A DNA stretch of 64,000 nt, taken from the NCBI GenBank assembly GCA_013821985.1, contig PNJQ01000003.1, forward strand, positions 34,760-98,759. The letters are read 5' to 3'. Shown in pieces: positions 1 to 64,000 of the stretch (the first letter of the stretch is position 1; every line of letters starts with the position of its first letter). The stretch is from Opitutus sp. (GTDB lineage: Bacteria; Verrucomicrobiota; Verrucomicrobiia; Opitutales; Opitutaceae). Position numbers and translations under genes: made by a program. Below the pieces are notes generated by a model. The model did no database searches. It was not told the origin of the DNA and saw only the letters and a program-made list of their open reading frames with translations.

Positions 1-498
1 GTGGGGCAGACGACGCGGCTGACGATGTTTTGGGGCCTCGGCGTGCTCGCGGCGATGTTGCTCTCGGGCCTGTGGCTGTTGCGCGTGGTCGGGCCACTGC
101 GGTTGATGCGGGCGGGATTGATCGCGAGCGTCGTGGTGTTCGGCGCGGTGGCGGCGGTGGGACTCGCAGGTGCGCCGGGGATGTTCCGCTGGCTCGTGCT
201 CGCGATGGGTTTCGGGACGGGACTGGCGGGCGCGGGCATGCTCGGCAGCGTGGTGGAATTCACGACACCGGTGCGCGCGGGTGTCTTGATGGGCGTCTGG
301 GGCATGGCGAACATGCTTGGTCACGCGGCCGGAAGTTTGATGGGCGGCATTGTGGTGGACACGATGCGGCTCGCGACCGGCAGCGCACTCACGGCTTACA
401 CAACGCTGTTCGCGTTTGAAGTCGCGATGCTGCTCGTGGCGCTGGCGCTGACGTTCCGGCTTAATCCCGCCGCGCTGCAGGCGGCGCGCGGCGAGTGA
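1..498 (+). CDS. PucC-family (chlorophyll/bacteriochlorophyll-associated) MFS transporter, C-terminal part; 5' end outside window
   Basis: Open from base 1; 'TTRLTMFWGLGVLAAMLLSG', 'TPVRAGVLMGVWGMANMLGHAAGSLMGGIVVDTMR' resemble PucC/LhaA C-terminal half; multiple TM helices. Confidence 0.7.
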   Translation: MGQTTRLTMFWGLGVLAAMLLSGLWLLRVVGPLRLMRAGLIASVVVFGAVAAVGLAGAPGMFRWLVLAMGFGTGLAGAGMLGSVVEFTTPVRAGVLMGVWGMANMLGHAAGSLMGGIVVDTMRLATGSALTAYTTLFAFEVAMLLVALALTFRLNPAALQAARGE

Positions 499-522
499 GT
501 TGGCGGCCCGCGGCCGCGTCGG

Positions 523-1839
523 TCATCGCGTCGGCAGGGGCGTGACCGGCTGCTCGACGAGCTGATTCGGTTGGCCGAGGCGCTTGCGGAGCGTGAAGGC
601 GTCGTGGAGGCGATTGGTGGGCGTGCGCGCTTCGTAGTGGAGTTCGTCGCCATCGATCGTGATCACTTGGAAGAGCTGGGTGTTGGCCGCAGAACTCACC
701 GCCCAATCCACGGGACCTTTCAGCTCATACATTTTCGGGCCGCTGACCGAGACGACATAGACGGTGCCGATGGCGGGGTCGTAAGCTTGTTGGAATCCCG
801 TTGGGACGTTGCGGGTGCCGACCTCGCCGGTGCGCGCGTAAGTGTGGTCGTGGCCGGTGAGGACGAGGTCGATTTTAAATTCGTCGATGATCGGTTTCCA
901 GAGTTCGCTCACCGGGGTGTTGCTGCGTTCGCGCGCGGGCGAAAAAACCGGGTGATGAAACGCCAGGATGGTCCACCGCTGCGGCTCGCGAGCGAGCACG
1001 GTGCGGAGCCAGGCGGCCTGCTCGGCGTGTTTCTCGTTTGAGTTGAGCACGACGATGCGGGCGCCCTGGTAGTCGAAGAAGTAACAGGTTTCCTCCAGCC
1101 CGGCCGGGCCGTGGTCGGGCAACGTGAACTGAACGGTCCAGTGCGCGGTGGCGCGGCGGGGCTGGCCCTCGGCCGGCACGTAATACTCGTGGTTGCCGAT
1201 GGCGGGCACCACCGGGATCGTGCCGTTCACCCAGGCCGGCGAGCCGAACCACTCGCCCCATTCCGCATCGCGGATGCCGCGATTGACCAGATCGCCGGCG
1301 TGCAGCGTGAACGCCGCGCGGGGTGCGGCGCGGAACGCCTCGCGAAAGACCCGCGACCAGTGCGTCTTCAGGTCGTTTTGCGCGTCGCCGAAGTAGAGAA
1401 AGGAAAATCGCCGCGGCTCCCGGCTGGCCGTGCGAAAGTGAAACCACTCGGACCAGTTCACCCCATCGCCGACGCGGTAGGTGTAGAGCGTGTCCGGCAC
1501 GAGTTCGGTGAACTCGACGTGATGATAATTCGCCGTGCCGAGATCGGATTGGAACGCCGTCGATTGCGCCTCCACGCGCGTCCCTTTCAGATCGCGGCCA
1601 CTTTCGTTGGCTCGGCTGATCTCGCCCACGGCGTGCGTGGTGGTGGTGTCGGTGCGCCACGTGACAGTCTGCGTGGTCGCCGGATCGCCGGACCAGGTTA
1701 ATACGACGCGATCCGGCAGTGGACGAGGCGCGTGAGCGAGCGCTTCAGCGTAGGGGGCCGGCGGCGTGTGCTCCGGCGAATCGTGCCCGCGCAAGGCAAG
1801 CGGCAGCAGGAAGACTAACGTGACCAGCCGCGCGTTCAT
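523..1839 (-). CDS. Secreted purple acid phosphatase-like metallophosphoesterase (N-terminal fibronectin-like domain)
   Basis: Motifs GDAQ, GDLVNRG, GNHEYY, GHDHTYAR; 'VVLTWSGDPATTQTVTWRT' domain; signal peptide after internal Met at 1839. Confidence 0.85.
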   Translation of the reverse strand: MNARLVTLVFLLPLALRGHDSPEHTPPAPYAEALAHAPRPLPDRVVLTWSGDPATTQTVTWRTDTTTTHAVGEISRANESGRDLKGTRVEAQSTAFQSDLGTANYHHVEFTELVPDTLYTYRVGDGVNWSEWFHFRTASREPRRFSFLYFGDAQNDLKTHWSRVFREAFRAAPRAAFTLHAGDLVNRGIRDAEWGEWFGSPAWVNGTIPVVPAIGNHEYYVPAEGQPRRATAHWTVQFTLPDHGPAGLEETCYFFDYQGARIVVLNSNEKHAEQAAWLRTVLAREPQRWTILAFHHPVFSPARERSNTPVSELWKPIIDEFKIDLVLTGHDHTYARTGEVGTRNVPTGFQQAYDPAIGTVYVVSVSGPKMYELKGPVDWAVSSAANTQLFQVITIDGDELHYEARTPTNRLHDAFTLRKRLGQPNQLVEQPVTPLPTR

Positions 1840-1932
1840 GGGGCGGAGAGAACCTGAACACCCGCTGCAAGGGAAGCGCCGATTCGTTCTGCGCCGGGCG
1901 CCGACGGATGATCCCAGCGTCTTAAAAATGTT

Positions 1933-1960
1933 GTAGTCGGGGTCGCTGGCCCCGGGAAGA
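1933..1960. repeat. REP-like intergenic element copy A
   Basis: GTAGTCGGGGTCGCTGGCCCCGGGAAGA, matches copy B at 24881. Confidence 0.55.
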
Positions 1961-2030
1961 CCCTTGCCGTGCGAAGACACGCCGGCTGGGCTCAGCGATC
2001 CCGGCTCCAAGAGAACTCAAAGCACTCTAG

Positions 2031-3383
2031 CTAACCGACATTCACCGGCGCCGCGCGCAGGGAGCCGCCGACGGGCGCGCACATCTCGGCGGGCTCGTGC
2101 AGCTCGTTCTTCACGTGGGCGCGCATGGCGTCGCGGTAATTGTTCACCGATTCGAAGAACGCGGACATCATCAGCATCAGCCAATACATGCCGCGCTCGT
2201 TCAGGTGCCAGCCACGCGCATCGCGGCGGGCGGCGCCGAGCACGCGTAACGTCAGCAGCTCGCCCCAGAGTTTGCGGAAGAAACGCCGGCCGTGTTGCCG
2301 CAGGATGCTCTTGCGATCCATGAACAGGCCAAAGAGCCGCACGAGGAGCGTGTAGCGCAGACGATCGGTCTCGCTCAGGCGGTGACACGTCGTGATGCCG
2401 GTCAGGCCTTGCGCGATGCGTTGTTCGTAGGCGGAAAGCGAGAACGTCGTGCAATACAGCGTGCCGTCGAGGTAGCTGAATGCGCCGCTGCCGACGCCGA
2501 CGTAGTTGTCCGCCGCGACGATGTATTCGTCCGTGCCGTGGCCGCGCCGCGTGAAGCACCACGCCGACGACGGACGAAATTCGCCTCCGAGCCGTTGGAC
2601 GATCGTGTGATAAAACTGACGCAGCCGCCGCTGATCCGGCAGCCCCATCGCGCCGACCATGCGGCGCTCGACCGTCGGCGACGTCATCAGCGGGTAGAAC
2701 GAAACTTGATTTGCGCCGAGGCTTTGGAAGATCGCGATGTCGCGCTCGAGCGATGCGAGCGTCTGGTGCGGCTGGTTGAAGATCAGATCGACGTTGAGCG
2801 TCGGGAACATGCCCGCGACCGACTTGATGCGCTCGATCGTCTCGGCGCCGCTGCCGTATTTGTCGTAACGCTCCATCTCGCGCAGCAACTGGTCGTCGAA
2901 GCTCTGCACGCCAACCGACAGCCGCGTGACGCCGGCGCGTTGGAGCGCGGCGAGCACATCGGGGCGCAGGTCCTTGGGATTCGTTTCAACGGAGATTTCC
3001 GAGACGCCGAACAATTCGCGCACGAGATCGATCGTCGTAACGAGTTCTTCGGGCTCAACCGTCGGCGTGCCACCGCCGAAATAGACACTCGTGAACGTGA
3101 AGCCCGCGGTATGGTAGAGGCGGATTTCGTCGCGCAACGCCGCGAAGTAACGCGTCGCCTGGCTGTGGCGGTGTTGCACCCGGTGAAACGAGCAGAACGG
3201 GCACAGCACTTCGCAAAACGGGATGTGGATGTAGAGACAGCCGGCCGATTCCTTGGGCAGCGGCGGCACCGAGCCGGGCGCTTCGTCCATGTGGAGGAAC
3301 GCCCGTGTGCGAAACCGGAACAGCTTCAGCAGGTAGGAATCGATGAGGGGAGTGTCGAGCACGGCGGAGGCGAAGGTCGCCAC
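2031..3383 (-). CDS. HemN-like radical SAM protein (coproporphyrinogen III oxidase family)
   Basis: 'YIHIPFCEVLCPFCSFHR' CX3CX2C, 'YFGGGTPT', 'SVETNPKDL', 'RLSVGVQSFDD'. Confidence 0.85.
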   Translation of the reverse strand: MATFASAVLDTPLIDSYLLKLFRFRTRAFLHMDEAPGSVPPLPKESAGCLYIHIPFCEVLCPFCSFHRVQHRHSQATRYFAALRDEIRLYHTAGFTFTSVYFGGGTPTVEPEELVTTIDLVRELFGVSEISVETNPKDLRPDVLAALQRAGVTRLSVGVQSFDDQLLREMERYDKYGSGAETIERIKSVAGMFPTLNVDLIFNQPHQTLASLERDIAIFQSLGANQVSFYPLMTSPTVERRMVGAMGLPDQRRLRQFYHTIVQRLGGEFRPSSAWCFTRRGHGTDEYIVAADNYVGVGSGAFSYLDGTLYCTTFSLSAYEQRIAQGLTGITTCHRLSETDRLRYTLLVRLFGLFMDRKSILRQHGRRFFRKLWGELLTLRVLGAARRDARGWHLNERGMYWLMLMMSAFFESVNNYRDAMRAHVKNELHEPAEMCAPVGGSLRAAPVNVG

Positions 3384-3530
3384 CCTATTAAACCCGACCC
3401 GCCGTGTTCGTGGGCGGAGTATCTTGGCGAAACGTGCGCATGGGTTGCGCGCGGCGCGTCACGCCGCGAGGCGCCGGGCGACGCCTGCGATTGCTCGGGG
3501 CGCTTTATGCTCCGGTTGGGAATCGAAGAG

Positions 3531-4865
3531 CTAATGTCGGGGCGGAAAGCCCCTCCCACCATCGTCCCGCGGCGGCCGGGCGCGCACCGTCCACCAGTTC
3601 GCGGCGGCGACGAATGCCACGAGCGCGATCACCCACGCGTAGGAAAAGTCGATAAAGCGCACCATGACCAAGCAGATCGCGAGTCCGGCCGCGGCGACAA
3701 GCACGCCCGCCGGCAGACGAAACGCCGGTGCGTCCGGCCGCAGCCGGCGCAATCGGATCAACGCCGCGCACGCGAGCCCGTAGGTGAGCAGCCGCGCGGC
3801 GCCGGAAAGGCTGACGTTCCAGATGAAGTTGCCCAACAGCGCCAACAGGAACGTGAGCACGCCCCAGACGAGGATCGAAACGTGCGGCGTGCGGAACCGC
3901 TCGTGCACCGCACCGAACGCCGCCGGAAAATCCCCGCGCTGGGCGAGCGCAAACGTCAGACGCGGCACGCCGATGAGTTGCGCGCTCAGGTAACCCGACG
4001 TGGAGACCATCGCGCCGATCGCGATGAGACCGGCGCCGATCGGACCGACGAGCGAGCGTGCCGCGTCGGCGAGCGGACGCTGGCTGTTAGCCAGATCGGG
4101 CACCGTGCGCATCGCCATCACTTGCAGCAGCACGTAAACGGTCGTGATCACGACGAGGCCCGTGAAGAGGGCGAACGGCAGGTCGCGCCGCGTGTCCTTG
4201 CATTCGCCTGCCGGGATGAGCGCCATGTCGAAGCCGCCAAAGGTGAACAGCAACACGATGAACGCGCTCGTCCAGCCTGCCACGCCCGGCGCAGTCACGG
4301 CGGCGCTTGTCGCCGCGTCCGGTGCGATCTCCGGCGCGAGAAAGAGTCCGAGTGCGATGAGGAGCGCGAGCGGGAGCAATTTTGCCGCTGTGAAAAGATT
4401 CGAGAGCTTCGCCGCACCGGAAACGCCGCGGAGATTGATCAGCGTCAACGTGCCGAGCAGCGCGGCGAGCAACAGCGCCCGCGGAACCGGCGCCGTGGCG
4501 CCGGGCCAGAATTCGCCGAGGTAGATCACGAACAGGTTCGCGTTCGCCGCCGCCGCGGTGAGGCGCACGAGCCACGTGAACCAGCCCATTTCGATGCCCC
4601 AGAAACGCCCGAACGCCTCGCGCGCATAAAGGTAGGGACCGCCGGCCTCGTTGAACTGCGACGAGAGCTCCGCGAACACCGCCATGAAGATCAACATGCC
4701 CGCCGCCGCGATGAGGTAGGCGAACGGGGCGGCGTCGCCGACGAGGCGCACGACATCGTCGGGCAGGCCGAAGATCGCGCTGCCGATCACGCCGTTGACG
4801 ACGAGGGCGACCATGGTCCAGCGGCCAAGGGCGCGCACGAGCGGGGGCGACGCGGGGTTCGTCAT
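3531..4865 (-). CDS. APC-family amino acid permease
   Basis: 'MVALVVNGVIGSAIFGLPDD', 12-TM pattern, 'FGGFDMALIPAGECKDTRRDLPFAL'; start chosen at Met 4865. Confidence 0.85.
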   Translation of the reverse strand: MTNPASPPLVRALGRWTMVALVVNGVIGSAIFGLPDDVVRLVGDAAPFAYLIAAAGMLIFMAVFAELSSQFNEAGGPYLYAREAFGRFWGIEMGWFTWLVRLTAAAANANLFVIYLGEFWPGATAPVPRALLLAALLGTLTLINLRGVSGAAKLSNLFTAAKLLPLALLIALGLFLAPEIAPDAATSAAVTAPGVAGWTSAFIVLLFTFGGFDMALIPAGECKDTRRDLPFALFTGLVVITTVYVLLQVMAMRTVPDLANSQRPLADAARSLVGPIGAGLIAIGAMVSTSGYLSAQLIGVPRLTFALAQRGDFPAAFGAVHERFRTPHVSILVWGVLTFLLALLGNFIWNVSLSGAARLLTYGLACAALIRLRRLRPDAPAFRLPAGVLVAAAGLAICLVMVRFIDFSYAWVIALVAFVAAANWWTVRARPPRDDGGRGFPPRH

Positions 4866-4981
4866 GCGGGCGCGACCGTGGCGGTCAGGCGAACGCGAGT
4901 CAACCGGCGCAGCACGCGAACCGACGGACCGCGAGGAATCGGGCTTTGACTGCGCGGGCGACGCGATTTGCATGCGGATGG

Positions 4982-5548
4982 ATGCTTTCGGAATTTCTCC
5001 AGGACCGCGCGGCGCTTTACGTGTCCGGCAATTTGCCGGCGGCGGAGCACGACGCGTTTCAGGTGCTGTTGGAATTCGACCCCGAATTGCGGTCACATGT
5101 CGCGGCGCTGGAGGAGGCGGTGAACGTGGCGGCCGTGGCCGAGGCGCCGCCGCCCACGCGCCCACCCTCGCCGGACCTCAAGGCGCGCATCCTGGCGGCC
5201 GCGGAAAATGCCCCGCAGCAGACCGGGCGCGACGCAATGGTCGTCACCGACGGCGACGGCCGCGTGGTGTGGGTGAACGAGGAATTCACCGCGCTGTGCG
5301 GCTTCGCGCTCGACGAACTCAAGGGCCGCAAACCAGGTCAGCTCCTGCAGGGCCCCGACACCGATCCGGCGACGGTGGCGCGCATCCGCGAGGCGGTGCG
5401 CGCGCGCTGTGCGTGTCGCGAGGAGATCGTGAATTACCACAAGAACGGCGCGCGCTATTGCGCCGATGTGCGCATTAGTCCGGTGCTCGACGATGCCGGC
5501 GAGCCAGTGTGGTTCGTCGCCCGCGAGCGGCTGGTCGCGGCCGGCTGA
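4982..5548 (+). CDS. PAS-domain protein with anti-sigma-factor-like N-terminus
   Basis: N-term 'DRAALYVSGNLPAAEHDAFQVLLEFDPELRSHVAALEEA'; PAS 'GDGRVVWVNEEFTALCGFALDELKGRKPGQLLQGPDTDPATVARIREAV'. Confidence 0.75.
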   Translation: MLSEFLQDRAALYVSGNLPAAEHDAFQVLLEFDPELRSHVAALEEAVNVAAVAEAPPPTRPPSPDLKARILAAAENAPQQTGRDAMVVTDGDGRVVWVNEEFTALCGFALDELKGRKPGQLLQGPDTDPATVARIREAVRARCACREEIVNYHKNGARYCADVRISPVLDDAGEPVWFVARERLVAAG

Positions 5549-5583
5549 GCGGAGTTTGCGCGAGTCGGACCGATCGGGCCTGA

Positions 5584-6336
5584 TCAGGAACGCACTGCGC
5601 TCACGGACGAACCCTCCGTCTGTCCTCGGGCGATTCGTTCGCGCAACGCGAGCTGCACGACGCGCGCCGCAGCGGCGGCGGACAGGTGGTCGGTGTTGAG
5701 CACGAGGTCGTAGAGGTGCGGGTCGTCGATGTCCGTGTCGAAGTTTGCGCGCACGAAGCGGCGGCGCGCGTCGTCGGTGGCATCGAGGTGGGCGGCGGCC
5801 TGCGCGCGACCGCACCCGAGGACCGTGGCGACGCGATCGATGCGGGTGTCGCGTGAGGCGATCAGGCGGACATGCAGGCCGCCCGCGAGGTGACGCGTGA
5901 CGAGATGCGACGCGCGTCCGGCGAACACGACGTGACCGACGTGGGCGAGCTGGACGATCGCTTCGGAGACTTTCTGCTCGAGTTGCCAGAGCGAGGGATG
6001 CAGGCCGACGAGTTCGCCGATGCCGGCGCGAATTTCGGAGATGCGATCTTCGGGCAGGTAGTCGGCGAGTTGCGCGGGCAGCTGGTGTTGCGTGAGCGCG
6101 CGTGTGAGAAGGTCGCGATCGAGAAATACCCAAGAGTGGCCCGGCGGGCTGAGCTCGCGGTCGAGCAGTGGGATCAGTTCGCGGCCCAGCGTCGTGGCGC
6201 CGGCGCCGGTCTCGCGCGAGAGCGTGACAAAGGGATGAATTTCGGGGACCGCGCCGGAAGCGACCGGCGACATCGGCGTGCGCAAGCGCGCCTGCAGGAC
6301 GGACAAACCGTGTTCGAGATAAGTATGCGCTGTCAT
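5584..6336 (-). CDS. Cytidylate kinase-like family protein
   Basis: 'VTLSRETGAGATTLGRELIPLLDREL' P-loop, 'VVFAGRASHLVTRHL', 'HVRLIASRDTRIDRV'; start Met 6336. Confidence 0.75.
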   Translation of the reverse strand: MTAHTYLEHGLSVLQARLRTPMSPVASGAVPEIHPFVTLSRETGAGATTLGRELIPLLDRELSPPGHSWVFLDRDLLTRALTQHQLPAQLADYLPEDRISEIRAGIGELVGLHPSLWQLEQKVSEAIVQLAHVGHVVFAGRASHLVTRHLAGGLHVRLIASRDTRIDRVATVLGCGRAQAAAHLDATDDARRRFVRANFDTDIDDPHLYDLVLNTDHLSAAAAARVVQLALRERIARGQTEGSSVSAVRS

Positions 6337-6481
6337 GGGACCTCCTTCGAAAGACTGGCAAAGAGCGCGGGCGGGGCACTGCGCCCGCCGCATACCTAGT
6401 TTACGCCCGAACGGGTTGGAAGCCAGCCGGCGAATGCCAAATTGCTGCGCGCTTCTTGCTCTGTGGCGCGAATGAGGGACG

Positions 6482-7159
6482 TCAGTTGAACGCGCGTGGC
6501 TTCGACGTAACCTGCCCCGGAAACGGCACGCCCCAGAGCGACGGGTTTTCCTGCGGCGCGGGGTCGGCGTCGGGCGCGAGGTATTTGAAGACGTCGGCGA
6601 AACGCAACGAGCATTGGAGGCGGCGCTGGTGCGCATCGATCTTCGGATTCACTTGGATCACGGCTTCGCTGAAGGGCGGGGAACTCTTCATTTTCAACGC
6701 CAGCCTGCGCGTCTCCTCAATCGTGCGGCCCTTATCCTTGATCAAGCGGTCGAGCTTCAGCAGGTCGGCGTAAGTGACCGGACCCCAAAGTTCGCGCCAT
6801 TGTTCAGGAGTGATGAGCGGCGCGATGATGTTCGTGAAGCGCTTCTCATCGCCGTCCTGTTCCCAGAAGCCGAGCACGAGAATGAACGACGTATCAACTT
6901 CGTATTGGCGCACGGCGTCGCCGAGATCGACCGGGGCGCCGTGCTTGATCGCCTTAGGATTTACGGGGACGTTGCCGTGATCCTTGTTCGCGTCGGCTGG
7001 GATATCCCATTTCTGCGTGTAGCTTTTGGGCCGGTAGCCACCGAAAAACTCGTCGCGCACCCACTGTTCGAACACCAGCCCGTGACGCTGCACTTCCTGC
7101 GCAACGAGTCCGGTCGCGAGTGCGAGGCAACAGAAAGCGAGACGACCGGGACGAAGCAT
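6482..7159 (-). CDS. Putative secreted restriction-endonuclease-like protein
   Basis: N-terminal signal-like 'MLRPGRLAFCCLALATGLVAQE' then 'RHGLVFEQWVRDEF...KWDIP...PVNPKAIKHGAPVDLGDAVRQ...FILVLGFWEQDGDEK...QRRLQCSLRF', the layout seen in type II restriction endonuclease-like proteins. Confidence 0.55.
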   Translation of the reverse strand: MLRPGRLAFCCLALATGLVAQEVQRHGLVFEQWVRDEFFGGYRPKSYTQKWDIPADANKDHGNVPVNPKAIKHGAPVDLGDAVRQYEVDTSFILVLGFWEQDGDEKRFTNIIAPLITPEQWRELWGPVTYADLLKLDRLIKDKGRTIEETRRLALKMKSSPPFSEAVIQVNPKIDAHQRRLQCSLRFADVFKYLAPDADPAPQENPSLWGVPFPGQVTSKPRAFN

Positions 7160-7163
7160 CGCC

Positions 7164-8024
7164 TCAGTTTTTCGGGGGTGCACCGCGCGGACGCAAGAAG
7201 ATGAACCAATAGAATGCGCCGACCATGAGACCGCCGCCAATGATGTTGCCCAGCGTAACCGGCAGGAGGTTGGCGCGGAGGAAGTTCATCCAAGTCAGCG
7301 CCGAGAGGTCCGCCCCGGCGCGTCCGGTGGCTGCGAGCACCTCGGCATCGCCCGCGAGGAACAGCCCGAGGGGAATGAAATACATGTTCGCCACCGAGTG
7401 CTCGAACGCCATCGCGACGAACGCCGTGATCGGCGGCACGATCGCGAGCACGCGGTCCGAGATGGTCCGCGCGCCGAGGCAGAGCCAGACCGCCAGGCAG
7501 ACGAGCGCGTTGCAGAACGCGCCGAGCACGACGGCAGCGACGAAGCCGTGATGCACTTTCGCGAGCGCGAGATCGATCGCGACGGCACCGGCCTTGCCGC
7601 CGGCAAACGACCACTGGCGCGAGAGGTAGATGAGATACGCGGTTGCGAGCGCGCCCGCGAAATTGCCGAGATAGACGACGAGCCAGTCGCGCAACAGCGT
7701 GCGCGTCGTGACCTTGCGTGAAGCCCACGCGACGACGAGCAGGACGTTGCCCGTAAACAACTCCGCGCCCGCGATGACGACGAGGATCAGGCCGAGTGAA
7801 AACGCCATGCCGCCCAGCGTGCGCGCGACGCCCCAGCCGAGATTGGAATCGGTCCACACGATGCTCGCGAAACACGCGCCGATCGCGATGAAGGCCCCGC
7901 CGAGGACGGAAAGCGCGAACTTCGACGCGAGGTCGATGGTCGTTTTTCGAATGCCGGACTCCTCGATGCGCGCCGCGATTTCCGCGGGGGTGTAGGCGTC
8001 GAGTCCGACGGGGCGTTCTTGCAT
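7164..8024 (-). CDS. Formate/nitrite transporter (FNT/FocA) family channel
   Basis: 'GGAFIAIGACFA', 'AGAELFTGNVLLV', 'YLGNFAGAL', 'GAFCNALVCLAVWL', 'AFEHSVANMYFIPLGL', 'NIIGGGLMVGAFYWF'. Confidence 0.92.
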   Translation of the reverse strand: MQERPVGLDAYTPAEIAARIEESGIRKTTIDLASKFALSVLGGAFIAIGACFASIVWTDSNLGWGVARTLGGMAFSLGLILVVIAGAELFTGNVLLVVAWASRKVTTRTLLRDWLVVYLGNFAGALATAYLIYLSRQWSFAGGKAGAVAIDLALAKVHHGFVAAVVLGAFCNALVCLAVWLCLGARTISDRVLAIVPPITAFVAMAFEHSVANMYFIPLGLFLAGDAEVLAATGRAGADLSALTWMNFLRANLLPVTLGNIIGGGLMVGAFYWFIFLRPRGAPPKN

Positions 8025-8043
8025 AAAATCGCGCGCCGCGCGC

Positions 8044-8604
8044 TCAGGCCTTGCGCTCGAGGAAGGCGCACAGCGCCTCGAGCTGCGCCGTCCAATACGC
8101 CTTCATTTCCTCGGCGGCGGCGGCGCTCGGCAACTTGCTGTGCTCGGGCACGACCTGACATTTGAGCGGGCCCTTCGGCCAAAAATTGACGGAGACGCTC
8201 GTGTCGTCCGGCCAGCGGATGCGGATGGATTTGTGCGGCGTGGCTTTGCGGACGGAAAGGGGAGTGCGCGGGAGCCATTGTTCGCGCACGACAGCGTCGC
8301 GCCACGCTTCGAAGGCGTTCGCGACGGGTGCCGCGATGGTCTTGCTCACACTGACGTCGAAGCCGTCGCTCGTCTGGTGTTTCACGCGGCGGCCGGTGGC
8401 CTGTTCGTAGCCGACGGTCACCATCTGGCACCACCAGTCGGCGATCTTGTGTTTTTTGTGCAGCCAAAGGGCGATCTCGGCGTGTGGCCAGGATTTCGCG
8501 CCCGCTGCGTCGAGCACTTTGATCCACTCCGCCCAATCGCGCTGGGTGGCTTTTTTCACCGCCGCCGCAGTGATGCCGGCGAGTTTGGCGGTCGGGCGCT
8601 TCAT
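8044..8604 (-). CDS. SRPBCC/AHSA1-type protein with DUF4287-like N-terminus
   Basis: 'HAEIALWLHKKHKIADWWCQMVTVGYEQATGRR' and 'VSKTIAAPVANAFEAWRD...SIRIRWPDDTSVSVNFWPKG'. Confidence 0.75.
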   Translation of the reverse strand: MKRPTAKLAGITAAAVKKATQRDWAEWIKVLDAAGAKSWPHAEIALWLHKKHKIADWWCQMVTVGYEQATGRRVKHQTSDGFDVSVSKTIAAPVANAFEAWRDAVVREQWLPRTPLSVRKATPHKSIRIRWPDDTSVSVNFWPKGPLKCQVVPEHSKLPSAAAAEEMKAYWTAQLEALCAFLERKA

Positions 8605-8952
8605 GGGAAAAAGGGCGGGCGGCGGAGCGGCCGGTCGCGCGCAGGGAGGTGCGAACGACGGCGGCGTGCTCCTCCATGGATGATTTCCGGGCGTCTGGCG
8701 AGTCGAGGATGCAGCGACCTGCGAACGGCGGGAACGGTGGGGTGGGGAACAGCTCGCTTGGGAGCCCGGTTAGCCGGCGGCGGCCATTGGGGGTGGATCG
8801 CCGCGGCCCGTCTCAGCGCCTCTCAAACGGGCGTCGCCCGTGCGGCGAAGCCTGTAACTGCGCTGTGAAAGCGAAAATTTGTTTCGGCCCCGCGTCTCCG
8901 CCGGAATCTTTTTGTTTCCGCCGTCCAATTATTTCGTCAGCGTCCCGCCTGC

Positions 8953-10383
8953 ATGAGCGACGAGAACTCCCAGAAGCTCCGCCTGAAACCCCGACTCGGA
9001 GGCGAAGCCCCTGCGAACCCTCAGCCCCCTGCCGCCCCCGCGCCAGGCGCGGATTCGCCTGCTCCGGTCGCTCCTCCGCCGCCCCCTGCTCCGGAAACTC
9101 CCGCGGCAGCGACCGTCGAGAAACCCGCGATGCCCAGACTTCGTCCGCGCATGTCCGGCGACGCGCCTGTCTCTCCTGGACCGGTCGCCGCGGTGCCGCC
9201 TGCGTCCGCTGCGACACCGGCGATTGAGCCGATGCCGGCACCCGCCGCCGCCGCGCCGAGCGCACCGGTGCCGCCGGCGTCATCCGAGGTTTTTCCTGAG
9301 ACGCCTGCGCCGGTTTCCGCGCCTCTCGCGTCGGCGCCCGCCGCGGAATCACCCAAAACCGAAACACCGAAGCCGAAGTTCGGCTTGAAGCCGCGCGATC
9401 CGGCCGCCGCCCCGGCGGCGAGTGCTCCGTCATCCGCTCCCGCTCCCGCGCCTTCGCCCGCGGCCGCACCTGCGCCCGCGGCGCCGGTGAATTTTGCGCC
9501 GCCGCCTTTTCCGCCTCCGCCCGCGCCCACTGCCTCCACGCCTCTGCCTCCGGTCGCTGCGCCCGCTGCGAATTTCCCGCCACCTCCGCCCGCCGCGGCA
9601 ATGTTTCCGCCACCGCCCGGAGTGAAAGCGCCGCCACCGCCCGGCGCGGGCGGTTTGCCACCTCCACCAACCGTGGCGGAAGGTGCTGCCGCGGCCGACG
9701 CCGAGACCGACGATGACGACGCACCGACGGATCCGAAAGCGGCCTTCAAACAGAAGGTGTTCAAATACGGCGTCATTGCCGTGCTCCTGCTCGCGGCGCT
9801 CGTGTGGAAAGGCGTGAAATATTTTCTCGATCGCACCGCCACGGTCGCGATTGAGCGTGCCGTATTTGATCGCAACAAGGCGCCGGCGACACCCGACGCC
9901 GCCGCGACCGCGCCGAAGGCCGCCGCGAATCCGGCGGAAGGCCCCGCCGCCTCGGAGGGCCCGGGTCCGATCGGCAAGACGAAGGACGTCGTCGCACAGG
10001 CGCAAGCGAACCAGGGTGATCCAACCGCGGAGGCGGTGAGCGCCGCGGCTGGGCCGGCCACGCCCACCGAGGAGAATTCTTCCGCCGCCACCGCGAAATC
10101 GGCGAGTCCGGGCACGACCGCTCCGGTGATCGATCCGATTCCGGCGGTGACGGCCCCGAGTGCGCCGCCAGCGAGTGCGGCGTTCCGCAGCTGGGTGCAG
10201 AATTTGAAAATCAGCGGCGTGCGCGCGGGTGCGAGTCCGCGGGTGTTCATCGAGCGCACGGCCTATGGTCCGGGAGACTTGGTGAACCCGCAGCTCGGCA
10301 TTTCGTTTGAGAGCTACAATGCCGAGACGCGGATGCTGGTGTTCAAGGACAAGTCCGGCGCGCTCGTCGAACGCCGCAACTGA
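8953..10383 (+). CDS. Pro/Ala-rich single-TM protein with short conserved C-terminal domain
   Basis: Long PA-rich low-complexity region, TM 'YGVIAVLLLAALVWKGVKYFL', C-term 'LKISGVRAGASPRVFIERTAYGPGDLVNPQLGISFESYNAETRMLVFKDKSGALVERRN'. Confidence 0.75.
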   Translation: MSDENSQKLRLKPRLGGEAPANPQPPAAPAPGADSPAPVAPPPPPAPETPAAATVEKPAMPRLRPRMSGDAPVSPGPVAAVPPASAATPAIEPMPAPAAAAPSAPVPPASSEVFPETPAPVSAPLASAPAAESPKTETPKPKFGLKPRDPAAAPAASAPSSAPAPAPSPAAAPAPAAPVNFAPPPFPPPPAPTASTPLPPVAAPAANFPPPPPAAAMFPPPPGVKAPPPPGAGGLPPPPTVAEGAAAADAETDDDDAPTDPKAAFKQKVFKYGVIAVLLLAALVWKGVKYFLDRTATVAIERAVFDRNKAPATPDAAATAPKAAANPAEGPAASEGPGPIGKTKDVVAQAQANQGDPTAEAVSAAAGPATPTEENSSAATAKSASPGTTAPVIDPIPAVTAPSAPPASAAFRSWVQNLKISGVRAGASPRVFIERTAYGPGDLVNPQLGISFESYNAETRMLVFKDKSGALVERRN

Positions 10384-10531
10384 CCCCGCCGGCGGATTTT
10401 CGACCAACGTCTAGGGCCGTGCGCCGGATCGGACGCTCCGGCGACGAACACGGCTGGTTTTGCGTTCGGCGGGGTGGCGCGCGCGGTCCGCGGGCTTGCC
10501 TTTTTCAGGGGGCGGGCGCACGCAAAAGGAG

Positions 10532-11716
10532 ATGTCCGTGCGCTACAAAATCAGCTGGCCCACCGCGTTCGCCGTTTGGACGGGCATTGGCTTGGTGTTG
10601 CTGATGCAGACGTTGGCGACGATTGAAATGCCTCCGCATACCGATCCGTTCGCGCGCGTGGCATTCTGGCAGACAGTCTATTATCAGATCTCGCGCGCCT
10701 GGATGTGGTGCCTTCTCACGCCGGTCGTGTTTGATTTGCGGCGCCGGATTCCGGTGAGCGGCTGGTGGCTGCCTTTGGGCATTCTCATCCACGTGGCGTT
10801 CGCCTGGTGTTTCACCGCGTGGATTTTCGGCGCTCGCGCGTGGCTGCTCGGGCCCTTCATCACGGACGGGCCCATGCTCCTGTGGATGTTTTCTTCCGAC
10901 TACATCATCGACAACATGAATGCGCGGCAACTGATCGACGCTGCGCTCTACGTCGGCCTCCTCGGGGCGGGCTACACGCTCGATCTCGGCGAGGAGAAAA
11001 AGCAATCCGATCTGCGCGAGCGCGAGCTGCGGGTTCAGCTAACCGCGAAGGAGCTGCAGGAAGAGCAGCTTCGTTCCGAGCTGGTGCAGGCGGAGATGAA
11101 GGCACTGAAGCAGCAGCTTCACCCGCATTTTTTGTTCAACGCCCTCAACGCCGTCTCCGGCCTCGTGCGGCAGCGCGAGACGGAGCGCGCGGTGACGGCG
11201 CTGTCGCAGGTCAGCGCCTTGTTGCGTGCGTTGATCGGCAGCACGGGCCGGCCGGAGGTCACGCTCGAGGACGAGATGAGCTATTGCGAAACCTATCTCT
11301 CGATCGAAAAGATGCGTTTCGATCACCGGTTGAACTATTCGTTCGACGTCTCGCCGGACGCACTCGTCGCCGAGGTGCCGGCGCTGTTGCTGCAGCCGAT
11401 GGTGGAGAACGCGATCAAGCACGGCATCGCGTGCCGCCGGAATCCCGGCGAGGTCCGCATCAGCGCACGGGTGGAGAACGAAGTGTTGCGCCTCGAAGTC
11501 GTGAACGATCCGGCCGAAATGCCGAAGGGTCGATCCGCGCCCGAGAGCCACGGCGTAGGGCTCGAGACAACGCGCAAGCGCCTCGAACGCGCCTTCGGAA
11601 AGGCCTACACGCTGGCGTGCAACGTCAACACCCCGCGCGGCACGGTCGTGACGATGAGCCTGCCGTTCCGCGTCGCCGAGGCCGCCGTGCCGGTGCGCGC
11701 TCCGACCCGCGTCTAA
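10532..11716 (+). CDS. LytS/YehU-type sensor histidine kinase
   Basis: 'LKQQLHPHFLFNALNAVSGLVR', 'LLLQPMVENAIKHG', 'GVGLETTRKRLERAFG'; RBS-like aaaagga before ATG 10532. Confidence 0.92.
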   Translation: MSVRYKISWPTAFAVWTGIGLVLLMQTLATIEMPPHTDPFARVAFWQTVYYQISRAWMWCLLTPVVFDLRRRIPVSGWWLPLGILIHVAFAWCFTAWIFGARAWLLGPFITDGPMLLWMFSSDYIIDNMNARQLIDAALYVGLLGAGYTLDLGEEKKQSDLRERELRVQLTAKELQEEQLRSELVQAEMKALKQQLHPHFLFNALNAVSGLVRQRETERAVTALSQVSALLRALIGSTGRPEVTLEDEMSYCETYLSIEKMRFDHRLNYSFDVSPDALVAEVPALLLQPMVENAIKHGIACRRNPGEVRISARVENEVLRLEVVNDPAEMPKGRSAPESHGVGLETTRKRLERAFGKAYTLACNVNTPRGTVVTMSLPFRVAEAAVPVRAPTRV

Positions 11717-11725
11717 ATTTACCCC

Positions 11726-12505
11726 ATGGACAAGATCAAGACCCTCGTCGTTGACGACGAACGCATCGCCCGCGAAGTCGTCCGCAACCTGCTCGCCCAA
11801 GACCCGGAAATCGACGTGGTCGGCGAAGCTTCCGACGGCGAACTCGCCCTCGAGATGATTGCGAAGCACAAGCCGCAGCTCGTGTTCCTCGATGTGCACA
11901 TGCCGATCATGACGGGCATCGAGGCGCTCTCGTCGATCAAGCCCGCGCAGCGACCCGAAGTGGTGTTCGTCACCGCTTTCGACGAGCATGCGATCCGGGC
12001 GTTCGAGTTGCACGCGGTGGACTATCTCGTGAAGCCGTTTACCGACAAACGCTTCATCCAGGGTCTCGACCGCGCCAAGCGCCGCGTGCGCGGGGACCTC
12101 CTGCAATCGACCGAGCGCGCTGTCGCGAGCTTGCTGCAACACTTCGAAAACGCGAAATCCGCGCCCGCGCCGGCTGAGCACAAGGAGTCGCCGCTGGTCT
12201 TGAAGGTCGATGGCGAGCACCACTTCGTGAATCAGGCGGACATCCGCTGGATCGAGGCGCAGGGCGATTACATCCTCGTGCACACGTTGCAGCGGAATCT
12301 GCTCACGCGCATGACGCTCACGCACGCGCTCGAGCAGTTGAACGCAGCAAAATTCGTGCGCATCCACAAATCCTGCGTCGTCAACGTGGACTACGTGCGG
12401 CGGCTCAAACCGACGACGGCGTGGGGCCGCCCACTCGAGCTCGACGACGGCACGACGCTGAACATCAGCCGGAGTTATCGGCAGGCCGTGGAGCAGTTCC
12501 TGTGA
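11726..12505 (+). CDS. LytTR-family response regulator
   Basis: 'KTLVVDDERIAREVV', 'VFLDVHMPIMTGIE', 'YLVKPF', LytTR 'FVNQADIRWIEAQGDYILVHT...KFVRIHKSCVVNVDYV'. Confidence 0.95.
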   Translation: MDKIKTLVVDDERIAREVVRNLLAQDPEIDVVGEASDGELALEMIAKHKPQLVFLDVHMPIMTGIEALSSIKPAQRPEVVFVTAFDEHAIRAFELHAVDYLVKPFTDKRFIQGLDRAKRRVRGDLLQSTERAVASLLQHFENAKSAPAPAEHKESPLVLKVDGEHHFVNQADIRWIEAQGDYILVHTLQRNLLTRMTLTHALEQLNAAKFVRIHKSCVVNVDYVRRLKPTTAWGRPLELDDGTTLNISRSYRQAVEQFL

Positions 12506-12693
12506 GGAAACGGGGTTGCCAGAGGAAGCCGGGGTTCGGCGCTCGCGCCCAAGGTCGGATTTTCCGCGCCTCGTCGTAGGACTTTTGCGGAGAGTGGGGA
12601 GGCAGTTTGGGTCGGTGCGCGCAGGCGGTCGCTGAACCGCTGCCTGCCGCCACACGGCGCTATGTCGTGCGGCACCTCCAACACCAAAACCCC

Positions 12694-15660
12694 ATGAACA
12701 TGAATCCTACGCATGTGATGCGGAAGCAGCGGCGCGGCCTCGCGCTGTTTGCGCTTCCCGCTGTGCTGGCCCTCCCGGCCGGCGCCCAGACCGCCCCCGT
12801 CGCTCCTGCCGCCGCCGAGAACACGGTGAAGCTCGAGCGTTTCGTCGTCACCGGCTCGAACATCCCGTCCACCGAGAATTCGGCCGAGGCCCGAACGTTT
12901 CCGGTGCTTAGCATCGACAGCCGCGCGATTGAGCAGAGCGGCCTCACCAGCACGACCGAGCTCCTCCAGAAGATGACGCTCTCGAACGGCGGCAGCGTGC
13001 CGTTCACCAATAACGCCACCGGCTTCACTCCTGGCGCGAACTCCGTCTCGCTTCGCGGCTTCGGGCCCGACTACACGCTCGTGCTCGTCAACGGCCGTCG
13101 CATGGCTTCCTATCCCGTGGGCGCGGGCGGCACGGCAGCGTTCATCGACATCAACACCATCCCGCTGCAAGCGATCGAGCGGGTCGAAGTGCTGAAGGAC
13201 GGCGCCTCCGCCATTTACGGCGCGGACGCCGTTGCTGGCGTGGTGAACATCATTTTGCGCCGCAACTACGACGGCACGGTCGTCGCGGGACGGTATGGCA
13301 ACACGACAAACAAGGACTCCTCTGAGGTCACGGCCAGCATCATCACCGGTGCCTCGAGCGCGAAGGGCAACATCACGATCGGCGTGAACTTCCAGAACCG
13401 CGAGCCGATCTTCAATCGCGACCGCAGCTACTCGGCGGTGCCCCCGTTCCTCAGCACCAACGCTTCGCCGGCCAATTTTCAGATCAGCCGCGAAGCGGCC
13501 CTGGAGGCGCTCGGCCTCCCGGCCGGGTCCGCCCTGACCATCAACGGCGCCGCCAATACCACGACCGGCCTCTTCTTTGCCACCACCGGCCGGGCGGATC
13601 CATTCACCCTCGCTCCGCTTGCCGGCAACCAGAACGCCAACAACAACGGCCGTCTGCCCGCCAGCGCGTATTATTTCTCCAGCGGCCGCAGCTCGTTTTT
13701 CAATTTCAACGAATTCTCCGGCTCCTTCCCTCAGATCACGCGCAAGGGCGTCTTTGCCAGCTGGGACCGACACATCTCCGACAAAGTCACGGCCTACGGT
13801 GACGCCATCTACTCGCAGGTGCACCAGGTCGACGAGCTGGCACCCTACGCCACGGGCAACTTCAGCACACCCGGCCAGACGACAATCGTCATTCCCGCCC
13901 GCACGCCCAATCCGATCCTGACCCCGGCCGAGATTGCAGCCGGCGGCACCCGCACCGCCGCCACCGGCGCCTACAATCCGTTCAATCCCTTCAATCAGGA
14001 CATCGCCGGCGGCTCGCGCATCCGCTTGGCCGAGTTCGGCAACCGCATCATCAACAACCGCAACACCGCCCTTGCCCTCACTGGTGGTCTGCGGTGGGAG
14101 AACATCGCGGACAAATTCTCCCTCGATGCCAGCGTGCGCTACAGCGAGATCACCAACCAAGCCAACGCCCGGCTGATCTCGACCTCACGCTTCCTCCGGG
14201 CGATGAACGCCGCCGACCCGATCTTCAATCCCGCGAGCTCGAGCTACATTGGCACCACCACGCCCTACAACCCGTTCGGCTATTTCCGCAATGCGATCCC
14301 ATCCAATTCGGCACCGGTGGCTTTCGCGACCCATTACCAGCGTGACGAGAACCGCTCCACGCTCTGGGATGCGGGTTTCACTTTGAGCACCGCCAGCCTC
14401 TTCGCCCTCCCCGGAGGAGACGTCGGTTTTGCCTTAGGCATGGAAATGTATCGCGAGTCAGTCATGCAGTCGCCCGATTCGACGCTCCAGTCCGGCGACA
14501 TTCTGGGCGCCACACCCGCCTCGCCGATCGAGCGCCAGCGCAAGATCGCCTCAGGCTTCACTGAGGCCGAGATCCCCATCGTCTCGGATAAGAATGCGAT
14601 GCCGTTCGTGCACAACCTGTCGATGAATCTCGCGGCCCGCTACGAGAAGTTCCTCACCTCCGACCGCAACACCTTCGTCCCGAAAATCGGCCTCCGCTGG
14701 GAACCGCTGAATGACAAGACCCTGGTCGTGCGCTTCAGCTACGGCGAGGGCTTCAAGGAACCGTCGCTGTTCCAACTCTACTCGCCCCCGGTGGCTGCAC
14801 TTACGCCGATCGAGGATCCCGTCACAGGCGTGTTTGAGCCGGAGCAGAACGTCACCACGGCGGGCAATTCCCAGCTACAGGCCGAGGACTCTTCATCCTA
14901 CAACCTTGGCGTGGTTTGGTCGCCAAAGAACGCGCTTTCGGGCTTCTCGCTCGCCGTCGATTTCTGGCGCGTCGAGAGCTCCGGCCAGGTCGCGACCGTT
15001 TATCAGAACGTCGTCGACCGGGCCGCCGGTGTCGCCCCAGGCGGTCTGCTGCCAGGCGAAGGAATCGTGCGCGACTTCGCGGGCAACCTCGTGCTCGTCC
15101 GCGCGGTCTATACGAACGCCGGTCAAACCAAGGTTGACGGTGTCGACATGTCCGCGTCCTACCTCTGGAACACCGATTCATTCGGTCGCTTCGAACTGGG
15201 CGCCTCCAGCACCTACATGCATTCCTACCGCGCCGCAGCCGTGCCGGGTGTGCCGCTCTTCGAGCTGGTCGACCAGACGGTTCCCGGTAGTCCCGGCGAC
15301 GACGCCTTCCTGAAATGGAAAGGCCAGGCTTTCGCCGACTGGACCTGGAATGATCTCACTGCCCACCTCGTCGCCAATTACACGCACGGCTTCCAGGACT
15401 TCGACCTCAACGGCGACCCCTACCGCGTGAAGGCCACCACGACCTTCGACCTCCAGCTCAGCTACAAGTTCTTCTCGTCCCGCGACCAGAGCAACCGCGA
15501 CTGGTGGAGCGATATCAAGCTCAGCGCCGGTGTCCGCAACCTCTTCGACAAGGATCCGCCGATCGCCTATGGCGGCGGTGGCAACTCGAACGGCTACCCG
15601 GGCTTCATCTACACCACCGAAAATCGCTTCATCTACTTCGGCTTCGAGAAGAAGATCTGA
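12694..15660 (+). CDS. TonB-dependent receptor (1 of 4 in tandem)
   Basis: Signal peptide, plug 'LERFVVTGSNIP', 'SLRGFGPDYTLVLVNGRRMASYP', 'VEVLKDGASAIYGADAVAGVVNIIL'. Confidence 0.95.
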   Translation: MNMNPTHVMRKQRRGLALFALPAVLALPAGAQTAPVAPAAAENTVKLERFVVTGSNIPSTENSAEARTFPVLSIDSRAIEQSGLTSTTELLQKMTLSNGGSVPFTNNATGFTPGANSVSLRGFGPDYTLVLVNGRRMASYPVGAGGTAAFIDINTIPLQAIERVEVLKDGASAIYGADAVAGVVNIILRRNYDGTVVAGRYGNTTNKDSSEVTASIITGASSAKGNITIGVNFQNREPIFNRDRSYSAVPPFLSTNASPANFQISREAALEALGLPAGSALTINGAANTTTGLFFATTGRADPFTLAPLAGNQNANNNGRLPASAYYFSSGRSSFFNFNEFSGSFPQITRKGVFASWDRHISDKVTAYGDAIYSQVHQVDELAPYATGNFSTPGQTTIVIPARTPNPILTPAEIAAGGTRTAATGAYNPFNPFNQDIAGGSRIRLAEFGNRIINNRNTALALTGGLRWENIADKFSLDASVRYSEITNQANARLISTSRFLRAMNAADPIFNPASSSYIGTTTPYNPFGYFRNAIPSNSAPVAFATHYQRDENRSTLWDAGFTLSTASLFALPGGDVGFALGMEMYRESVMQSPDSTLQSGDILGATPASPIERQRKIASGFTEAEIPIVSDKNAMPFVHNLSMNLAARYEKFLTSDRNTFVPKIGLRWEPLNDKTLVVRFSYGEGFKEPSLFQLYSPPVAALTPIEDPVTGVFEPEQNVTTAGNSQLQAEDSSSYNLGVVWSPKNALSGFSLAVDFWRVESSGQVATVYQNVVDRAAGVAPGGLLPGEGIVRDFAGNLVLVRAVYTNAGQTKVDGVDMSASYLWNTDSFGRFELGASSTYMHSYRAAAVPGVPLFELVDQTVPGSPGDDAFLKWKGQAFADWTWNDLTAHLVANYTHGFQDFDLNGDPYRVKATTTFDLQLSYKFFSSRDQSNRDWWSDIKLSAGVRNLFDKDPPIAYGGGGNSNGYPGFIYTTENRFIYFGFEKKI

Positions 15661-15686
15661 GCGAGATCCACTGTATCGTGGAAGCG

Positions 15687-15717
15687 AGGCGCGCCAAATC
15701 GGGCGCGCCTTTTTTTT
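15687..15717 (+). terminator. Intrinsic terminator after TonB receptor 1
   Basis: AGGCGCGCC-AAATCG-GGCGCGCCT followed by T tract. Confidence 0.9.
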
Positions 15718-15784
15718 GTGCGCTTGGGCCGGTCGGTCCACGTGCGATACGTCCGCGGGTCAGCGGCTAGACGATGGGCGCGCT

Positions 15785-15840
15785 CCACTAGTCGCGGGTC
15801 GCACCGCCTTTGCCCGGTCGCGGAGAACCGGGCGTGTTCA
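15785..15840 (+). promoter_or_regulatory. Leader element upstream of TonB receptor 2 (weaker match to those of receptors 3 and 4)
   Basis: ACTAGTCGCGGGTCGC..CC..TTGCC..GTCGCG....GGGCGTGTTC aligned to the other leaders. Confidence 0.45.
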
Positions 15841-15915
15841 CCACACCCCTCGGAGAACCTGAACGCTCCGTGGTCGCCGCGCCGCACGTTGCGGCGCGGA
15901 ACCAACACCAAACCC

Positions 15916-18711
15916 ATGAACATGAAAACATCGCATGTGATGCGGAAGCACTGGCGCGCCTTCGCGCTTTGCACGCTTCCCGTTCTGCTGGCCGCGCGTC
16001 TGAGCGCACAGCAGGCTCCCGCCACCACCGCCTCCAACGACGAAGGCGCCCTCAAGTTGGAAAAGTTCGTCGTGACCGGCTCTTACATTCCGATCGCCGG
16101 ATCCGCCACTGCGATCCCGGTGACGACGATTGACGCGACGCAAATCAACAACTCCGGCGTCAACACGAGTCTTCTCGAGGTCCTCCGCAAGACGACCCCG
16201 CAGTTCATCGGCAACGGCAACCTTGGCTCCTCGAACGCGGATATCAATTCCGGCACGACGGGCGGCGGTTCCGCGGTCGCCTTCCGCAACACGCAGACAC
16301 TTGTCCTCCTCAACGGGCGCCGCGCGGCCTACTCGCCGATTCTCGCCTCGGGCGGCGCGCAGTTCTTTGACGTTAACTTGATCCCGATCTCCGCGGTCGA
16401 GCGCATCGAAATCCTCCAGGACGGCGCCTCGGCCATCTACGGCACCGATGCCGTCGCCGGCGTGGTGAACATCATCCTCAAGTCCAATTTCGAGGGTTTT
16501 GAGTTCAACGGCCGCTACGCGTTCTCCCCGAACGATGGCAACTACGCCGAGCGCAAGTTCTCCCTCACCGGCGGCGTGGGCAACGGCAAGTCCTCGATCA
16601 CGGTCAGCGCCGAGTGGACGCGCACCGACCCGCTCTTCCAATACGACCGCCCCTTTTCGGCGCAGAGCTACGGCACGCCAACCTTCGGCGGCGTGGTGAA
16701 CAACGACGCCACCGGCCAGTTCTATGTGTTGAATCCGTCGCTCAACGCTCCGCCGCTCAACACCGACCTCACGCTCGCCCAACTCGTGGCCAACGGCACC
16801 TACATCCCGGTCGATTCCAATAATCTGATCCAAGGCTTGGGCGCCGAGCAGCAATATGCGTTCAACCTCGCGAGTTATGTCACGCTGCTGCAGGGCCAGG
16901 AGCGCTCCAGCGCCGTCTTGAACTTCGATCACAAGATCAGCGATTCCATTTCGGCTTTCGGCGATTTCCTCTACACGCAAACCGAGTCCTATCTGCAGAT
17001 CAACGCCCAGCCGGTGAGCTCCGTGCGCACCGCGGCCGACCCGACCAACCCGTCCGACGTCACCCTGCGCGCGCGCAACCGCTTCGTCGAATTCCCCCGG
17101 CAGTATTTCTACGCCTCGAATTCCCTGCGCGGCATCTTCGGCCTTCGTGGCGAAGTCGGCGACTACACGTGGGAAGCCGCGGCGAATCGCAATCGCATCG
17201 AGCAGAGTTATCGCAACGTGAACGTCGTCAACTCGGCCGCTCGCGCCGCCGCGGTGGCCTCGGGTGCGCTCAACATGTTCGCCCGCACGCAAACCCCGGG
17301 CGCGATCACAGCATCGGGCATGTTCGGCACGGCCATCGGCCTCGCCCAGACGACGCTCGAAAGTTACGACGCGCGCGTCACCGGCAACCTCGCCGACCTC
17401 CCGGCCGGCGAACTCGGCTTCGCCGTCGGTATGGAATACCGCGTCGAAACGCTCCAGCAGACCTCCGATGTGTTCAGCCAGACGGCGACGTTCGGCTGGG
17501 ACTCGGCCACGACGCTCGATCCCACCAACGCCGATCGCAACATCAGCTCCGCCTTCGTCAACGTCCGCGTGCCGATCTTCGGGGGCGAAGCAACGGCTCC
17601 GGGCTTCTACCTGCTCGAACTCGAAGGCGCGCTCCGCACCGAGAAATACAGCGACACCGACGACCCGACCGTCCCGAAGATCACCGCGCGTTGGCTGCCC
17701 TTCAGCGATGAGTTCGCCGTGCGCGGCACTTACTCCGAGTCGTTTGCCGCTCCGACGCTCTTCCAGCTCTTCGGACCGAACTTGATCGGCTCCACCCCGT
17801 CGCTCTCCCTCGATCGCCTCGGCGGCGGCATCATCTCCGGGCAGGCTAATTACCTCGGCGGAGCGAATCCGAACCTCCGTCCGAGCGAATCGACCAACTA
17901 CACGTTCGGCGTTGTCTGGTCGCCGAAGTCGATCAAGGGCTTCTCCATGTCGCTCGATTATTTCAGCATCGAGCAGACCGATCTCGTCGGCATCATCGGC
18001 TCGACGGTCATTCTGCAGGACGTCGAGACCAACGGCACCGCCTCGGCCTACGCCAATCGCGTGCGCTTCGGCCCGGCCGACGACTTCACGCAGTTCACCG
18101 CCGGCGCGCCGGTCACGGCTGCCGGCCAGATTGGCAACCGTCCAATCGACACCGTCTACGTCAGCGACTACAACACGAACATCGCGGCCGTGACGCTCTC
18201 CGGTCTCGACCTGAAGGTGAACCACACGTGGAACAGCGACAGCCTCGGCCGCTTCGACTTCGGTTTGGCCGGCGCCTACTTCGCCGAATACCTCTACGAG
18301 CCGCTCCCGGGGCAAGGCGTGCAGGAAACCGCCGGCTACGCCACGACGTTCAACGGCGCGATTCCGAAGTGGCAGACCTACGTCAACGGCAGCTGGAGCA
18401 AGGGCGCGTGGGGCGCGACGTTCGGCTGGACGCACATCCCGTCCGTCGAAGACGTCAACGCCTACGATCCCACCGACAGCACCGCGGACGCGCATATCGA
18501 GGCCTTCAACTCGATCGACGTCAGTGCGCAGTTCGCGTTCGGCTCCAGCCACAAGCTGCTCAATGGCCTGACGCTGCGCATCGGCGCCAACAACGTGCTG
18601 AACGAAATGCCGCCGCAGGCCAAGGGCTCGTTCCCGAATGGCAACGCCGACCTCGCCACCTACGGCGCCATCGGCCGCCTGATCTTCGTCGAAGCCCGCT
18701 ACCGCTTCTAA
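15916..18711 (+). CDS. TonB-dependent receptor (2 of 4)
   Basis: 'LKLEKFVVTGSYIP', 'TLVLLNGRRAAYSP', 'IEILQDGASAIYGTDAVAGVVNIILKSNF', C-terminal 'FVEARYRF'. Confidence 0.95.
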   Translation: MNMKTSHVMRKHWRAFALCTLPVLLAARLSAQQAPATTASNDEGALKLEKFVVTGSYIPIAGSATAIPVTTIDATQINNSGVNTSLLEVLRKTTPQFIGNGNLGSSNADINSGTTGGGSAVAFRNTQTLVLLNGRRAAYSPILASGGAQFFDVNLIPISAVERIEILQDGASAIYGTDAVAGVVNIILKSNFEGFEFNGRYAFSPNDGNYAERKFSLTGGVGNGKSSITVSAEWTRTDPLFQYDRPFSAQSYGTPTFGGVVNNDATGQFYVLNPSLNAPPLNTDLTLAQLVANGTYIPVDSNNLIQGLGAEQQYAFNLASYVTLLQGQERSSAVLNFDHKISDSISAFGDFLYTQTESYLQINAQPVSSVRTAADPTNPSDVTLRARNRFVEFPRQYFYASNSLRGIFGLRGEVGDYTWEAAANRNRIEQSYRNVNVVNSAARAAAVASGALNMFARTQTPGAITASGMFGTAIGLAQTTLESYDARVTGNLADLPAGELGFAVGMEYRVETLQQTSDVFSQTATFGWDSATTLDPTNADRNISSAFVNVRVPIFGGEATAPGFYLLELEGALRTEKYSDTDDPTVPKITARWLPFSDEFAVRGTYSESFAAPTLFQLFGPNLIGSTPSLSLDRLGGGIISGQANYLGGANPNLRPSESTNYTFGVVWSPKSIKGFSMSLDYFSIEQTDLVGIIGSTVILQDVETNGTASAYANRVRFGPADDFTQFTAGAPVTAAGQIGNRPIDTVYVSDYNTNIAAVTLSGLDLKVNHTWNSDSLGRFDFGLAGAYFAEYLYEPLPGQGVQETAGYATTFNGAIPKWQTYVNGSWSKGAWGATFGWTHIPSVEDVNAYDPTDSTADAHIEAFNSIDVSAQFAFGSSHKLLNGLTLRIGANNVLNEMPPQAKGSFPNGNADLATYGAIGRLIFVEARYRF

Positions 18712-18741
18712 GCGCACCGCGCTTATCCATTGCTTCTGCCG

Positions 18742-18771
18742 AGGCGGCCGGAATTTTCCGGCCGCCTTTTT
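18742..18771 (+). terminator. Intrinsic terminator after TonB receptor 2
   Basis: AGGCGGCCGGAA-TT-TTCCGGCCGCCT then T tract. Confidence 0.9.
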
Positions 18772-18820
18772 CTTGGCCGCGCTTTCGGCATGTGACGGAA
18801 CGAAGTTGAAGAACGACGCG

Positions 18821-18943
18821 CTCGACTAGACGCACGTCGCGCCCCCGTTGCCGCGTCGAATCGTTCTGGCGTGCTCGCCGGGTCAAAGCGCGCCCCAGCG
18901 ACAGCCGCGGGCGCACCACAAGCAAACCCCACAGATCAAACAC
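18821..18943 (+). promoter_or_regulatory. Conserved leader upstream of TonB receptor 3
   Basis: CTAGACG...GTCGCGC..CCGTTGC.GCG.CG...GATTCTG.CGTGCT.CGC.GGGTCAA..CGCGC.CCAGC shared with leader of receptor 4. Confidence 0.6.
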
Positions 18944-21661
18944 ATGATCCCTCAAAGCACATGCATTCCGCATGCGACTCGCACGGCCCTTATGGGGGCC
19001 GCCGTAGCCGCGTTGCTCGCTTGGCCCGCGCTTACCTACGCGCAGACCGACACCTCGAAGACTGACCAAGAAAAAGAGAACGCCGACGCGGTGAAGATCG
19101 ACGCGTTCGAGGTCACGGGATCTCGCATCAAGCGCGTTGACTCGGAAACCCCGCAGCCGGTCGTCCGGATTACGGAAGCTGAATTCAAGGCGACCGGCTT
19201 TACTACCGTGGGCGATGCCCTCCGTGCGATGCCGGCGGTGACCGGTCAATCGCTGACGTCGGTTGACGCAGGCACGAGCTTCACGCCCGGTGTCAGCTCC
19301 TTCAACTTGCGCGGCTTGGGCAACAACAACACGCTGGTGCTCGTCAACGGTCGACGCATGGCCCCGTTTGCTACGGCAGGATTCAACGGCTTCCAGACTG
19401 TGTTCGACTTCAACGCGATTCCGGTCGCAGCGATCGAATCGCTGGAAATCCTCAAGGACGGCGCGTCCGCGATTTATGGCTCTGACGCCGTCGCGGGTGT
19501 GATCAACATCAACCTGAAGAAAAACTACACCGGTTTTTCGACTGAGGTTTCGTATGGCAATACGATCGATACTGATTCGGGGGAGTTTTCGACCTTCCTC
19601 ATTTTCGGTGCTCAGTCCGGCAAGGTCTCCGTGACCTCGACGCTGAACTACAGCCGCCGTAATGCGATTTACGCGCGAGATCTCGATTATGCTGATTCGG
19701 CCGACCTTCGCTCGGTGGGCGGTGTGGACGGCCGCAGCTCGGCGACTCCGCTTGCCTTGGTTGTTGGTCTGCCGGCCAGTGTGTTCCCCGGTGGTGTCGC
19801 GCAGTTCCTCACTCCCCAGACGAACCCGACCATCGCCAACGCCACGGGTAATTTCCAGCTCTACAACTTCCAAGAAGTTGCCGGGTTTACTCCGGACACC
19901 GAGGTGCTGTCGTTTTACAGCCGCATGACCTACGATTTCACGGATAAAGTCGCGGGTTTTGCGGAGGTGTCGTTCACCCGGTCTGCAACGAAGATTGATG
20001 CCGCTCCTTCGCCCTATTTCTCCACTCAAGAGAACGGTGATTCGCCCACTGGCACCGGCATGTTCCCGGCCTCAAATCCTTTCAATCCATTTGGCGTGAA
20101 TATCGTCGATCTTCGCTGGCGCCCGCTTGAGCTCGGCAACCGTGTGCAGGATGTCACTTCGACGTCTCCACGCGTGGTCCTCGGACTCGAAGGCTCGATG
20201 GATAATGGTTGGAGCTGGGACGCCGCGCTGGTCTATTCGCGCAACGACGTCTCCAACATCGGTCGCAACTACACCAGCGATCGGCTGATGCAAAATGCCT
20301 TCAATGGCGTTGTGATCAATGGCACCACTTACTGGGCGAATCCCTTCGGACCGAATGCGCCCCAGCTGATCAACTATCTCCGCGTGCCGAATCCGGCCAA
20401 CGACATGTTTGAGGTTCGCTCGGCTGACTTCAGTGTCGGTGGCCCGGTCTTCAATCTGCCGGCCGGCCAGGTCGGCGTCGCGGTTGGCGCGGAAGTCCGC
20501 ACCGAATACATGGAAAACAACGGCACCATCAGCAACCGCCTCGGCGACTTCGTCGGCGGAGCGACGGGTGACGATGTCGCCGGTTCGCGCCGTCTCTACT
20601 CCTATTTTGCGGAGTTGAGCGTGCCGCTCCTCTCGAAGGATTCCGGTATGGGCAGCCTTGAGGCCCAATTTGCTGCCCGTCATGAGGACTACAGCGATTT
20701 CGGCACCACCACGAAGCCCAAGGTCGCCATGATCTGGCGTCCGCTTCCGGAGCTCATGCTGCGCGCTTCCTATGGTGAGTCGTTCCTCGCGCCCAACCTG
20801 GCGTTCCTCTATCTTGGCAACAGCGTGAGCTTCACGCCGACCGTCCTGGTGGATCCGCTCCGCCCGAATGATACGGCAACCCAGATCCGGCAATTCGGCG
20901 GCGGCAATCGCTTCCTCCAGCCGGAGGAAACGGAGGTTCATTACGCTGGCCTGGTTCTTCAACCCTTCGCGCGAAGCAACAACCGCCTCTTCCGCGAACT
21001 CTCCTTTGGCGTCGATTACTTCAAGTTCGAGCAGGAGAACCTCATCGCCGCGCTTGGTGCCGCCGCGATTCTCGGCAACGTCAACGCGTTCGGCAGTTTG
21101 ATCATCCGCAATCCGCCGGCCCCCGGCGAAACGGTGGGCACAATCAGTGGCGTCATCACCAGCCAGCAGAACCTCGCGCAGGCGGGCTATGAAGGCTACG
21201 ACCTCAACATGCGCTGGATTTTTCCGCGCAACGAATTCGGTCAATTCCGCATGGACTTGTCGGCCACCTATCAACACGAGCGCTACTTCGTGGGTGCCAC
21301 CGGAGTTTACGTGGATCTCGATGCCAACGTCTTCAGCCCGCTTTGGCGCGGCACGGCAACGTTCGCGTGGACGCGCGGAGACTGGTCCGCCTCGCTCTAC
21401 GGCACCTATATCGGTGGGTATAACATGCTGGGCAGCGGAATCAGTGCCGCCGCCACTCGTCCCGATGCAGACGCCCAATGGGTGTGGAGCCCACAGGTCG
21501 CCTACCGCGGCTGGATGAACAGCACCATTACGTTGGGTGTTCGCAATGTCTTCAATGACGCTCCTCCGATTTCCGTCGGCGGCACTTCCCACGGTGTGGC
21601 GACCGGCATCAACTTTGTTGAGCCGCTCTACGCCTACATCCGTTGGTCGCGCGACTGGTAA
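18944..21661 (+). CDS. TonB-dependent receptor (3 of 4)
   Basis: 'VKIDAFEVTGSRIKRVD', 'NLRGLGNNNTLVLVNGRRMAP', 'LEILKDGASAIYGSDAVAGVINI'. Confidence 0.95.
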   Translation: MIPQSTCIPHATRTALMGAAVAALLAWPALTYAQTDTSKTDQEKENADAVKIDAFEVTGSRIKRVDSETPQPVVRITEAEFKATGFTTVGDALRAMPAVTGQSLTSVDAGTSFTPGVSSFNLRGLGNNNTLVLVNGRRMAPFATAGFNGFQTVFDFNAIPVAAIESLEILKDGASAIYGSDAVAGVININLKKNYTGFSTEVSYGNTIDTDSGEFSTFLIFGAQSGKVSVTSTLNYSRRNAIYARDLDYADSADLRSVGGVDGRSSATPLALVVGLPASVFPGGVAQFLTPQTNPTIANATGNFQLYNFQEVAGFTPDTEVLSFYSRMTYDFTDKVAGFAEVSFTRSATKIDAAPSPYFSTQENGDSPTGTGMFPASNPFNPFGVNIVDLRWRPLELGNRVQDVTSTSPRVVLGLEGSMDNGWSWDAALVYSRNDVSNIGRNYTSDRLMQNAFNGVVINGTTYWANPFGPNAPQLINYLRVPNPANDMFEVRSADFSVGGPVFNLPAGQVGVAVGAEVRTEYMENNGTISNRLGDFVGGATGDDVAGSRRLYSYFAELSVPLLSKDSGMGSLEAQFAARHEDYSDFGTTTKPKVAMIWRPLPELMLRASYGESFLAPNLAFLYLGNSVSFTPTVLVDPLRPNDTATQIRQFGGGNRFLQPEETEVHYAGLVLQPFARSNNRLFRELSFGVDYFKFEQENLIAALGAAAILGNVNAFGSLIIRNPPAPGETVGTISGVITSQQNLAQAGYEGYDLNMRWIFPRNEFGQFRMDLSATYQHERYFVGATGVYVDLDANVFSPLWRGTATFAWTRGDWSASLYGTYIGGYNMLGSGISAAATRPDADAQWVWSPQVAYRGWMNSTITLGVRNVFNDAPPISVGGTSHGVATGINFVEPLYAYIRWSRDW

Positions 21662-21688
21662 GCCCCCGTCTCAATCGTCACCTTTGCC

Positions 21689-21720
21689 AAGCGCGCCCTA
21701 AAATCGGGCGCGCTTTTTTT
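21689..21720 (+). terminator. Intrinsic terminator after TonB receptor 3
   Basis: AAGCGCGCCC-TAAAATC-GGGCGCGCTT then T tract. Confidence 0.9.
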
Positions 21721-21862
21721 GGGTCGGTCGCGAAACATCAGCGCAGTCTGCTAGGTTTCAGTTGCGCAAGTTGGGTGTTAGGAGGTCCCGGAATCCGTGG
21801 GCTGGGAAGTCCGCAAAATCTCGGCCCGGCGCGCGCACTCGGCGGATGGCGGGATGGCGCGG

Positions 21863-21984
21863 CGCGCTAGACGTGTGTCGCGCGTCCGTTGCGGCGCCGG
21901 CCGATTCTGACGTGCTTCGCGGGTCAAGTCGCGCTCCAGCCTTTGTTGGCGGCGCAAATACCAAGCACCCCCCCCGGATCACCT
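21863..21984 (+). promoter_or_regulatory. Conserved leader upstream of TonB receptor 4
   Basis: Same element as 18821-18943, preceded by a terminator and followed by the ATG. Confidence 0.6.
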
Positions 21985-24765
21985 ATGATCACATCAAGCA
22001 CATGCTCATCGCATGCGGCTCGCTCGCGCCTCAAGGGCGTGAGCTTGGCTGCACTGCTCGCGCTCCCAGGCCTCGCCCTCGCGCAAACCGCCGCTCCCGC
22101 GGCCAACGAAGAAGCTCTCAAACTCGAAAAATTCGTCGTCACCGGTTCGTTGATTCCCGCGGCGGCCGATTCACCGGCCGTGCCAATCACGGTGATGACT
22201 TCCGCTGATATCGCTCGATCGGGCGAGATCCGCGATCTCACCGACGTCCTGAAAAAGGTTAATCCCTTCTTTTTCGGCCGTGGCAATCTCGGTGCGGAAA
22301 ATGCCAACACGCGCGCCAACGCGACGAACGGCGCCTCCACCGTTGCCCTGCGCAATCGCCCGACGCTCGTCCTCATCAATGGACGTCGCGCCGCCCTCGC
22401 GCCCGTCGCGGCCACTGGCGGAGCCACCTTCATCGACCTGGGCCTCATTCCTGTGACTGCAGTGGAGCGCGTTGAAGTGCTCGCGGACGGCGCCTCCGCC
22501 ATTTACGGCACTGACGCCGTTTCCGGCGTGGTGAACGTCATACTCAAGACAAATTTCCAGGGCGTTGAACTCGGCGGCACCTACGGCTGGGCTCCCGATG
22601 CAGGTAATTATTCCACACGGCGAGCCTATGTGACGATGGGTGCGGGTAACGACAGGACTCAGATCACCGTCACCGGCGAATGGCGCAAAACCGACCCCCT
22701 CTTCCAATATGAGCGCCCTTGGGGCCTGAATCAGTTTCGCACGCCGACGTTCGCCGGGATAGTCACGCTCGACGGCGGCACAACGCTTTATCGGCTCAAT
22801 CCGAATCTGAACGCGCCTCCCACGGACACCGACATGACGCTCGCGCAACTCGTCGCCGCGGGCATCTACCAAGGTCCATACAATAGCGACCAGGTGGCGC
22901 AGTTCTTCGATCTCTCTGAGAAGGCTACGATGTTCCAGAAGACGAACCGCCGCAGTCTCGCCATTGCGGCTGAGCACAAATGGACGGAAAACATCACTGT
23001 ATTTGGGGACATCGTCGTGACCTCCAGCGAGACCCAAAGCACGCTCAACGCGCAACCGGTCACGGGCAACGTGCTGGGCGCGAATCCCAACAATCCCTTC
23101 GACGTCACCATCCAGGCGCGCAACCGCTTCGTCGACTTCCCGCGCATCCGCCAAGGCGAAACGCTCGGCGCGCGCGCGGTGGTTGGCCTCCGTGGCCAGC
23201 TCGCCGGCACGTGGAACTATGAGGTCGGCGCGAGTCTCAACCGCACGATCCAGAATCTCCGCCAAGTTAATCTGATCGATTCGCCGGCCTACACCGCCGC
23301 CGTCAATGCGAACACCTATAATCCGTTCGCGCGCCGTCAGGTGCCTGGAGTGCTGGAAGGCATCGTCGGCACCGGCTACCAAGACTATACCAGCCGCCTC
23401 GTCAGCTTTGATGCCCGCTTCACCGGCGAGGTGATGGACCTGCCCGCTGGTCCCCTGATGGCCGGCATTTCACTGGAGACGCGCAAGGAAACGCTCTCGA
23501 TGATCAACGATCGCAACGACCGTCAGGCCCTCTGGCTCGGCGGCACCCCGACCAACCCATTCGCCGCAGCGCAATCCGTGGACAGCTTCGGCGCGGAAAT
23601 TCGGGTGCCAATCTTCGGCGCGGCGCAGAACGTTCCGTTCTTCAACACGCTTGAGCTCACGGTCGCCGCTCGTAAGGAGCTTTACAACTCCACCACCGAT
23701 CCGCTGGTGCCGAAGGTTTCGCTCCGCTGGATGCCGCTCAATGACGAATTTGCCGTCCGGGGCACCTACGGTGAGTCGTTCACTGCGCCGGCGCTCTTCT
23801 CGCTCTTTGGTCCCTCGAACGCCGGATTCACCAATTCGATCGTCCTCGCGCGCTACGACACGAACGGCAACCCGCTGGGAGTGAACACGGGCAATCGCCA
23901 ATATCAGAGCCGCGGCGGTTCGAACCCGAACCTCATTCCCTCCGAATCGCGCAACTGGACCGCCGGCTTCGTCTGGTCGCCGCGCGCGATCAAGGGCTTC
24001 AGCGTCTCACTCGACTGGTTCAACATCGACGAAAAGGACATCGTTTCGAATATCCCGCAAGCCGTGCTGCTCCAAGACGTGGAGCGGTTTGGTGCGGCCT
24101 CGATCTATGCATCGTTCGTGCGCCTTGGCACTGCCACGGCCGGCGAACTGCTGTTCACTTCCGGCGCTCCGGTGACCACACCGGGCCAGATCACTGCCGG
24201 GGCTCCCGCCTCAGTTTGGATGACCAATCCCGCCCGCAATGTGGCCGGCCTCGAGCAATCGGGCGCCGACCTCCGCATCGACTACGCTTACGATACCGGT
24301 GGCTGGGGCCACTTCAACGCGTCGATCGCCGCAACCTATCTGCACGATTACATCGTGCAGACCACGCCGACGAGCACCCCGGTCGACTACGCCGGCACTT
24401 TCACGCTCACGACGCTGAACGGCATTAGCTCGCTTCCGCGCTACCGCACGTTCTCGCAGCTCGATTGGACGTTTAAGAACCTGGCGTTGGGCCTGAGCCA
24501 CACGTTCGTGCCGGAACTCGATGACGTCGCCACGCCGACCGTCAGGCCGATCGAATCCTATCATTCCTTTGACGTTCGCGTCGGCTATTCGTTCTCCGGC
24601 TCCGGCAGTCGCTGGCTGCAAGGGCTGCGCATCACAGCCGGCGTCAACAACGTCTTGAACGAAGATCCGCCGTTCTCGGTCGGCGAACCCGACCAGAACC
24701 GTGACATCAACACCTACGATGCTCTTGGTCGGTTCTTCTACGTGTCGGCTTCCTACAAGTTCTAA
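21985..24765 (+). CDS. TonB-dependent receptor (4 of 4)
   Basis: 'LKLEKFVVTGSLIP', 'TLVLINGRRAALAP', 'VEVLADGASAIYGTDAVSGVVNVIL', C-terminal 'FYVSASYKF'. Confidence 0.95.
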   Translation: MITSSTCSSHAARSRLKGVSLAALLALPGLALAQTAAPAANEEALKLEKFVVTGSLIPAAADSPAVPITVMTSADIARSGEIRDLTDVLKKVNPFFFGRGNLGAENANTRANATNGASTVALRNRPTLVLINGRRAALAPVAATGGATFIDLGLIPVTAVERVEVLADGASAIYGTDAVSGVVNVILKTNFQGVELGGTYGWAPDAGNYSTRRAYVTMGAGNDRTQITVTGEWRKTDPLFQYERPWGLNQFRTPTFAGIVTLDGGTTLYRLNPNLNAPPTDTDMTLAQLVAAGIYQGPYNSDQVAQFFDLSEKATMFQKTNRRSLAIAAEHKWTENITVFGDIVVTSSETQSTLNAQPVTGNVLGANPNNPFDVTIQARNRFVDFPRIRQGETLGARAVVGLRGQLAGTWNYEVGASLNRTIQNLRQVNLIDSPAYTAAVNANTYNPFARRQVPGVLEGIVGTGYQDYTSRLVSFDARFTGEVMDLPAGPLMAGISLETRKETLSMINDRNDRQALWLGGTPTNPFAAAQSVDSFGAEIRVPIFGAAQNVPFFNTLELTVAARKELYNSTTDPLVPKVSLRWMPLNDEFAVRGTYGESFTAPALFSLFGPSNAGFTNSIVLARYDTNGNPLGVNTGNRQYQSRGGSNPNLIPSESRNWTAGFVWSPRAIKGFSVSLDWFNIDEKDIVSNIPQAVLLQDVERFGAASIYASFVRLGTATAGELLFTSGAPVTTPGQITAGAPASVWMTNPARNVAGLEQSGADLRIDYAYDTGGWGHFNASIAATYLHDYIVQTTPTSTPVDYAGTFTLTTLNGISSLPRYRTFSQLDWTFKNLALGLSHTFVPELDDVATPTVRPIESYHSFDVRVGYSFSGSGSRWLQGLRITAGVNNVLNEDPPFSVGEPDQNRDINTYDALGRFFYVSASYKF

Positions 24766-24789
24766 GCCGACCTGATTCGCTACTTCTTC

Positions 24790-24823
24790 GAGGCCGGACC
24801 GCGAGGTCCGGCCTCTTCATTTT
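24790..24823 (+). terminator. Probable terminator after TonB receptor 4
   Basis: GAGGCCGGACC-GCGA-GGTCCGGCCTC then TTCATTTT. Confidence 0.75.
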
Positions 24824-24880
24824 GTCCCCGGTGCGCTGACAATTCCGCTGCCCCAGACCGGCTACAGCGCTTGAAGCTTT

Positions 24881-24910
24881 GTATCCGGGGTCGCTGACCC
24901 CGGAGAGAAC
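24881..24910. repeat. REP-like intergenic element copy B
   Basis: GTATCCGGGGTCGCTGACCCCGGAGAGAAC; palindrome CCGGGGTC-GCT-GACCCCGG flanked by two CCGGCTACAG repeats (~24859 and ~24945). Confidence 0.6.
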
Positions 24911-25063
24911 TCGCGAGAAAATACACCGAGCGGGCGCAACGAGGCCGGCTACAGTGAAACCGAAAATGCCGAAAAACCCGCCCCGTGGCTCAAGACGCGA
25001 ACTTCCGAGCCGGCCCTCAAGCGCGGAAGACTTGGAGCGGGTCTCAGGTGAATCTGTCGCCGA

Positions 25064-25325
25064 TCAATTGCCCTTCGGCTTCGTCTGCATGAATTGATTT
25101 TTTTCAATCTGCTGGAGCGTCGGACTGTCCGGACCTTCAACGGTCACGTTTTCATGTTTCGCCTGCGACTTCTTGATCCGGCGCGGTAGCAGTGAGCCCG
25201 TAGAGTGTAGAGTGAATGGTGACGTATTCGTCTTCCGCCGCGACTGCTGGCTTCTGGGCTTCTTGCGCAGGAGTAGAACATCCGGTTGAACACACGGTCA
25301 GCAAGCTCGCGAGAACAACAGTCAC
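25064..25325 (-). pseudogene. Small lipoprotein-like gene with apparent +1 frameshift
   Basis: N-term frame: lipobox 'VVLASLLTVCSTGCSTPAQEAQKPAVAAEDEYVTIHST'; continues after a 1-nt shift as 'TGSLLPRRIKKSQAKHENVTVEGPDSPTLQQIEKNQFMQTKPKGN*'; GTG(25325)-to-stop length is 3n+1. Confidence 0.5.
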
Positions 25326-25492
25326 GACGGACCGGACCCAGACGAAGACGGGGTAAACATGGCGCGAAAATCCGTGACGCGTGCCGCGAGACAACGGGTT
25401 TGCGGCCAACTCCGCCGTTTGCCGGGCAAGTTTCGAAGCTCCGGCGACAAGTTCGAACGAGAAATCCATCCGACGGCGCTGGCCGCGTCGCG

Positions 25493-26044
25493 TTACGCCC
25501 CGACCGCCTTGTGCTCGGGCGCGAGCCATTCACCGGCGGATTTTCCCGTGAGCGAATAAACCTTCATCGTCTTCATCGGTGGCGAATACACGTGCAGCGT
25601 CACGAGCGTCGTGCCTTCCGCTTGAAGATTGGAGACCTGATGTGTCTCCGTGTCGTGCGAGGCAACGATCTCGCCGGTGAGGTAATCCTTCGTGCGCTCC
25701 GGCACCACCTGGCCACACGGGGAAAATTGATAAGCCGTCTCGCTGCACACGCCGGTCAGCACCTTGAACGCGCACACCGATTGCGCATGATCGTGGATCG
25801 GCGAGCGCTGACCGCTCTTCCAGCAAAGCACCAGCAGGTTGAACCACGGGCTCTCCGCGACGAGGTTGCGACAATAGCTGCCTTCCTCGAAGTGCAGATA
25901 CTCGCGCAAATCCTCCAGCGTGACGCGCGACTCGATCAGCAGCCGCTGCAACGTCGCCAGGTCTGCGCGCTCCGTCTTAAGGCCGTGGAGGTAATTGAGG
26001 AGCGGCGCGAGCACCGCGGGCGGAGTTTTGGCGGTGTGATTCAT
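25493..26044 (-). CDS. Cysteine dioxygenase family protein
   Basis: 'FNLLVLCWKSGQRSPIHDHAQSVCAFKVLTG' cupin metal motif, 'HQVSNLQAEGTTLVTLHVYSPP'. Confidence 0.85.
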   Translation of the reverse strand: MNHTAKTPPAVLAPLLNYLHGLKTERADLATLQRLLIESRVTLEDLREYLHFEEGSYCRNLVAESPWFNLLVLCWKSGQRSPIHDHAQSVCAFKVLTGVCSETAYQFSPCGQVVPERTKDYLTGEIVASHDTETHQVSNLQAEGTTLVTLHVYSPPMKTMKVYSLTGKSAGEWLAPEHKAVGA

Positions 26045-26153
26045 GACGACAGCTGCGGTTGACGCGGCAACGTAGCCATCGTCGTCCTGCACTCAAGCCT
26101 GCGCCTCTGAGCCCTTCGGCCCAAGAACGCGGAGGGAAATAACCTCTCGCCCC

Positions 26154-26855
26154 CTATGGCCCGCTGGAGCCGCCCGTCGCCGGCGCAGCGGAATGCCGCT
26201 CGTATTCCATGTAAACTGCGGTCTGCGCCGCCACGTCCGCGCCGAAATAGCGTTCGACGACGTGGAGCGCCGCATCGATGCCCGACGTGAGCCCGCCCGC
26301 CGTGAGGATCGTCGCGCCGGATTGCACAAAGCGCTTGCCGGGCAGAAATCTCACCTGCGGATACCGCGTGTTGAACCTCTCGACGAAATCGTGGTGGGTG
26401 GCCGCCGGTTTGCCATCGAGCAATCCGGCCGCGGCGAGCTTCGCGACACCGGTGCAGACCGACATCAACACGTCAACGCGCGCCGCCTGGGCTCGCAACC
26501 ACGCGAGCATTTCGGTCGAGCGGCCCGCCTGCGCGCCGACCACAATCACGTCCGGCGGCGGGGCGTCCTGAAAAGTGTGATCCGGCACCACGGTCATCCC
26601 CACCGAGACGCGGATCGGTTCGCGAGTGTCCGAGACCGTGTAGAGCGCGAAGGGCATGCGGCGCCCGCGGACCTGCACATCCTGAAACACCTCCCACGGC
26701 CCGGCGAAATCGATCATCGTGGCGTGTTCGGTCAGCACCACGGCAACCCGGATCGACCGCCCGTCCGCGGGCGGACGCAATGGCTCCGCAGCCGAACCGG
26801 CGACGCCGAAGGTGAGGACAGCGCTCAGCACGACACCGGAGACATTGAGTTGCAT
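26154..26855 (-). CDS. Secreted DJ-1/PfpI (isonitrile hydratase-like) family protein
   Basis: Signal peptide; 'DFAGPWEVFQD', 'VLMSVCTGVAKLAAAGLLDGKPAATHHDF', 'TAGGLTSGIDAALHVVERYFG'. Confidence 0.85.
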   Translation of the reverse strand: MQLNVSGVVLSAVLTFGVAGSAAEPLRPPADGRSIRVAVVLTEHATMIDFAGPWEVFQDVQVRGRRMPFALYTVSDTREPIRVSVGMTVVPDHTFQDAPPPDVIVVGAQAGRSTEMLAWLRAQAARVDVLMSVCTGVAKLAAAGLLDGKPAATHHDFVERFNTRYPQVRFLPGKRFVQSGATILTAGGLTSGIDAALHVVERYFGADVAAQTAVYMEYERHSAAPATGGSSGP

Positions 26856-26865
26856 GGGCGACGCC

Positions 26866-29508
26866 TCAGTTCGCGCGCAAGGCGATGATCGGATTGATCG
26901 CCGTCGCGCGACGCGCCGGGATGAGACATGCTGTGGCAGCCACGCTCAGCAGCGCGAGCACCACCCCCGCAAATGTCAGTGGGTCCGTCGTCGGCACACC
27001 GTAGAGCAGCGTTTCCATCAGGTGCACGAGCGCGAGACTGATTCCAACGCCCAACCCGAGACCGACCGCGACAAATTGCAGCCCTTCGCGCAGGACCATC
27101 CACAACACCGTGGCGCGGTCCGCGCCCAGCGCCATGCGGATGCCAATCTCCTGCGTCCGCTGGCTGACCGTGAACGCCAGCACGCCGCCGATCCCGGCCG
27201 CCGTGATTACCAACGCCAGCACCGCGAACAAGCCGAGCAGCGTCGCGATCAAGCGCGGCGACGCCAACGTGCGATGGCGCACATCCTCCAGCGTTTCGAT
27301 GCGCGTGATGGGCTGGAGCGGATCGACGCGCTTCAACGCCTCGCGCAGCGACGGGATCAGCGTGTGCGGAGCGCCGGTTGTGCGGATGGCGACAGTGGCC
27401 GCGATGAGACCCCCGCTTTGCCGCAGCGGAGTATAGATTTCGTCCACGGGCTCGGCGTTGATTTGCTGACGCGCGTTGGCGACGACCCCGACGATGGTCG
27501 TCCACGTCCGTCCGCTGTTGAACGTGATACGCCGTCCGATCGGGTCCTCGCTTTTCCACACACGGCTGGCGAGCGATTGGTTGACGATCGCGACCGCCGG
27601 CGCCTCGGCGTTGTCGCCGGAGTTGAACGGGCGTCCGCGCAACAACGGCTGGCCCACGACCAGGAAAAAATTCTCACTGATCGTCGTGGCCGAGGCGGAC
27701 GGCGTGGGCGCGCCAGGTTGTTCGGATTGTCCCTCGAGACGGAACGGAAACGCGAAGTTGACCAAGCCGCCCAGCGGTTCGCGGCCGGAGACGGCGACCG
27801 CCTCCGCACCGGACAATTCAGCGGCGGCATTCATCGCGCGCTCCCAGTAACCGTAGCGCTTGGAAAAATCGTCGTAGCGCGACCAATTCAGACTGATCGG
27901 CGCCGCGAGCACGCGCGAGACGTCCATGCCGGCATCGACCTGATGCAGATTGTAGAGACTTCGCGCGGCCAAGCCGGCGCCGACGAGGAGTGGCACCGAA
28001 ACCGCCACCTGCGAGACGACGAGCAGACCGCGCAGGCGATTGCCCGCGCCGCCGGTGCCGCGCGTGCCGTCCTTGAGCACTTCGACCAGCTGGTCGCCGG
28101 CCGGCAAGCGCGGCCGCGATCCGAAGAGCAGTCCCGTCGCGACGGAGACAAACAACGTGAAAAGCAGCACGCCGCTGTTGATCGTGATTTCGTCGGCGCG
28201 CGGCAGGAACGCGCTCGCGTAGCCCACGAGCGCCTTGAGCCCGGCGCTGGCGAGCGCGAGTCCGAGGGCGCCGCCGAGCAGGGCGAGCAGGAGATTTTCC
28301 GTCACGAGCTGGCGGACGATGCGCCGCCGGCCCGCGCCCATTGCCGCGCGCACGGCAAGCTCGCGGTCGCGACGCACGAGGCGCGCCAGCGCGAGGTTGG
28401 CGACGTTGGCGCACGCGATCAGCAGCACACAGGCCGACATCGCGAGCAGGACCAGCAACGGCGTGCGCGCGCTCCCGGTGAAGGCGCGAGCGAGTCCCTG
28501 CAGTTCCACCCGGTAACCCGCCGCCACCGGATAATTCTCCGGATACTCGCCGCAGAGTTCGAGGCCGACGCGCTGAGCGTCCTGAAGTGCAACCTCCGTT
28601 GCGACACCGTCCTTCACACGCGCGAAGACGTTGGCGATGATGCGGCCCTGCCGGTTCGTGAGCGTGGATTCCGCGCCGCGGAACGGGCACGCCGACGCCG
28701 GCATATAGACATCGTCCGCGCCGGGAAACGCCGGGAGCGGCGGCAGCACGCCCACGACCGTGTGCGGCCGGTTGTTCATTTCGAACACTTGTCCGACCAC
28801 GCCCGCATCGCCGCCAAACGTCCGCTGCCAGAAGGCGTGACTGAGCATCAACACCGCCGGTGCACCCGGCTTGTCCTCCCCGGGCTGAAAGCTGCGTCCG
28901 AGGAGCGGCTTCACGCCGAGCACGTCGAAATAATTGTCCGACACGACCGCCGTCTGCACGCGGACCGGCTCCGGGCGTCCGAGCAGGATGAAGAACATCG
29001 AGTGATATTCTGCGAGGCCGGTGAACGCGCGCGTGCGTTCGCGAAAATCCATGAAATCCGGAACGGAAAACCCAAGGTTGGGCCGGCCGGCTTGCGGCGC
29101 TGCCTGATTCAGCTGCACGAGCTCCTCCGGGCGATCGTAGGGCAGCTCGCGCAGCAACACGCCTTGCACGATCGAGAAGATCGCGGTGTTTGCGCCTATG
29201 CCGAGCGCCAGCGTCAGCACAACGATGGACGCGAAGCCGGGATTCCGGCGGAGGCCGCGCAGCCCGTAGCTGATGTCCTGCTGCAATTGATCGAAAAACT
29301 GCGTGCCCCACGCCTCGCGCACTTCCTCTTCGATGTTCGCCTTGCTGCCGAAATTGCGCAGCGCCTGCGCGCGCGCGTCCGGCGGCGAGAGCCCGGCGCG
29401 CTCGTTCGCGCGCGCTTCCTGTTCGAGGTGAAACTGGAGTTCGTCGCGCAATTCCCTCTCCGCGGCGTCGCGGCGGAAGAGAATGCGGAACAGATGCCGG
29501 AAATTCAT
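26866..29508 (-). CDS. ADOP-type ABC transporter permease (FtsX/MacB-like)
   Basis: 'RDELQFHLEQEARANERAGLSPPDARAQALRNFG', duplicated MacB/FtsX domains, 'QRTQEIGIRMALGADRATVLWMVLREG'. Confidence 0.9.
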   Translation of the reverse strand: MNFRHLFRILFRRDAAERELRDELQFHLEQEARANERAGLSPPDARAQALRNFGSKANIEEEVREAWGTQFFDQLQQDISYGLRGLRRNPGFASIVVLTLALGIGANTAIFSIVQGVLLRELPYDRPEELVQLNQAAPQAGRPNLGFSVPDFMDFRERTRAFTGLAEYHSMFFILLGRPEPVRVQTAVVSDNYFDVLGVKPLLGRSFQPGEDKPGAPAVLMLSHAFWQRTFGGDAGVVGQVFEMNNRPHTVVGVLPPLPAFPGADDVYMPASACPFRGAESTLTNRQGRIIANVFARVKDGVATEVALQDAQRVGLELCGEYPENYPVAAGYRVELQGLARAFTGSARTPLLVLLAMSACVLLIACANVANLALARLVRRDRELAVRAAMGAGRRRIVRQLVTENLLLALLGGALGLALASAGLKALVGYASAFLPRADEITINSGVLLFTLFVSVATGLLFGSRPRLPAGDQLVEVLKDGTRGTGGAGNRLRGLLVVSQVAVSVPLLVGAGLAARSLYNLHQVDAGMDVSRVLAAPISLNWSRYDDFSKRYGYWERAMNAAAELSGAEAVAVSGREPLGGLVNFAFPFRLEGQSEQPGAPTPSASATTISENFFLVVGQPLLRGRPFNSGDNAEAPAVAIVNQSLASRVWKSEDPIGRRITFNSGRTWTTIVGVVANARQQINAEPVDEIYTPLRQSGGLIAATVAIRTTGAPHTLIPSLREALKRVDPLQPITRIETLEDVRHRTLASPRLIATLLGLFAVLALVITAAGIGGVLAFTVSQRTQEIGIRMALGADRATVLWMVLREGLQFVAVGLGLGVGISLALVHLMETLLYGVPTTDPLTFAGVVLALLSVAATACLIPARRATAINPIIALRAN

Positions 29509-29534
29509 GGGGGTAGGGGTGAAGCGGAAATTCG

Positions 29535-29867
29535 TCAGCTCGACTTGAGCACCAGACCGACCGCGCTCGCGAAGCGCTCCCAGTATTCGAGTTCCTCGGC
29601 GAGCTGCTTCCGGCCGGCGCGCGTGAGTTTGTAGAATTTTGCCCGGCGGTTATTTTCGGATTCGCCCCACTCTGCCTCGATCCAACCTTGGGCCTCGAGC
29701 CGGTGCAGCGCCGGGTAGAGCGAGCCTTGGTTGAGCACGAACGCGTCGCGCGACACCGTCTGGAGCCGCTGGGCAATGCCCCAGCCGTGCATGGCGTCGT
29801 TCGCGGCGAGCGTGCGCAGGATGAGCAGGTCGAGAGTGCCTTGGAGGAGATCGCTTTTGTCGGACAT
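29535..29867 (-). CDS. PadR-family transcriptional regulator
   Basis: 'LLQGTLDLLILRTLAANDAMHGWGIAQRL...LNQGSLYPALHRLEAQGWIEAEW'. Confidence 0.93.
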   Translation of the reverse strand: MSDKSDLLQGTLDLLILRTLAANDAMHGWGIAQRLQTVSRDAFVLNQGSLYPALHRLEAQGWIEAEWGESENNRRAKFYKLTRAGRKQLAEELEYWERFASAVGLVLKSS

Positions 29868-29980
29868 GGATTTGTAGAATGCCGACAGGAAAGCCTGCCT
29901 CTTGTAGAGTGTCAAGGGGAGCGGGATAAACTCACCGCGCTGCAGGCCAAGGACCGCTTTCCCTGCGCCGAAGCGAGCGG

Positions 29981-30721
29981 CTAGGGGGTCAGCGCCGCCT
30001 TGATGCCGCGCAGCAATTCCGGATCGGTGGCGATCCCGAGAATGCCGTTCACCACGAACTGGACGCCGATGCACATGATGAGGAAACCCATGATCTTCGT
30101 CATCGCGTTCATCCCGACCGGACCGATGAAGATCACGATCTTCCCCGAGACGCGCAGCACGAGATAAGTGAGCAACGCGACGACGCCGATGCCCGCGATA
30201 ATGGCAAAGTAGTCGGTCCAATCCGTCGCCAGCGACGTAAAACCCAGCGTCACCGCGATCGAGCCCGGCCCGCTGAGCATGGGCATCGCCAGCGGGGAAA
30301 AGGAAATGTCGCGCTTCTGGCGGGCCGCCTCGCGTTCGATTTTCTCCTCCTCGGTATCGCGATGCGCCGAAAGCATGCTCATGCCGATGCCGGCCATCAG
30401 GATACCGCCGGCGATCCGCAGCCCGGGAATCGAGATGCCGAAAAACGCCATGATGAACGATCCACCGATGAGAAAACTCACCAGAATGGCCACCATGTAA
30501 CAGCAGCCCTTCCGCGCCTGTTCACGCCGCTGCGCGTCCGTGAGTCCCTCCGTAATCGCGAGGAAGGTTGGCGCGGCCGCGAGCGGATTGATGATCGGCA
30601 GGAGGCCGATCACGGTGCCGAGAAAGATGCCCCAGAGGTGGACGAGGTTCAGCATGAACGGGAACGCGCTGGCAAAACTGGGGAACGCGGACGGGAGAGG
30701 CGAGCCCGCATCACCAGACAT
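29981..30721 (-). CDS. MarC-family integral membrane protein
   Basis: 'LLPIINPLAAAPTFLAIT', 'FFGISIPGLRIAGGILMAGIGMSML', 'PLAMPMLSGPGSIAV'; overlaps dusB stop. Confidence 0.9.
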   Translation of the reverse strand: MSGDAGSPLPSAFPSFASAFPFMLNLVHLWGIFLGTVIGLLPIINPLAAAPTFLAITEGLTDAQRREQARKGCCYMVAILVSFLIGGSFIMAFFGISIPGLRIAGGILMAGIGMSMLSAHRDTEEEKIEREAARQKRDISFSPLAMPMLSGPGSIAVTLGFTSLATDWTDYFAIIAGIGVVALLTYLVLRVSGKIVIFIGPVGMNAMTKIMGFLIMCIGVQFVVNGILGIATDPELLRGIKAALTP

Positions 30722-31826
30722 CGACCGGCCCCTTCGGCACCGGAATCGCCTCGCGTCGCACGACCGCCGGGTCGTCCGCGTCATCCCGCATGAAGGACGC
30801 CACCAACGGATCCGGCTGGAACCGCGGCAAGAGGTTGCCCTGCTCGTCGCAGAACGGCGCGCGCCACTTCTCGAAGCGTGCGACGATCTCGTCGAACTCC
30901 GCGCGCGTGTGCAGGCCGACGATGGCCTTCTTGAATTCCTTCGCCGGGCCGAACCGCTTCGCATACCACGCGCCAGGTTTGCGGAACAGACGACAGCCCA
31001 GTTCCTCGCCGAAAAACTCGCACGCGAGATCGAGATGCCGGCGCATCACCGCGATGCGTTCGGCAAAGGTCGCCTCGGGTGGCAGCACGCCGGTGCGCAG
31101 GTAGCTGAGCGTGTCGCGGAAAATCCACGGATGGTAGAACGCGCCGCGGCCGATGCTCACGCCAGCGCAACCGGTCTCGTCGAACATCCTCTTCGCCGCG
31201 TCCGGAGTCGTGACGTCGCCATTGCCGATCACGGGAATCGTTTTGACCGCCTGCACCACCGCTCGGATCCCCCCGAGATTGACCGTGCCGCTGAAACCCT
31301 GGGCGCGTGTGCGCCCGTGAACGAAGATCGCCGCAACGCCGACGTCCTCAAGGGCGCGCGCGAGGTCGGGCGCGGTGAGATTGTTCTCGTCCCAACCAAG
31401 TCGCATCTTGGCCGTGATCGGGATTTTCACGGCCTCGATCATGCCGCGCACGAGCGCCTGGGTTTTTTTCAGCTCGGTCATCATCGCCGAGCCACCGCCG
31501 ATGCCGACGACCTTGCGGACGGGGCACCCCATGTTGATATCGACTGACGCGATGCCCATCGCCTCGACCATCGCGGCCGCGTCGCGCATCTCCTCCGGCA
31601 CGGCGCCGAAGAGTTGGACGGAGAGGAATTTTTCTGCCGGCGAAGTCTGCGCAAGTTGCAGGGCCTTGTGATTCCGCTCCAGCAGCGAACGCGCGTTGAT
31701 CAAATCCGTCGTCGCCCAATCGAGTCCGCCCACTTCGCGCACAGTCAGCCGAAACGGCAGGTTGGTGTAACCCGCGAGCGGCGAGAGAAAGAGGTTCGAA
31801 GGAAATTGATGCTGGCCGATGCGCAC
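30711..31826 (-). CDS. dusB: tRNA-dihydrouridine synthase
   Basis: 'SPLAGYTNLPFR', 'VDINMGCPVRKVVGIGGGSAMM', 'VHGRTRAQGFSG', 'VIGNGDVTTPDAAKRMFDETGCAGVSIGRGA'. Confidence 0.92.
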   Translation of the reverse strand: MRIGQHQFPSNLFLSPLAGYTNLPFRLTVREVGGLDWATTDLINARSLLERNHKALQLAQTSPAEKFLSVQLFGAVPEEMRDAAAMVEAMGIASVDINMGCPVRKVVGIGGGSAMMTELKKTQALVRGMIEAVKIPITAKMRLGWDENNLTAPDLARALEDVGVAAIFVHGRTRAQGFSGTVNLGGIRAVVQAVKTIPVIGNGDVTTPDAAKRMFDETGCAGVSIGRGAFYHPWIFRDTLSYLRTGVLPPEATFAERIAVMRRHLDLACEFFGEELGCRLFRKPGAWYAKRFGPAKEFKKAIVGLHTRAEFDEIVARFEKWRAPFCDEQGNLLPRFQPDPLVASFMRDDADDPAVVRREAIPVPKGPVDVW

Positions 31827-31903
31827 GCTTTGAACGTGCGCGGTCGCCGCCCCGCGGCAACCCCCGAGATTGGTCGCGCCGGACGCCCGATGGCCAATTC
31901 GCC

Positions 31904-33055
31904 TCAGCGCGCGGCGAGGGCGCGCTGCAGGCGGGCGAGCGCTTCGGTGAGCGTAGCGCGGGTGCAGCCGAAATTCAGGCGGACGTGGGTGTCTTTTGCC
32001 GCGCCGAAGGGCGCGCCCTCGGAAAATCCGAGGCCGTGTTGTTCAAAGAATGCGTAGGCGTTCGTCAGCTGGAGTTGTTCGATATTCAGCCACGCGAGGT
32101 AGGTCGCCTCAACGTGCGTCATCGTTATCCCGGGCAACGCGCCGCGCGTGACGGTTTGCTCGATGAGGTCGCGGTTGCCGCGGAGATACGCGAGGAGCTC
32201 CTGACGCCACGGCTCGCCGTGGCGCATCGCGGCTTCGCAGGCGATGTAGCCGAGGACATTCACGTCGGGCACGATGCCTTGTGCAGCGCGCGTGAAGCCA
32301 GCGCGGAGCTTCGCGTCGGGGATGATGGCGAACGAACAGCCGAGCCCCGGCACATTGTAGGTCTTGCTCGGCGCCATGAGCGTAATCGTGCGCGCGGCGA
32401 CTTCGGGCGAGAGCCTGGCGATCGGCACGTGCGCGATGTCGTCGAGCACGAGGTCGCAATGAATCTCGTCCGACACGAGCACGAGATTGTGTCGGATGCA
32501 AAAGGCGGCGACTTGTTCCAGCTCGGCGCGCGAGAACGCGCGGCCGACCGGATTGTGCGGGCTGCAGAGGAAAAACTGTTTCGTGCGCGGCGTGACGGCG
32601 CGGGTGAGTGCGTCGAAGTCGAGTTCCCAGCGTCCGCCGCGCAGCGCCATGGGCGCGGTGACGGTGCGCCGGCGTTGATTGGTCGGGGCGCTCATGAACG
32701 GCGGATAGACCGGCGTGGCGCACAGGACCTCGTCGTCCGCTTCACCCGTGGCAGCAGCCGCCACATTGAGGCCGCACACCAAGCCCGGCAGCCAGACGAC
32801 CCACGATTCCTCGATCGTCCAGCCGTAACGCCGGGCGACGTATTCGACCGTGGCTTCCTTCAGCCCCCGCGTCTCATAGCCGTAGCCGAAGACTCCGTGT
32901 TCCACGCGCGCGCGCAAGGCGTCGATGACCGCCGTCGGCGCCGCGAAATCCATGTCGGCGATCCAGAGGGGCAACACGTCGCGTCCGGCGTAGCGGTTCC
33001 ATTTGCGGCTGTCGCTGGCGGCGCGATCGATCGGGCGGTCAAAGTCGAATTTCAT
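31904..33055 (-). CDS. MalY/PatB family PLP-dependent aminotransferase/C-S lyase
   Basis: 'WNRYAGRDVLPLWIADMDF', 'LCSPHNPVGRAFSRAEL', 'VSDEIHCDLVL', 'MAPSKTYNVPGLGCSF'. Confidence 0.92.
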   Translation of the reverse strand: MKFDFDRPIDRAASDSRKWNRYAGRDVLPLWIADMDFAAPTAVIDALRARVEHGVFGYGYETRGLKEATVEYVARRYGWTIEESWVVWLPGLVCGLNVAAAATGEADDEVLCATPVYPPFMSAPTNQRRRTVTAPMALRGGRWELDFDALTRAVTPRTKQFFLCSPHNPVGRAFSRAELEQVAAFCIRHNLVLVSDEIHCDLVLDDIAHVPIARLSPEVAARTITLMAPSKTYNVPGLGCSFAIIPDAKLRAGFTRAAQGIVPDVNVLGYIACEAAMRHGEPWRQELLAYLRGNRDLIEQTVTRGALPGITMTHVEATYLAWLNIEQLQLTNAYAFFEQHGLGFSEGAPFGAAKDTHVRLNFGCTRATLTEALARLQRALAAR

Positions 33056-33136
33056 CGGCGAGAGCAAATACTGCTGGCGCGCGGACTCTCCGGAAGCCAC
33101 GGGAAAATTGACGTCATGTCACATTCCGCGTGACCT

Positions 33137-33679
33137 GTGCGGGTGAGCCGAGCCACGCCACTCGTGATTCGCCGCGCCTTGCCGGGCGAGGCCGATGCGT
33201 TGACCGTCCTCTGTCGGACGGCGAAACGCCACTGGGGTTATCCGACCGCGTGGATGGACGTATGGGCGGTGCAGTTGCAAATCACGGCGCAGGACATCGC
33301 GGAACAATTTATTTATGTCGGCGAAGCGGATGCGACAATCGTGGGCTTCTACGGCTTGCGTCGCGACGAGTTCGGCTGGCACCTCGAGCATCTCTGGCTC
33401 AAGCCGGCGCACATGGGCTGCGGCTTCGGTCGCGAGCTGTTCGAGGCGGCGGTCGCGATGGCCCGCCGGCTCGGCGCGCGCGAGCTGCACATCAAGGCCG
33501 ATCCGAATGCGGAGCCGTTCTACCAGAAAATGGGCGCGGTGCGCCGTGAACTCGAAGTCTATGAATTGCTCGGCACGCGTCGCGAAGTGCCGCGGATGGT
33601 TTACGCGATCCCGGAGGCGCCGCGTGCGCGGCCAGCAGGTCCGGCGAAGGGCAGCGGTGGCGGCGACGGCGCGACGTAA
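33137..33679 (+). CDS. GNAT-family N-acetyltransferase
   Basis: 'HLEHLWLKPAHMGCGFGRELFEAAVAMARRLGARELHIKADPNAEPFYQKMGA'. Confidence 0.88.
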   Translation: MRVSRATPLVIRRALPGEADALTVLCRTAKRHWGYPTAWMDVWAVQLQITAQDIAEQFIYVGEADATIVGFYGLRRDEFGWHLEHLWLKPAHMGCGFGRELFEAAVAMARRLGARELHIKADPNAEPFYQKMGAVRRELEVYELLGTRREVPRMVYAIPEAPRARPAGPAKGSGGGDGAT

Positions 33680-33835
33680 TTTCCCGCCGCGCGCGTCCCA
33701 CCGCAGGACAGAAATTCCCACGCCCGAACCCGCCCGCGAAAACAAATCGCGATGTTTCCGCAGGTTAGGCGTCAGGAGCGCGCGGCACGCGGGGTGCATT
33801 CGCGTTGGCACATCAACCCACAAGGAGAACCAACC

Positions 33836-34255
33836 ATGTATCGCCTTACTCGCTATGCCTATCCCGCGCCGCTCTTTCGCGCGCGCAACCCGTGGTCCGG
33901 TCTGGACGCGGAAATCGATCGTCTGTTTGCGACTGCTCTGGCGGACGCCGCGACGCCGACTGCCCCGCGCTTCCCCGTCGATCTCTACGAGGACAAGGAC
34001 AACACCTACGTCCGCGCGGAGCTCCCGGGCGTGACGCGCGAGAACGTCAACCTCGAGCTCGTCGAGGGCTACCTCACGCTCACCGCCAACCGCAAGGACG
34101 GCGAGCAGGAGTTCACGCTCACCCGCTCGATCGCGCTCCCCGAAGACGTGCAGACGGACAAAGTCGCCGCATCTCTCGAACATGGCGTGCTCACCGTTAC
34201 GCTCCCGAAGCAGGAGCAGGCGAAGCCGCGCAAGATCAACATCTCGGTCAGCTGA
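33836..34255 (+). CDS. Hsp20/alpha-crystallin family protein (1)
   Basis: 'DKDNTYVRAELPGVTRENVNLELVEGYLTLTANRK...GVLTVTLPKQEQAKPRKINI'; RBS aaggaga. Confidence 0.93.
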   Translation: MYRLTRYAYPAPLFRARNPWSGLDAEIDRLFATALADAATPTAPRFPVDLYEDKDNTYVRAELPGVTRENVNLELVEGYLTLTANRKDGEQEFTLTRSIALPEDVQTDKVAASLEHGVLTVTLPKQEQAKPRKINISVS

Positions 34256-34282
34256 CCACCGCAACTTCCGGAGGAATTCACC

Positions 34283-34702
34283 ATGACTCATCTCTTTAAT
34301 CAAATTGCCCCGCGCCTCTCTCGGGCTGTGCGTCGCAACGATGACAACGCGACGACCACCACAGACCAAACGCCTGAGCTCACGCTCAAGCCCGCTTACG
34401 AACTCAAGGAGACCGGCGACGCGTGGGGTCTTGTCGTCCACCTGCCCGGCGTGGCGAAGGAAGGCCTCGAGTTCACCGCGGAGGAAGGAGTCATTCGCCT
34501 GACCGGCCGCCGTTCCTGGCAGAAGCCCGAAGGCTGGACGCAACTCTACCGCGAGTCCGCCGATGCTCCGTTTGCGCTCGAACTCGAGCACGACAACTCG
34601 GTCGATGTGGAAAAGATCCACGCCGAGCTGAAGGAAGGCGTGCTGCGCGTCTCGCTGCCGAAGACCGAGGCCGTGAAGCCGCGCAAGATCGCCGTCAACT
34701 GA
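34283..34702 (+). CDS. Hsp20/alpha-crystallin family protein (2)
   Basis: 'WGLVVHLPGVAKEGLEFTAEEGVIRLTGRR...GVLRVSLPKTEAVKPRKIAVN'; RBS ggagg. Confidence 0.93.
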   Translation: MTHLFNQIAPRLSRAVRRNDDNATTTTDQTPELTLKPAYELKETGDAWGLVVHLPGVAKEGLEFTAEEGVIRLTGRRSWQKPEGWTQLYRESADAPFALELEHDNSVDVEKIHAELKEGVLRVSLPKTEAVKPRKIAVN

Positions 34703-34715
34703 ACGCGAAGGGTAG

Positions 34716-34772
34716 GGCGGTGAGTCCCTTCACCGCCGCCGCAGGCTCCGAACGGGTTGAGGTCAACCCGTT
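34716..34772. repeat. Two adjacent perfect inverted repeats downstream of the Hsp20 pair
   Basis: GGCGGTGA-GTCCCT-TCACCGCC (34716-34737) and AACGGGTTGA-GG-TCAACCCGTT (34751-34772). Confidence 0.8.
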
Positions 34773-34924
34773 CCACCTTCCTGCCGACCTTGTTTTTCAG
34801 GGGTAACGTCCGCGCCTCGTGTGGGCGCGGGCGAGCCGTCGGAGTCCGCTGAGCGGCTCCGGCGGTTTTCTTTGGAGCGGTTTGTTTGCTCGCGACTCCG
34901 GCGGCGGGGCGTTTGGCTGGCACC

Positions 34925-35542
34925 ATGATCCCGCTGGTTGGCATCGGTCTCTTTGGCGCGTTCGTCGGCGTGTTGATCTGGATCGGCCGGAAACAACATC
35001 GACGTCTGCTCGTGAATCTCGAGGCGCTCGCGCAGCGACATGGCCTCAAGCTCGTTTTGAGCCGCGGGATGACGAATTCGCGCCAGGTCGTCGAAGGCGC
35101 GGTGCGCGGCCGCACGGTGCGGTTCTGGTCATTCGCGACGGGCGGCGGCAAGTCGCGGCAGTTCTGGGTCGCGGTCGGCGTGCAGCCGCGGCGCGTGGGC
35201 GCGTTCACGTTCCGCATCGAGCCGCAGGGCATCGCGGCGCGGCTGGCGGAATTGTTCGGCGCGAAGGAAATCCAAGTGGGCGATCCACGCTTCGACGAGG
35301 CGTGGTTCGTGCGGACAAGCCATCCCGCGGAGTTCGGCGCCGGCCTGCTCCCGGAGATCCGCGAGAAGCTGATGGCCGCGCGCGCCGCTGGGGCAAAGGG
35401 CGAATTCAAATGCGAGGACGGCTTCGTCTTCTACGTGCAGAATGGCTTTTTCTCGAAGGACGAGACGGTCGCGCTGCTCGAGAGCATGCTGCCGTTGTTG
35501 TCGGATCTCGCCGATGTTGCCGAGGTTTGCGCCGCGGAATAG
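34925..35542 (+). CDS. Conserved hypothetical membrane-anchored protein
   Basis: One N-terminal TM, 'LAQRHGLKLVLSRGMTNSRQVVEGAVRGRTVRFWSF', coherent ORF with GC-rich third positions. Confidence 0.65.
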   Translation: MIPLVGIGLFGAFVGVLIWIGRKQHRRLLVNLEALAQRHGLKLVLSRGMTNSRQVVEGAVRGRTVRFWSFATGGGKSRQFWVAVGVQPRRVGAFTFRIEPQGIAARLAELFGAKEIQVGDPRFDEAWFVRTSHPAEFGAGLLPEIREKLMAARAAGAKGEFKCEDGFVFYVQNGFFSKDETVALLESMLPLLSDLADVAEVCAAE

Positions 35543-35565
35543 ACGCGCGGTGGCAGCGCGTCGTT

Positions 35566-36516
35566 CTACTCCGGCTTCCGCTGGGACGGGATCATCACCG
35601 AGGCGAGGATCGAGGCCGCGAGCACCGCGCCGATGATGCCGAGAGAGATGTGGATGGGCACCGACACGTATTGCGAGGCGATCATCTTGAAGCCGACAAA
35701 CACGAGGATCACCGCGAGTCCGATGTTCAGGTAGCGGAACAGCTGCATGATGCCGGAAACGGCGAAGTAGAGGGAGCGCAGACCGAGGATCGCGAAGATA
35801 TTCGATGTGAAAACGATGAACTCGTTTCGCGTGATCGCGATTACCGCGGGGATGGAATCGAGCGCGAACATCACGTCGGTCGTCTCGACCACGAGCAGCA
35901 CGAGGAACATCGGTGTGGCGTGCAGTTTGCCGTGCGGTCGGACGAAGAAGTGTCCGCCGTGGAACTCCGGCGTCACCGGGAGAAATTTGCGCGCCAGCTT
36001 GACCAGCGGATTTTTCTCCGGCTCGAAGCCGTCCGCTTTTTTCGGGATGGCCAGTTTGATGCCGGTATAAACGAGGAACGCGCCGAAAACGTAGATGATC
36101 CAGTGGAACCGGTTGATGAGCGAGATGCCGGCGAAAATGAACACGGCCCGCATCAACACGGCGCCGAGGATGCCCCAGAACAGCACGCGGTGCTGGTAGC
36201 GTGGATCGACGCGGAAGTATTGGAAAATGACGATGAAGACGAAGACGTTATCGACGCTCAGACACAGCTCGACGATGTAGCCGGTGAAAAACTCGAGCCC
36301 CGCCTGGGAGCCCATTCTCTGTGAGACGAGGAGGTTGAACGCCATGGCCAGGCCAAACCACACGGCGCACCACGCCAGCGCCTCGCGCAGGCTGACCGCG
36401 TGGCTCTTGCGATTGAACACGCCGAGATCGAGCGCGAGCATCGCGGCCACAAACGCCAGAAACCCGGCCCAAGCCCACCAGGGCATCGTGCTGAACATCG
36501 CAATAGAAGGTGCCAT
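35566..36516 (-). CDS. TerC-family integral membrane protein
   Basis: 'LALDLGVFNRKSHAVSLREALAWCAVWFGLAM', 'FFTGYIVELCLSVDNVFVFIVIFQYF', 'LLVVETTDVMFALDSIPAVIAIT'. Confidence 0.93.
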   Translation of the reverse strand: MAPSIAMFSTMPWWAWAGFLAFVAAMLALDLGVFNRKSHAVSLREALAWCAVWFGLAMAFNLLVSQRMGSQAGLEFFTGYIVELCLSVDNVFVFIVIFQYFRVDPRYQHRVLFWGILGAVLMRAVFIFAGISLINRFHWIIYVFGAFLVYTGIKLAIPKKADGFEPEKNPLVKLARKFLPVTPEFHGGHFFVRPHGKLHATPMFLVLLVVETTDVMFALDSIPAVIAITRNEFIVFTSNIFAILGLRSLYFAVSGIMQLFRYLNIGLAVILVFVGFKMIASQYVSVPIHISLGIIGAVLAASILASVMIPSQRKPE

Positions 36517-36643
36517 GAAGGCGCGAAGTTTGCGGTCCGCCGCGGCCCCGGCAAGAGGCGAAACCGGGTGAAATAACCGGGGCGATGGGTCGGGCTTAGT
36601 CTTTGACATCACCTCGGAGGGGTCTTTCTAGAGGTTTCGCACC

Positions 36644-37921
36644 ATGATTCTTCGCCGGATACTTCTCACGCTCGGGTTCACCTTGGTTGTCGGGATCGGC
36701 TGGGCCCAGGACGCCGCCAAGACCGCGGCCGCCGCGGAAAAGACCACTGCCACCGAGGCCGCCGCAGTGGTGGTCACCGGTCAGGCCACTGCGCGCACCC
36801 CGGATTTCCTCGAGCATATCGTGGATGTCGTGCTCGAGTCATTGCATGTGTCGAATTCCGGCAACACCGTGACGCACTACGTCATCGCGATGGTGTTTCT
36901 CGTCGGCGCGCTGTTCATGCGCCACGTCCTCACGAAGATCGTTTTCGGTTTTCTCAAGCGCCTTGCCGCGCGCACGCGCACGACGCTCGACGACAAGTTG
37001 TTTCCGGCGCTCGAAACTCCGGCCGCCACGCTGATCATGCTGCTCGGCATTGTGGCCGCGCTGAAGGTGCTGAAGCTGTCGGAGGCGAGCGATGGAGCCG
37101 TGCGAGTCGGTTCGACCATTGCGCTCTCGCTCGTGTTGTTTTGGGGATTGCTGCGGGCGTTTGGCAGCGTGCTCGACCACGCGGGGGAACTGGCGCGCGC
37201 GAAGCAGTTGGGCATCGCGGCCTTCATGCCGTGGATCAAGAAGTCGCTCCTCACGGTCTTCTTTGTCGTCGGTCTGCTGATGATCGTGCAAAGCATGGGC
37301 TTTGACGTGAAGGCGCTCCTCGCCGGCCTGGGCATCGGTGGCCTGGCGTTCGCGCTCGCCGCGCAGGACACCATCGCGAATATTTTCGGCTCGATCGTGG
37401 TGGCGATCGATCAGCCGTTCAAAATCGGCGAGTTCGTGCGCATCGGGCCGTTTCTCGGTGGAGTGGAGGATATCGGTTTGCGCTCCACCAAGCTCCGGGC
37501 GCTCGACAAATCACTCGTCACGATCCCGAACAAAACCGTCGCCGCCGAGGCGATCACGAATCTGTCCCGGTTCACTCAGCGCCGCGTCGAACAGGTGATT
37601 GGCCTGACCTACGACACGCCCGCGGCGAAGATGGACGAGATCGTGGCGGAAATCCGACGCATCATCGAGAGCAAGCCGGAGATCATCACTTCGGAGACGC
37701 ACGTGTATTTTCGCGACTACAGCGCCTCGTCGCTCGATATCTGGATTGTCTATGTGTTCGCGTCACCCGACTTCGTGCAACACATGAAGATTCGCCAGCA
37801 GATCAACCTCGAGATCATGCGCGCCGTCGAAGCGCGTGGGCTGTCGTTCGCGTTTCCCACGCAAACGGTGCATGTTGCCTCCTTGCCCACTCCCGCGCCG
37901 GCGAATCCGGCGACGAATTAA
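36644..37921 (+). CDS. MscS-family mechanosensitive ion channel
   Basis: Signal peptide; 'LAGLGIGGLAFALAAQDTIANIFGSIVVAIDQPFKIGEFVRIG', 'LVTIPNKTVAAEAITNLSR'. Confidence 0.92.
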   Translation: MILRRILLTLGFTLVVGIGWAQDAAKTAAAAEKTTATEAAAVVVTGQATARTPDFLEHIVDVVLESLHVSNSGNTVTHYVIAMVFLVGALFMRHVLTKIVFGFLKRLAARTRTTLDDKLFPALETPAATLIMLLGIVAALKVLKLSEASDGAVRVGSTIALSLVLFWGLLRAFGSVLDHAGELARAKQLGIAAFMPWIKKSLLTVFFVVGLLMIVQSMGFDVKALLAGLGIGGLAFALAAQDTIANIFGSIVVAIDQPFKIGEFVRIGPFLGGVEDIGLRSTKLRALDKSLVTIPNKTVAAEAITNLSRFTQRRVEQVIGLTYDTPAAKMDEIVAEIRRIIESKPEIITSETHVYFRDYSASSLDIWIVYVFASPDFVQHMKIRQQINLEIMRAVEARGLSFAFPTQTVHVASLPTPAPANPATN

Positions 37922-37946
37922 AGGGGCGCGGCGGGGGCAAATGGAG

Positions 37947-37966
37947 CCGCGGCGCCCTCGCCGCGG
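37947..37966. repeat. Perfect inverted repeat between convergent genes
   Basis: CCGCGGCG-CCCT-CGCCGCGG. Confidence 0.7.
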
Positions 37967-38049
37967 TTGGGGCTCTTCGGCGGAACAATACGCGCCTACG
38001 GCAGCCCGTCCCCAAGGAATGGGGGTGAACTCGCGCGTCCCGGACGACC

Positions 38050-39183
38050 TCAGTCGAGCGTCTGCCGATAGCGCTTGAGGCCGACCGTCATCGCCACCGC
38101 CATGAAGAGCAGGATCGGCCAGAGTTCGGGCAGGATCTCCGCGACCCCGTTTCCCTTGAGCAAAATCCCGCGGACGATGCGGAGGAAATGCGTCAGTGGC
38201 AGACACGAGCCGAGCACCTGCGCCCAGTCGGGCATGCCGCGGAACGGAAACATGAAACCTGAAAGCAGGATCGACGGCAGGAAGAAAAAGAAGGCCATCT
38301 GCACCGCCTGCAGTTGATTTTGCGCGAGGGTGGAAAACGTGATTCCCACCGCGAGGTTCGCGGCGATGAAGAGAAACGCGATCGCATAGACGAGCGGAAT
38401 GCTGCCCACGAGCGGGACGTGGAAGAGGAACGCCGCCGCGAGCAGGATCAGCGTCAACTGCACGTAGCCGACGATGATGTAGGGCAGGATTTTTCCCGCC
38501 ATCACCTCAAAGGGGCGAACGGGGGTGGCGAGGAGGTTTTCCATCGTGCCGCGCTCGCGTTCGCGCGTGATGGCGAGCGCGGTGATGATGATCATGGTCA
38601 TCGTCAGCACGACGCCCATCAGGCCGGGAACGACGTTGTATTGCGTGATGTTTTCCGGGTTGTAGTGCGCATGCAGGCGCAGGTCGATCGGTCCCGCGCG
38701 ATCGCGCAGATGGGCGAGCGGGCCTTTCAGGTCCCGATCGAAAATGTTGCCGGCGAGCGCGCGCACCGCGGCGACGGCGGGGCCGGTGGCGGCCGGATCG
38801 GTGGCGTCGGCCTCAAGGAGCAGAGCGGGGCGTTCGCCGCGCAGGATGCGCCGCGAAAAATCGATGGGAATGTTCAGCACGAATTGCACCTCGCCGAGCT
38901 GCAGCAATTCCCGCGCTTCGTCCTCGGTGCGCACCTCTCGCACGACGGAGAAATACTCGCTGTGTTTCATCGCCCAGACGAGCGTCCGTGAAAACGGGCC
39001 GTGGTCGGCACTCAGCACCGCGGTCGGCAGGTGCTTGGGGTCCGAGTTGATCGCAAAGCCGAAGAGCATCAACTGCAGCAGCGGAATGCCGACCATCATC
39101 GCGAACGTCACGCGGTCGCGCTTCATCTGCACGAATTCCTTCAGCACAACCGCCCAGAAACGATGGAACGCAAAGCGGCTCAT
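38050..39183 (-). CDS. ABC-2 type transporter permease
   Basis: 'VLKEFVQMKRDRVTFAMMVGIPLLQLMLFGFAINSDP', 'ITRERERGTMENLLATPVRPFEVMAGKILPY'. Confidence 0.92.
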   Translation of the reverse strand: MSRFAFHRFWAVVLKEFVQMKRDRVTFAMMVGIPLLQLMLFGFAINSDPKHLPTAVLSADHGPFSRTLVWAMKHSEYFSVVREVRTEDEARELLQLGEVQFVLNIPIDFSRRILRGERPALLLEADATDPAATGPAVAAVRALAGNIFDRDLKGPLAHLRDRAGPIDLRLHAHYNPENITQYNVVPGLMGVVLTMTMIIITALAITRERERGTMENLLATPVRPFEVMAGKILPYIIVGYVQLTLILLAAAFLFHVPLVGSIPLVYAIAFLFIAANLAVGITFSTLAQNQLQAVQMAFFFFLPSILLSGFMFPFRGMPDWAQVLGSCLPLTHFLRIVRGILLKGNGVAEILPELWPILLFMAVAMTVGLKRYRQTLD

Positions 39184-39304
39184 GCCTTGATCCCTTTCGC
39201 GCGGACCGCGCCGTGATAAAGGTCAGCCGCCCCGCAGGGGCCATCACTCAACTTGTCTCCGAATAGGTGACAAGACGGCGGGTCGGACGGTGTCGGTGTC
39301 GCCC

Positions 39305-40240
39305 TCATTTGAAGTTATCCTTGGCGTGGTCCATCAGACAGATGAACACGTCCTCGAGGCTGCTCGCGACGCGCCGCCACTGGTGACGGGGATCGCGCAC
39401 GGCCGCGATAGCGGCTTCGAGCGCAGCGGTGTCGTGGCCGGAGACGTGCAGCGTGTTGCCGAACGGGACAACCTGCTCGACCCCGGGACACCCGCGCAGG
39501 CGCTCGGCTACTTCGTAAAGCTCCGGTCCGGTCGCTTCCCACGTCGAAAGGCTCGCGCTCGCGACCACTTCGCTCACGGTGCCCCGGGCGAGGAGTTCGC
39601 CATATGCGAGGTAGGCGAGGCGGTGGCAGCGCTCCGCTTCGTCCATGTAGTGCGTGGTGATGAGCACCGTGAGACCCTCGGCAGCGAGCGCGTGGATTTC
39701 GTCCCAGAAATCGCGGCGTGCCTTCGGATCGACCCCCGCGGTCGGCTCGTCGAGCAGCAGCAGTTTGGGCGAGTGAATCAGGCATGCCGCGAGGGCGAGG
39801 CGCTGTTTCCAGCCGCCGGACAGCTGCCCGGCGAGTTGCGCGCTGCGTCCCTGCAAGCCGAGTCGTTCGAGCGCGCGTTCGACGGCCTGCTTGCGGTCCG
39901 GCACGGCATAAACGCGGGCGATGAAATCCAGGTTTTCGCGAATGCTGAGGTCCTCGTAATAACTGAATTTTTGCGTCATGTAGCCGACGTGCGTGCGGAT
40001 CTCGCGTTGCTGGCGGAGCACGTCGTAGCCGAGGCAGGTGCCGTGTCCGCCGTCGGGCGTGAGCAAACCGCAGAGCATGCGGATGAACGTCGTCTTGCCG
40101 CTCCCATTCGGCCCGAGAAATCCGTAGATCTCGCCCTGCCTCACCTGCAGATCGATGCCGTTGACGACGGTTTTGCTGCCGAAGCGTTTCGTGATGCCCG
40201 CGACGTCGATGACGAACTTTGGCTCGCTGGCGCTCATCAA
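39305..40240 (-). CDS. ABC transporter ATP-binding protein
   Basis: Walker A 'GFLGPNGSGKTTFIRML', signature 'LSGGWKQRLALA', Walker B 'LLLLDEPTAGVDP'. Confidence 0.95.
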   Translation of the reverse strand: MMSASEPKFVIDVAGITKRFGSKTVVNGIDLQVRQGEIYGFLGPNGSGKTTFIRMLCGLLTPDGGHGTCLGYDVLRQQREIRTHVGYMTQKFSYYEDLSIRENLDFIARVYAVPDRKQAVERALERLGLQGRSAQLAGQLSGGWKQRLALAACLIHSPKLLLLDEPTAGVDPKARRDFWDEIHALAAEGLTVLITTHYMDEAERCHRLAYLAYGELLARGTVSEVVASASLSTWEATGPELYEVAERLRGCPGVEQVVPFGNTLHVSGHDTAALEAAIAAVRDPRHQWRRVASSLEDVFICLMDHAKDNFK

Positions 40241-41202
40241 CGGCGGACATCGACCGGCTGACCCGGATGAAAATCGCGCGCGGCTGCCGCGTCGATCGGC
40301 TGTGCTTCGATCATGAACACGAGCTTCGCGCGATTCTCGCGATTGTAGAGAATGGGCGGCGTGTATTCCGGCTGGGGGGAGAGGTAGGAGATGCGTGCGG
40401 CGATCGCGTTGGCGCGGCCGCTGACGTGGACTTGCACGGTGTCCCCCGCCTTCAAGTTCGCGAACTCCGCCTCGGGCACGAAGAAGCGCACCTTGAGATT
40501 CTCCGGGGGCAACAGCGACACGACCGGTGCGCCCGCGGGCACGAACTCGCCTTCGCGATAAAGGGTGTCGTAGATGAGCGCGCTGGCCGTCGCCACGGGG
40601 GATTTTTGCGCGAGGCTCCAGGCGGCGCGATCGACGGCGGCGCGCGCGGCGGCGGCATCAGCTTCGGCGGCCGTGATTACATCGGCGCGGGCGCCGAGCT
40701 GGGCAGTGGCCAACTGGGCCTCGGCGCCAGCGACCTGTTTCAAGTTCGCCTCATGCGTGAGCCGGGCGCGATCGAGGTCGTCGTCGCTCACCACCTTCGC
40801 ATCATGCAGGCGGGCGAGCCGGGCGAACTCGCGTGCCGAGAGATCGGCCGCGGCGGCGGCCTGGGCGACGCGGGCTTCGAGGGCGGCGAGTTCGGTCGGG
40901 CGCTGGCCCTTGGAAAGATCGGCGACTTTCGCCTCGGCTTGGCGGAGGCGTTCGACGGCCTCGCGATGCGTCGCCTGCTCGGCCGCCTGTTCGAGGCGGA
41001 AAAGCGGCGTGCCGGTCTCGATCCGCGTGCCGCGCGTTACGGCGAGGTGTTCGAGTCGTCCGGCGAGTGGTGCGGCGACATGCACGAACTCGCCCTCGAA
41101 GTAACCTTGCCAAAGTCCGGTCGAAGGCGCGCGGCGGCAGCCCGCGAGTGCGGCGAGCGCGAGCACGGCGCAGAGAAATTTAACGGCCGAATAATTTTTC
41201 AT
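40237..41202 (-). CDS. HlyD-family efflux adaptor (membrane fusion) protein
   Basis: Lipobox 'ALAALAGC', 'GYFEGEFVHVAAPLAGRLEHLAVTRGTRIETGTPLFRLE', barrel-sandwich and coiled-coil; ATGA overlap with ATPase gene. Confidence 0.92.
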   Translation of the reverse strand: MKNYSAVKFLCAVLALAALAGCRRAPSTGLWQGYFEGEFVHVAAPLAGRLEHLAVTRGTRIETGTPLFRLEQAAEQATHREAVERLRQAEAKVADLSKGQRPTELAALEARVAQAAAAADLSAREFARLARLHDAKVVSDDDLDRARLTHEANLKQVAGAEAQLATAQLGARADVITAAEADAAAARAAVDRAAWSLAQKSPVATASALIYDTLYREGEFVPAGAPVVSLLPPENLKVRFFVPEAEFANLKAGDTVQVHVSGRANAIAARISYLSPQPEYTPPILYNRENRAKLVFMIEAQPIDAAAARDFHPGQPVDVRR

Positions 41203-41812
41203 AGTCTTTGCGACCGGCGGGCGTGAGCAGGCCGCCGAAGAAGAGGTTCATGGCGCGTTCAAAGGTTTCATGGGGTGCAAGGCGGAGGTGTTCGAGATTG
41301 GCCGGTTGCATCAGGCCCTGCATCGCGTGCAGGAGAAATTCGCCCGCGAATTGCGGGTCGAGATCCGGACGCACCTTGCCGCTCAACTGACCCTGCTCGA
41401 TGAGCCGGCCGAAAATGTAGGGGATGTTCTTGCGTCGCAGGTCGGAGATCAGGTCGTGCAACGCCGGCGCGAAACGTTGCAGATCGCGGAAGAGATGCGG
41501 CGAAAGCTGCCCAAGCCGCTGCAGCATGCCGCCGGTGAAACCACGGAGTTTCTCGGCGAAGGTCAGCCGGCGATCCGAGAGGATCGCGTCGGCCTCGGTG
41601 CGCACTTCGCGGGCAAATTCCTCGATCGCGGTGCGCACGAGTTCCTCCTTTCCGTCGAAATGCTGGTAGAGCGTTTTCTTGCTCATGCCGAGTTCGACCG
41701 CGAGATCGTCCATCGTCAGCGCGCTGTAACCGCGCGCGAACAACTGGGCGCGCGCCGCCCGCAGAATGCGACGACGGCCGGCGTGAGTGGAATCGAGGGT
41801 GGGAACGGTCAT
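41180..41812 (-). CDS. TetR-family transcriptional regulator
   Basis: 'RRRILRAARAQLFARGYSALTMDDLAVELGMSKKTLYQHFDGKEELV'. Confidence 0.95.
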   Translation of the reverse strand: MTVPTLDSTHAGRRRILRAARAQLFARGYSALTMDDLAVELGMSKKTLYQHFDGKEELVRTAIEEFAREVRTEADAILSDRRLTFAEKLRGFTGGMLQRLGQLSPHLFRDLQRFAPALHDLISDLRRKNIPYIFGRLIEQGQLSGKVRPDLDPQFAGEFLLHAMQGLMQPANLEHLRLAPHETFERAMNLFFGGLLTPAGRKDYEKLFGR

Positions 41813-41964
41813 AGCCTGAGGAAACTAAAAACGTATTCTTAGTTTCCACGCAAGCCGCATCTGTGCACCCCAGCGGGGCGAACGGCTAGCGGCGACGTGG
41901 TTGACCTCCGCGCTCCGGAGTGAAGAGGCCAGGCCTCGCTCCCGTCCGCCGTGGGTGGGGCGGG

Positions 41965-42330
41965 TCAGTCGCGTCCGCCGCGATCGTCGCCGAAGCGGCG
42001 GGGACCCCCACGGCCGCCTCCGCGCCCGCCGCCGGAGCCGCCGCGATCGCCGCCTCCGCCGCTGCGCGGCGGGCGTTCCTCGCGCGGTCGGGCGAGACTC
42101 ACCGTCATCGCGCGACCGCTCATCTCGTGCCCATGAAATTTCTCGACCGCTTTGTTCGCGTCCTCGGGGCTGCCCATCGTGACGAAGGCGAAGCCGCGTG
42201 ATCGGCCGCTGATTTTGTCGAAGACGATTTCGACGACGCTGACGACGCCGACCTGGGCGAAGAGCCCCTCGAGGTCCTGCGCCGTGGTGGTGAACGGGAT
42301 GTTCCCGACGTAGAGCTTGCTGTTGTCCAT
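41965..42330 (-). CDS. RRM RNA-binding protein with Gly/Arg-rich tail
   Basis: RNP2 'LYVGNIPF', RNP1 'RGFAFVTM', tail 'GGGGDRGGSGGGRGGGRGGPRRFGDDRGGRD'. Confidence 0.93.
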   Translation of the reverse strand: MDNSKLYVGNIPFTTTAQDLEGLFAQVGVVSVVEIVFDKISGRSRGFAFVTMGSPEDANKAVEKFHGHEMSGRAMTVSLARPREERPPRSGGGGDRGGSGGGRGGGRGGPRRFGDDRGGRD

Positions 42331-42542
42331 GGGGGTGCGGGCGGCGTTGCGCGGAGGTCGCCCGTTCCCGGCGGTCGGGATTCGAATCGTCGGCGAACGC
42401 GACACGGCGTCCGCCGGAAACTCTGCGTGGCGAGGAGAGTCTGCAAAACAACCGGAGCCCAACGTGGGGCAGTCTGCGTCGGACCAGCGGCGGAGCAAGT
42501 GCGCAAATATCGCGCGCGATCGCCAGCGCGACTCCCGCTGGC

Positions 42543-43130
42543 TCAGTCCGGCGGAAACGGCGCGGCGCTGCCGCCGAGGTGGCGCCAGTCGCGCCGCAAC
42601 ACGCCGTAGAACACCACGTCTTCGAACCGGCCATTTTTCCACATCATGCGCGGACTCGTGCCCTCGCGTTTCATCCCGATCTTCAGCAGCACGCGCCCTG
42701 AGGCTGGGTTGGTGCCGTAATGGTGGGCCTGCACGCGGTTCAGCTCCAGCACGCGAAAGGCAAAATCCGTCACCGCGGCCGCCGCCTCGGTGGCGAAGCC
42801 GTGGCTCCAATACGGCACGCCGATCCAGTAGCCGAGTTCGGCACGCGCGTGTTCCTCGGCGATGGTCAGCCCCATGGAGCCGATGAGTGCCCCTTGATTT
42901 TTCAGCGTGACCGCGAGCGCCAGGATGCGATGTGCGGCCCACTCGGCGCCGTGCGTTGCGATCCATTGCTCCGCCGCTCCATCGGGATAGGGGTGCGGAA
43001 TCAACGCGGTGGCGTTCGCCACTTCGCGTGCTCCGGCGAGCTGTTGCACGAAAGGCGCGTCGGTGAGATCGAACCCGCGCAGCAGGAGGCGCGGCGTTTC
43101 GATGACCGGGAATTCCGCCGGAAACTGCAT
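42543..43130 (-). CDS. RimJ/RimL-type GNAT acetyltransferase
   Basis: 'IETPRLLLRGFDLTDAPFV', 'AELGYWIGVPYWSHGFATEAAAAVTDFAF', 'NPASGRVLLKIGMKREG'. Confidence 0.92.
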   Translation of the reverse strand: MQFPAEFPVIETPRLLLRGFDLTDAPFVQQLAGAREVANATALIPHPYPDGAAEQWIATHGAEWAAHRILALAVTLKNQGALIGSMGLTIAEEHARAELGYWIGVPYWSHGFATEAAAAVTDFAFRVLELNRVQAHHYGTNPASGRVLLKIGMKREGTSPRMMWKNGRFEDVVFYGVLRRDWRHLGGSAAPFPPD

Positions 43131-43224
43131 TGTGCGGAAAGCTGGCGCGGCGTTTGCCGGGCGGCGAGGTGAAATTCAAGCGGATTTCTCCTCTGAGAAA
43201 GGTGATTTTCCCTCTAGAAAATCG

Positions 43225-43252
43225 TTGCATCGCCCCCGTGCCGTTCTAATAC
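43225..43252 (+). promoter_or_regulatory. Sigma-70-like promoter of the SWIB gene
   Basis: TTGCAT - 16 bp - TAATAC, about 10 bp upstream of ATG 43263. Confidence 0.5.
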
Positions 43253-43262
43253 GGGAAGCACT

Positions 43263-43532
43263 ATGGCAAAGAAATCTGCTCGCAAACCCAACGCAAAGTT
43301 CATGGCCCCGGTCCAACCGGACGCCACTCTCGCCGCCGTCGTCGGCTCGAAGCCGCTTCCGCGCACCGAAATGACCAAGAAGCTCTGGGCCTACATCAAG
43401 AAGAACAACCTGCAGGACAAAAAGAATCGCCGCATGATCAATGCGGACGATGCCCTCAAGGCTGTCTTCGGTGGCAAGTCGCAGGTCAGCATGTTCGACA
43501 TGACGAAGCTCGTGTCGAAGCACGTCTCCTGA
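43263..43532 (+). CDS. SWIB/MDM2 domain protein
   Basis: 'LPRTEMTKKLWAYIKKNNLQDKKNRRMINADDALKAVFGGKSQVSMFDMTKLVSKHV'. Confidence 0.93.
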   Translation: MAKKSARKPNAKFMAPVQPDATLAAVVGSKPLPRTEMTKKLWAYIKKNNLQDKKNRRMINADDALKAVFGGKSQVSMFDMTKLVSKHVS

Positions 43533-43558
43533 TTCGGCGCCCAACTCGTTTTTCCACG

Positions 43559-43590
43559 ACCGCCGCGAAGTGATTCGCGGCGGTTTTGTT
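43559..43590 (+). terminator. Intrinsic terminator of SWIB gene
   Basis: ACCGCCGCGAA-GTGA-TTCGCGGCGGT then TTTGTTTT. Confidence 0.85.
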
Positions 43591-45789
43591 TTGCGCGGGT
43601 TTCGCGCAGCGAATTGGCTTCGGTCGTCCTCCACTCCCTTGCGCCTCTCCTGGCCAGCCGTCCGCTTCGCCCTCGTGTGGCTCCTCGTCGCCGCGCTGGC
43701 GGGCGCCGTCGGGTGGTGGTCGTCCCGAGCACACCAGGAGACACTTCGGGCCCAGCTCGTCGATCGGGCGGAACGTTGCGCAGTGGCATTCGTGACGGAG
43801 GACACCCTCGCGCTCACCGGAACTCCCTCCGAGGTCGATCTTCCGGCATATCGCGCGGTCAAGGACCGGCTGCAGCGTCTGCGGGCGGTGAGCCCCGGCG
43901 TGCGTTTCGTGTATCTTTTTCGTTCCACGGAGCGGCCGGGCCACGTGGTGTTTCTCGCCGATTCCGAACCGGCCGATTCGCCGCAGATTTCCCTGCCCGG
44001 CGACGATTACCCGGAGGCCCTCAATTCCCCTGGGCTGCAATCCATCCTGCGCGATCTGCGGCCGAGCACCGAAGGACCGCTGCGCGATTCGTTTGGCGAG
44101 TGGGTGACGGCCTACGCGCCGGTCGGCGACCGGCCGCTGCCGGGTGCACCGCGCGTCGTGCTCGGGATCGACGTCGATTCCTCGAGCTGGCGCCGCGAGC
44201 TGTTCACCGAAGGCACGACGAACGCCGCCTTGGTGCTGCTCGTGCTCGGGATGCCGCTTGGCGTGTGGCAGGTGCTCCGACGCGAGCGCAGCTTCAGCCG
44301 CGAGATCCACCGTCTCTCCGCGGCGATTCAGCAAAGCCACTCCGCCATCCTCATCGCGACGCCCGGCCGCGTGATCGAATATGCCAACGACGGATGCCTC
44401 GCCGCCACCGGATACCGGCTCGAGGAACTCGTTGGCCAGTCCACCGGGCTGCTGCTCCCCGATGACAATATCGGGTTTGACCGCGGTGCGCTCCTGCAGC
44501 GCCTGCTCGCGGGCGAGCGCTGGCAGGGCGAGATCCGCATCCGTCGCCGCAACGGCGACGTCTTTCCCGCCCGCGCGTTTTTCTCTCCGGTGCGCGACCG
44601 CCACGGTCGTGTGACCAACCTCGTCGCCGTGCTCGACGACATCAGCGACCTGAAAAAGGCGGAGGACGCTCTCCGCGTCGCGCGGGATCAGGCGCAGTCC
44701 GCCGACCGCGCGAAGGGTGAGTTTCTCGCGGTGATGAGCCACGAGCTGCGCACGCCGCTGAACGGCATCATCGGCTTCGCCTCGCTGTTGCAGGAAACGA
44801 CGCTCTCGGCCGAGCAGACCGATTACGCGGAGACGATTCGCAAGAGCGGGGAGGCGCTGCTCACGCTGACCAACGAGCTGCTCGATTACTCCCGCCTCGA
44901 CGCGGGACGCATGCAGCTCGATCTGCAGGCATGTTCCCCGCGCTTGGTGGTCGAGGAGGCGGTGGAATTGCTCTCCGCGCGCGCGGCGGAGAAGCAACTC
45001 GAGTTGCTCGTCTCGTTCGGCTCGCAGGTGCCGGCGCACGTCATGGCGGATCCCGGCCGATTGCGGCAGGTGATCGTCAATCTCGTGGCCAACGCGATCA
45101 AGTTCACGCCGGCCGGCGAAGTCGAAGTCGAGGTGAACAGCGCGCTGGTGGCCGGGACGGAAAATTCGCGCGCGCGCCTCGAGTTCATCGTGCGCGACTC
45201 AGGCGTCGGCATCGCGTCCGAGGTGCAGGACCGGTTGTTCAAGCCGTTCAGTCAGGTGGACACGTCTTCGACGCGCCGTCACGGCGGGGCCGGTCTTGGT
45301 CTCGCGATCAGCCGCAGTCTGGTGCAGTTGATGGAAGGGGAGATCGAAGTGGAGAGTGCGCCCGGCGCCGGGTCGGTGTTTCGTTTTTTTCTGCCGGTCC
45401 GCGTCATCGAGCCCGGCATCCCGCTGCCCGCACTGCCGCCGCGCCGCGTCGCGATCGTGTCGTCGCATTCGCGCTCGCGCCAGCAATACGCGCGGCTCCT
45501 CGAGGGGTGGGGGCTCCAAGTCGAGGCGTTCGAGAATCTCACGAAGCTGCCGGTGAATCCGGCGCATGAGCTGTTGCTCGTGGACGTGCCCACGCGGGAT
45601 GCCGGCCTGTGGCCCGCGCCGATTCGCGGGCACGCGGGATTGAGCGGCATCCCGATTGTCGGGTTGGTGGCCGTGAGCGTGCCGCCGGCGCTGCGCGACG
45701 AGTTGCGCGAATGTTTCCGGGCGCTGCTGAAAAAGCCGCTGCGCGATACGCTCTGTCACGCCGTGCTACAGGGTTTGTTGAAGCCCTGA
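43570..45789 (+). CDS. Membrane PAS-containing sensor histidine kinase with receiver-like C-terminus (start uncertain)
   Basis: TM helices, PAS 'HSAILIATPGRVIEYANDGCLAATGY', HisKA 'FLAVMSHELRTPLNGIIGFASLL', HATPase 'NLVANAIKFTP...GGAGLGLAISRSLVQLM'. Confidence 0.92.
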   Translation: MIRGGFVLRGFRAANWLRSSSTPLRLSWPAVRFALVWLLVAALAGAVGWWSSRAHQETLRAQLVDRAERCAVAFVTEDTLALTGTPSEVDLPAYRAVKDRLQRLRAVSPGVRFVYLFRSTERPGHVVFLADSEPADSPQISLPGDDYPEALNSPGLQSILRDLRPSTEGPLRDSFGEWVTAYAPVGDRPLPGAPRVVLGIDVDSSSWRRELFTEGTTNAALVLLVLGMPLGVWQVLRRERSFSREIHRLSAAIQQSHSAILIATPGRVIEYANDGCLAATGYRLEELVGQSTGLLLPDDNIGFDRGALLQRLLAGERWQGEIRIRRRNGDVFPARAFFSPVRDRHGRVTNLVAVLDDISDLKKAEDALRVARDQAQSADRAKGEFLAVMSHELRTPLNGIIGFASLLQETTLSAEQTDYAETIRKSGEALLTLTNELLDYSRLDAGRMQLDLQACSPRLVVEEAVELLSARAAEKQLELLVSFGSQVPAHVMADPGRLRQVIVNLVANAIKFTPAGEVEVEVNSALVAGTENSRARLEFIVRDSGVGIASEVQDRLFKPFSQVDTSSTRRHGGAGLGLAISRSLVQLMEGEIEVESAPGAGSVFRFFLPVRVIEPGIPLPALPPRRVAIVSSHSRSRQQYARLLEGWGLQVEAFENLTKLPVNPAHELLLVDVPTRDAGLWPAPIRGHAGLSGIPIVGLVAVSVPPALRDELRECFRALLKKPLRDTLCHAVLQGLLKP

Positions 45790-45852
45790 GCCGGCGCGGC
45801 GGGTTTGCTCTTGGAGTGCGGAGTCCGGCGGCTACGCTGCGCGCTTTTCCCG

Positions 45853-46821
45853 ATGCCGCCGCGCGCCCAGCACCACACCGCCTTGCTCATGCTCGTGCTG
45901 GCGAATCTTTTTTGGGGGCTCAGCTTTCCGCTCATCAAGGCGCTCGGCGTGGAGCACGCACGGTTGATTCCCGAGAGCAGCAGCTGGTTCATTACGGCGA
46001 TGTGCATCGCGCCCCGCTTCCTCATCGGCGTCGTCTTCATGTGGGCAATCTCGCGTTCGCAGCTGGCCGATGCCTCGCGTAACGAGATCAGGCAGGGCAT
46101 GTTTCTCGGCGTGTCCGCCTCGTGCGGCATGCTGTTCCAGACCGACGGTCTGCAGTTCACGAGTGCTTCGACCTCGGCCTTTCTCACGCAGTTCTACGCC
46201 CTGATGATCCCGCTTTATCTGGCATTGCGCTCCCGCCGCTGGCCCGCGCCGGTCGTGTGGGTGTGCAGCCTGCTCGTGTTGGCGGGCGTCGCGGTGCTGT
46301 CGGGGTTCAACTTTGCCGAACTCCACCTCGGCCGCGGTGAGCTCGAGACGCTGATCAGCTCGGGATTCTTCATGTGGCAGATTCTCGTGCTCGAGCACAA
46401 GGGCTTCGCCGGCAATCGCGTGTTGCCGGTCACCACGGTCATGTTCGCGGTCGAGGCGGTCGTCTTCACGCTGATGGCGCTCGCCACCGCGCCGACGCCG
46501 GGCGCGGTGCTGGTGCCGTGGACTTCGTTGCCGTGGCTCGCGTTCACGATCGTGCTCACGGGTTTTTGCACCATCGGGTCGTTCACGCTGATGAACAAGT
46601 GGCAGCCGTCGATCACCGCGACCGAAGCCGGCCTCATCTACTGCACGGAGCCGATTTTTACGTCGGTGATGGCGCTTTTTCTCCCCGGGATTTTCTCCGC
46701 TTGGGCCGGCTTCCACTACGCCAACGAGACGCTCACGGCGAATCTGCTCATCGGCGGCAGCCTCATCACCGCCGCCAACGTGTTGATCCAGCTCCGCCCG
46801 CCGAAGCCCGTCGCGGGGTGA
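45853..46821 (+). CDS. EamA/DMT-family transporter
   Basis: 10-TM pattern, 'LVLANLFWGLSFPLIKAL', 'ATEAGLIYCTEPIFTSVMALFLPG'. Confidence 0.9.
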   Translation: MPPRAQHHTALLMLVLANLFWGLSFPLIKALGVEHARLIPESSSWFITAMCIAPRFLIGVVFMWAISRSQLADASRNEIRQGMFLGVSASCGMLFQTDGLQFTSASTSAFLTQFYALMIPLYLALRSRRWPAPVVWVCSLLVLAGVAVLSGFNFAELHLGRGELETLISSGFFMWQILVLEHKGFAGNRVLPVTTVMFAVEAVVFTLMALATAPTPGAVLVPWTSLPWLAFTIVLTGFCTIGSFTLMNKWQPSITATEAGLIYCTEPIFTSVMALFLPGIFSAWAGFHYANETLTANLLIGGSLITAANVLIQLRPPKPVAG

Positions 46822-46900
46822 CGCCGCAAATTCGCAGCGCATCGAAACGAAGGCAGGCGCCGGCTGGCGGGCGATCGGGACGACAAATCAGGACCACGCC

Positions 46901-47356
46901 TCAGCGCGAAATGTCGCGCTGCGTGAGGAGCTTGAAGCCACGGTTGTTCAACGCCTGCAACGCGAGGTCGGTGTCCTCGACGTGGAGCACGAGGCCGCAT
47001 TTGCCGCGCGGCCGCGAGATGAACGAATAGACGTAATGGATGTTCATTTCGACTTCGTAGAACGCCTTGAAGATCGACTGCAGTTTTGACTCGTCGCTGA
47101 ACTCCACCGCCAGCACCTCGCACTCGGTGAAGAAAAAATTGTTCGCCGCCATCAGCTCGCGCGCGCGGTCGGGATCATCGACCACCATGCGATCGATCGC
47201 GCAATCCGTCGTGTCCAGCGTGCTCATCGCCATGATGTGGACGTTGTGCTTCGCGAGCATCGCGGTGAGTTCGTGGAGGCGGCCGACGCGATTTTCGATG
47301 AACACAGAAAATTGCTTCACCGGATCCTGGGCAATGGTCGTTTCCATTTCAGCCAT
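46901..47356 (-). CDS. ACT-domain protein
   Basis: 'QFSVFIENRVGRLHELTAMLAKHNVHIMAMSTLDTTDCAIDRMVVDDPDRARELM'. Confidence 0.88.
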   Translation of the reverse strand: MAEMETTIAQDPVKQFSVFIENRVGRLHELTAMLAKHNVHIMAMSTLDTTDCAIDRMVVDDPDRARELMAANNFFFTECEVLAVEFSDESKLQSIFKAFYEVEMNIHYVYSFISRPRGKCGLVLHVEDTDLALQALNNRGFKLLTQRDISR

Positions 47357-47529
47357 GGCGAGCGCAAGGTAGGCCGGAGCGGCAGGACGGTCAACTGGCT
47401 TAACGCCGAGGCTCCGTCGCCGCCGCGGGGCCGACAGAATTAGACACGTGAAAGATTTGCGGTCGGGACTGGCAGGTTTAGTCGCGCCGCGGAGCTTGTG
47501 TGACGCGACGACGAAAGTATTTTCGGCCG

Positions 47530-48432
47530 ATGTCCCGTAACGATCACCACGCCCGCACGGCGCGCCGCGCCGAGGACAGCGCGCGACTCGTATTGCGCGG
47601 CATCGCGCTCAACGCAGCGCTCGCGGTGGTGAAATTGGCGGGCGGAGTCTTCGGGAATACTTACGCGCTCATCGCGGATGCGGCGGAATCCTTGCTCGAT
47701 ATCTTGTCGTCGCTGCTCGTGTGGGCGGGCTTTCGTGTCGCCGCGCGCCCCCCGGACGACGATCACCCTTACGGCCACGGCAAGGCCGAGCCGCTGGCCG
47801 CGCTGGCGGTGGCGTTGTTTATTTTTGCGATGGCCGGCTGGGTTGGCTGGCACGCCGTGCAGGAAATCCGCACGCCGCATCTCGCGCCGGCGTGGTGGAC
47901 GTTGCTGCTGCTTGCGCTCGTGGTGGCGACGAAAATCTGGTTTTCGCGGCGCATCGGCGTGGCGGGCGAAGCAGTCGGCAGCACCGCTCTCGGTGTCGAG
48001 GCGATGCACCATTACTCGGATGCGATGACGTCCGGCGCGGCGTTCGTGGGCATCGCAATCGCGCTGTGGGGTGGCCCGGGCTGGGAGACGGCGGACGATT
48101 GGGCGGCACTGTTCGCGTGTGTGATCATCGCGTTCAACGGTTTCAACATGATCGGTAAATCGCTGCGCGACATCATGGACACGGCGGTGCCGGCGGATTT
48201 TGAAAACGAGGTGCGCGCCATCGCTGGCGCCGTGCCCGGCGTGCTCGCGCTCGACAAGTGCCGCGTGCGCAAGAGCGGCTTGAGCCACCTCGTCGATATT
48301 CAGGTGCGTGTCGATGGCGAGAAGTCGGTGCGCGTGGGTCACGACATCGCGCACGCCGTGAAGGATGCGCTCATCGCCTCCGCGCCGCACGCCATCAGCG
48401 ATGTGACGGTGCACGTCGAGCCGATGAAATGA
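47530..48432 (+). CDS. Cation diffusion facilitator family transporter
   Basis: 'ALIADAAESLLDILSSLLVWAGFR', 'HPYGHGKAEPLAAL', 'HHYSDAMTSGAAFVGI', C-terminal cytoplasmic domain 'RVGHDIAHAVKDAL'. Confidence 0.94.
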   Translation: MSRNDHHARTARRAEDSARLVLRGIALNAALAVVKLAGGVFGNTYALIADAAESLLDILSSLLVWAGFRVAARPPDDDHPYGHGKAEPLAALAVALFIFAMAGWVGWHAVQEIRTPHLAPAWWTLLLLALVVATKIWFSRRIGVAGEAVGSTALGVEAMHHYSDAMTSGAAFVGIAIALWGGPGWETADDWAALFACVIIAFNGFNMIGKSLRDIMDTAVPADFENEVRAIAGAVPGVLALDKCRVRKSGLSHLVDIQVRVDGEKSVRVGHDIAHAVKDALIASAPHAISDVTVHVEPMK

Positions 48433-48575
48433 CAGCAAGGCGGCGGCCAGCAATGCGAGCGGGCAAAGTCGCCTCACCGATGACTTCGCCCGAGCACTGC
48501 GAAAGGCGAGAATTCGTGACCCGCCCAGCGGTCGCGCTCTCCTTCGCGACCGATGCAAGGTGATCGCGCGTCACG

Positions 48576-49058
48576 TCACGGCGTCATGCCGGCGGGAGGC
48601 GTGGGGAACTCCGGGTCGCGAATGTTGCCCTTCATCGTCAGCCACGGACGCACGTCGGCGATGAGGCGCTGGTCTTTGATGAGTGGATCGGAGGCGACGA
48701 GTTCCTTGGCTTCCTCGAGTGAGGCGCATTTGAAGATGAAGATGCCGCGCCAATCTCCGCGATCGGCGATGGGCCCGGCGACGAGCAGTTTGCCGGTGTC
48801 GGCGAGGCGTTGGATGTTCGCCATGTGCGCGGCCTGGCCGGCGGCGAGTTCCTCTTTCGTGCCTTTGCCGGCGTTCGGTCCGCGGGTGAGCAGGCAGAAA
48901 TAATAGACCGTCATGTTCGGCGGCAGCTGGGGCGATGCGGCGACGGTCGGGGCAGGGGTGGTGACGGGAGCAGGCGCGACCGGCGCAGGATTTTCCTGCG
49001 CCGCGAGCCGGGCCGCGGCAAGCGCGAGCAGGAGACCGAGGAGAGCGGGGAGCTTCAT
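48576..49058 (-). CDS. Secreted YCII-family protein
   Basis: Signal peptide 'MKLPALLGLLLALAAARLAAQ'; 'HMANIQRLADTGKLLVAGPIADRGDWRGIFIFKCASLEEAKELVASDPLI'. Confidence 0.85.
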   Translation of the reverse strand: MKLPALLGLLLALAAARLAAQENPAPVAPAPVTTPAPTVAASPQLPPNMTVYYFCLLTRGPNAGKGTKEELAAGQAAHMANIQRLADTGKLLVAGPIADRGDWRGIFIFKCASLEEAKELVASDPLIKDQRLIADVRPWLTMKGNIRDPEFPTPPAGMTP

Positions 49059-49357
49059 GGCGCGCAGCGTGGCGCTTCTTCTGCCCCGACGCCAGCGCGG
49101 TGCCGCCGAAGCGGGAAATTCTGCGTCCGAACCATCACGCGCGTTCGCCGAAGTGTGCAGCGGCGCGGCGTAGTTCCCTGCGATCATTCGGAGGAGAAGT
49201 GTCCGTCACCCCACGTTCCGGGCGCGCCGGGCGGCAATTTTCCTCGGGGATTTACAGGAGCGCGGGCGCTTATGCGGGGAGAAGGCGGAGTTAATTGCGG
49301 CGGCGGGCCGGGCTTTCCCGTTGCCGCACCGCGCCGGTCAACTCAGCCTCGGCGCCC

Positions 49358-51181
49358 ATGAAGAAATCCCCCAAGCCGCTGAGTTCGAATCCGCACTTGA
49401 TCACGTGGGTGAAAAAGATGGCTGCGCTGTGCAAGCCGGACGCCATCCACTGGGTCGATGGTTCGCAGGCGGAATACGACGCCCTCTGCGCGCAGATGGT
49501 CGAGAGCGGCACGTTCATCAAGTTGAACCAGAAGAAATGGCCGGGTTGCTACCTCGCCCGCTCGGACGCCAGCGACGTCGCACGCGTGGAGGACAGGACG
49601 TTCATCTGCTCGTTGTCGAAAGACGCCGCGGGCCCGACGAACAACTGGGTCAATCCGTTCGAAATGCGGAAGACGCTCAAGGGACTCTTCAACGGCTGCA
49701 TGAAGGGCCGCACGATGTATGTGCTGCCGTTCTCGATGGGCCCGATCGGTTCGCCGATGTCGCAGATCGGCGTCGAGCTGACCGATTCGCCATACGTGGT
49801 CGTCAACATGCGCATCATGGCGCGCATCGGCAAAGAGGTGTTCAAGCTGATCGACGAGGATTTTAAGCGCGTCGTGCCGTGCGTCCACTCCGTCGGCGCG
49901 CCGTTGAAGAAGGGCGCGAAGGACGTCTCGTGGCCGTGCAACAAGGAGAAGTATATCGTTCACTTCCCCGAGACGCGCGAGATCTGGAGCTTCGGCTCGG
50001 GTTACGGCGGCAACGCGCTCCTTGGCAAAAAATGTTTCGCGCTCCGCATCGCCTCCGCGATGGCGCGCGATGAAGGCTGGATGGCGGAGCACATGCTCAT
50101 CCTCGGCGTCGAAAATCCCGAGGGCCAGAAGACCTACGTCGCGGCGGCGTTCCCCAGCGCGTGCGGCAAGACGAATTTCGCGATGCTGATCCCGCCGCCG
50201 CACTTTCAAAAAAAGGGCTGGAAGGTGTGGACCGTCGGCGACGACATTGCGTGGATCAAGCCGGACGCCAACGGCCGCCTGCGCGCGATCAATCCCGAGG
50301 CCGGATTCTTCGGGGTCGCGCCCGGCACGGGCGACCACACGAACCCGAACGCCATGAAGGCGCTGTCGAAGAACACCATCTTCACGAATGTCGCCCTCAC
50401 CGACGACAACGGCGTGTGGTGGGAAGGCATGACGAAGGAAGCGCCTGCGCACGCGATCGACTGGAAGGGCAACGAGTGGACGCCCGCGCTCGCGAAGGAG
50501 AAAAGCACTCCGGCGGCGCATCCGAACGCGCGCTTCACCGCGCCCGCGAAGCAGTGTCCCACGATCGACCCGGCATGGGAAGATCCCGAGGGCGTGCCGA
50601 TCCACGCCATCATTTTTGGCGGCCGCCGGGCGACGACGATGCCGCTCGTGTTCCAAGCATTCAACTGGTCCAGCGGCGTCTATATCGGCGCGACGATGGG
50701 ATCCGAAATGACCGCTGCAGCGGCGGGCACGATCGGTAAGGTGCGCCGCGACCCGATGGCGATGCTGCCGTTCTGCGGCTACAACATGGGCGATTACTTC
50801 CGCCACTGGATGAACATGCAGCGCAACCTCAGCGAGACGCCGCGGGTGTTCCACGTGAACTGGTTCCGCAAGGACCAGGACGGGAAGTTTATCTGGCCGG
50901 GCTTCTCCGAAAACATGCGCGTGCTGAAGTGGATCGTCGATCGCGTGCGCGCGGGCGGCCGCGCCAAGGAGACTCCGATCGGCTGGGTGCCGCGCTACCG
51001 CGACATCGAGTGGGACGGCATGGATTTCCCCGAGGAGAAATTCGACGAGCTGCAGAAATTCGACCGCGAAGCGTGGAAGGCCGAAATCATCGGGCAGGAA
51101 GAACTCTTCTTCGACCTTCATGCCACGCTGCCGAAGGAATTGATCTTCGAGCGCGAGCTCCTGATGTGCCGCATGGGCTGA
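49358..51181 (+). CDS. pckG: Phosphoenolpyruvate carboxykinase (GTP)
   Basis: '[16 protein letters not shown]' P-loop, '[31 protein letters not shown]', '[31 protein letters not shown]'. Confidence 0.97.
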
Positions 51182-51454
51182 GCCGCATGGGCTGAGCGGG
51201 CGCTTTATCCGCGCGCCGCGGCGCAGGCCGCGAGCGCGCATTTTCGTTGCCCCGGATGGCCGGCAAGCAGGCTCCGACAAATCCGTTGCGCCGGATTAGA
51301 ACTTGGCAACGACGCGTGCGCGGCCGACCTTCGCGCTCACGGGCCGCTCAACCATCCACGCAGACCTCACCTGTTTCTGAATGAACCGTCGCGCCCCGGT
51401 TGGGCGCGGGACGATTCGTTCCGCAACGGCGGGACCGGCGTGACAATCCCTGCC

Positions 51455-52810
51455 ATGTCCCGTCCCATCGTCATCATCCACGGCTGGAGCGATCGCTCGG
51501 CCAACTTCGGCGCGCTGCGCAACTTCGTCGGCTCCCTCGCCGGCGGAAATCTCTTCCAGATCAACCTCGCCGACTACGTCTCGATGGACGACGACGTGCG
51601 GTTCGACGACCTCGTGGCGGGCATGCAACGCGCGTGGACCGACGCCAAGCTGCCGACCAAGCCGGGCGCAGTCGATGCGGTGATCCACAGCACGGGCGGG
51701 CTGGTGATCCGCGACTGGCTCGACACGCACTTCGCGGTCGGCGAGGCGCCAATTAAGCGCCTGCTCATGCTCGCACCGGCGAACTTCGGCTCACCGCTCG
51801 CGCACAAGGGCCGGGCATTCTACGGCCGCATCGTGAAGGGTTTTAACTCCCAGAAACCATTTGAGACCGGCACGCACATCCTCAAGGGCCTCGAACTCGC
51901 GAGCCCTTACTCGTGGGAGCTGGCGATGCGCGACCGCTTCGGCAGCCAAAGTCATTTCGGCCTCGGCAAGGTTCTTTGCACCGTCCTCGTGGGCAACGTC
52001 GGCTACAGCGGCATCATGGCCGCCGCCAACGAGTGCGGCTCGGACGGCACCGTCCGCGCCTCGACGGCGAACCTGAATTGCGTGCTCGTCGAGGCGGACT
52101 TCGCCACCGATCCACTCAACCCGACTTTCAAGACGTGGAACTCCACCGGCGGCACGGCGTTTCGGATTCTCGACAACGACAATCACTCGACCGCGGCAAT
52201 GAAGGACGGCGGACCGCGCGATCCTGGCGGCCGGGACGCGATTGCGCGCGCGCTGACCGTGCCGGAAGACAAGTTCGACGCCTGGTGTAGCGAATGCGCG
52301 GTCGCAACGGAGGAGATCACGCGCCGCGCCGAGCAGGACAAATCGCACGGCAAGGACGGTGACGATCGCAAGTTCGGTTACCAAAACACGGTCGTGCGCC
52401 TGCGCGACGACGCCGGCGTCGAGGTGCGTGATTACTTCCTCGAGTTCTACGTCGAGGACGAGGACGACCCGAAGAGCCTGTTCTCGGAGCTGTTTCACCG
52501 CGACGTGCTCCAAACCGTCCACGCCTACGGTGACAATCCCGCCTACCGTAGCTTGATGGTCGATTGCACAACGCTGTTCCGCCAGCTCGACAAGGAGCAG
52601 GAATATATGAAGGTCAGCGTCACGGCCACGCCCGAGCTGTTGAAGAACGGTCTCGTCGGCTACCGCACGTTCACGGACGACGACATCGGCGGCATTAAGA
52701 TTTCGCGGCAGCAGATGCAAAAGCTCTTCCAGCCGCACCGCACGCTGCTGCTTGACCTCAAGATCCGGCGAGAGCGCAAGGACGAGGTATTCCGCATCAA
52801 GGCGGACTGA
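51455..52810 (+). CDS. Alpha/beta-hydrolase (lipase-like) with C-terminal extension
   Basis: 'IVIIHGWSDRSANFG', nucleophile region 'DAVIHSTGGLVIRDWL', 'LAPANFGSPLAHKG'. Confidence 0.8.
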   Translation: MSRPIVIIHGWSDRSANFGALRNFVGSLAGGNLFQINLADYVSMDDDVRFDDLVAGMQRAWTDAKLPTKPGAVDAVIHSTGGLVIRDWLDTHFAVGEAPIKRLLMLAPANFGSPLAHKGRAFYGRIVKGFNSQKPFETGTHILKGLELASPYSWELAMRDRFGSQSHFGLGKVLCTVLVGNVGYSGIMAAANECGSDGTVRASTANLNCVLVEADFATDPLNPTFKTWNSTGGTAFRILDNDNHSTAAMKDGGPRDPGGRDAIARALTVPEDKFDAWCSECAVATEEITRRAEQDKSHGKDGDDRKFGYQNTVVRLRDDAGVEVRDYFLEFYVEDEDDPKSLFSELFHRDVLQTVHAYGDNPAYRSLMVDCTTLFRQLDKEQEYMKVSVTATPELLKNGLVGYRTFTDDDIGGIKISRQQMQKLFQPHRTLLLDLKIRRERKDEVFRIKAD

Positions 52811-52910
52811 GTCGCCGTCCCGGTCGGGCCGCCGCGCGTCCACCCGGCGCCGCGACCACTCATCACGGCAAAGTTGCTGAAACAAATCCGCGGCGCATGG
52901 TCTCAAAGCC

Positions 52911-53681
52911 ATGCGCCTTTTCCTTTTCTTATTGTGCGGTGCGGTGTTGCTCGCGACGGGATTCCCGGCCGACGAACCCGAGCTGAATCCCTACGATCCG
53001 CTCGCGGGGGTGCATCCTCCGCTGGCGGCGGCGTTGCGGAAATTCGGGCGCGACGCCGGGCGTTGGGCTTACACGCAGAAGTTCGCGCAGCTCGACAAGG
53101 AGGGGAAGGTGAAGGAATCGTGGGTCGCGCGGTTCGATCCCTCGCAACACTACGACGTGCAGTGGACGCTGATGGAAGAGGACGGTCAGCCGGCGACGGA
53201 GCGGCAGTTGAAAAAATTCCGCAAGCAGCGCGCGAAGCTGGCGAAGGATCGCAAGACGCTCGGCGAGTTGCTCCTCGTGCAGCAGGCGGTCGTCGCCTTC
53301 GAGTCCACGAACGAATTGGTCTATGAGGTGCCGCTGAAGCTCGAGGAGTCGTCGCGGTTCCCGCCGGAGAAATTTCAGGTGTTCGTCACGATCGACCGAC
53401 GAAAGGAAATTCTGAAGCTGGTCGATGTGAAGCTGCGTGAAAACGTTCGCGTCGCCGGCGTGGTTAACGTGAAGAACGCCGATGCGCGGCTCGAGTTCGC
53501 GACCGTGATGCCGGAGCACGATCCCGCGCTGGTGGCCATGTCGGGCGGTGGCACGGCATCGTTGCTATTCATCACCGTCGGCGCGCGGGCGGAGTCGCTG
53601 CGCACGGATTTCCGGCGGGTGACGCCTTACGACGAGCGCTTCAACGTGAAGCTCGGACCGCTCAAGGCGATCGACTTTTGA
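52911..53681 (+). CDS. Hypothetical secreted protein
   Basis: Signal peptide 'MRLFLFLLCGAVLLATGFPA'; coherent 256-aa ORF. Confidence 0.7.
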   Translation: MRLFLFLLCGAVLLATGFPADEPELNPYDPLAGVHPPLAAALRKFGRDAGRWAYTQKFAQLDKEGKVKESWVARFDPSQHYDVQWTLMEEDGQPATERQLKKFRKQRAKLAKDRKTLGELLLVQQAVVAFESTNELVYEVPLKLEESSRFPPEKFQVFVTIDRRKEILKLVDVKLRENVRVAGVVNVKNADARLEFATVMPEHDPALVAMSGGGTASLLFITVGARAESLRTDFRRVTPYDERFNVKLGPLKAIDF

Positions 53682-53862
53682 GTGGGCGCGGGCGGCGCAA
53701 ACGCGGAGCCCGTCGTGCGGCGTTTCGATCCGGCGGTCGTGGCCGCCGGCGTGCCGCCGAAATTGAATGAGCCTGTTCACGGGCGATTCAGACAGAGCAC
53801 GCGCCGATCAAAATTGCTCTCCAGTAAAGGTGGCCTTGTGCCGATGAGAAGCGGACCCCGTC

Positions 53863-54705
53863 ATGAATCTGGGCCGCGAAACCATTGTCTCCCTCGGCAC
53901 GCGTCTGCCTCCGTCGCTCGGCGTGCTCGGCCGCTTGCAATCGTTGCTCGATGATCACGACACCGATCTCGAGGATATCGTGGAGCTCGTGCACATCGAC
54001 CCCGCGCTGACATTTCAGGTCATCAAGCTCGCCAACAGCGCGCTCTACGGATTGCGCAGCCGCTGCGAATCACTCGACGACGCGGTGGCGCGCGTGGGTT
54101 TCGGGGACATTCACCAAATCGTCGGGCTCGCGGTGTCGCGCCAGAGCTTTCAGGGCGAACTGGCGGTTTACGACATCGCGGGCGGTCGGCTGTGGGAAAA
54201 CGCGGTCGCGGCGGCCACGCTTGCGTCAGCATTTGCCGAACTGAGCGGAGCGGATCCGCGCAACGCCTACGCCACCGGTTTGCTGCGCAACATCGGCAAG
54301 GTCGTGCTCAATAATTATGCGCCGCACGTCCGGTATCCCGGTGAAGGTGTCGCGTCCGACGTTCATGCTTGGGAAAAACACCAGCACGGTTTCAGCGCGG
54401 CGGAAGTTTCGGCGGTATTGCTCGAGCATTGGCGGTTTCCGCCGGAGATGGTCGGCGCCGTGTGCACGCACCGCTCTCCGCAGGACGGCGCGGAATTCGT
54501 ATCCGGTGCGGCGCGACTGCACCTCGCCTGCAGCGTGCTCGCCGAGTGGGGCTGTTATTTGCCCGGAGAATCGACCGGCTGGCAGCGCGACGACGCGATG
54601 TTGGAATGCGCGGGAATTTCCGGCGATCAAGTCGAGGGCGCGATCGAGCGCGCGCGGGCACAGTTCGCCAAGTTCGCGCTGCTCGAGTGGTCGCACGCGG
54701 CGTAA
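53863..54705 (+). CDS. HDOD-domain protein
   Basis: 'LPPSLGVLGRLQSLLDDHDTDLEDIVELVHIDPALTFQVIKLANSALYGL', 'LLRNIGKVVLNNY'. Confidence 0.92.
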   Translation: MNLGRETIVSLGTRLPPSLGVLGRLQSLLDDHDTDLEDIVELVHIDPALTFQVIKLANSALYGLRSRCESLDDAVARVGFGDIHQIVGLAVSRQSFQGELAVYDIAGGRLWENAVAAATLASAFAELSGADPRNAYATGLLRNIGKVVLNNYAPHVRYPGEGVASDVHAWEKHQHGFSAAEVSAVLLEHWRFPPEMVGAVCTHRSPQDGAEFVSGAARLHLACSVLAEWGCYLPGESTGWQRDDAMLECAGISGDQVEGAIERARAQFAKFALLEWSHAA

Positions 54706-54734
54706 AAAAAACGCCCCGGCATGCGGTCGGGGCG
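54704..54734 (-). terminator. Intrinsic terminator (minus strand) of the coiled-coil gene
   Basis: CGCCCCG-GCATGCGGT-CGGGGCG with A tract on the left of + strand. Confidence 0.8.
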
Positions 54735-54761
54735 GAAGCAAAGCGGCGAAGCGGCGGCGGC

Positions 54762-56207
54762 TCACTTTTTGCCGGTGAGCTGGAAGTAGAGCTGCTGCTG
54801 TGAGCCGCGGTTCATGCCCAGGATGCCGTCGATGAGCGCGTTCAACTGCGCGTTGACGACTCCTCCGGGCAATGTGACCGGTCCAAACGCATTGCCGAAC
54901 GCGCTGGTGAGGCGCGTGAGGCTGGACGACACGCCGACGAGATTGGCGTTGAGGGCCGAGATCTGCGTCTGGGCGGCCGCGAGCTCGCTGCGCAGGCTGG
55001 TGATCGTGTCGTCGCGGGCCGCGATGGTGGCGTTGGCATGGGCCAGCGACGACTGTAGCGCCGCAATCTCGGCGACGCGGGCTGCGAGATTGGTGTTGGC
55101 TGCGGTGAGGTCGGACTGGAGGCCGGCGATGATCGCGTCGCGCGCCGCGATGGCATTGGCGGCGTTGCGGAGGTTCGCCTGCAGAGTGGCGATCGTGGCC
55201 TCCCGTGTGGCGATCGTGCTTTGGAGTGCCGCGATCTGGTTCTGCAGGTTGACGATATGCGCGTTGGCGGCTGCGAGCTGTTGCTGAAGTTGCGCGATGG
55301 CTGCTTCGCGCGCGGTCACGGTGGACTGCAGCGAGGCGACCTGAGCCTCGAGGGTTGCGATGCGATTGAGAGCGAGGGCGAGTTGTTGTTCGAGCGCGGT
55401 CTTTTCCGCGGTCAGCTGCGTGATTGCGGCATCGCGCGCAGCGATGGTTTGATTCGCGGCGGTGAGCTGGGCCTGGAGATTTGTGATGTCCGCTTGCAGC
55501 GCGGATTTCTCCGCCTGCAGGGCGGCGATTTGGGCGTTGGCCGCGGCGAGCTGGTTCTGGCACGCAACGATCTGCTGGTTGAGCTGCACGTTCTCCTGAT
55601 TGAGCAAGCTGGCCGATTGCTGCGCGGCGGTGAGCTGCCCTTGCAGCGACGCCACCTGCGTTTCCAGGGCTGCGATCCGGTTGACCAGCAGACCGAGGTC
55701 GCCATTCACGACCAACGTGGTCGAAACGTTCCAATCACGGGCTTCGGTCGTGGTCCATTGGCGCATGCGGGTCGGCTGGCCGGTGATTGTTGTCGGCGGG
55801 GTCAGGCCGGAAAACACGTCGAGAGTGTCCCAGAAAACATCAATCTCGTGATAGCCGCTTGCCGTGTGAAAGACGAAGATGAGCCAGTCGGAGTTGCCGT
55901 AATTATCGAGCACGTAGAAATAGCTCCCATTGCCGTCGGCCGTCGCCTGCTCGACCACTTGGCCGTCAGCGATGCGGCGCATGGTGTAGCCGCCGCTCGT
56001 GATCGCCCGCGGAGAGAATTCCGGATAACCGGAGTCCGAATAAACGCGGTAGCCGTATTGGTCCCAAAAGAACGCGTGGTCATCGATGGTGAATGACGCG
56101 GTGAGACGATGCACGCCGTCACTGCCGGACAACGTGTAGGTGGTGAGGGTTGCCGATGCCTCGAGCGCAGCCACAGCGAAGATGGCGGTGAGAATCCAGC
56201 GGAGCAT
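54762..56207 (-). CDS. Secreted protein with ~160-aa N-terminal domain and ~300-aa coiled-coil repeat region
   Basis: Signal peptide 'MLRWILTAIFAVAALEASA'; repeated 'AARDAxIxxLxxxLxxA' units. Confidence 0.8.
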   Translation of the reverse strand: MLRWILTAIFAVAALEASATLTTYTLSGSDGVHRLTASFTIDDHAFFWDQYGYRVYSDSGYPEFSPRAITSGGYTMRRIADGQVVEQATADGNGSYFYVLDNYGNSDWLIFVFHTASGYHEIDVFWDTLDVFSGLTPPTTITGQPTRMRQWTTTEARDWNVSTTLVVNGDLGLLVNRIAALETQVASLQGQLTAAQQSASLLNQENVQLNQQIVACQNQLAAANAQIAALQAEKSALQADITNLQAQLTAANQTIAARDAAITQLTAEKTALEQQLALALNRIATLEAQVASLQSTVTAREAAIAQLQQQLAAANAHIVNLQNQIAALQSTIATREATIATLQANLRNAANAIAARDAIIAGLQSDLTAANTNLAARVAEIAALQSSLAHANATIAARDDTITSLRSELAAAQTQISALNANLVGVSSSLTRLTSAFGNAFGPVTLPGGVVNAQLNALIDGILGMNRGSQQQLYFQLTGKK

Positions 56208-56441
56208 GGACGACAAGTGCAGGGAGGTGCCGATTGGAGCGCTTCCCGTGGAATGACAGGGAGTATACATTTGGGTAGTCGGCCCCCGGCGCCCATCGTC
56301 GGAAGCCGCCGCCAGCATGCCGTGCGGCAGCCGATGCCACAATTCCGGCGGGCCGCTCCCGTGGCTTTAGCAGCGCCGGGATTATGCCAAAACGAATCAG
56401 CTGCGCTACTCCGCGCGCCGGCGCAGTGAAGCGATGCGCAG

Positions 56442-56945
56442 TCAGGTGGGGTTCGCGGCGAGCGCGATGGTAATCACGGAATAGGCGAACAGCGCGACCA
56501 TCGCCACGGCAAACGCCGCCCGCACGACGGTGCTGACGAGAAAGCCGAGCGCGGCACCAAGGCCGGATTTAAGCGCTTCGCCGTGCGTGCGCTTTCCCAC
56601 GAGTTTCTCCGCGGCGAAGGCTCCGACGATCGTGCTCAGCAACAGCGCGGGGAGCGAAAAGAACATGCCGACCAGCGCCCCGCCGCCGGCGCCGGTCATG
56701 CCCCACTTCGATCCGCCGAGCAGCCGCGCGCCCAGGAGCGTGCAGGCGAAATCGGCCAGGACGGAAAAAATCCAGAAGACGCCGATCCAGACGACTGCGG
56801 TGGTGGTAACGGTGGCGGGGAGAAAAAATTTGTGCAGCAGCACGCCGACGAAAATCAATGTCGTGCCGGGCAGCAGCGGCACGACCGATCCGACGAGACC
56901 GACGAGAATGAGTAGAATGGTGAGCGTCCAATAGACGTATTGCAC
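56442..56945 (-). CDS. DUF456-family membrane protein (GTG start proposed)
   Basis: 'LTILLILVGLVGSVVPLLPGTTLIFVGVLLHKFF', 'LLGGSKWGMTGAGGGALVGMFF', 'GAFAAEKLVGK'. Confidence 0.8.
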   Translation of the reverse strand: MQYVYWTLTILLILVGLVGSVVPLLPGTTLIFVGVLLHKFFLPATVTTTAVVWIGVFWIFSVLADFACTLLGARLLGGSKWGMTGAGGGALVGMFFSLPALLLSTIVGAFAAEKLVGKRTHGEALKSGLGAALGFLVSTVVRAAFAVAMVALFAYSVITIALAANPT

Positions 56946-57171
56946 GCCGGTCAGCGTGTGCAGGGCGGCGGCGGAGGCAAACGCGGGCTCGCGATGCGGA
57001 AAGGAAGCCGGGGATTCCACGGGACCCCGGCATATCTGGAAGCCGCGGTGCGTGCCCCCGCGTTGAGCGCGGCGCTCGGGAGCAGCGCTCTCCACTCCGG
57101 AAACCCACGATCCAGCGGTAAGACGAACATCGGTGTTGTCTCGCGGAGGCACGTGCGCAGTCTGCCGCCCC

Positions 57172-57486
57172 ATGCCGTCTCCGATACCCCACGACGACGC
57201 GGTGCACAGCGAAGCGTTCCTGCACACGCTGATGCGCCGGCAACTGAAGCTCTCGATCACGTGTGCCGCGGCGTTTCTCGTCATGCTGTTCGGCTTGCCG
57301 CTCGCGAATTATTTCGCGCCGGCGCTGATGGCGACGCGCGTCGCGGGCTTCACGTTAAGCTGGCTGCTCGTGGGCGTGCTGTCCTTCCCCGCGGTGTGGA
57401 TCATCTCGTGGTATTTTATTCGCCGCTCGATCTGGCTCGAACAGGACGAGGTTGAGCAGGTGAAGAAGGGGAGGGCGGAGCAATGA
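57172..57486 (+). CDS. DUF485-family membrane protein
   Basis: Two TM helices, position directly upstream of and overlapping the ActP-like gene. Confidence 0.75.
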   Translation: MPSPIPHDDAVHSEAFLHTLMRRQLKLSITCAAAFLVMLFGLPLANYFAPALMATRVAGFTLSWLLVGVLSFPAVWIISWYFIRRSIWLEQDEVEQVKKGRAEQ

Positions 57487-59243
57487 GTGGGTTGCCTTTT
57501 TTCTTCGCGGCGGGCGGACTGTTCGGCGGCGTCGATCCGTGGATCTTCGGTTTCTCGTTCGTCACGGTCGTGGTGACGGTGTGGATGGGTTTTCGCTCGG
57601 CGAAGACTTCGAAGACGGCGAGCGACTTCTTCGTGGCGGGGCGTTCGGTGTCAGTCGGCTGGAACGCGTCGGCCATCTCCGGCGAGTATTTGTCCGCGGC
57701 GTCGTTCATGGGGGTGGCGGGCATGGTGATGTCGAGCGGCTACGACGCGTTGTGGTATCCGGTGTGTTACGCGTGCGGGTATTTGTTTTTGCTGCTGTTC
57801 ATCGCGGGTCCGTTGCGTCGGTTCGGCGCCTACACGATCCCGGATTTTGCCGAGGGCCGGTTCGACTCGCCGCTGTTTCGCAAGATCGCGGTGTGCTTCG
57901 TGTTGTTCATCGGATTTTTCTACACGATGCCGCAGATGAAGGGCGCGGGGACGACGCTCGCATATATTTTTCCCGGCATGCCCTACTGGGGCGGCGTCGT
58001 GCTCGTCGGCGCGGTGATCACGTTGAACGTCGCGCTCGGTGGCATGAAGGGCATCACGCTCGTGCAGGCGTTCCAGTATTGGATGAAGATGTTCGCGATC
58101 AGTCTGCCCGTGTTCGTGCTGATGTCGGTTTACGGTTTCTACGGCGCGCACCTCGGGGCGAACGACGGTCGGGTCGAGAAGCTCGCGCGCGCGGGCGAGT
58201 CGGTGTCGATCACCCAGGCAGTGGAGCGCAAGCCGCTGGTCGAAAAAGCTCCGGCGGACACGGCATGGATTTCGCCATTTGGGCCGCTAACCACGAAGGC
58301 GGCGAAGGCGGCAGGTCTCAACGACGAGCAGGCGCGGCCGTATTCGCTGGTTTATACTTACTCGCTCATCATCGCGCTCGTGTGCGGCACGGCCGGATTG
58401 CCGCACATTCTCGTGCGGTTCTACACGAATCCCGACGGCGTCGCCGCGAAACGCACGACGATGTGGGTGATGATTCTCATCGGAATTTTTTATGTCTTTC
58501 CGCCGGTATTCGGCGTCCTCGGGCGGAATCTCGCGCCGGAACTCTATGCGGCGACCGGCGCGAAGGGCACGGACAAGATCGTGCTCGAACTGCCACGCGC
58601 GCTCGGCGGGGTGTGGGGCAGCATTCTCAGCGGCATCACGTGCGCGGGGGCGTTCGCGGCGTTCATGAGCACGTTCAGCGGATTGCTCGTGTCGATGACG
58701 GGCGCGCTGGCGCACGACGTTTACGGCCGGATGTTGCGGCCGCAGGCAACGCCGGAGCAGCGCATGCGGATGTTCAAGCTTGCGGCGGTGCTCATCGGCG
58801 CGGTGGCGATCGGGCTCGGCACGCAGGTCGAGCAGTTGCAGATCAATTTCATGGTCGGTCAGGCGTTCGCGATCGCCGCCGCGAGCTATTTTCCGCTGCT
58901 GTTCATGAGCGTGTGGTGGCGCGGCATGACGATGGCGGGTGCGGCGACGGGCATGCTCGGCGGCGGACTGGCGGCGCTCGCTTGCACGACGCTGACCAAT
59001 CTCAGCGATCTGCACTACGTCGAGCTCGGCGGATTCTGGAAAGCGAACCCGCTGTTCCGCATCCTGTGCGAACAGCCGGCGATCTGGACGGTGCCACTGG
59101 CGATCACATTGATGATCGTCGTGTCGAAACTCACCGCGCGTGCCGTCCCGGGCGACATTCGCATGAAGATGCTCGTGCTCCACGCGCCGGAAACGCTCGG
59201 GCTGAAACAAGAATACATCCAGGAGCACGGCGGCGCGCATTGA
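57483..59243 (+). CDS. actP: Sodium:solute symporter, cation/acetate symporter type
   Basis: 'TASDFFVAGRSVSVGWNASAISGEYLSAASFMG', 'YTIPDFAEGRFDS', 'GTAGLPHILVRFYTNPDG'; ATGA overlap with DUF485 gene. Confidence 0.9.
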   Translation: MSGLPFFFAAGGLFGGVDPWIFGFSFVTVVVTVWMGFRSAKTSKTASDFFVAGRSVSVGWNASAISGEYLSAASFMGVAGMVMSSGYDALWYPVCYACGYLFLLLFIAGPLRRFGAYTIPDFAEGRFDSPLFRKIAVCFVLFIGFFYTMPQMKGAGTTLAYIFPGMPYWGGVVLVGAVITLNVALGGMKGITLVQAFQYWMKMFAISLPVFVLMSVYGFYGAHLGANDGRVEKLARAGESVSITQAVERKPLVEKAPADTAWISPFGPLTTKAAKAAGLNDEQARPYSLVYTYSLIIALVCGTAGLPHILVRFYTNPDGVAAKRTTMWVMILIGIFYVFPPVFGVLGRNLAPELYAATGAKGTDKIVLELPRALGGVWGSILSGITCAGAFAAFMSTFSGLLVSMTGALAHDVYGRMLRPQATPEQRMRMFKLAAVLIGAVAIGLGTQVEQLQINFMVGQAFAIAAASYFPLLFMSVWWRGMTMAGAATGMLGGGLAALACTTLTNLSDLHYVELGGFWKANPLFRILCEQPAIWTVPLAITLMIVVSKLTARAVPGDIRMKMLVLHAPETLGLKQEYIQEHGGAH

Positions 59244-59297
59244 CCGGCAATGCGGCTTGCGCCGGCTGGCGCAGGGCGGCTTGCTCGGAACAACACG

Positions 59298-60776
59298 ATG
59301 CGAGGCTGGCTGGCCGATTTTTTCCGGAGTCTGGGTGCGCCGTGGTGGTGGAACACCCGCAAGCTCGTCTTCGTTGTCCGCGGACGACGCGGTCAATGTC
59401 CGTGCCACAATGCCAGCGATTCCGGTGCGCCGGGCGAGACGCGGTGCGAGGCCGTCACGTATTGGCACAGTCCGCGGCGCTTTGCGCGGCGGGTTTGTCC
59501 GCTGCTGCAGGAAAACGCGGCCGGCGAGTGGCGTTGCAGCGCGCGGCCGGAGCAAGTGCGGCCGTTTTGGGGGCGATTGTTTGCGCTCTACGCCCTGCTG
59601 CTCGGCCTCGTCGTGGGATCGGTGGGCGGCGGTTTGTGGCTTACGATGCGGACCGTTGGTTATGAGGTGACGCCGCGGCAGATTTTCTGGCCTGGGGCGT
59701 GGGGCGAACTGGAGGGCGTGCGCGCCCGATTCTTCCGGCGCCAGGCGGAGGAACTGGTGATGGCGGGAAAATATCGTGAGGCGCTGGCCTCGCTGACGCT
59801 CGCTGCGACGATGGCCCCGCGCGATTACGACACGGCCATGATGCTCGCACAGGTGGATCATGTGGCGCGTCCGGAACGGGTGGATTTCATTTATCGGCGG
59901 CTCTACGAAGAGCACCCGGCGCGACGAGATGACACCTCGCGGGCGTGGTTTCGGAGTCTGCTCGCGCGGGGACAGTTGGCGAGTGTGGCGGATTTGGCCT
60001 CGCGCCGACTGGTGGATTCGCCGGCTGAGTGGCGCGTCTGGCTGCATGGCCTGTTGTTTGCGGCGCGGGCGGAAAAGAAATGGGAACCGGTGGAAGCTGT
60101 GGCGGCGAATGAACGCGTGCCGGTCGAGGCCCGCGCGGTGCTGGCCTTCGAGCTGCGGTTGCGGCAGGCCGAATGGTCGGAAGCGAAGACGCTGCTGGTG
60201 AGGGAACCGCTGCCCTCGGAGCCCTACGCGCTGATGCATCGGATCGAGCGGCTGCTCGAATGGGGCGACGCAATGGAGGCGCTTTTCATCCTGCGCGAAA
60301 AGGGCCGGTTGCTGGCCCAAACCGACGCGTTCCGGCTTTTGTTGGCCGCGCACGCGGTGGGCCGCAATCATGTCGCTCGGGAGGCAGACGTGCGCGGGCT
60401 GCTGGCGCGCGAAGGCCAGGAAGGGGAATACGGCCTCCTGCTGGTGGCCCAGCACCTTGTGCGTTATCCGAGCGATGCCTTGCTGGAGCAGGCCCGCGCG
60501 GCGGCGCGGCGATTGGCTTCTTCCGGTGGCGAAGCTTACGCCGAGGCGCTGGCGGCGTTGTATTGTGCGGCAGCCTTGGGCGGGAAGGCCGATTGGCTTT
60601 CGGAGATTAGAGAGCTGACGGCCCCGCGTCATCGGGCGGGGCTGGTCACCGAGCAGCGTCTCGACGAGGCTCTCGCGCGCGGCCGGATTTCACCGGTCGT
60701 GCTGCTCGGTGTGGTGCGGCCACTGTCGCTGGAATTGAATTACTCGGTGCTGGAACGCGCGGTGGCGGGGAATTGA
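59298..60776 (+). CDS. Membrane TPR-like protein with N-terminal Cys/His cluster
   Basis: 'GQCPCHNASDSGAPGETRCEAVTYWHSPRRFARRVCPLL', one TM, helical-repeat C-terminal region. Confidence 0.7.
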   Translation: MRGWLADFFRSLGAPWWWNTRKLVFVVRGRRGQCPCHNASDSGAPGETRCEAVTYWHSPRRFARRVCPLLQENAAGEWRCSARPEQVRPFWGRLFALYALLLGLVVGSVGGGLWLTMRTVGYEVTPRQIFWPGAWGELEGVRARFFRRQAEELVMAGKYREALASLTLAATMAPRDYDTAMMLAQVDHVARPERVDFIYRRLYEEHPARRDDTSRAWFRSLLARGQLASVADLASRRLVDSPAEWRVWLHGLLFAARAEKKWEPVEAVAANERVPVEARAVLAFELRLRQAEWSEAKTLLVREPLPSEPYALMHRIERLLEWGDAMEALFILREKGRLLAQTDAFRLLLAAHAVGRNHVAREADVRGLLAREGQEGEYGLLLVAQHLVRYPSDALLEQARAAARRLASSGGEAYAEALAALYCAAALGGKADWLSEIRELTAPRHRAGLVTEQRLDEALARGRISPVVLLGVVRPLSLELNYSVLERAVAGN

Positions 60777-60786
60777 GGAAAAAAAA

Positions 60787-60806
60787 GGCACCGCCGCAGC
60801 GGTGCC
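60787..60806 (-). terminator. Intrinsic terminator (minus strand) of the Ig-like repeat gene
   Basis: GGCACCG-CCGCAG-CGGTGCC preceded by A8 tract on + strand. Confidence 0.8.
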
Positions 60807-60839
60807 GGAAAATGGATTAGGCAGGGGCGGCGTGCGCCG

Positions 60840-62666
60840 TTATCGCGTGGTGAATTCTCGGGTGCCGTAAAGGACGGGCGAACCGGATCCGCCGCCAAAC
60901 ACCTCGACGCGGTAACGCTTTTTGCCGCTGGGGGCCGGAAAATTCAGGTGATACATGTCATTGCCCTGAATCGTGTAGCCCGGGGCATTGGGACTGGAGG
61001 AATACGGGAAGAGCCAGCACGGGCCATTGCCCCCGTCGCTGAGAATCTCGGTGATCGCGATCACGACGGTCTTGTCGATGTTGATCTTCGATTTCGTGCG
61101 CTGGCCGGGATAGTGATCGGGATCACCGTCGCCGTCCCGGTCGATGCCGCGATCTCCGCAGGTGTTGCAATCGAGCTCAAACTTGATCGAGACGTTGGAG
61201 CCGGCCTTGAACGGGCGTCCGAGGGAGATCGGCGGCAGCCAGTTCACGGAGCATGCCGCTGCGGGAGGCGGCGTTTCGTTCACGGTGAAGGTGACAGACG
61301 CGGAGGCCGTGCCGCCGACGCTGGTTGTCGTTGCTGAGAGCACGAACGTGCCGCCCGTGCTGACCGAAAGGGTCCCGCTGCCGGTGGCCGTCATCGTGCC
61401 GATGCCGCTCAGCGTCGCCGTGACGGGTGAACCGTTCAAGGTGCCGGTCAAGGAGGTGATCGTATAGCCGGTGCCCGCGTCACCAGCGTAGGTGAACGGA
61501 ATTTGGGTGGGGGCGTCGCCGGCCATTCGCGAGAATGTTGCCCCGTTCAAGGGCGACGAAATCGAGATCGTGGGCGGCGGGATGTAGCCATTAACGGTGA
61601 ACGTGGTCTTTGCGGTCGCCGTGCCGTTTCCGTCCGTGGCGGTGACGACGAGTTCGTAGGCGCCGCCAGTGGTGATGTTGAAGTTACCGCTGCCTGTGGC
61701 GGTCAGCGTGGTCAGGCCTGCAGCAGTGAAGTTCACGGGCTGGCCGTTCAGCGTCGCGGTGAGCGAGGTGATGCCGCCGAAAAAACTGACTCCCGTGAAG
61801 GTGTAGGGCACCGCCAGTGAACCGTTGGCCGGCAAGGTGAAGGTTGCGCCCGCCAGCGGGAGAGCGATCGCCGCCGTGGGCGGCGGAGCCGAAACGACCA
61901 CGGTGAAATCGGAGGTATCCGTCGCCGTTGAATCGGCATTCGTCGCGCGTGCGCGCAAGGTATATACTCCGGGTGCCGCGATGCTGGCGGTGGTTGTGGA
62001 GGTGATGACGCCGTCCACGCCGGTCGTGCTCGCGAGGGTGAGCAGCGCACCGTTCAAGTCGGCATCGACATTGGTGACGGGCGTCGATTCCGGAGCGGAG
62101 GAGGTGAAGCTGATCGGAACGCTGAGCGGACCGACGAGTGGGAAATAGGTGAAAACCGAATTGTCGGCGGGGGTGGTGATGGAGACGGACGGTGGTCCGC
62201 CGGGCGTGATTTCCGGATAGATCGTCGCGTTGAGAAAGCCACCGAGGTCCTGCGTGCCCGGGGCCCAGCCGGAGGTAACGAACATGTAGGAATAGACGCC
62301 CGCATCGACGCCGCGCGGAAATTCCAGATCGATGCGCGCGGTGACGGTCTGGTTCGGGCCGGTGAACGTGAGCGTGCTCGGGTTGAACGTCACGTAGCTC
62401 AACGCCACCGAATCCGGCACACCCGAAGGCTGGCCGAGCATGCTCAGCACCGGCGTCACTGTCACGGAGCCACCGACGGGGACGTTGTCGGGAGAATGAA
62501 TGGCGACGAAAACCGTCTTCGTCAGCGGCTGATCGCCCTCCACGCGGGTCAGACCGGGGTCGTAGGACACTGCGGCGGTGCCGGGGGGCAATTGGGCGAA
62601 CGCGGTGAAGACGCCGGTGAGAAATACGAGAATCGCGAGGGAGAGACGGGGCAGGTGCGAGTTCAT
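60840..62666 (-). CDS. Secreted Ig-like/Big repeat protein with Ca-binding-like Asp-rich loop
   Basis: Signal peptide; repeats 'GATFTLPANGSLAVPYTFTG...ITSLTATLNGQPV', 'GATFSRMAGDAPTQIPFTYAG...ITSLTGTLNGSPV'; 'DRGIDRDGDGDPDH'. Confidence 0.85.
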   Translation of the reverse strand: MNSHLPRLSLAILVFLTGVFTAFAQLPPGTAAVSYDPGLTRVEGDQPLTKTVFVAIHSPDNVPVGGSVTVTPVLSMLGQPSGVPDSVALSYVTFNPSTLTFTGPNQTVTARIDLEFPRGVDAGVYSYMFVTSGWAPGTQDLGGFLNATIYPEITPGGPPSVSITTPADNSVFTYFPLVGPLSVPISFTSSAPESTPVTNVDADLNGALLTLASTTGVDGVITSTTTASIAAPGVYTLRARATNADSTATDTSDFTVVVSAPPPTAAIALPLAGATFTLPANGSLAVPYTFTGVSFFGGITSLTATLNGQPVNFTAAGLTTLTATGSGNFNITTGGAYELVVTATDGNGTATAKTTFTVNGYIPPPTISISSPLNGATFSRMAGDAPTQIPFTYAGDAGTGYTITSLTGTLNGSPVTATLSGIGTMTATGSGTLSVSTGGTFVLSATTTSVGGTASASVTFTVNETPPPAAACSVNWLPPISLGRPFKAGSNVSIKFELDCNTCGDRGIDRDGDGDPDHYPGQRTKSKINIDKTVVIAITEILSDGGNGPCWLFPYSSSPNAPGYTIQGNDMYHLNFPAPSGKKRYRVEVFGGGSGSPVLYGTREFTTR

Positions 62667-62731
62667 GGTGACGTCCGGATGACTGATGGAGGGAAATAGA
62701 CCACTCCGGCCTGGTTGGGGCAAGCAGTTTC

Positions 62732-62812
62732 TGGGTAAAAAACCCTAGAGCTTAATTTTTCGGCAATCAGTCCGATGCACTATGGCCACGCCGAGTAGGT
62801 ATTAGACCCTAA
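62732..62812. promoter_or_regulatory. Twin 17-bp inverted-repeat elements in divergent intergenic region
   Basis: TGGGTAAAAAACCCTAG (62732-62748) and TAGGTATTAGACCCTAA (62796-62812), 12/17 identical, 64 bp apart. Confidence 0.5.
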
Positions 62813-62860
62813 TTTTCCTATCGACTCACGGACCTGATTTTGTTTTCCTGCCCTTCACCG

Positions 62861-64000
62861 ATGAACTCCCCTTGCACAGTCGCACCTCGAGGTCGCGTGA
62901 CTGCAGGCTGGGCGAGGGCCACGCTGAGTTTCATTATGTTGGTCGCGGGCGTAGTGATGGCATCAGCTGCGACGGTCACGTGGGATGGTGGCGCGGGAAC
63001 CGGGGCATGGGGGACTGGCACCAACTGGTCCACGAATTCCGTGCCGGCCAACGCCGACAATCTGGTCTTCAACGCCGCGAGTGCGAACGGGCAATACTCG
63101 ATCAGCCTGGGCGGCAATCGGACGACGCTGGGCATCGTCTTCAGCAATACCGGAACCAGCGGCTTCACATTCAGTGACGGTTCGAATCGCACACTCACGC
63201 TGAACGGCTCCGGTCTGACCAATAACAACACCAATACCCAGACGTTCACGAACCGTGTGCTTATCACGGTCGGAGCAACCCAGACATGGAATGCCGCCTC
63301 CGGCGCCTTTTCGTTCGCGGGCACGACGACCGTCAGCAACGCCCTCACGCTTGCAGGCAGCAGCAGTTTCACCTTTGGCGGGCAGACGACGATCTCGAAT
63401 AACACCGGCATCACCAACACCGGTTCGGGCAACCGCACTTTCAATGGCACGGTGGTCAACAGCGGCGGCAACCGGCGGTTCACCAACGACGGCTCCGGCA
63501 CGGTCACGTTGAGCAACGTCAATCTCTCGAACAACAACACCGGACGCACCTTCACATTGGCCGGCACTGGCACGACGACCGTCGGCGGCACGATTGCCAA
63601 CGGCGGAAGCGGCGCCGGTAACATCATCAAGTCCGGCACCGGAACATTGATCCTCTCGGGCACGAACACCTACACGGGCACCACGACGGTCAGCCAAGGC
63701 ACGCTGCAGGTGAACTCCAACGCCCCCAGCGGTGCCGACGGCGCTCTCGGCAACGCCACCAGCGCGGTCACGGTCAACAACGCCAGCACCGCCGCCAACA
63801 ACACCGCGCTGCTCATCGGCACGAGCGGTGTGACCGTCGGCCGCAACGTCACCGTCGCCAACAGCGGCAGCGGCACGACAACCCTCGGCGGCAATATCGC
63901 CAGCGGCACCGGCACGTTCTCTGGCACCGTCGCGCTCAACCGCTCCGTCAACCTCAACGCCGACGGCACCTCGGCCGTGAGCTTCACCAACACCCTGAGT
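62861..64000 (+). CDS. Autotransporter-associated beta-strand repeat protein, N-terminal part (runs off window)
   Basis: Open frame from ATG 62861 to the end: signal-like 'TLSFIMLVAGVVMASAATVTWDGGAGTGAWGTGTNWST' and PATR motif 'IIKSGTGTLILSGTNTYTGTTTVSQGTLQVN'. Confidence 0.88.
   Translation, partial: MNSPCTVAPRGRVTAGWARATLSFIMLVAGVVMASAATVTWDGGAGTGAWGTGTNWSTNSVPANADNLVFNAASANGQYSISLGGNRTTLGIVFSNTGTSGFTFSDGSNRTLTLNGSGLTNNNTNTQTFTNRVLITVGATQTWNAASGAFSFAGTTTVSNALTLAGSSSFTFGGQTTISNNTGITNTGSGNRTFNGTVVNSGGNRRFTNDGSGTVTLSNVNLSNNNTGRTFTLAGTGTTTVGGTIANGGSGAGNIIKSGTGTLILSGTNTYTGTTTVSQGTLQVNSNAPSGADGALGNATSAVTVNNASTAANNTALLIGTSGVTVGRNVTVANSGSGTTTLGGNIASGTGTFSGTVALNRSVNLNADGTSAVSFTNTLS

Follow-up and report, generated by a model that had tools for sequence, protein, structure and literature searches.

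What protects a bacterium from a restriction endonuclease homologue that appears to be exported and has no methyltransferase gene beside it? In the textbook scheme, restriction relies on a methyltransferase to keep the cell's own DNA from being cut, and the question is raised here by a minus-strand open reading frame (ATG at 7159, stop at 6482; 225 codons plus stop, 225 residues) in a 64,000-nucleotide stretch of Opitutus sp. DNA that was analysed as a whole (the window). All of the peptides quoted in an initial annotation of this DNA are found in the translation of this frame, and it is a real conserved gene and no chance reading frame, since homologues 38–75% identical to its product occur in many Verrucomicrobiota, both in Opitutaceae and outside them. 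We propose, with a probability of roughly 0.7, that 6482–7159 encodes an exported, GTAC-specific restriction endonuclease, and that its carriers are protected by the elimination of GTAC sites.

Pfam searches and neighbourhood comparison place two genes upstream on the same minus strand: a formate/nitrite transporter (FNT) channel gene immediately next to the nuclease gene (7164–8024; Pfam Form_Nir_trans, 1e-72) and an AHSA1/DUF4287-like gene (8044–8604). The FNT stop lies 4 nt upstream of the nuclease frame, a spacing given in the initial annotation and borne out by the coordinates. Where close relatives have no FNT gene in between, the AHSA1-like gene directly precedes the nuclease gene. A functional tie to formate/nitrite transport was considered and dropped, because FNT adjacency is not conserved among close relatives. 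Elsewhere in the window (12607–18711), two adjacent long frames resemble TonB-dependent receptors and have similar signal-bearing N-termini.

Among genomes sampled from the order, 11 of 177 have a homologue of the protein; in a sample of the class, a profile search found one in 40 of 286 genomes. A search of a plasmid collection returned none. The most informative relative lies in the same genome, where a second copy on contig 31 is 41–43% identical, starts MAEVQAHG and has no signal peptide. A gene for a DPPY (m6A-type) methyltransferase (Pfam N6_N4_Mtase, 1.6e-45) follows 54 bp downstream, and the two form a restriction–modification (R-M) pair (L040: endonuclease 9962–10603, methyltransferase 9101–9907). 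Type II R-M pairs of this signal-less clade also occur in three other genomes (G692, G625 and G584). There the two genes lie tail to tail (L178, L181 and L192, the last with a truncated endonuclease), and the methyltransferases of these convergent pairs are orthologous to the one on contig 31 (61–64% identical). With the PADLOC REase_II model PDLC03460, the window protein scores 3.3e-8, and a homologue from phage scores 1.9e-51. On sequence grounds the family is thus a Type II restriction endonuclease family, given this match and the pairing of the signal-less paralogue with a methyltransferase here and in three other genomes; the likeness to restriction endonucleases drawn in the initial annotation is upheld by the same two observations. 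In the tree, the R-M clade (support 100/99) is set apart from clade A (97/91), which holds the exported proteins; outside both lies another clade (99/97), less large, whose members mostly bear a signal. As the initial annotation had it, no methyltransferase is nearby: there is none within the 64-kb window, and no linked cognate one was found beside the exported homologues. The exported protein is therefore homologous to restriction endonucleases but does not amount to a full R-M system.

Signal peptides were called from hydropathy and inspection. In the window protein, residues 1–20 (MLRPGRLAFCCLALATGLVA; 7100–7159, minus strand) form a predicted Sec signal peptide, with a positively charged n-region, a hydrophobic core (Kyte-Doolittle 2.4) and a predicted signal peptidase I-type site before Q21-E22, with a small residue at -1. 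The mature enzyme would then occupy 6485–7099 (minus strand). The hydrophobic stretch, earlier described as a plausible Sec signal, is real and recurs across the exported clade; to the earlier question of whether homologues carry signal peptides, the answer is that clade A has about 30 members and essentially all of them do, as against none in the R-M clade. The clade-A N-termini diverge in sequence and keep their hydropathy; each begins with a short charged segment, followed by a hydrophobic core and, ahead of AQ-EVQ, small residues. The signal is joined at the ancestral start, in that cytoplasmic relatives and phage proteins begin M(A)EVQ-HG and the exported proteins read ...A-Q-EVQ-HG. These features point to export of the protein to the periplasm or outside.

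Several putative catalytic residues are conserved. An invariant Glu in the first helix, E31 (7067–7069), is a putative active-site residue, and D52 of the WDI motif (7004–7006) is an invariant putative metal-binding Asp, both seen in alignments A1, A2, A3 and A4. The aligned N67-P68-K69 (6953–6961) is an (S/N)xK motif with a nearly invariant Lys; it reads NPK in the window protein, and the R-M and phage relatives have SIK or SVK instead. Towards the C-terminus, conservation in the family is highest in the motif NPKIDAHQRRLQCS (6608–6649; all four features on the minus strand), whose P-K, Q, R and Q-C positions do not vary between Opitutaceae and cyanophages and which possibly plays a role in DNA recognition. 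Over the same range E31, D52, K69 and the NPK...QRR.QCS motif are kept at 23–33% identity. Of the two catalytic residues named earlier, the D of WDI is therefore retained as D52, but for the Lys it is K69 of NPK, and not that of AIK, which is conserved. G541 and G531 each have a second exported paralogue (L190 and L191) from which this lysine is gone (ALVR, ASLH); these are possibly inactive relatives with another role.

AlphaFold2 gave two confident models (pLDDT 94.4 and 92.7), the mature enzyme (residues 22–225) being predicted at pLDDT 94 and pTM 0.88. Foldseek matched the model strongly to a single viral protein, A7RBT9 (298 aa, TM 0.84). Against the PDB neither model gave a significant match; the PD-(D/E)XK enzymes PvuII, HincII, DpnI and MGME1 appear among the insignificant matches only, and sequence searches of the PDB returned chance matches only. 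The acidic residue of the (D/E)xK motif is N or S in this family. The window protein may plausibly have a PD-(D/E)XK fold.

A clue to specificity lies in the genomes themselves. GTAC is absent throughout the window (1–64000), where 77 occurrences are expected. Whole genomes were measured by the count of SSGTACSS over that of the reversed control SSCATGSS, and the genome from which the window comes has 8 of the former and 1765 of the latter. Samples of eight carriers, taken at a distance from the gene, contain GTAC 5 times against 230 expected, compared with 304 against 544 in sampled Opitutaceae without the gene. The median ratio is 0.0023 in 16 carriers and 0.319 in 20 non-carriers, all of them Opitutaceae (p = 7e-7, phylogeny ignored). 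SSGTACSS is missing altogether from G050, G102, G164, G306, G531 and G626, and several of the genomes free of it measure 3–4 Mb. Codon use follows the same pattern, in that Tyr is encoded by TAC after a G-ending codon in 0 of 30 cases in the window and 0 of 69 in seven carriers, compared with 68 of 134 in non-carriers. From this correlation in genome composition we infer the GTAC specificity and the cleavage activity of the window protein.

It is common for nucleases to be secreted for the use of DNA, and many relatives without the gene are themselves mildly depleted in GTAC (ratio 0.1–0.7), so that one might see a nutritional or general nuclease here and put the correlation down to coincidental phylogenetic signal. 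We give this very little credence, since a comparison of all tetranucleotides limits the effect to GTAC, carriers and non-carriers contrast even within genera (g1, g6 and g12), and the paralogue is an R-M enzyme. Searches of Pfam and NCBIfam with the nuclease protein gave no match, so no known nuclease family was recovered in Pfam. The DNA-scavenging role suggested in the initial annotation would likewise leave the conserved site specificity unexplained.

The loss of GTAC is not uniform. Some sites are kept in four carriers (G437, G615, G154 and G598; ratio 0.05–0.16), and one contig of G000 holds many. The Opitutaceae genome G091 (L274–L276) is nearly GTAC-free with no detectable copy of the gene, which suggests recent gene loss or another GTAC enzyme; its leftover SSGTACSS sites fall in one 35-kb stretch of contig 5 and at one site on contig 12. 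In G091, as in G126 and G416, the remaining GTACs are concentrated in lower-GC stretches, which are likely acquired islands. An exact match to the universal GTAC-containing 16S rRNA sequence (GTACACACCGCCCGT) was found in 1 of 18 genomes, the rRNA genes apparently lying outside the sequences searched.

If sites are eliminated, is methylation needed at all? Orthologues of the contig-31 methyltransferase, which is probably cognate to the enzyme family, are present in 10 of 28 carriers (56–70% identical), the window's genome included; none of them is linked to the exported gene. In the window's genome the methyltransferase partners the paralogue; in the other methyltransferase-bearing carriers examined, no endonuclease homologue adjoins it. 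Methylation may therefore contribute to protection in these ten. In the other 18, a search confined to orthologues of this methyltransferase detected none, and these genomes are as GTAC-free as the rest (median ratio 0.0019). Methyltransferase-bearing carriers did not keep significantly more GTAC (p = 0.22). The earlier concern that a cognate methyltransferase elsewhere might protect the host thus holds in part: this genome has a probable one, as do 9 of the 27 other carriers, but 18 of the 28 have no orthologue. The unlinked orphans (L263–L272), orthologues of the methyltransferase in the R-M pair, lie in ordinary neighbourhoods, and that of L267 is apparently fused to an N-terminal helix-turn-helix-like segment.

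The genomes of the signal-less R-M clade are depleted in GTAC too (ratio 0.001–0.055), and the purge by itself is therefore independent of export. This leaves room for the view that carriers preserve the remains of an ancient GTAC R-M system, in which a cytoplasmic enzyme and its methyltransferase did the purging and the exported form was tolerated later, serving now in some unrelated role such as scavenging or killing neighbours. The existence of that clade, the persistence of orphan methyltransferases in 10 of 28 carriers and the documented survival of site avoidance as the trace of lost systems (PMC4687349) all fit such a history. We nevertheless hold it to be rather unlikely, because relatives without the exported gene in g1, g6 and g12 have returned to intermediate GTAC, zero matches in 4-Mb genomes call for continuing selection, and the zero-match genomes have the exported gene and mostly no methyltransferase.

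We therefore favour an exported enzyme acting in GTAC-purged carriers. A Sec signal peptide would have been joined at the original start of a Type II-like endonuclease recognising GTAC, which would then be sent to the periplasm or outside and cut double-stranded DNA at that site. Being exported, it would act on incoming or extracellular DNA, such as transforming DNA, phage DNA or the DNA of lysed neighbours. Self would be told by the absence of GTAC and not by a methyl mark, carriers being protected because their chromosomes have been purged of the site. Either of two routes may drive the purge: enzyme that folds too early for export may leak, or alleles with GTAC may be lost preferentially when DNA is taken up. 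The presence of ComEC does not discriminate between them.

So nearly complete a loss of GTAC implies contact between the enzyme and own or kin DNA, which is at odds with the earlier statement that an exported nuclease would need no self-protection, and is in tension with clean export. Contact with own DNA would be expected if the protein were in practice not exported, the signal being an uncleaved anchor or inefficient, and an unmethylated cytoplasmic or membrane-bound enzyme being tolerated in a GTAC-free chromosome. This appears improbable to us, as the n-region, the h-region and the small residues before the cleavage site are kept despite divergence in sequence, and the signal is joined exactly at the ancestral start. 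Taken further, an exported location would allow a barrier free of methylation, in which an extracytoplasmic endonuclease tells self by the absence of its site and the genome is held GTAC-free by selection or by cleavage-biased gene transfer. We put this broader idea at even odds; if true, it would be the mirror image of DNA uptake sequences.

An exported restriction endonuclease homologue has been kept across many genera with no linked methyltransferase and, in most carriers, no detectable cognate one. This makes testable a restriction that works on site avoidance alone, a restriction barrier in the periplasm, and the genome-wide reshaping of codon use by a nuclease. A tetramer missing from a genome would be a cheap finder for such systems.

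The closest known counterparts are the R-M pairs of the same genome and of G692, G625 and G584, whose endonucleases are homologous (about 41% identical) and have in common with the window protein the E, D, (S/N)xK and NPK..QRR.QCS motifs; they differ in having an adjacent methyltransferase, no signal peptide, and SIK or SVK in place of NPK. Also close are the PDLC03460 model, by sequence profile, and the Foldseek match A7RBT9, which is viral and longer, with no export signal known. A7RBT9 may be the chlorovirus GTAC enzyme CviQI. The CviQI methyltransferase acts on GTAC (PMC4357717).

The cyanophage family phrog_6892 (T4-GC 495) consists of full-length homologues, 23–33% identical, that share the invariant residues and lack a signal peptide. 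Such viral homologues surfaced with phage sequences as search seeds, a first viral scan having given none, and T4-like cyanophages (L060–L064, L065–L144) carry the full-length signal-less form on at least 93 IMG/VR contigs; it is a candidate phage restriction-type endonuclease. GTAC depletion in cyanophages was considered as independent support and rejected as unspecific, CCGG and AGCT being equally depleted there. On the large phage contig L322, a homologue lies beside a gene with an NPPF motif (5871–6707 and 6711–7370), perhaps a phage-borne R-M-like pair.

The restriction glycosylases PabI and HpyAXII recognise GTAC, as we propose for the window protein, but have a HALFPIPE fold, act by base excision and are paired with a methyltransferase; no PabI entry was among the PDB sequence or fold matches. 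GTAC avoidance is reported from Helicobacter and Campylobacter with the PabI family (PMC10273834), and restriction avoidance in general is known (PMC4687349). In a literature search of partial coverage, no restriction enzyme described as secreted or periplasmic came up, nor any work on GTAC in Opitutaceae. Compared with these systems, what appears to be new is the combination of an exported enzyme that has no methyltransferase linked to it with genomes from which GTAC is almost wholly gone.
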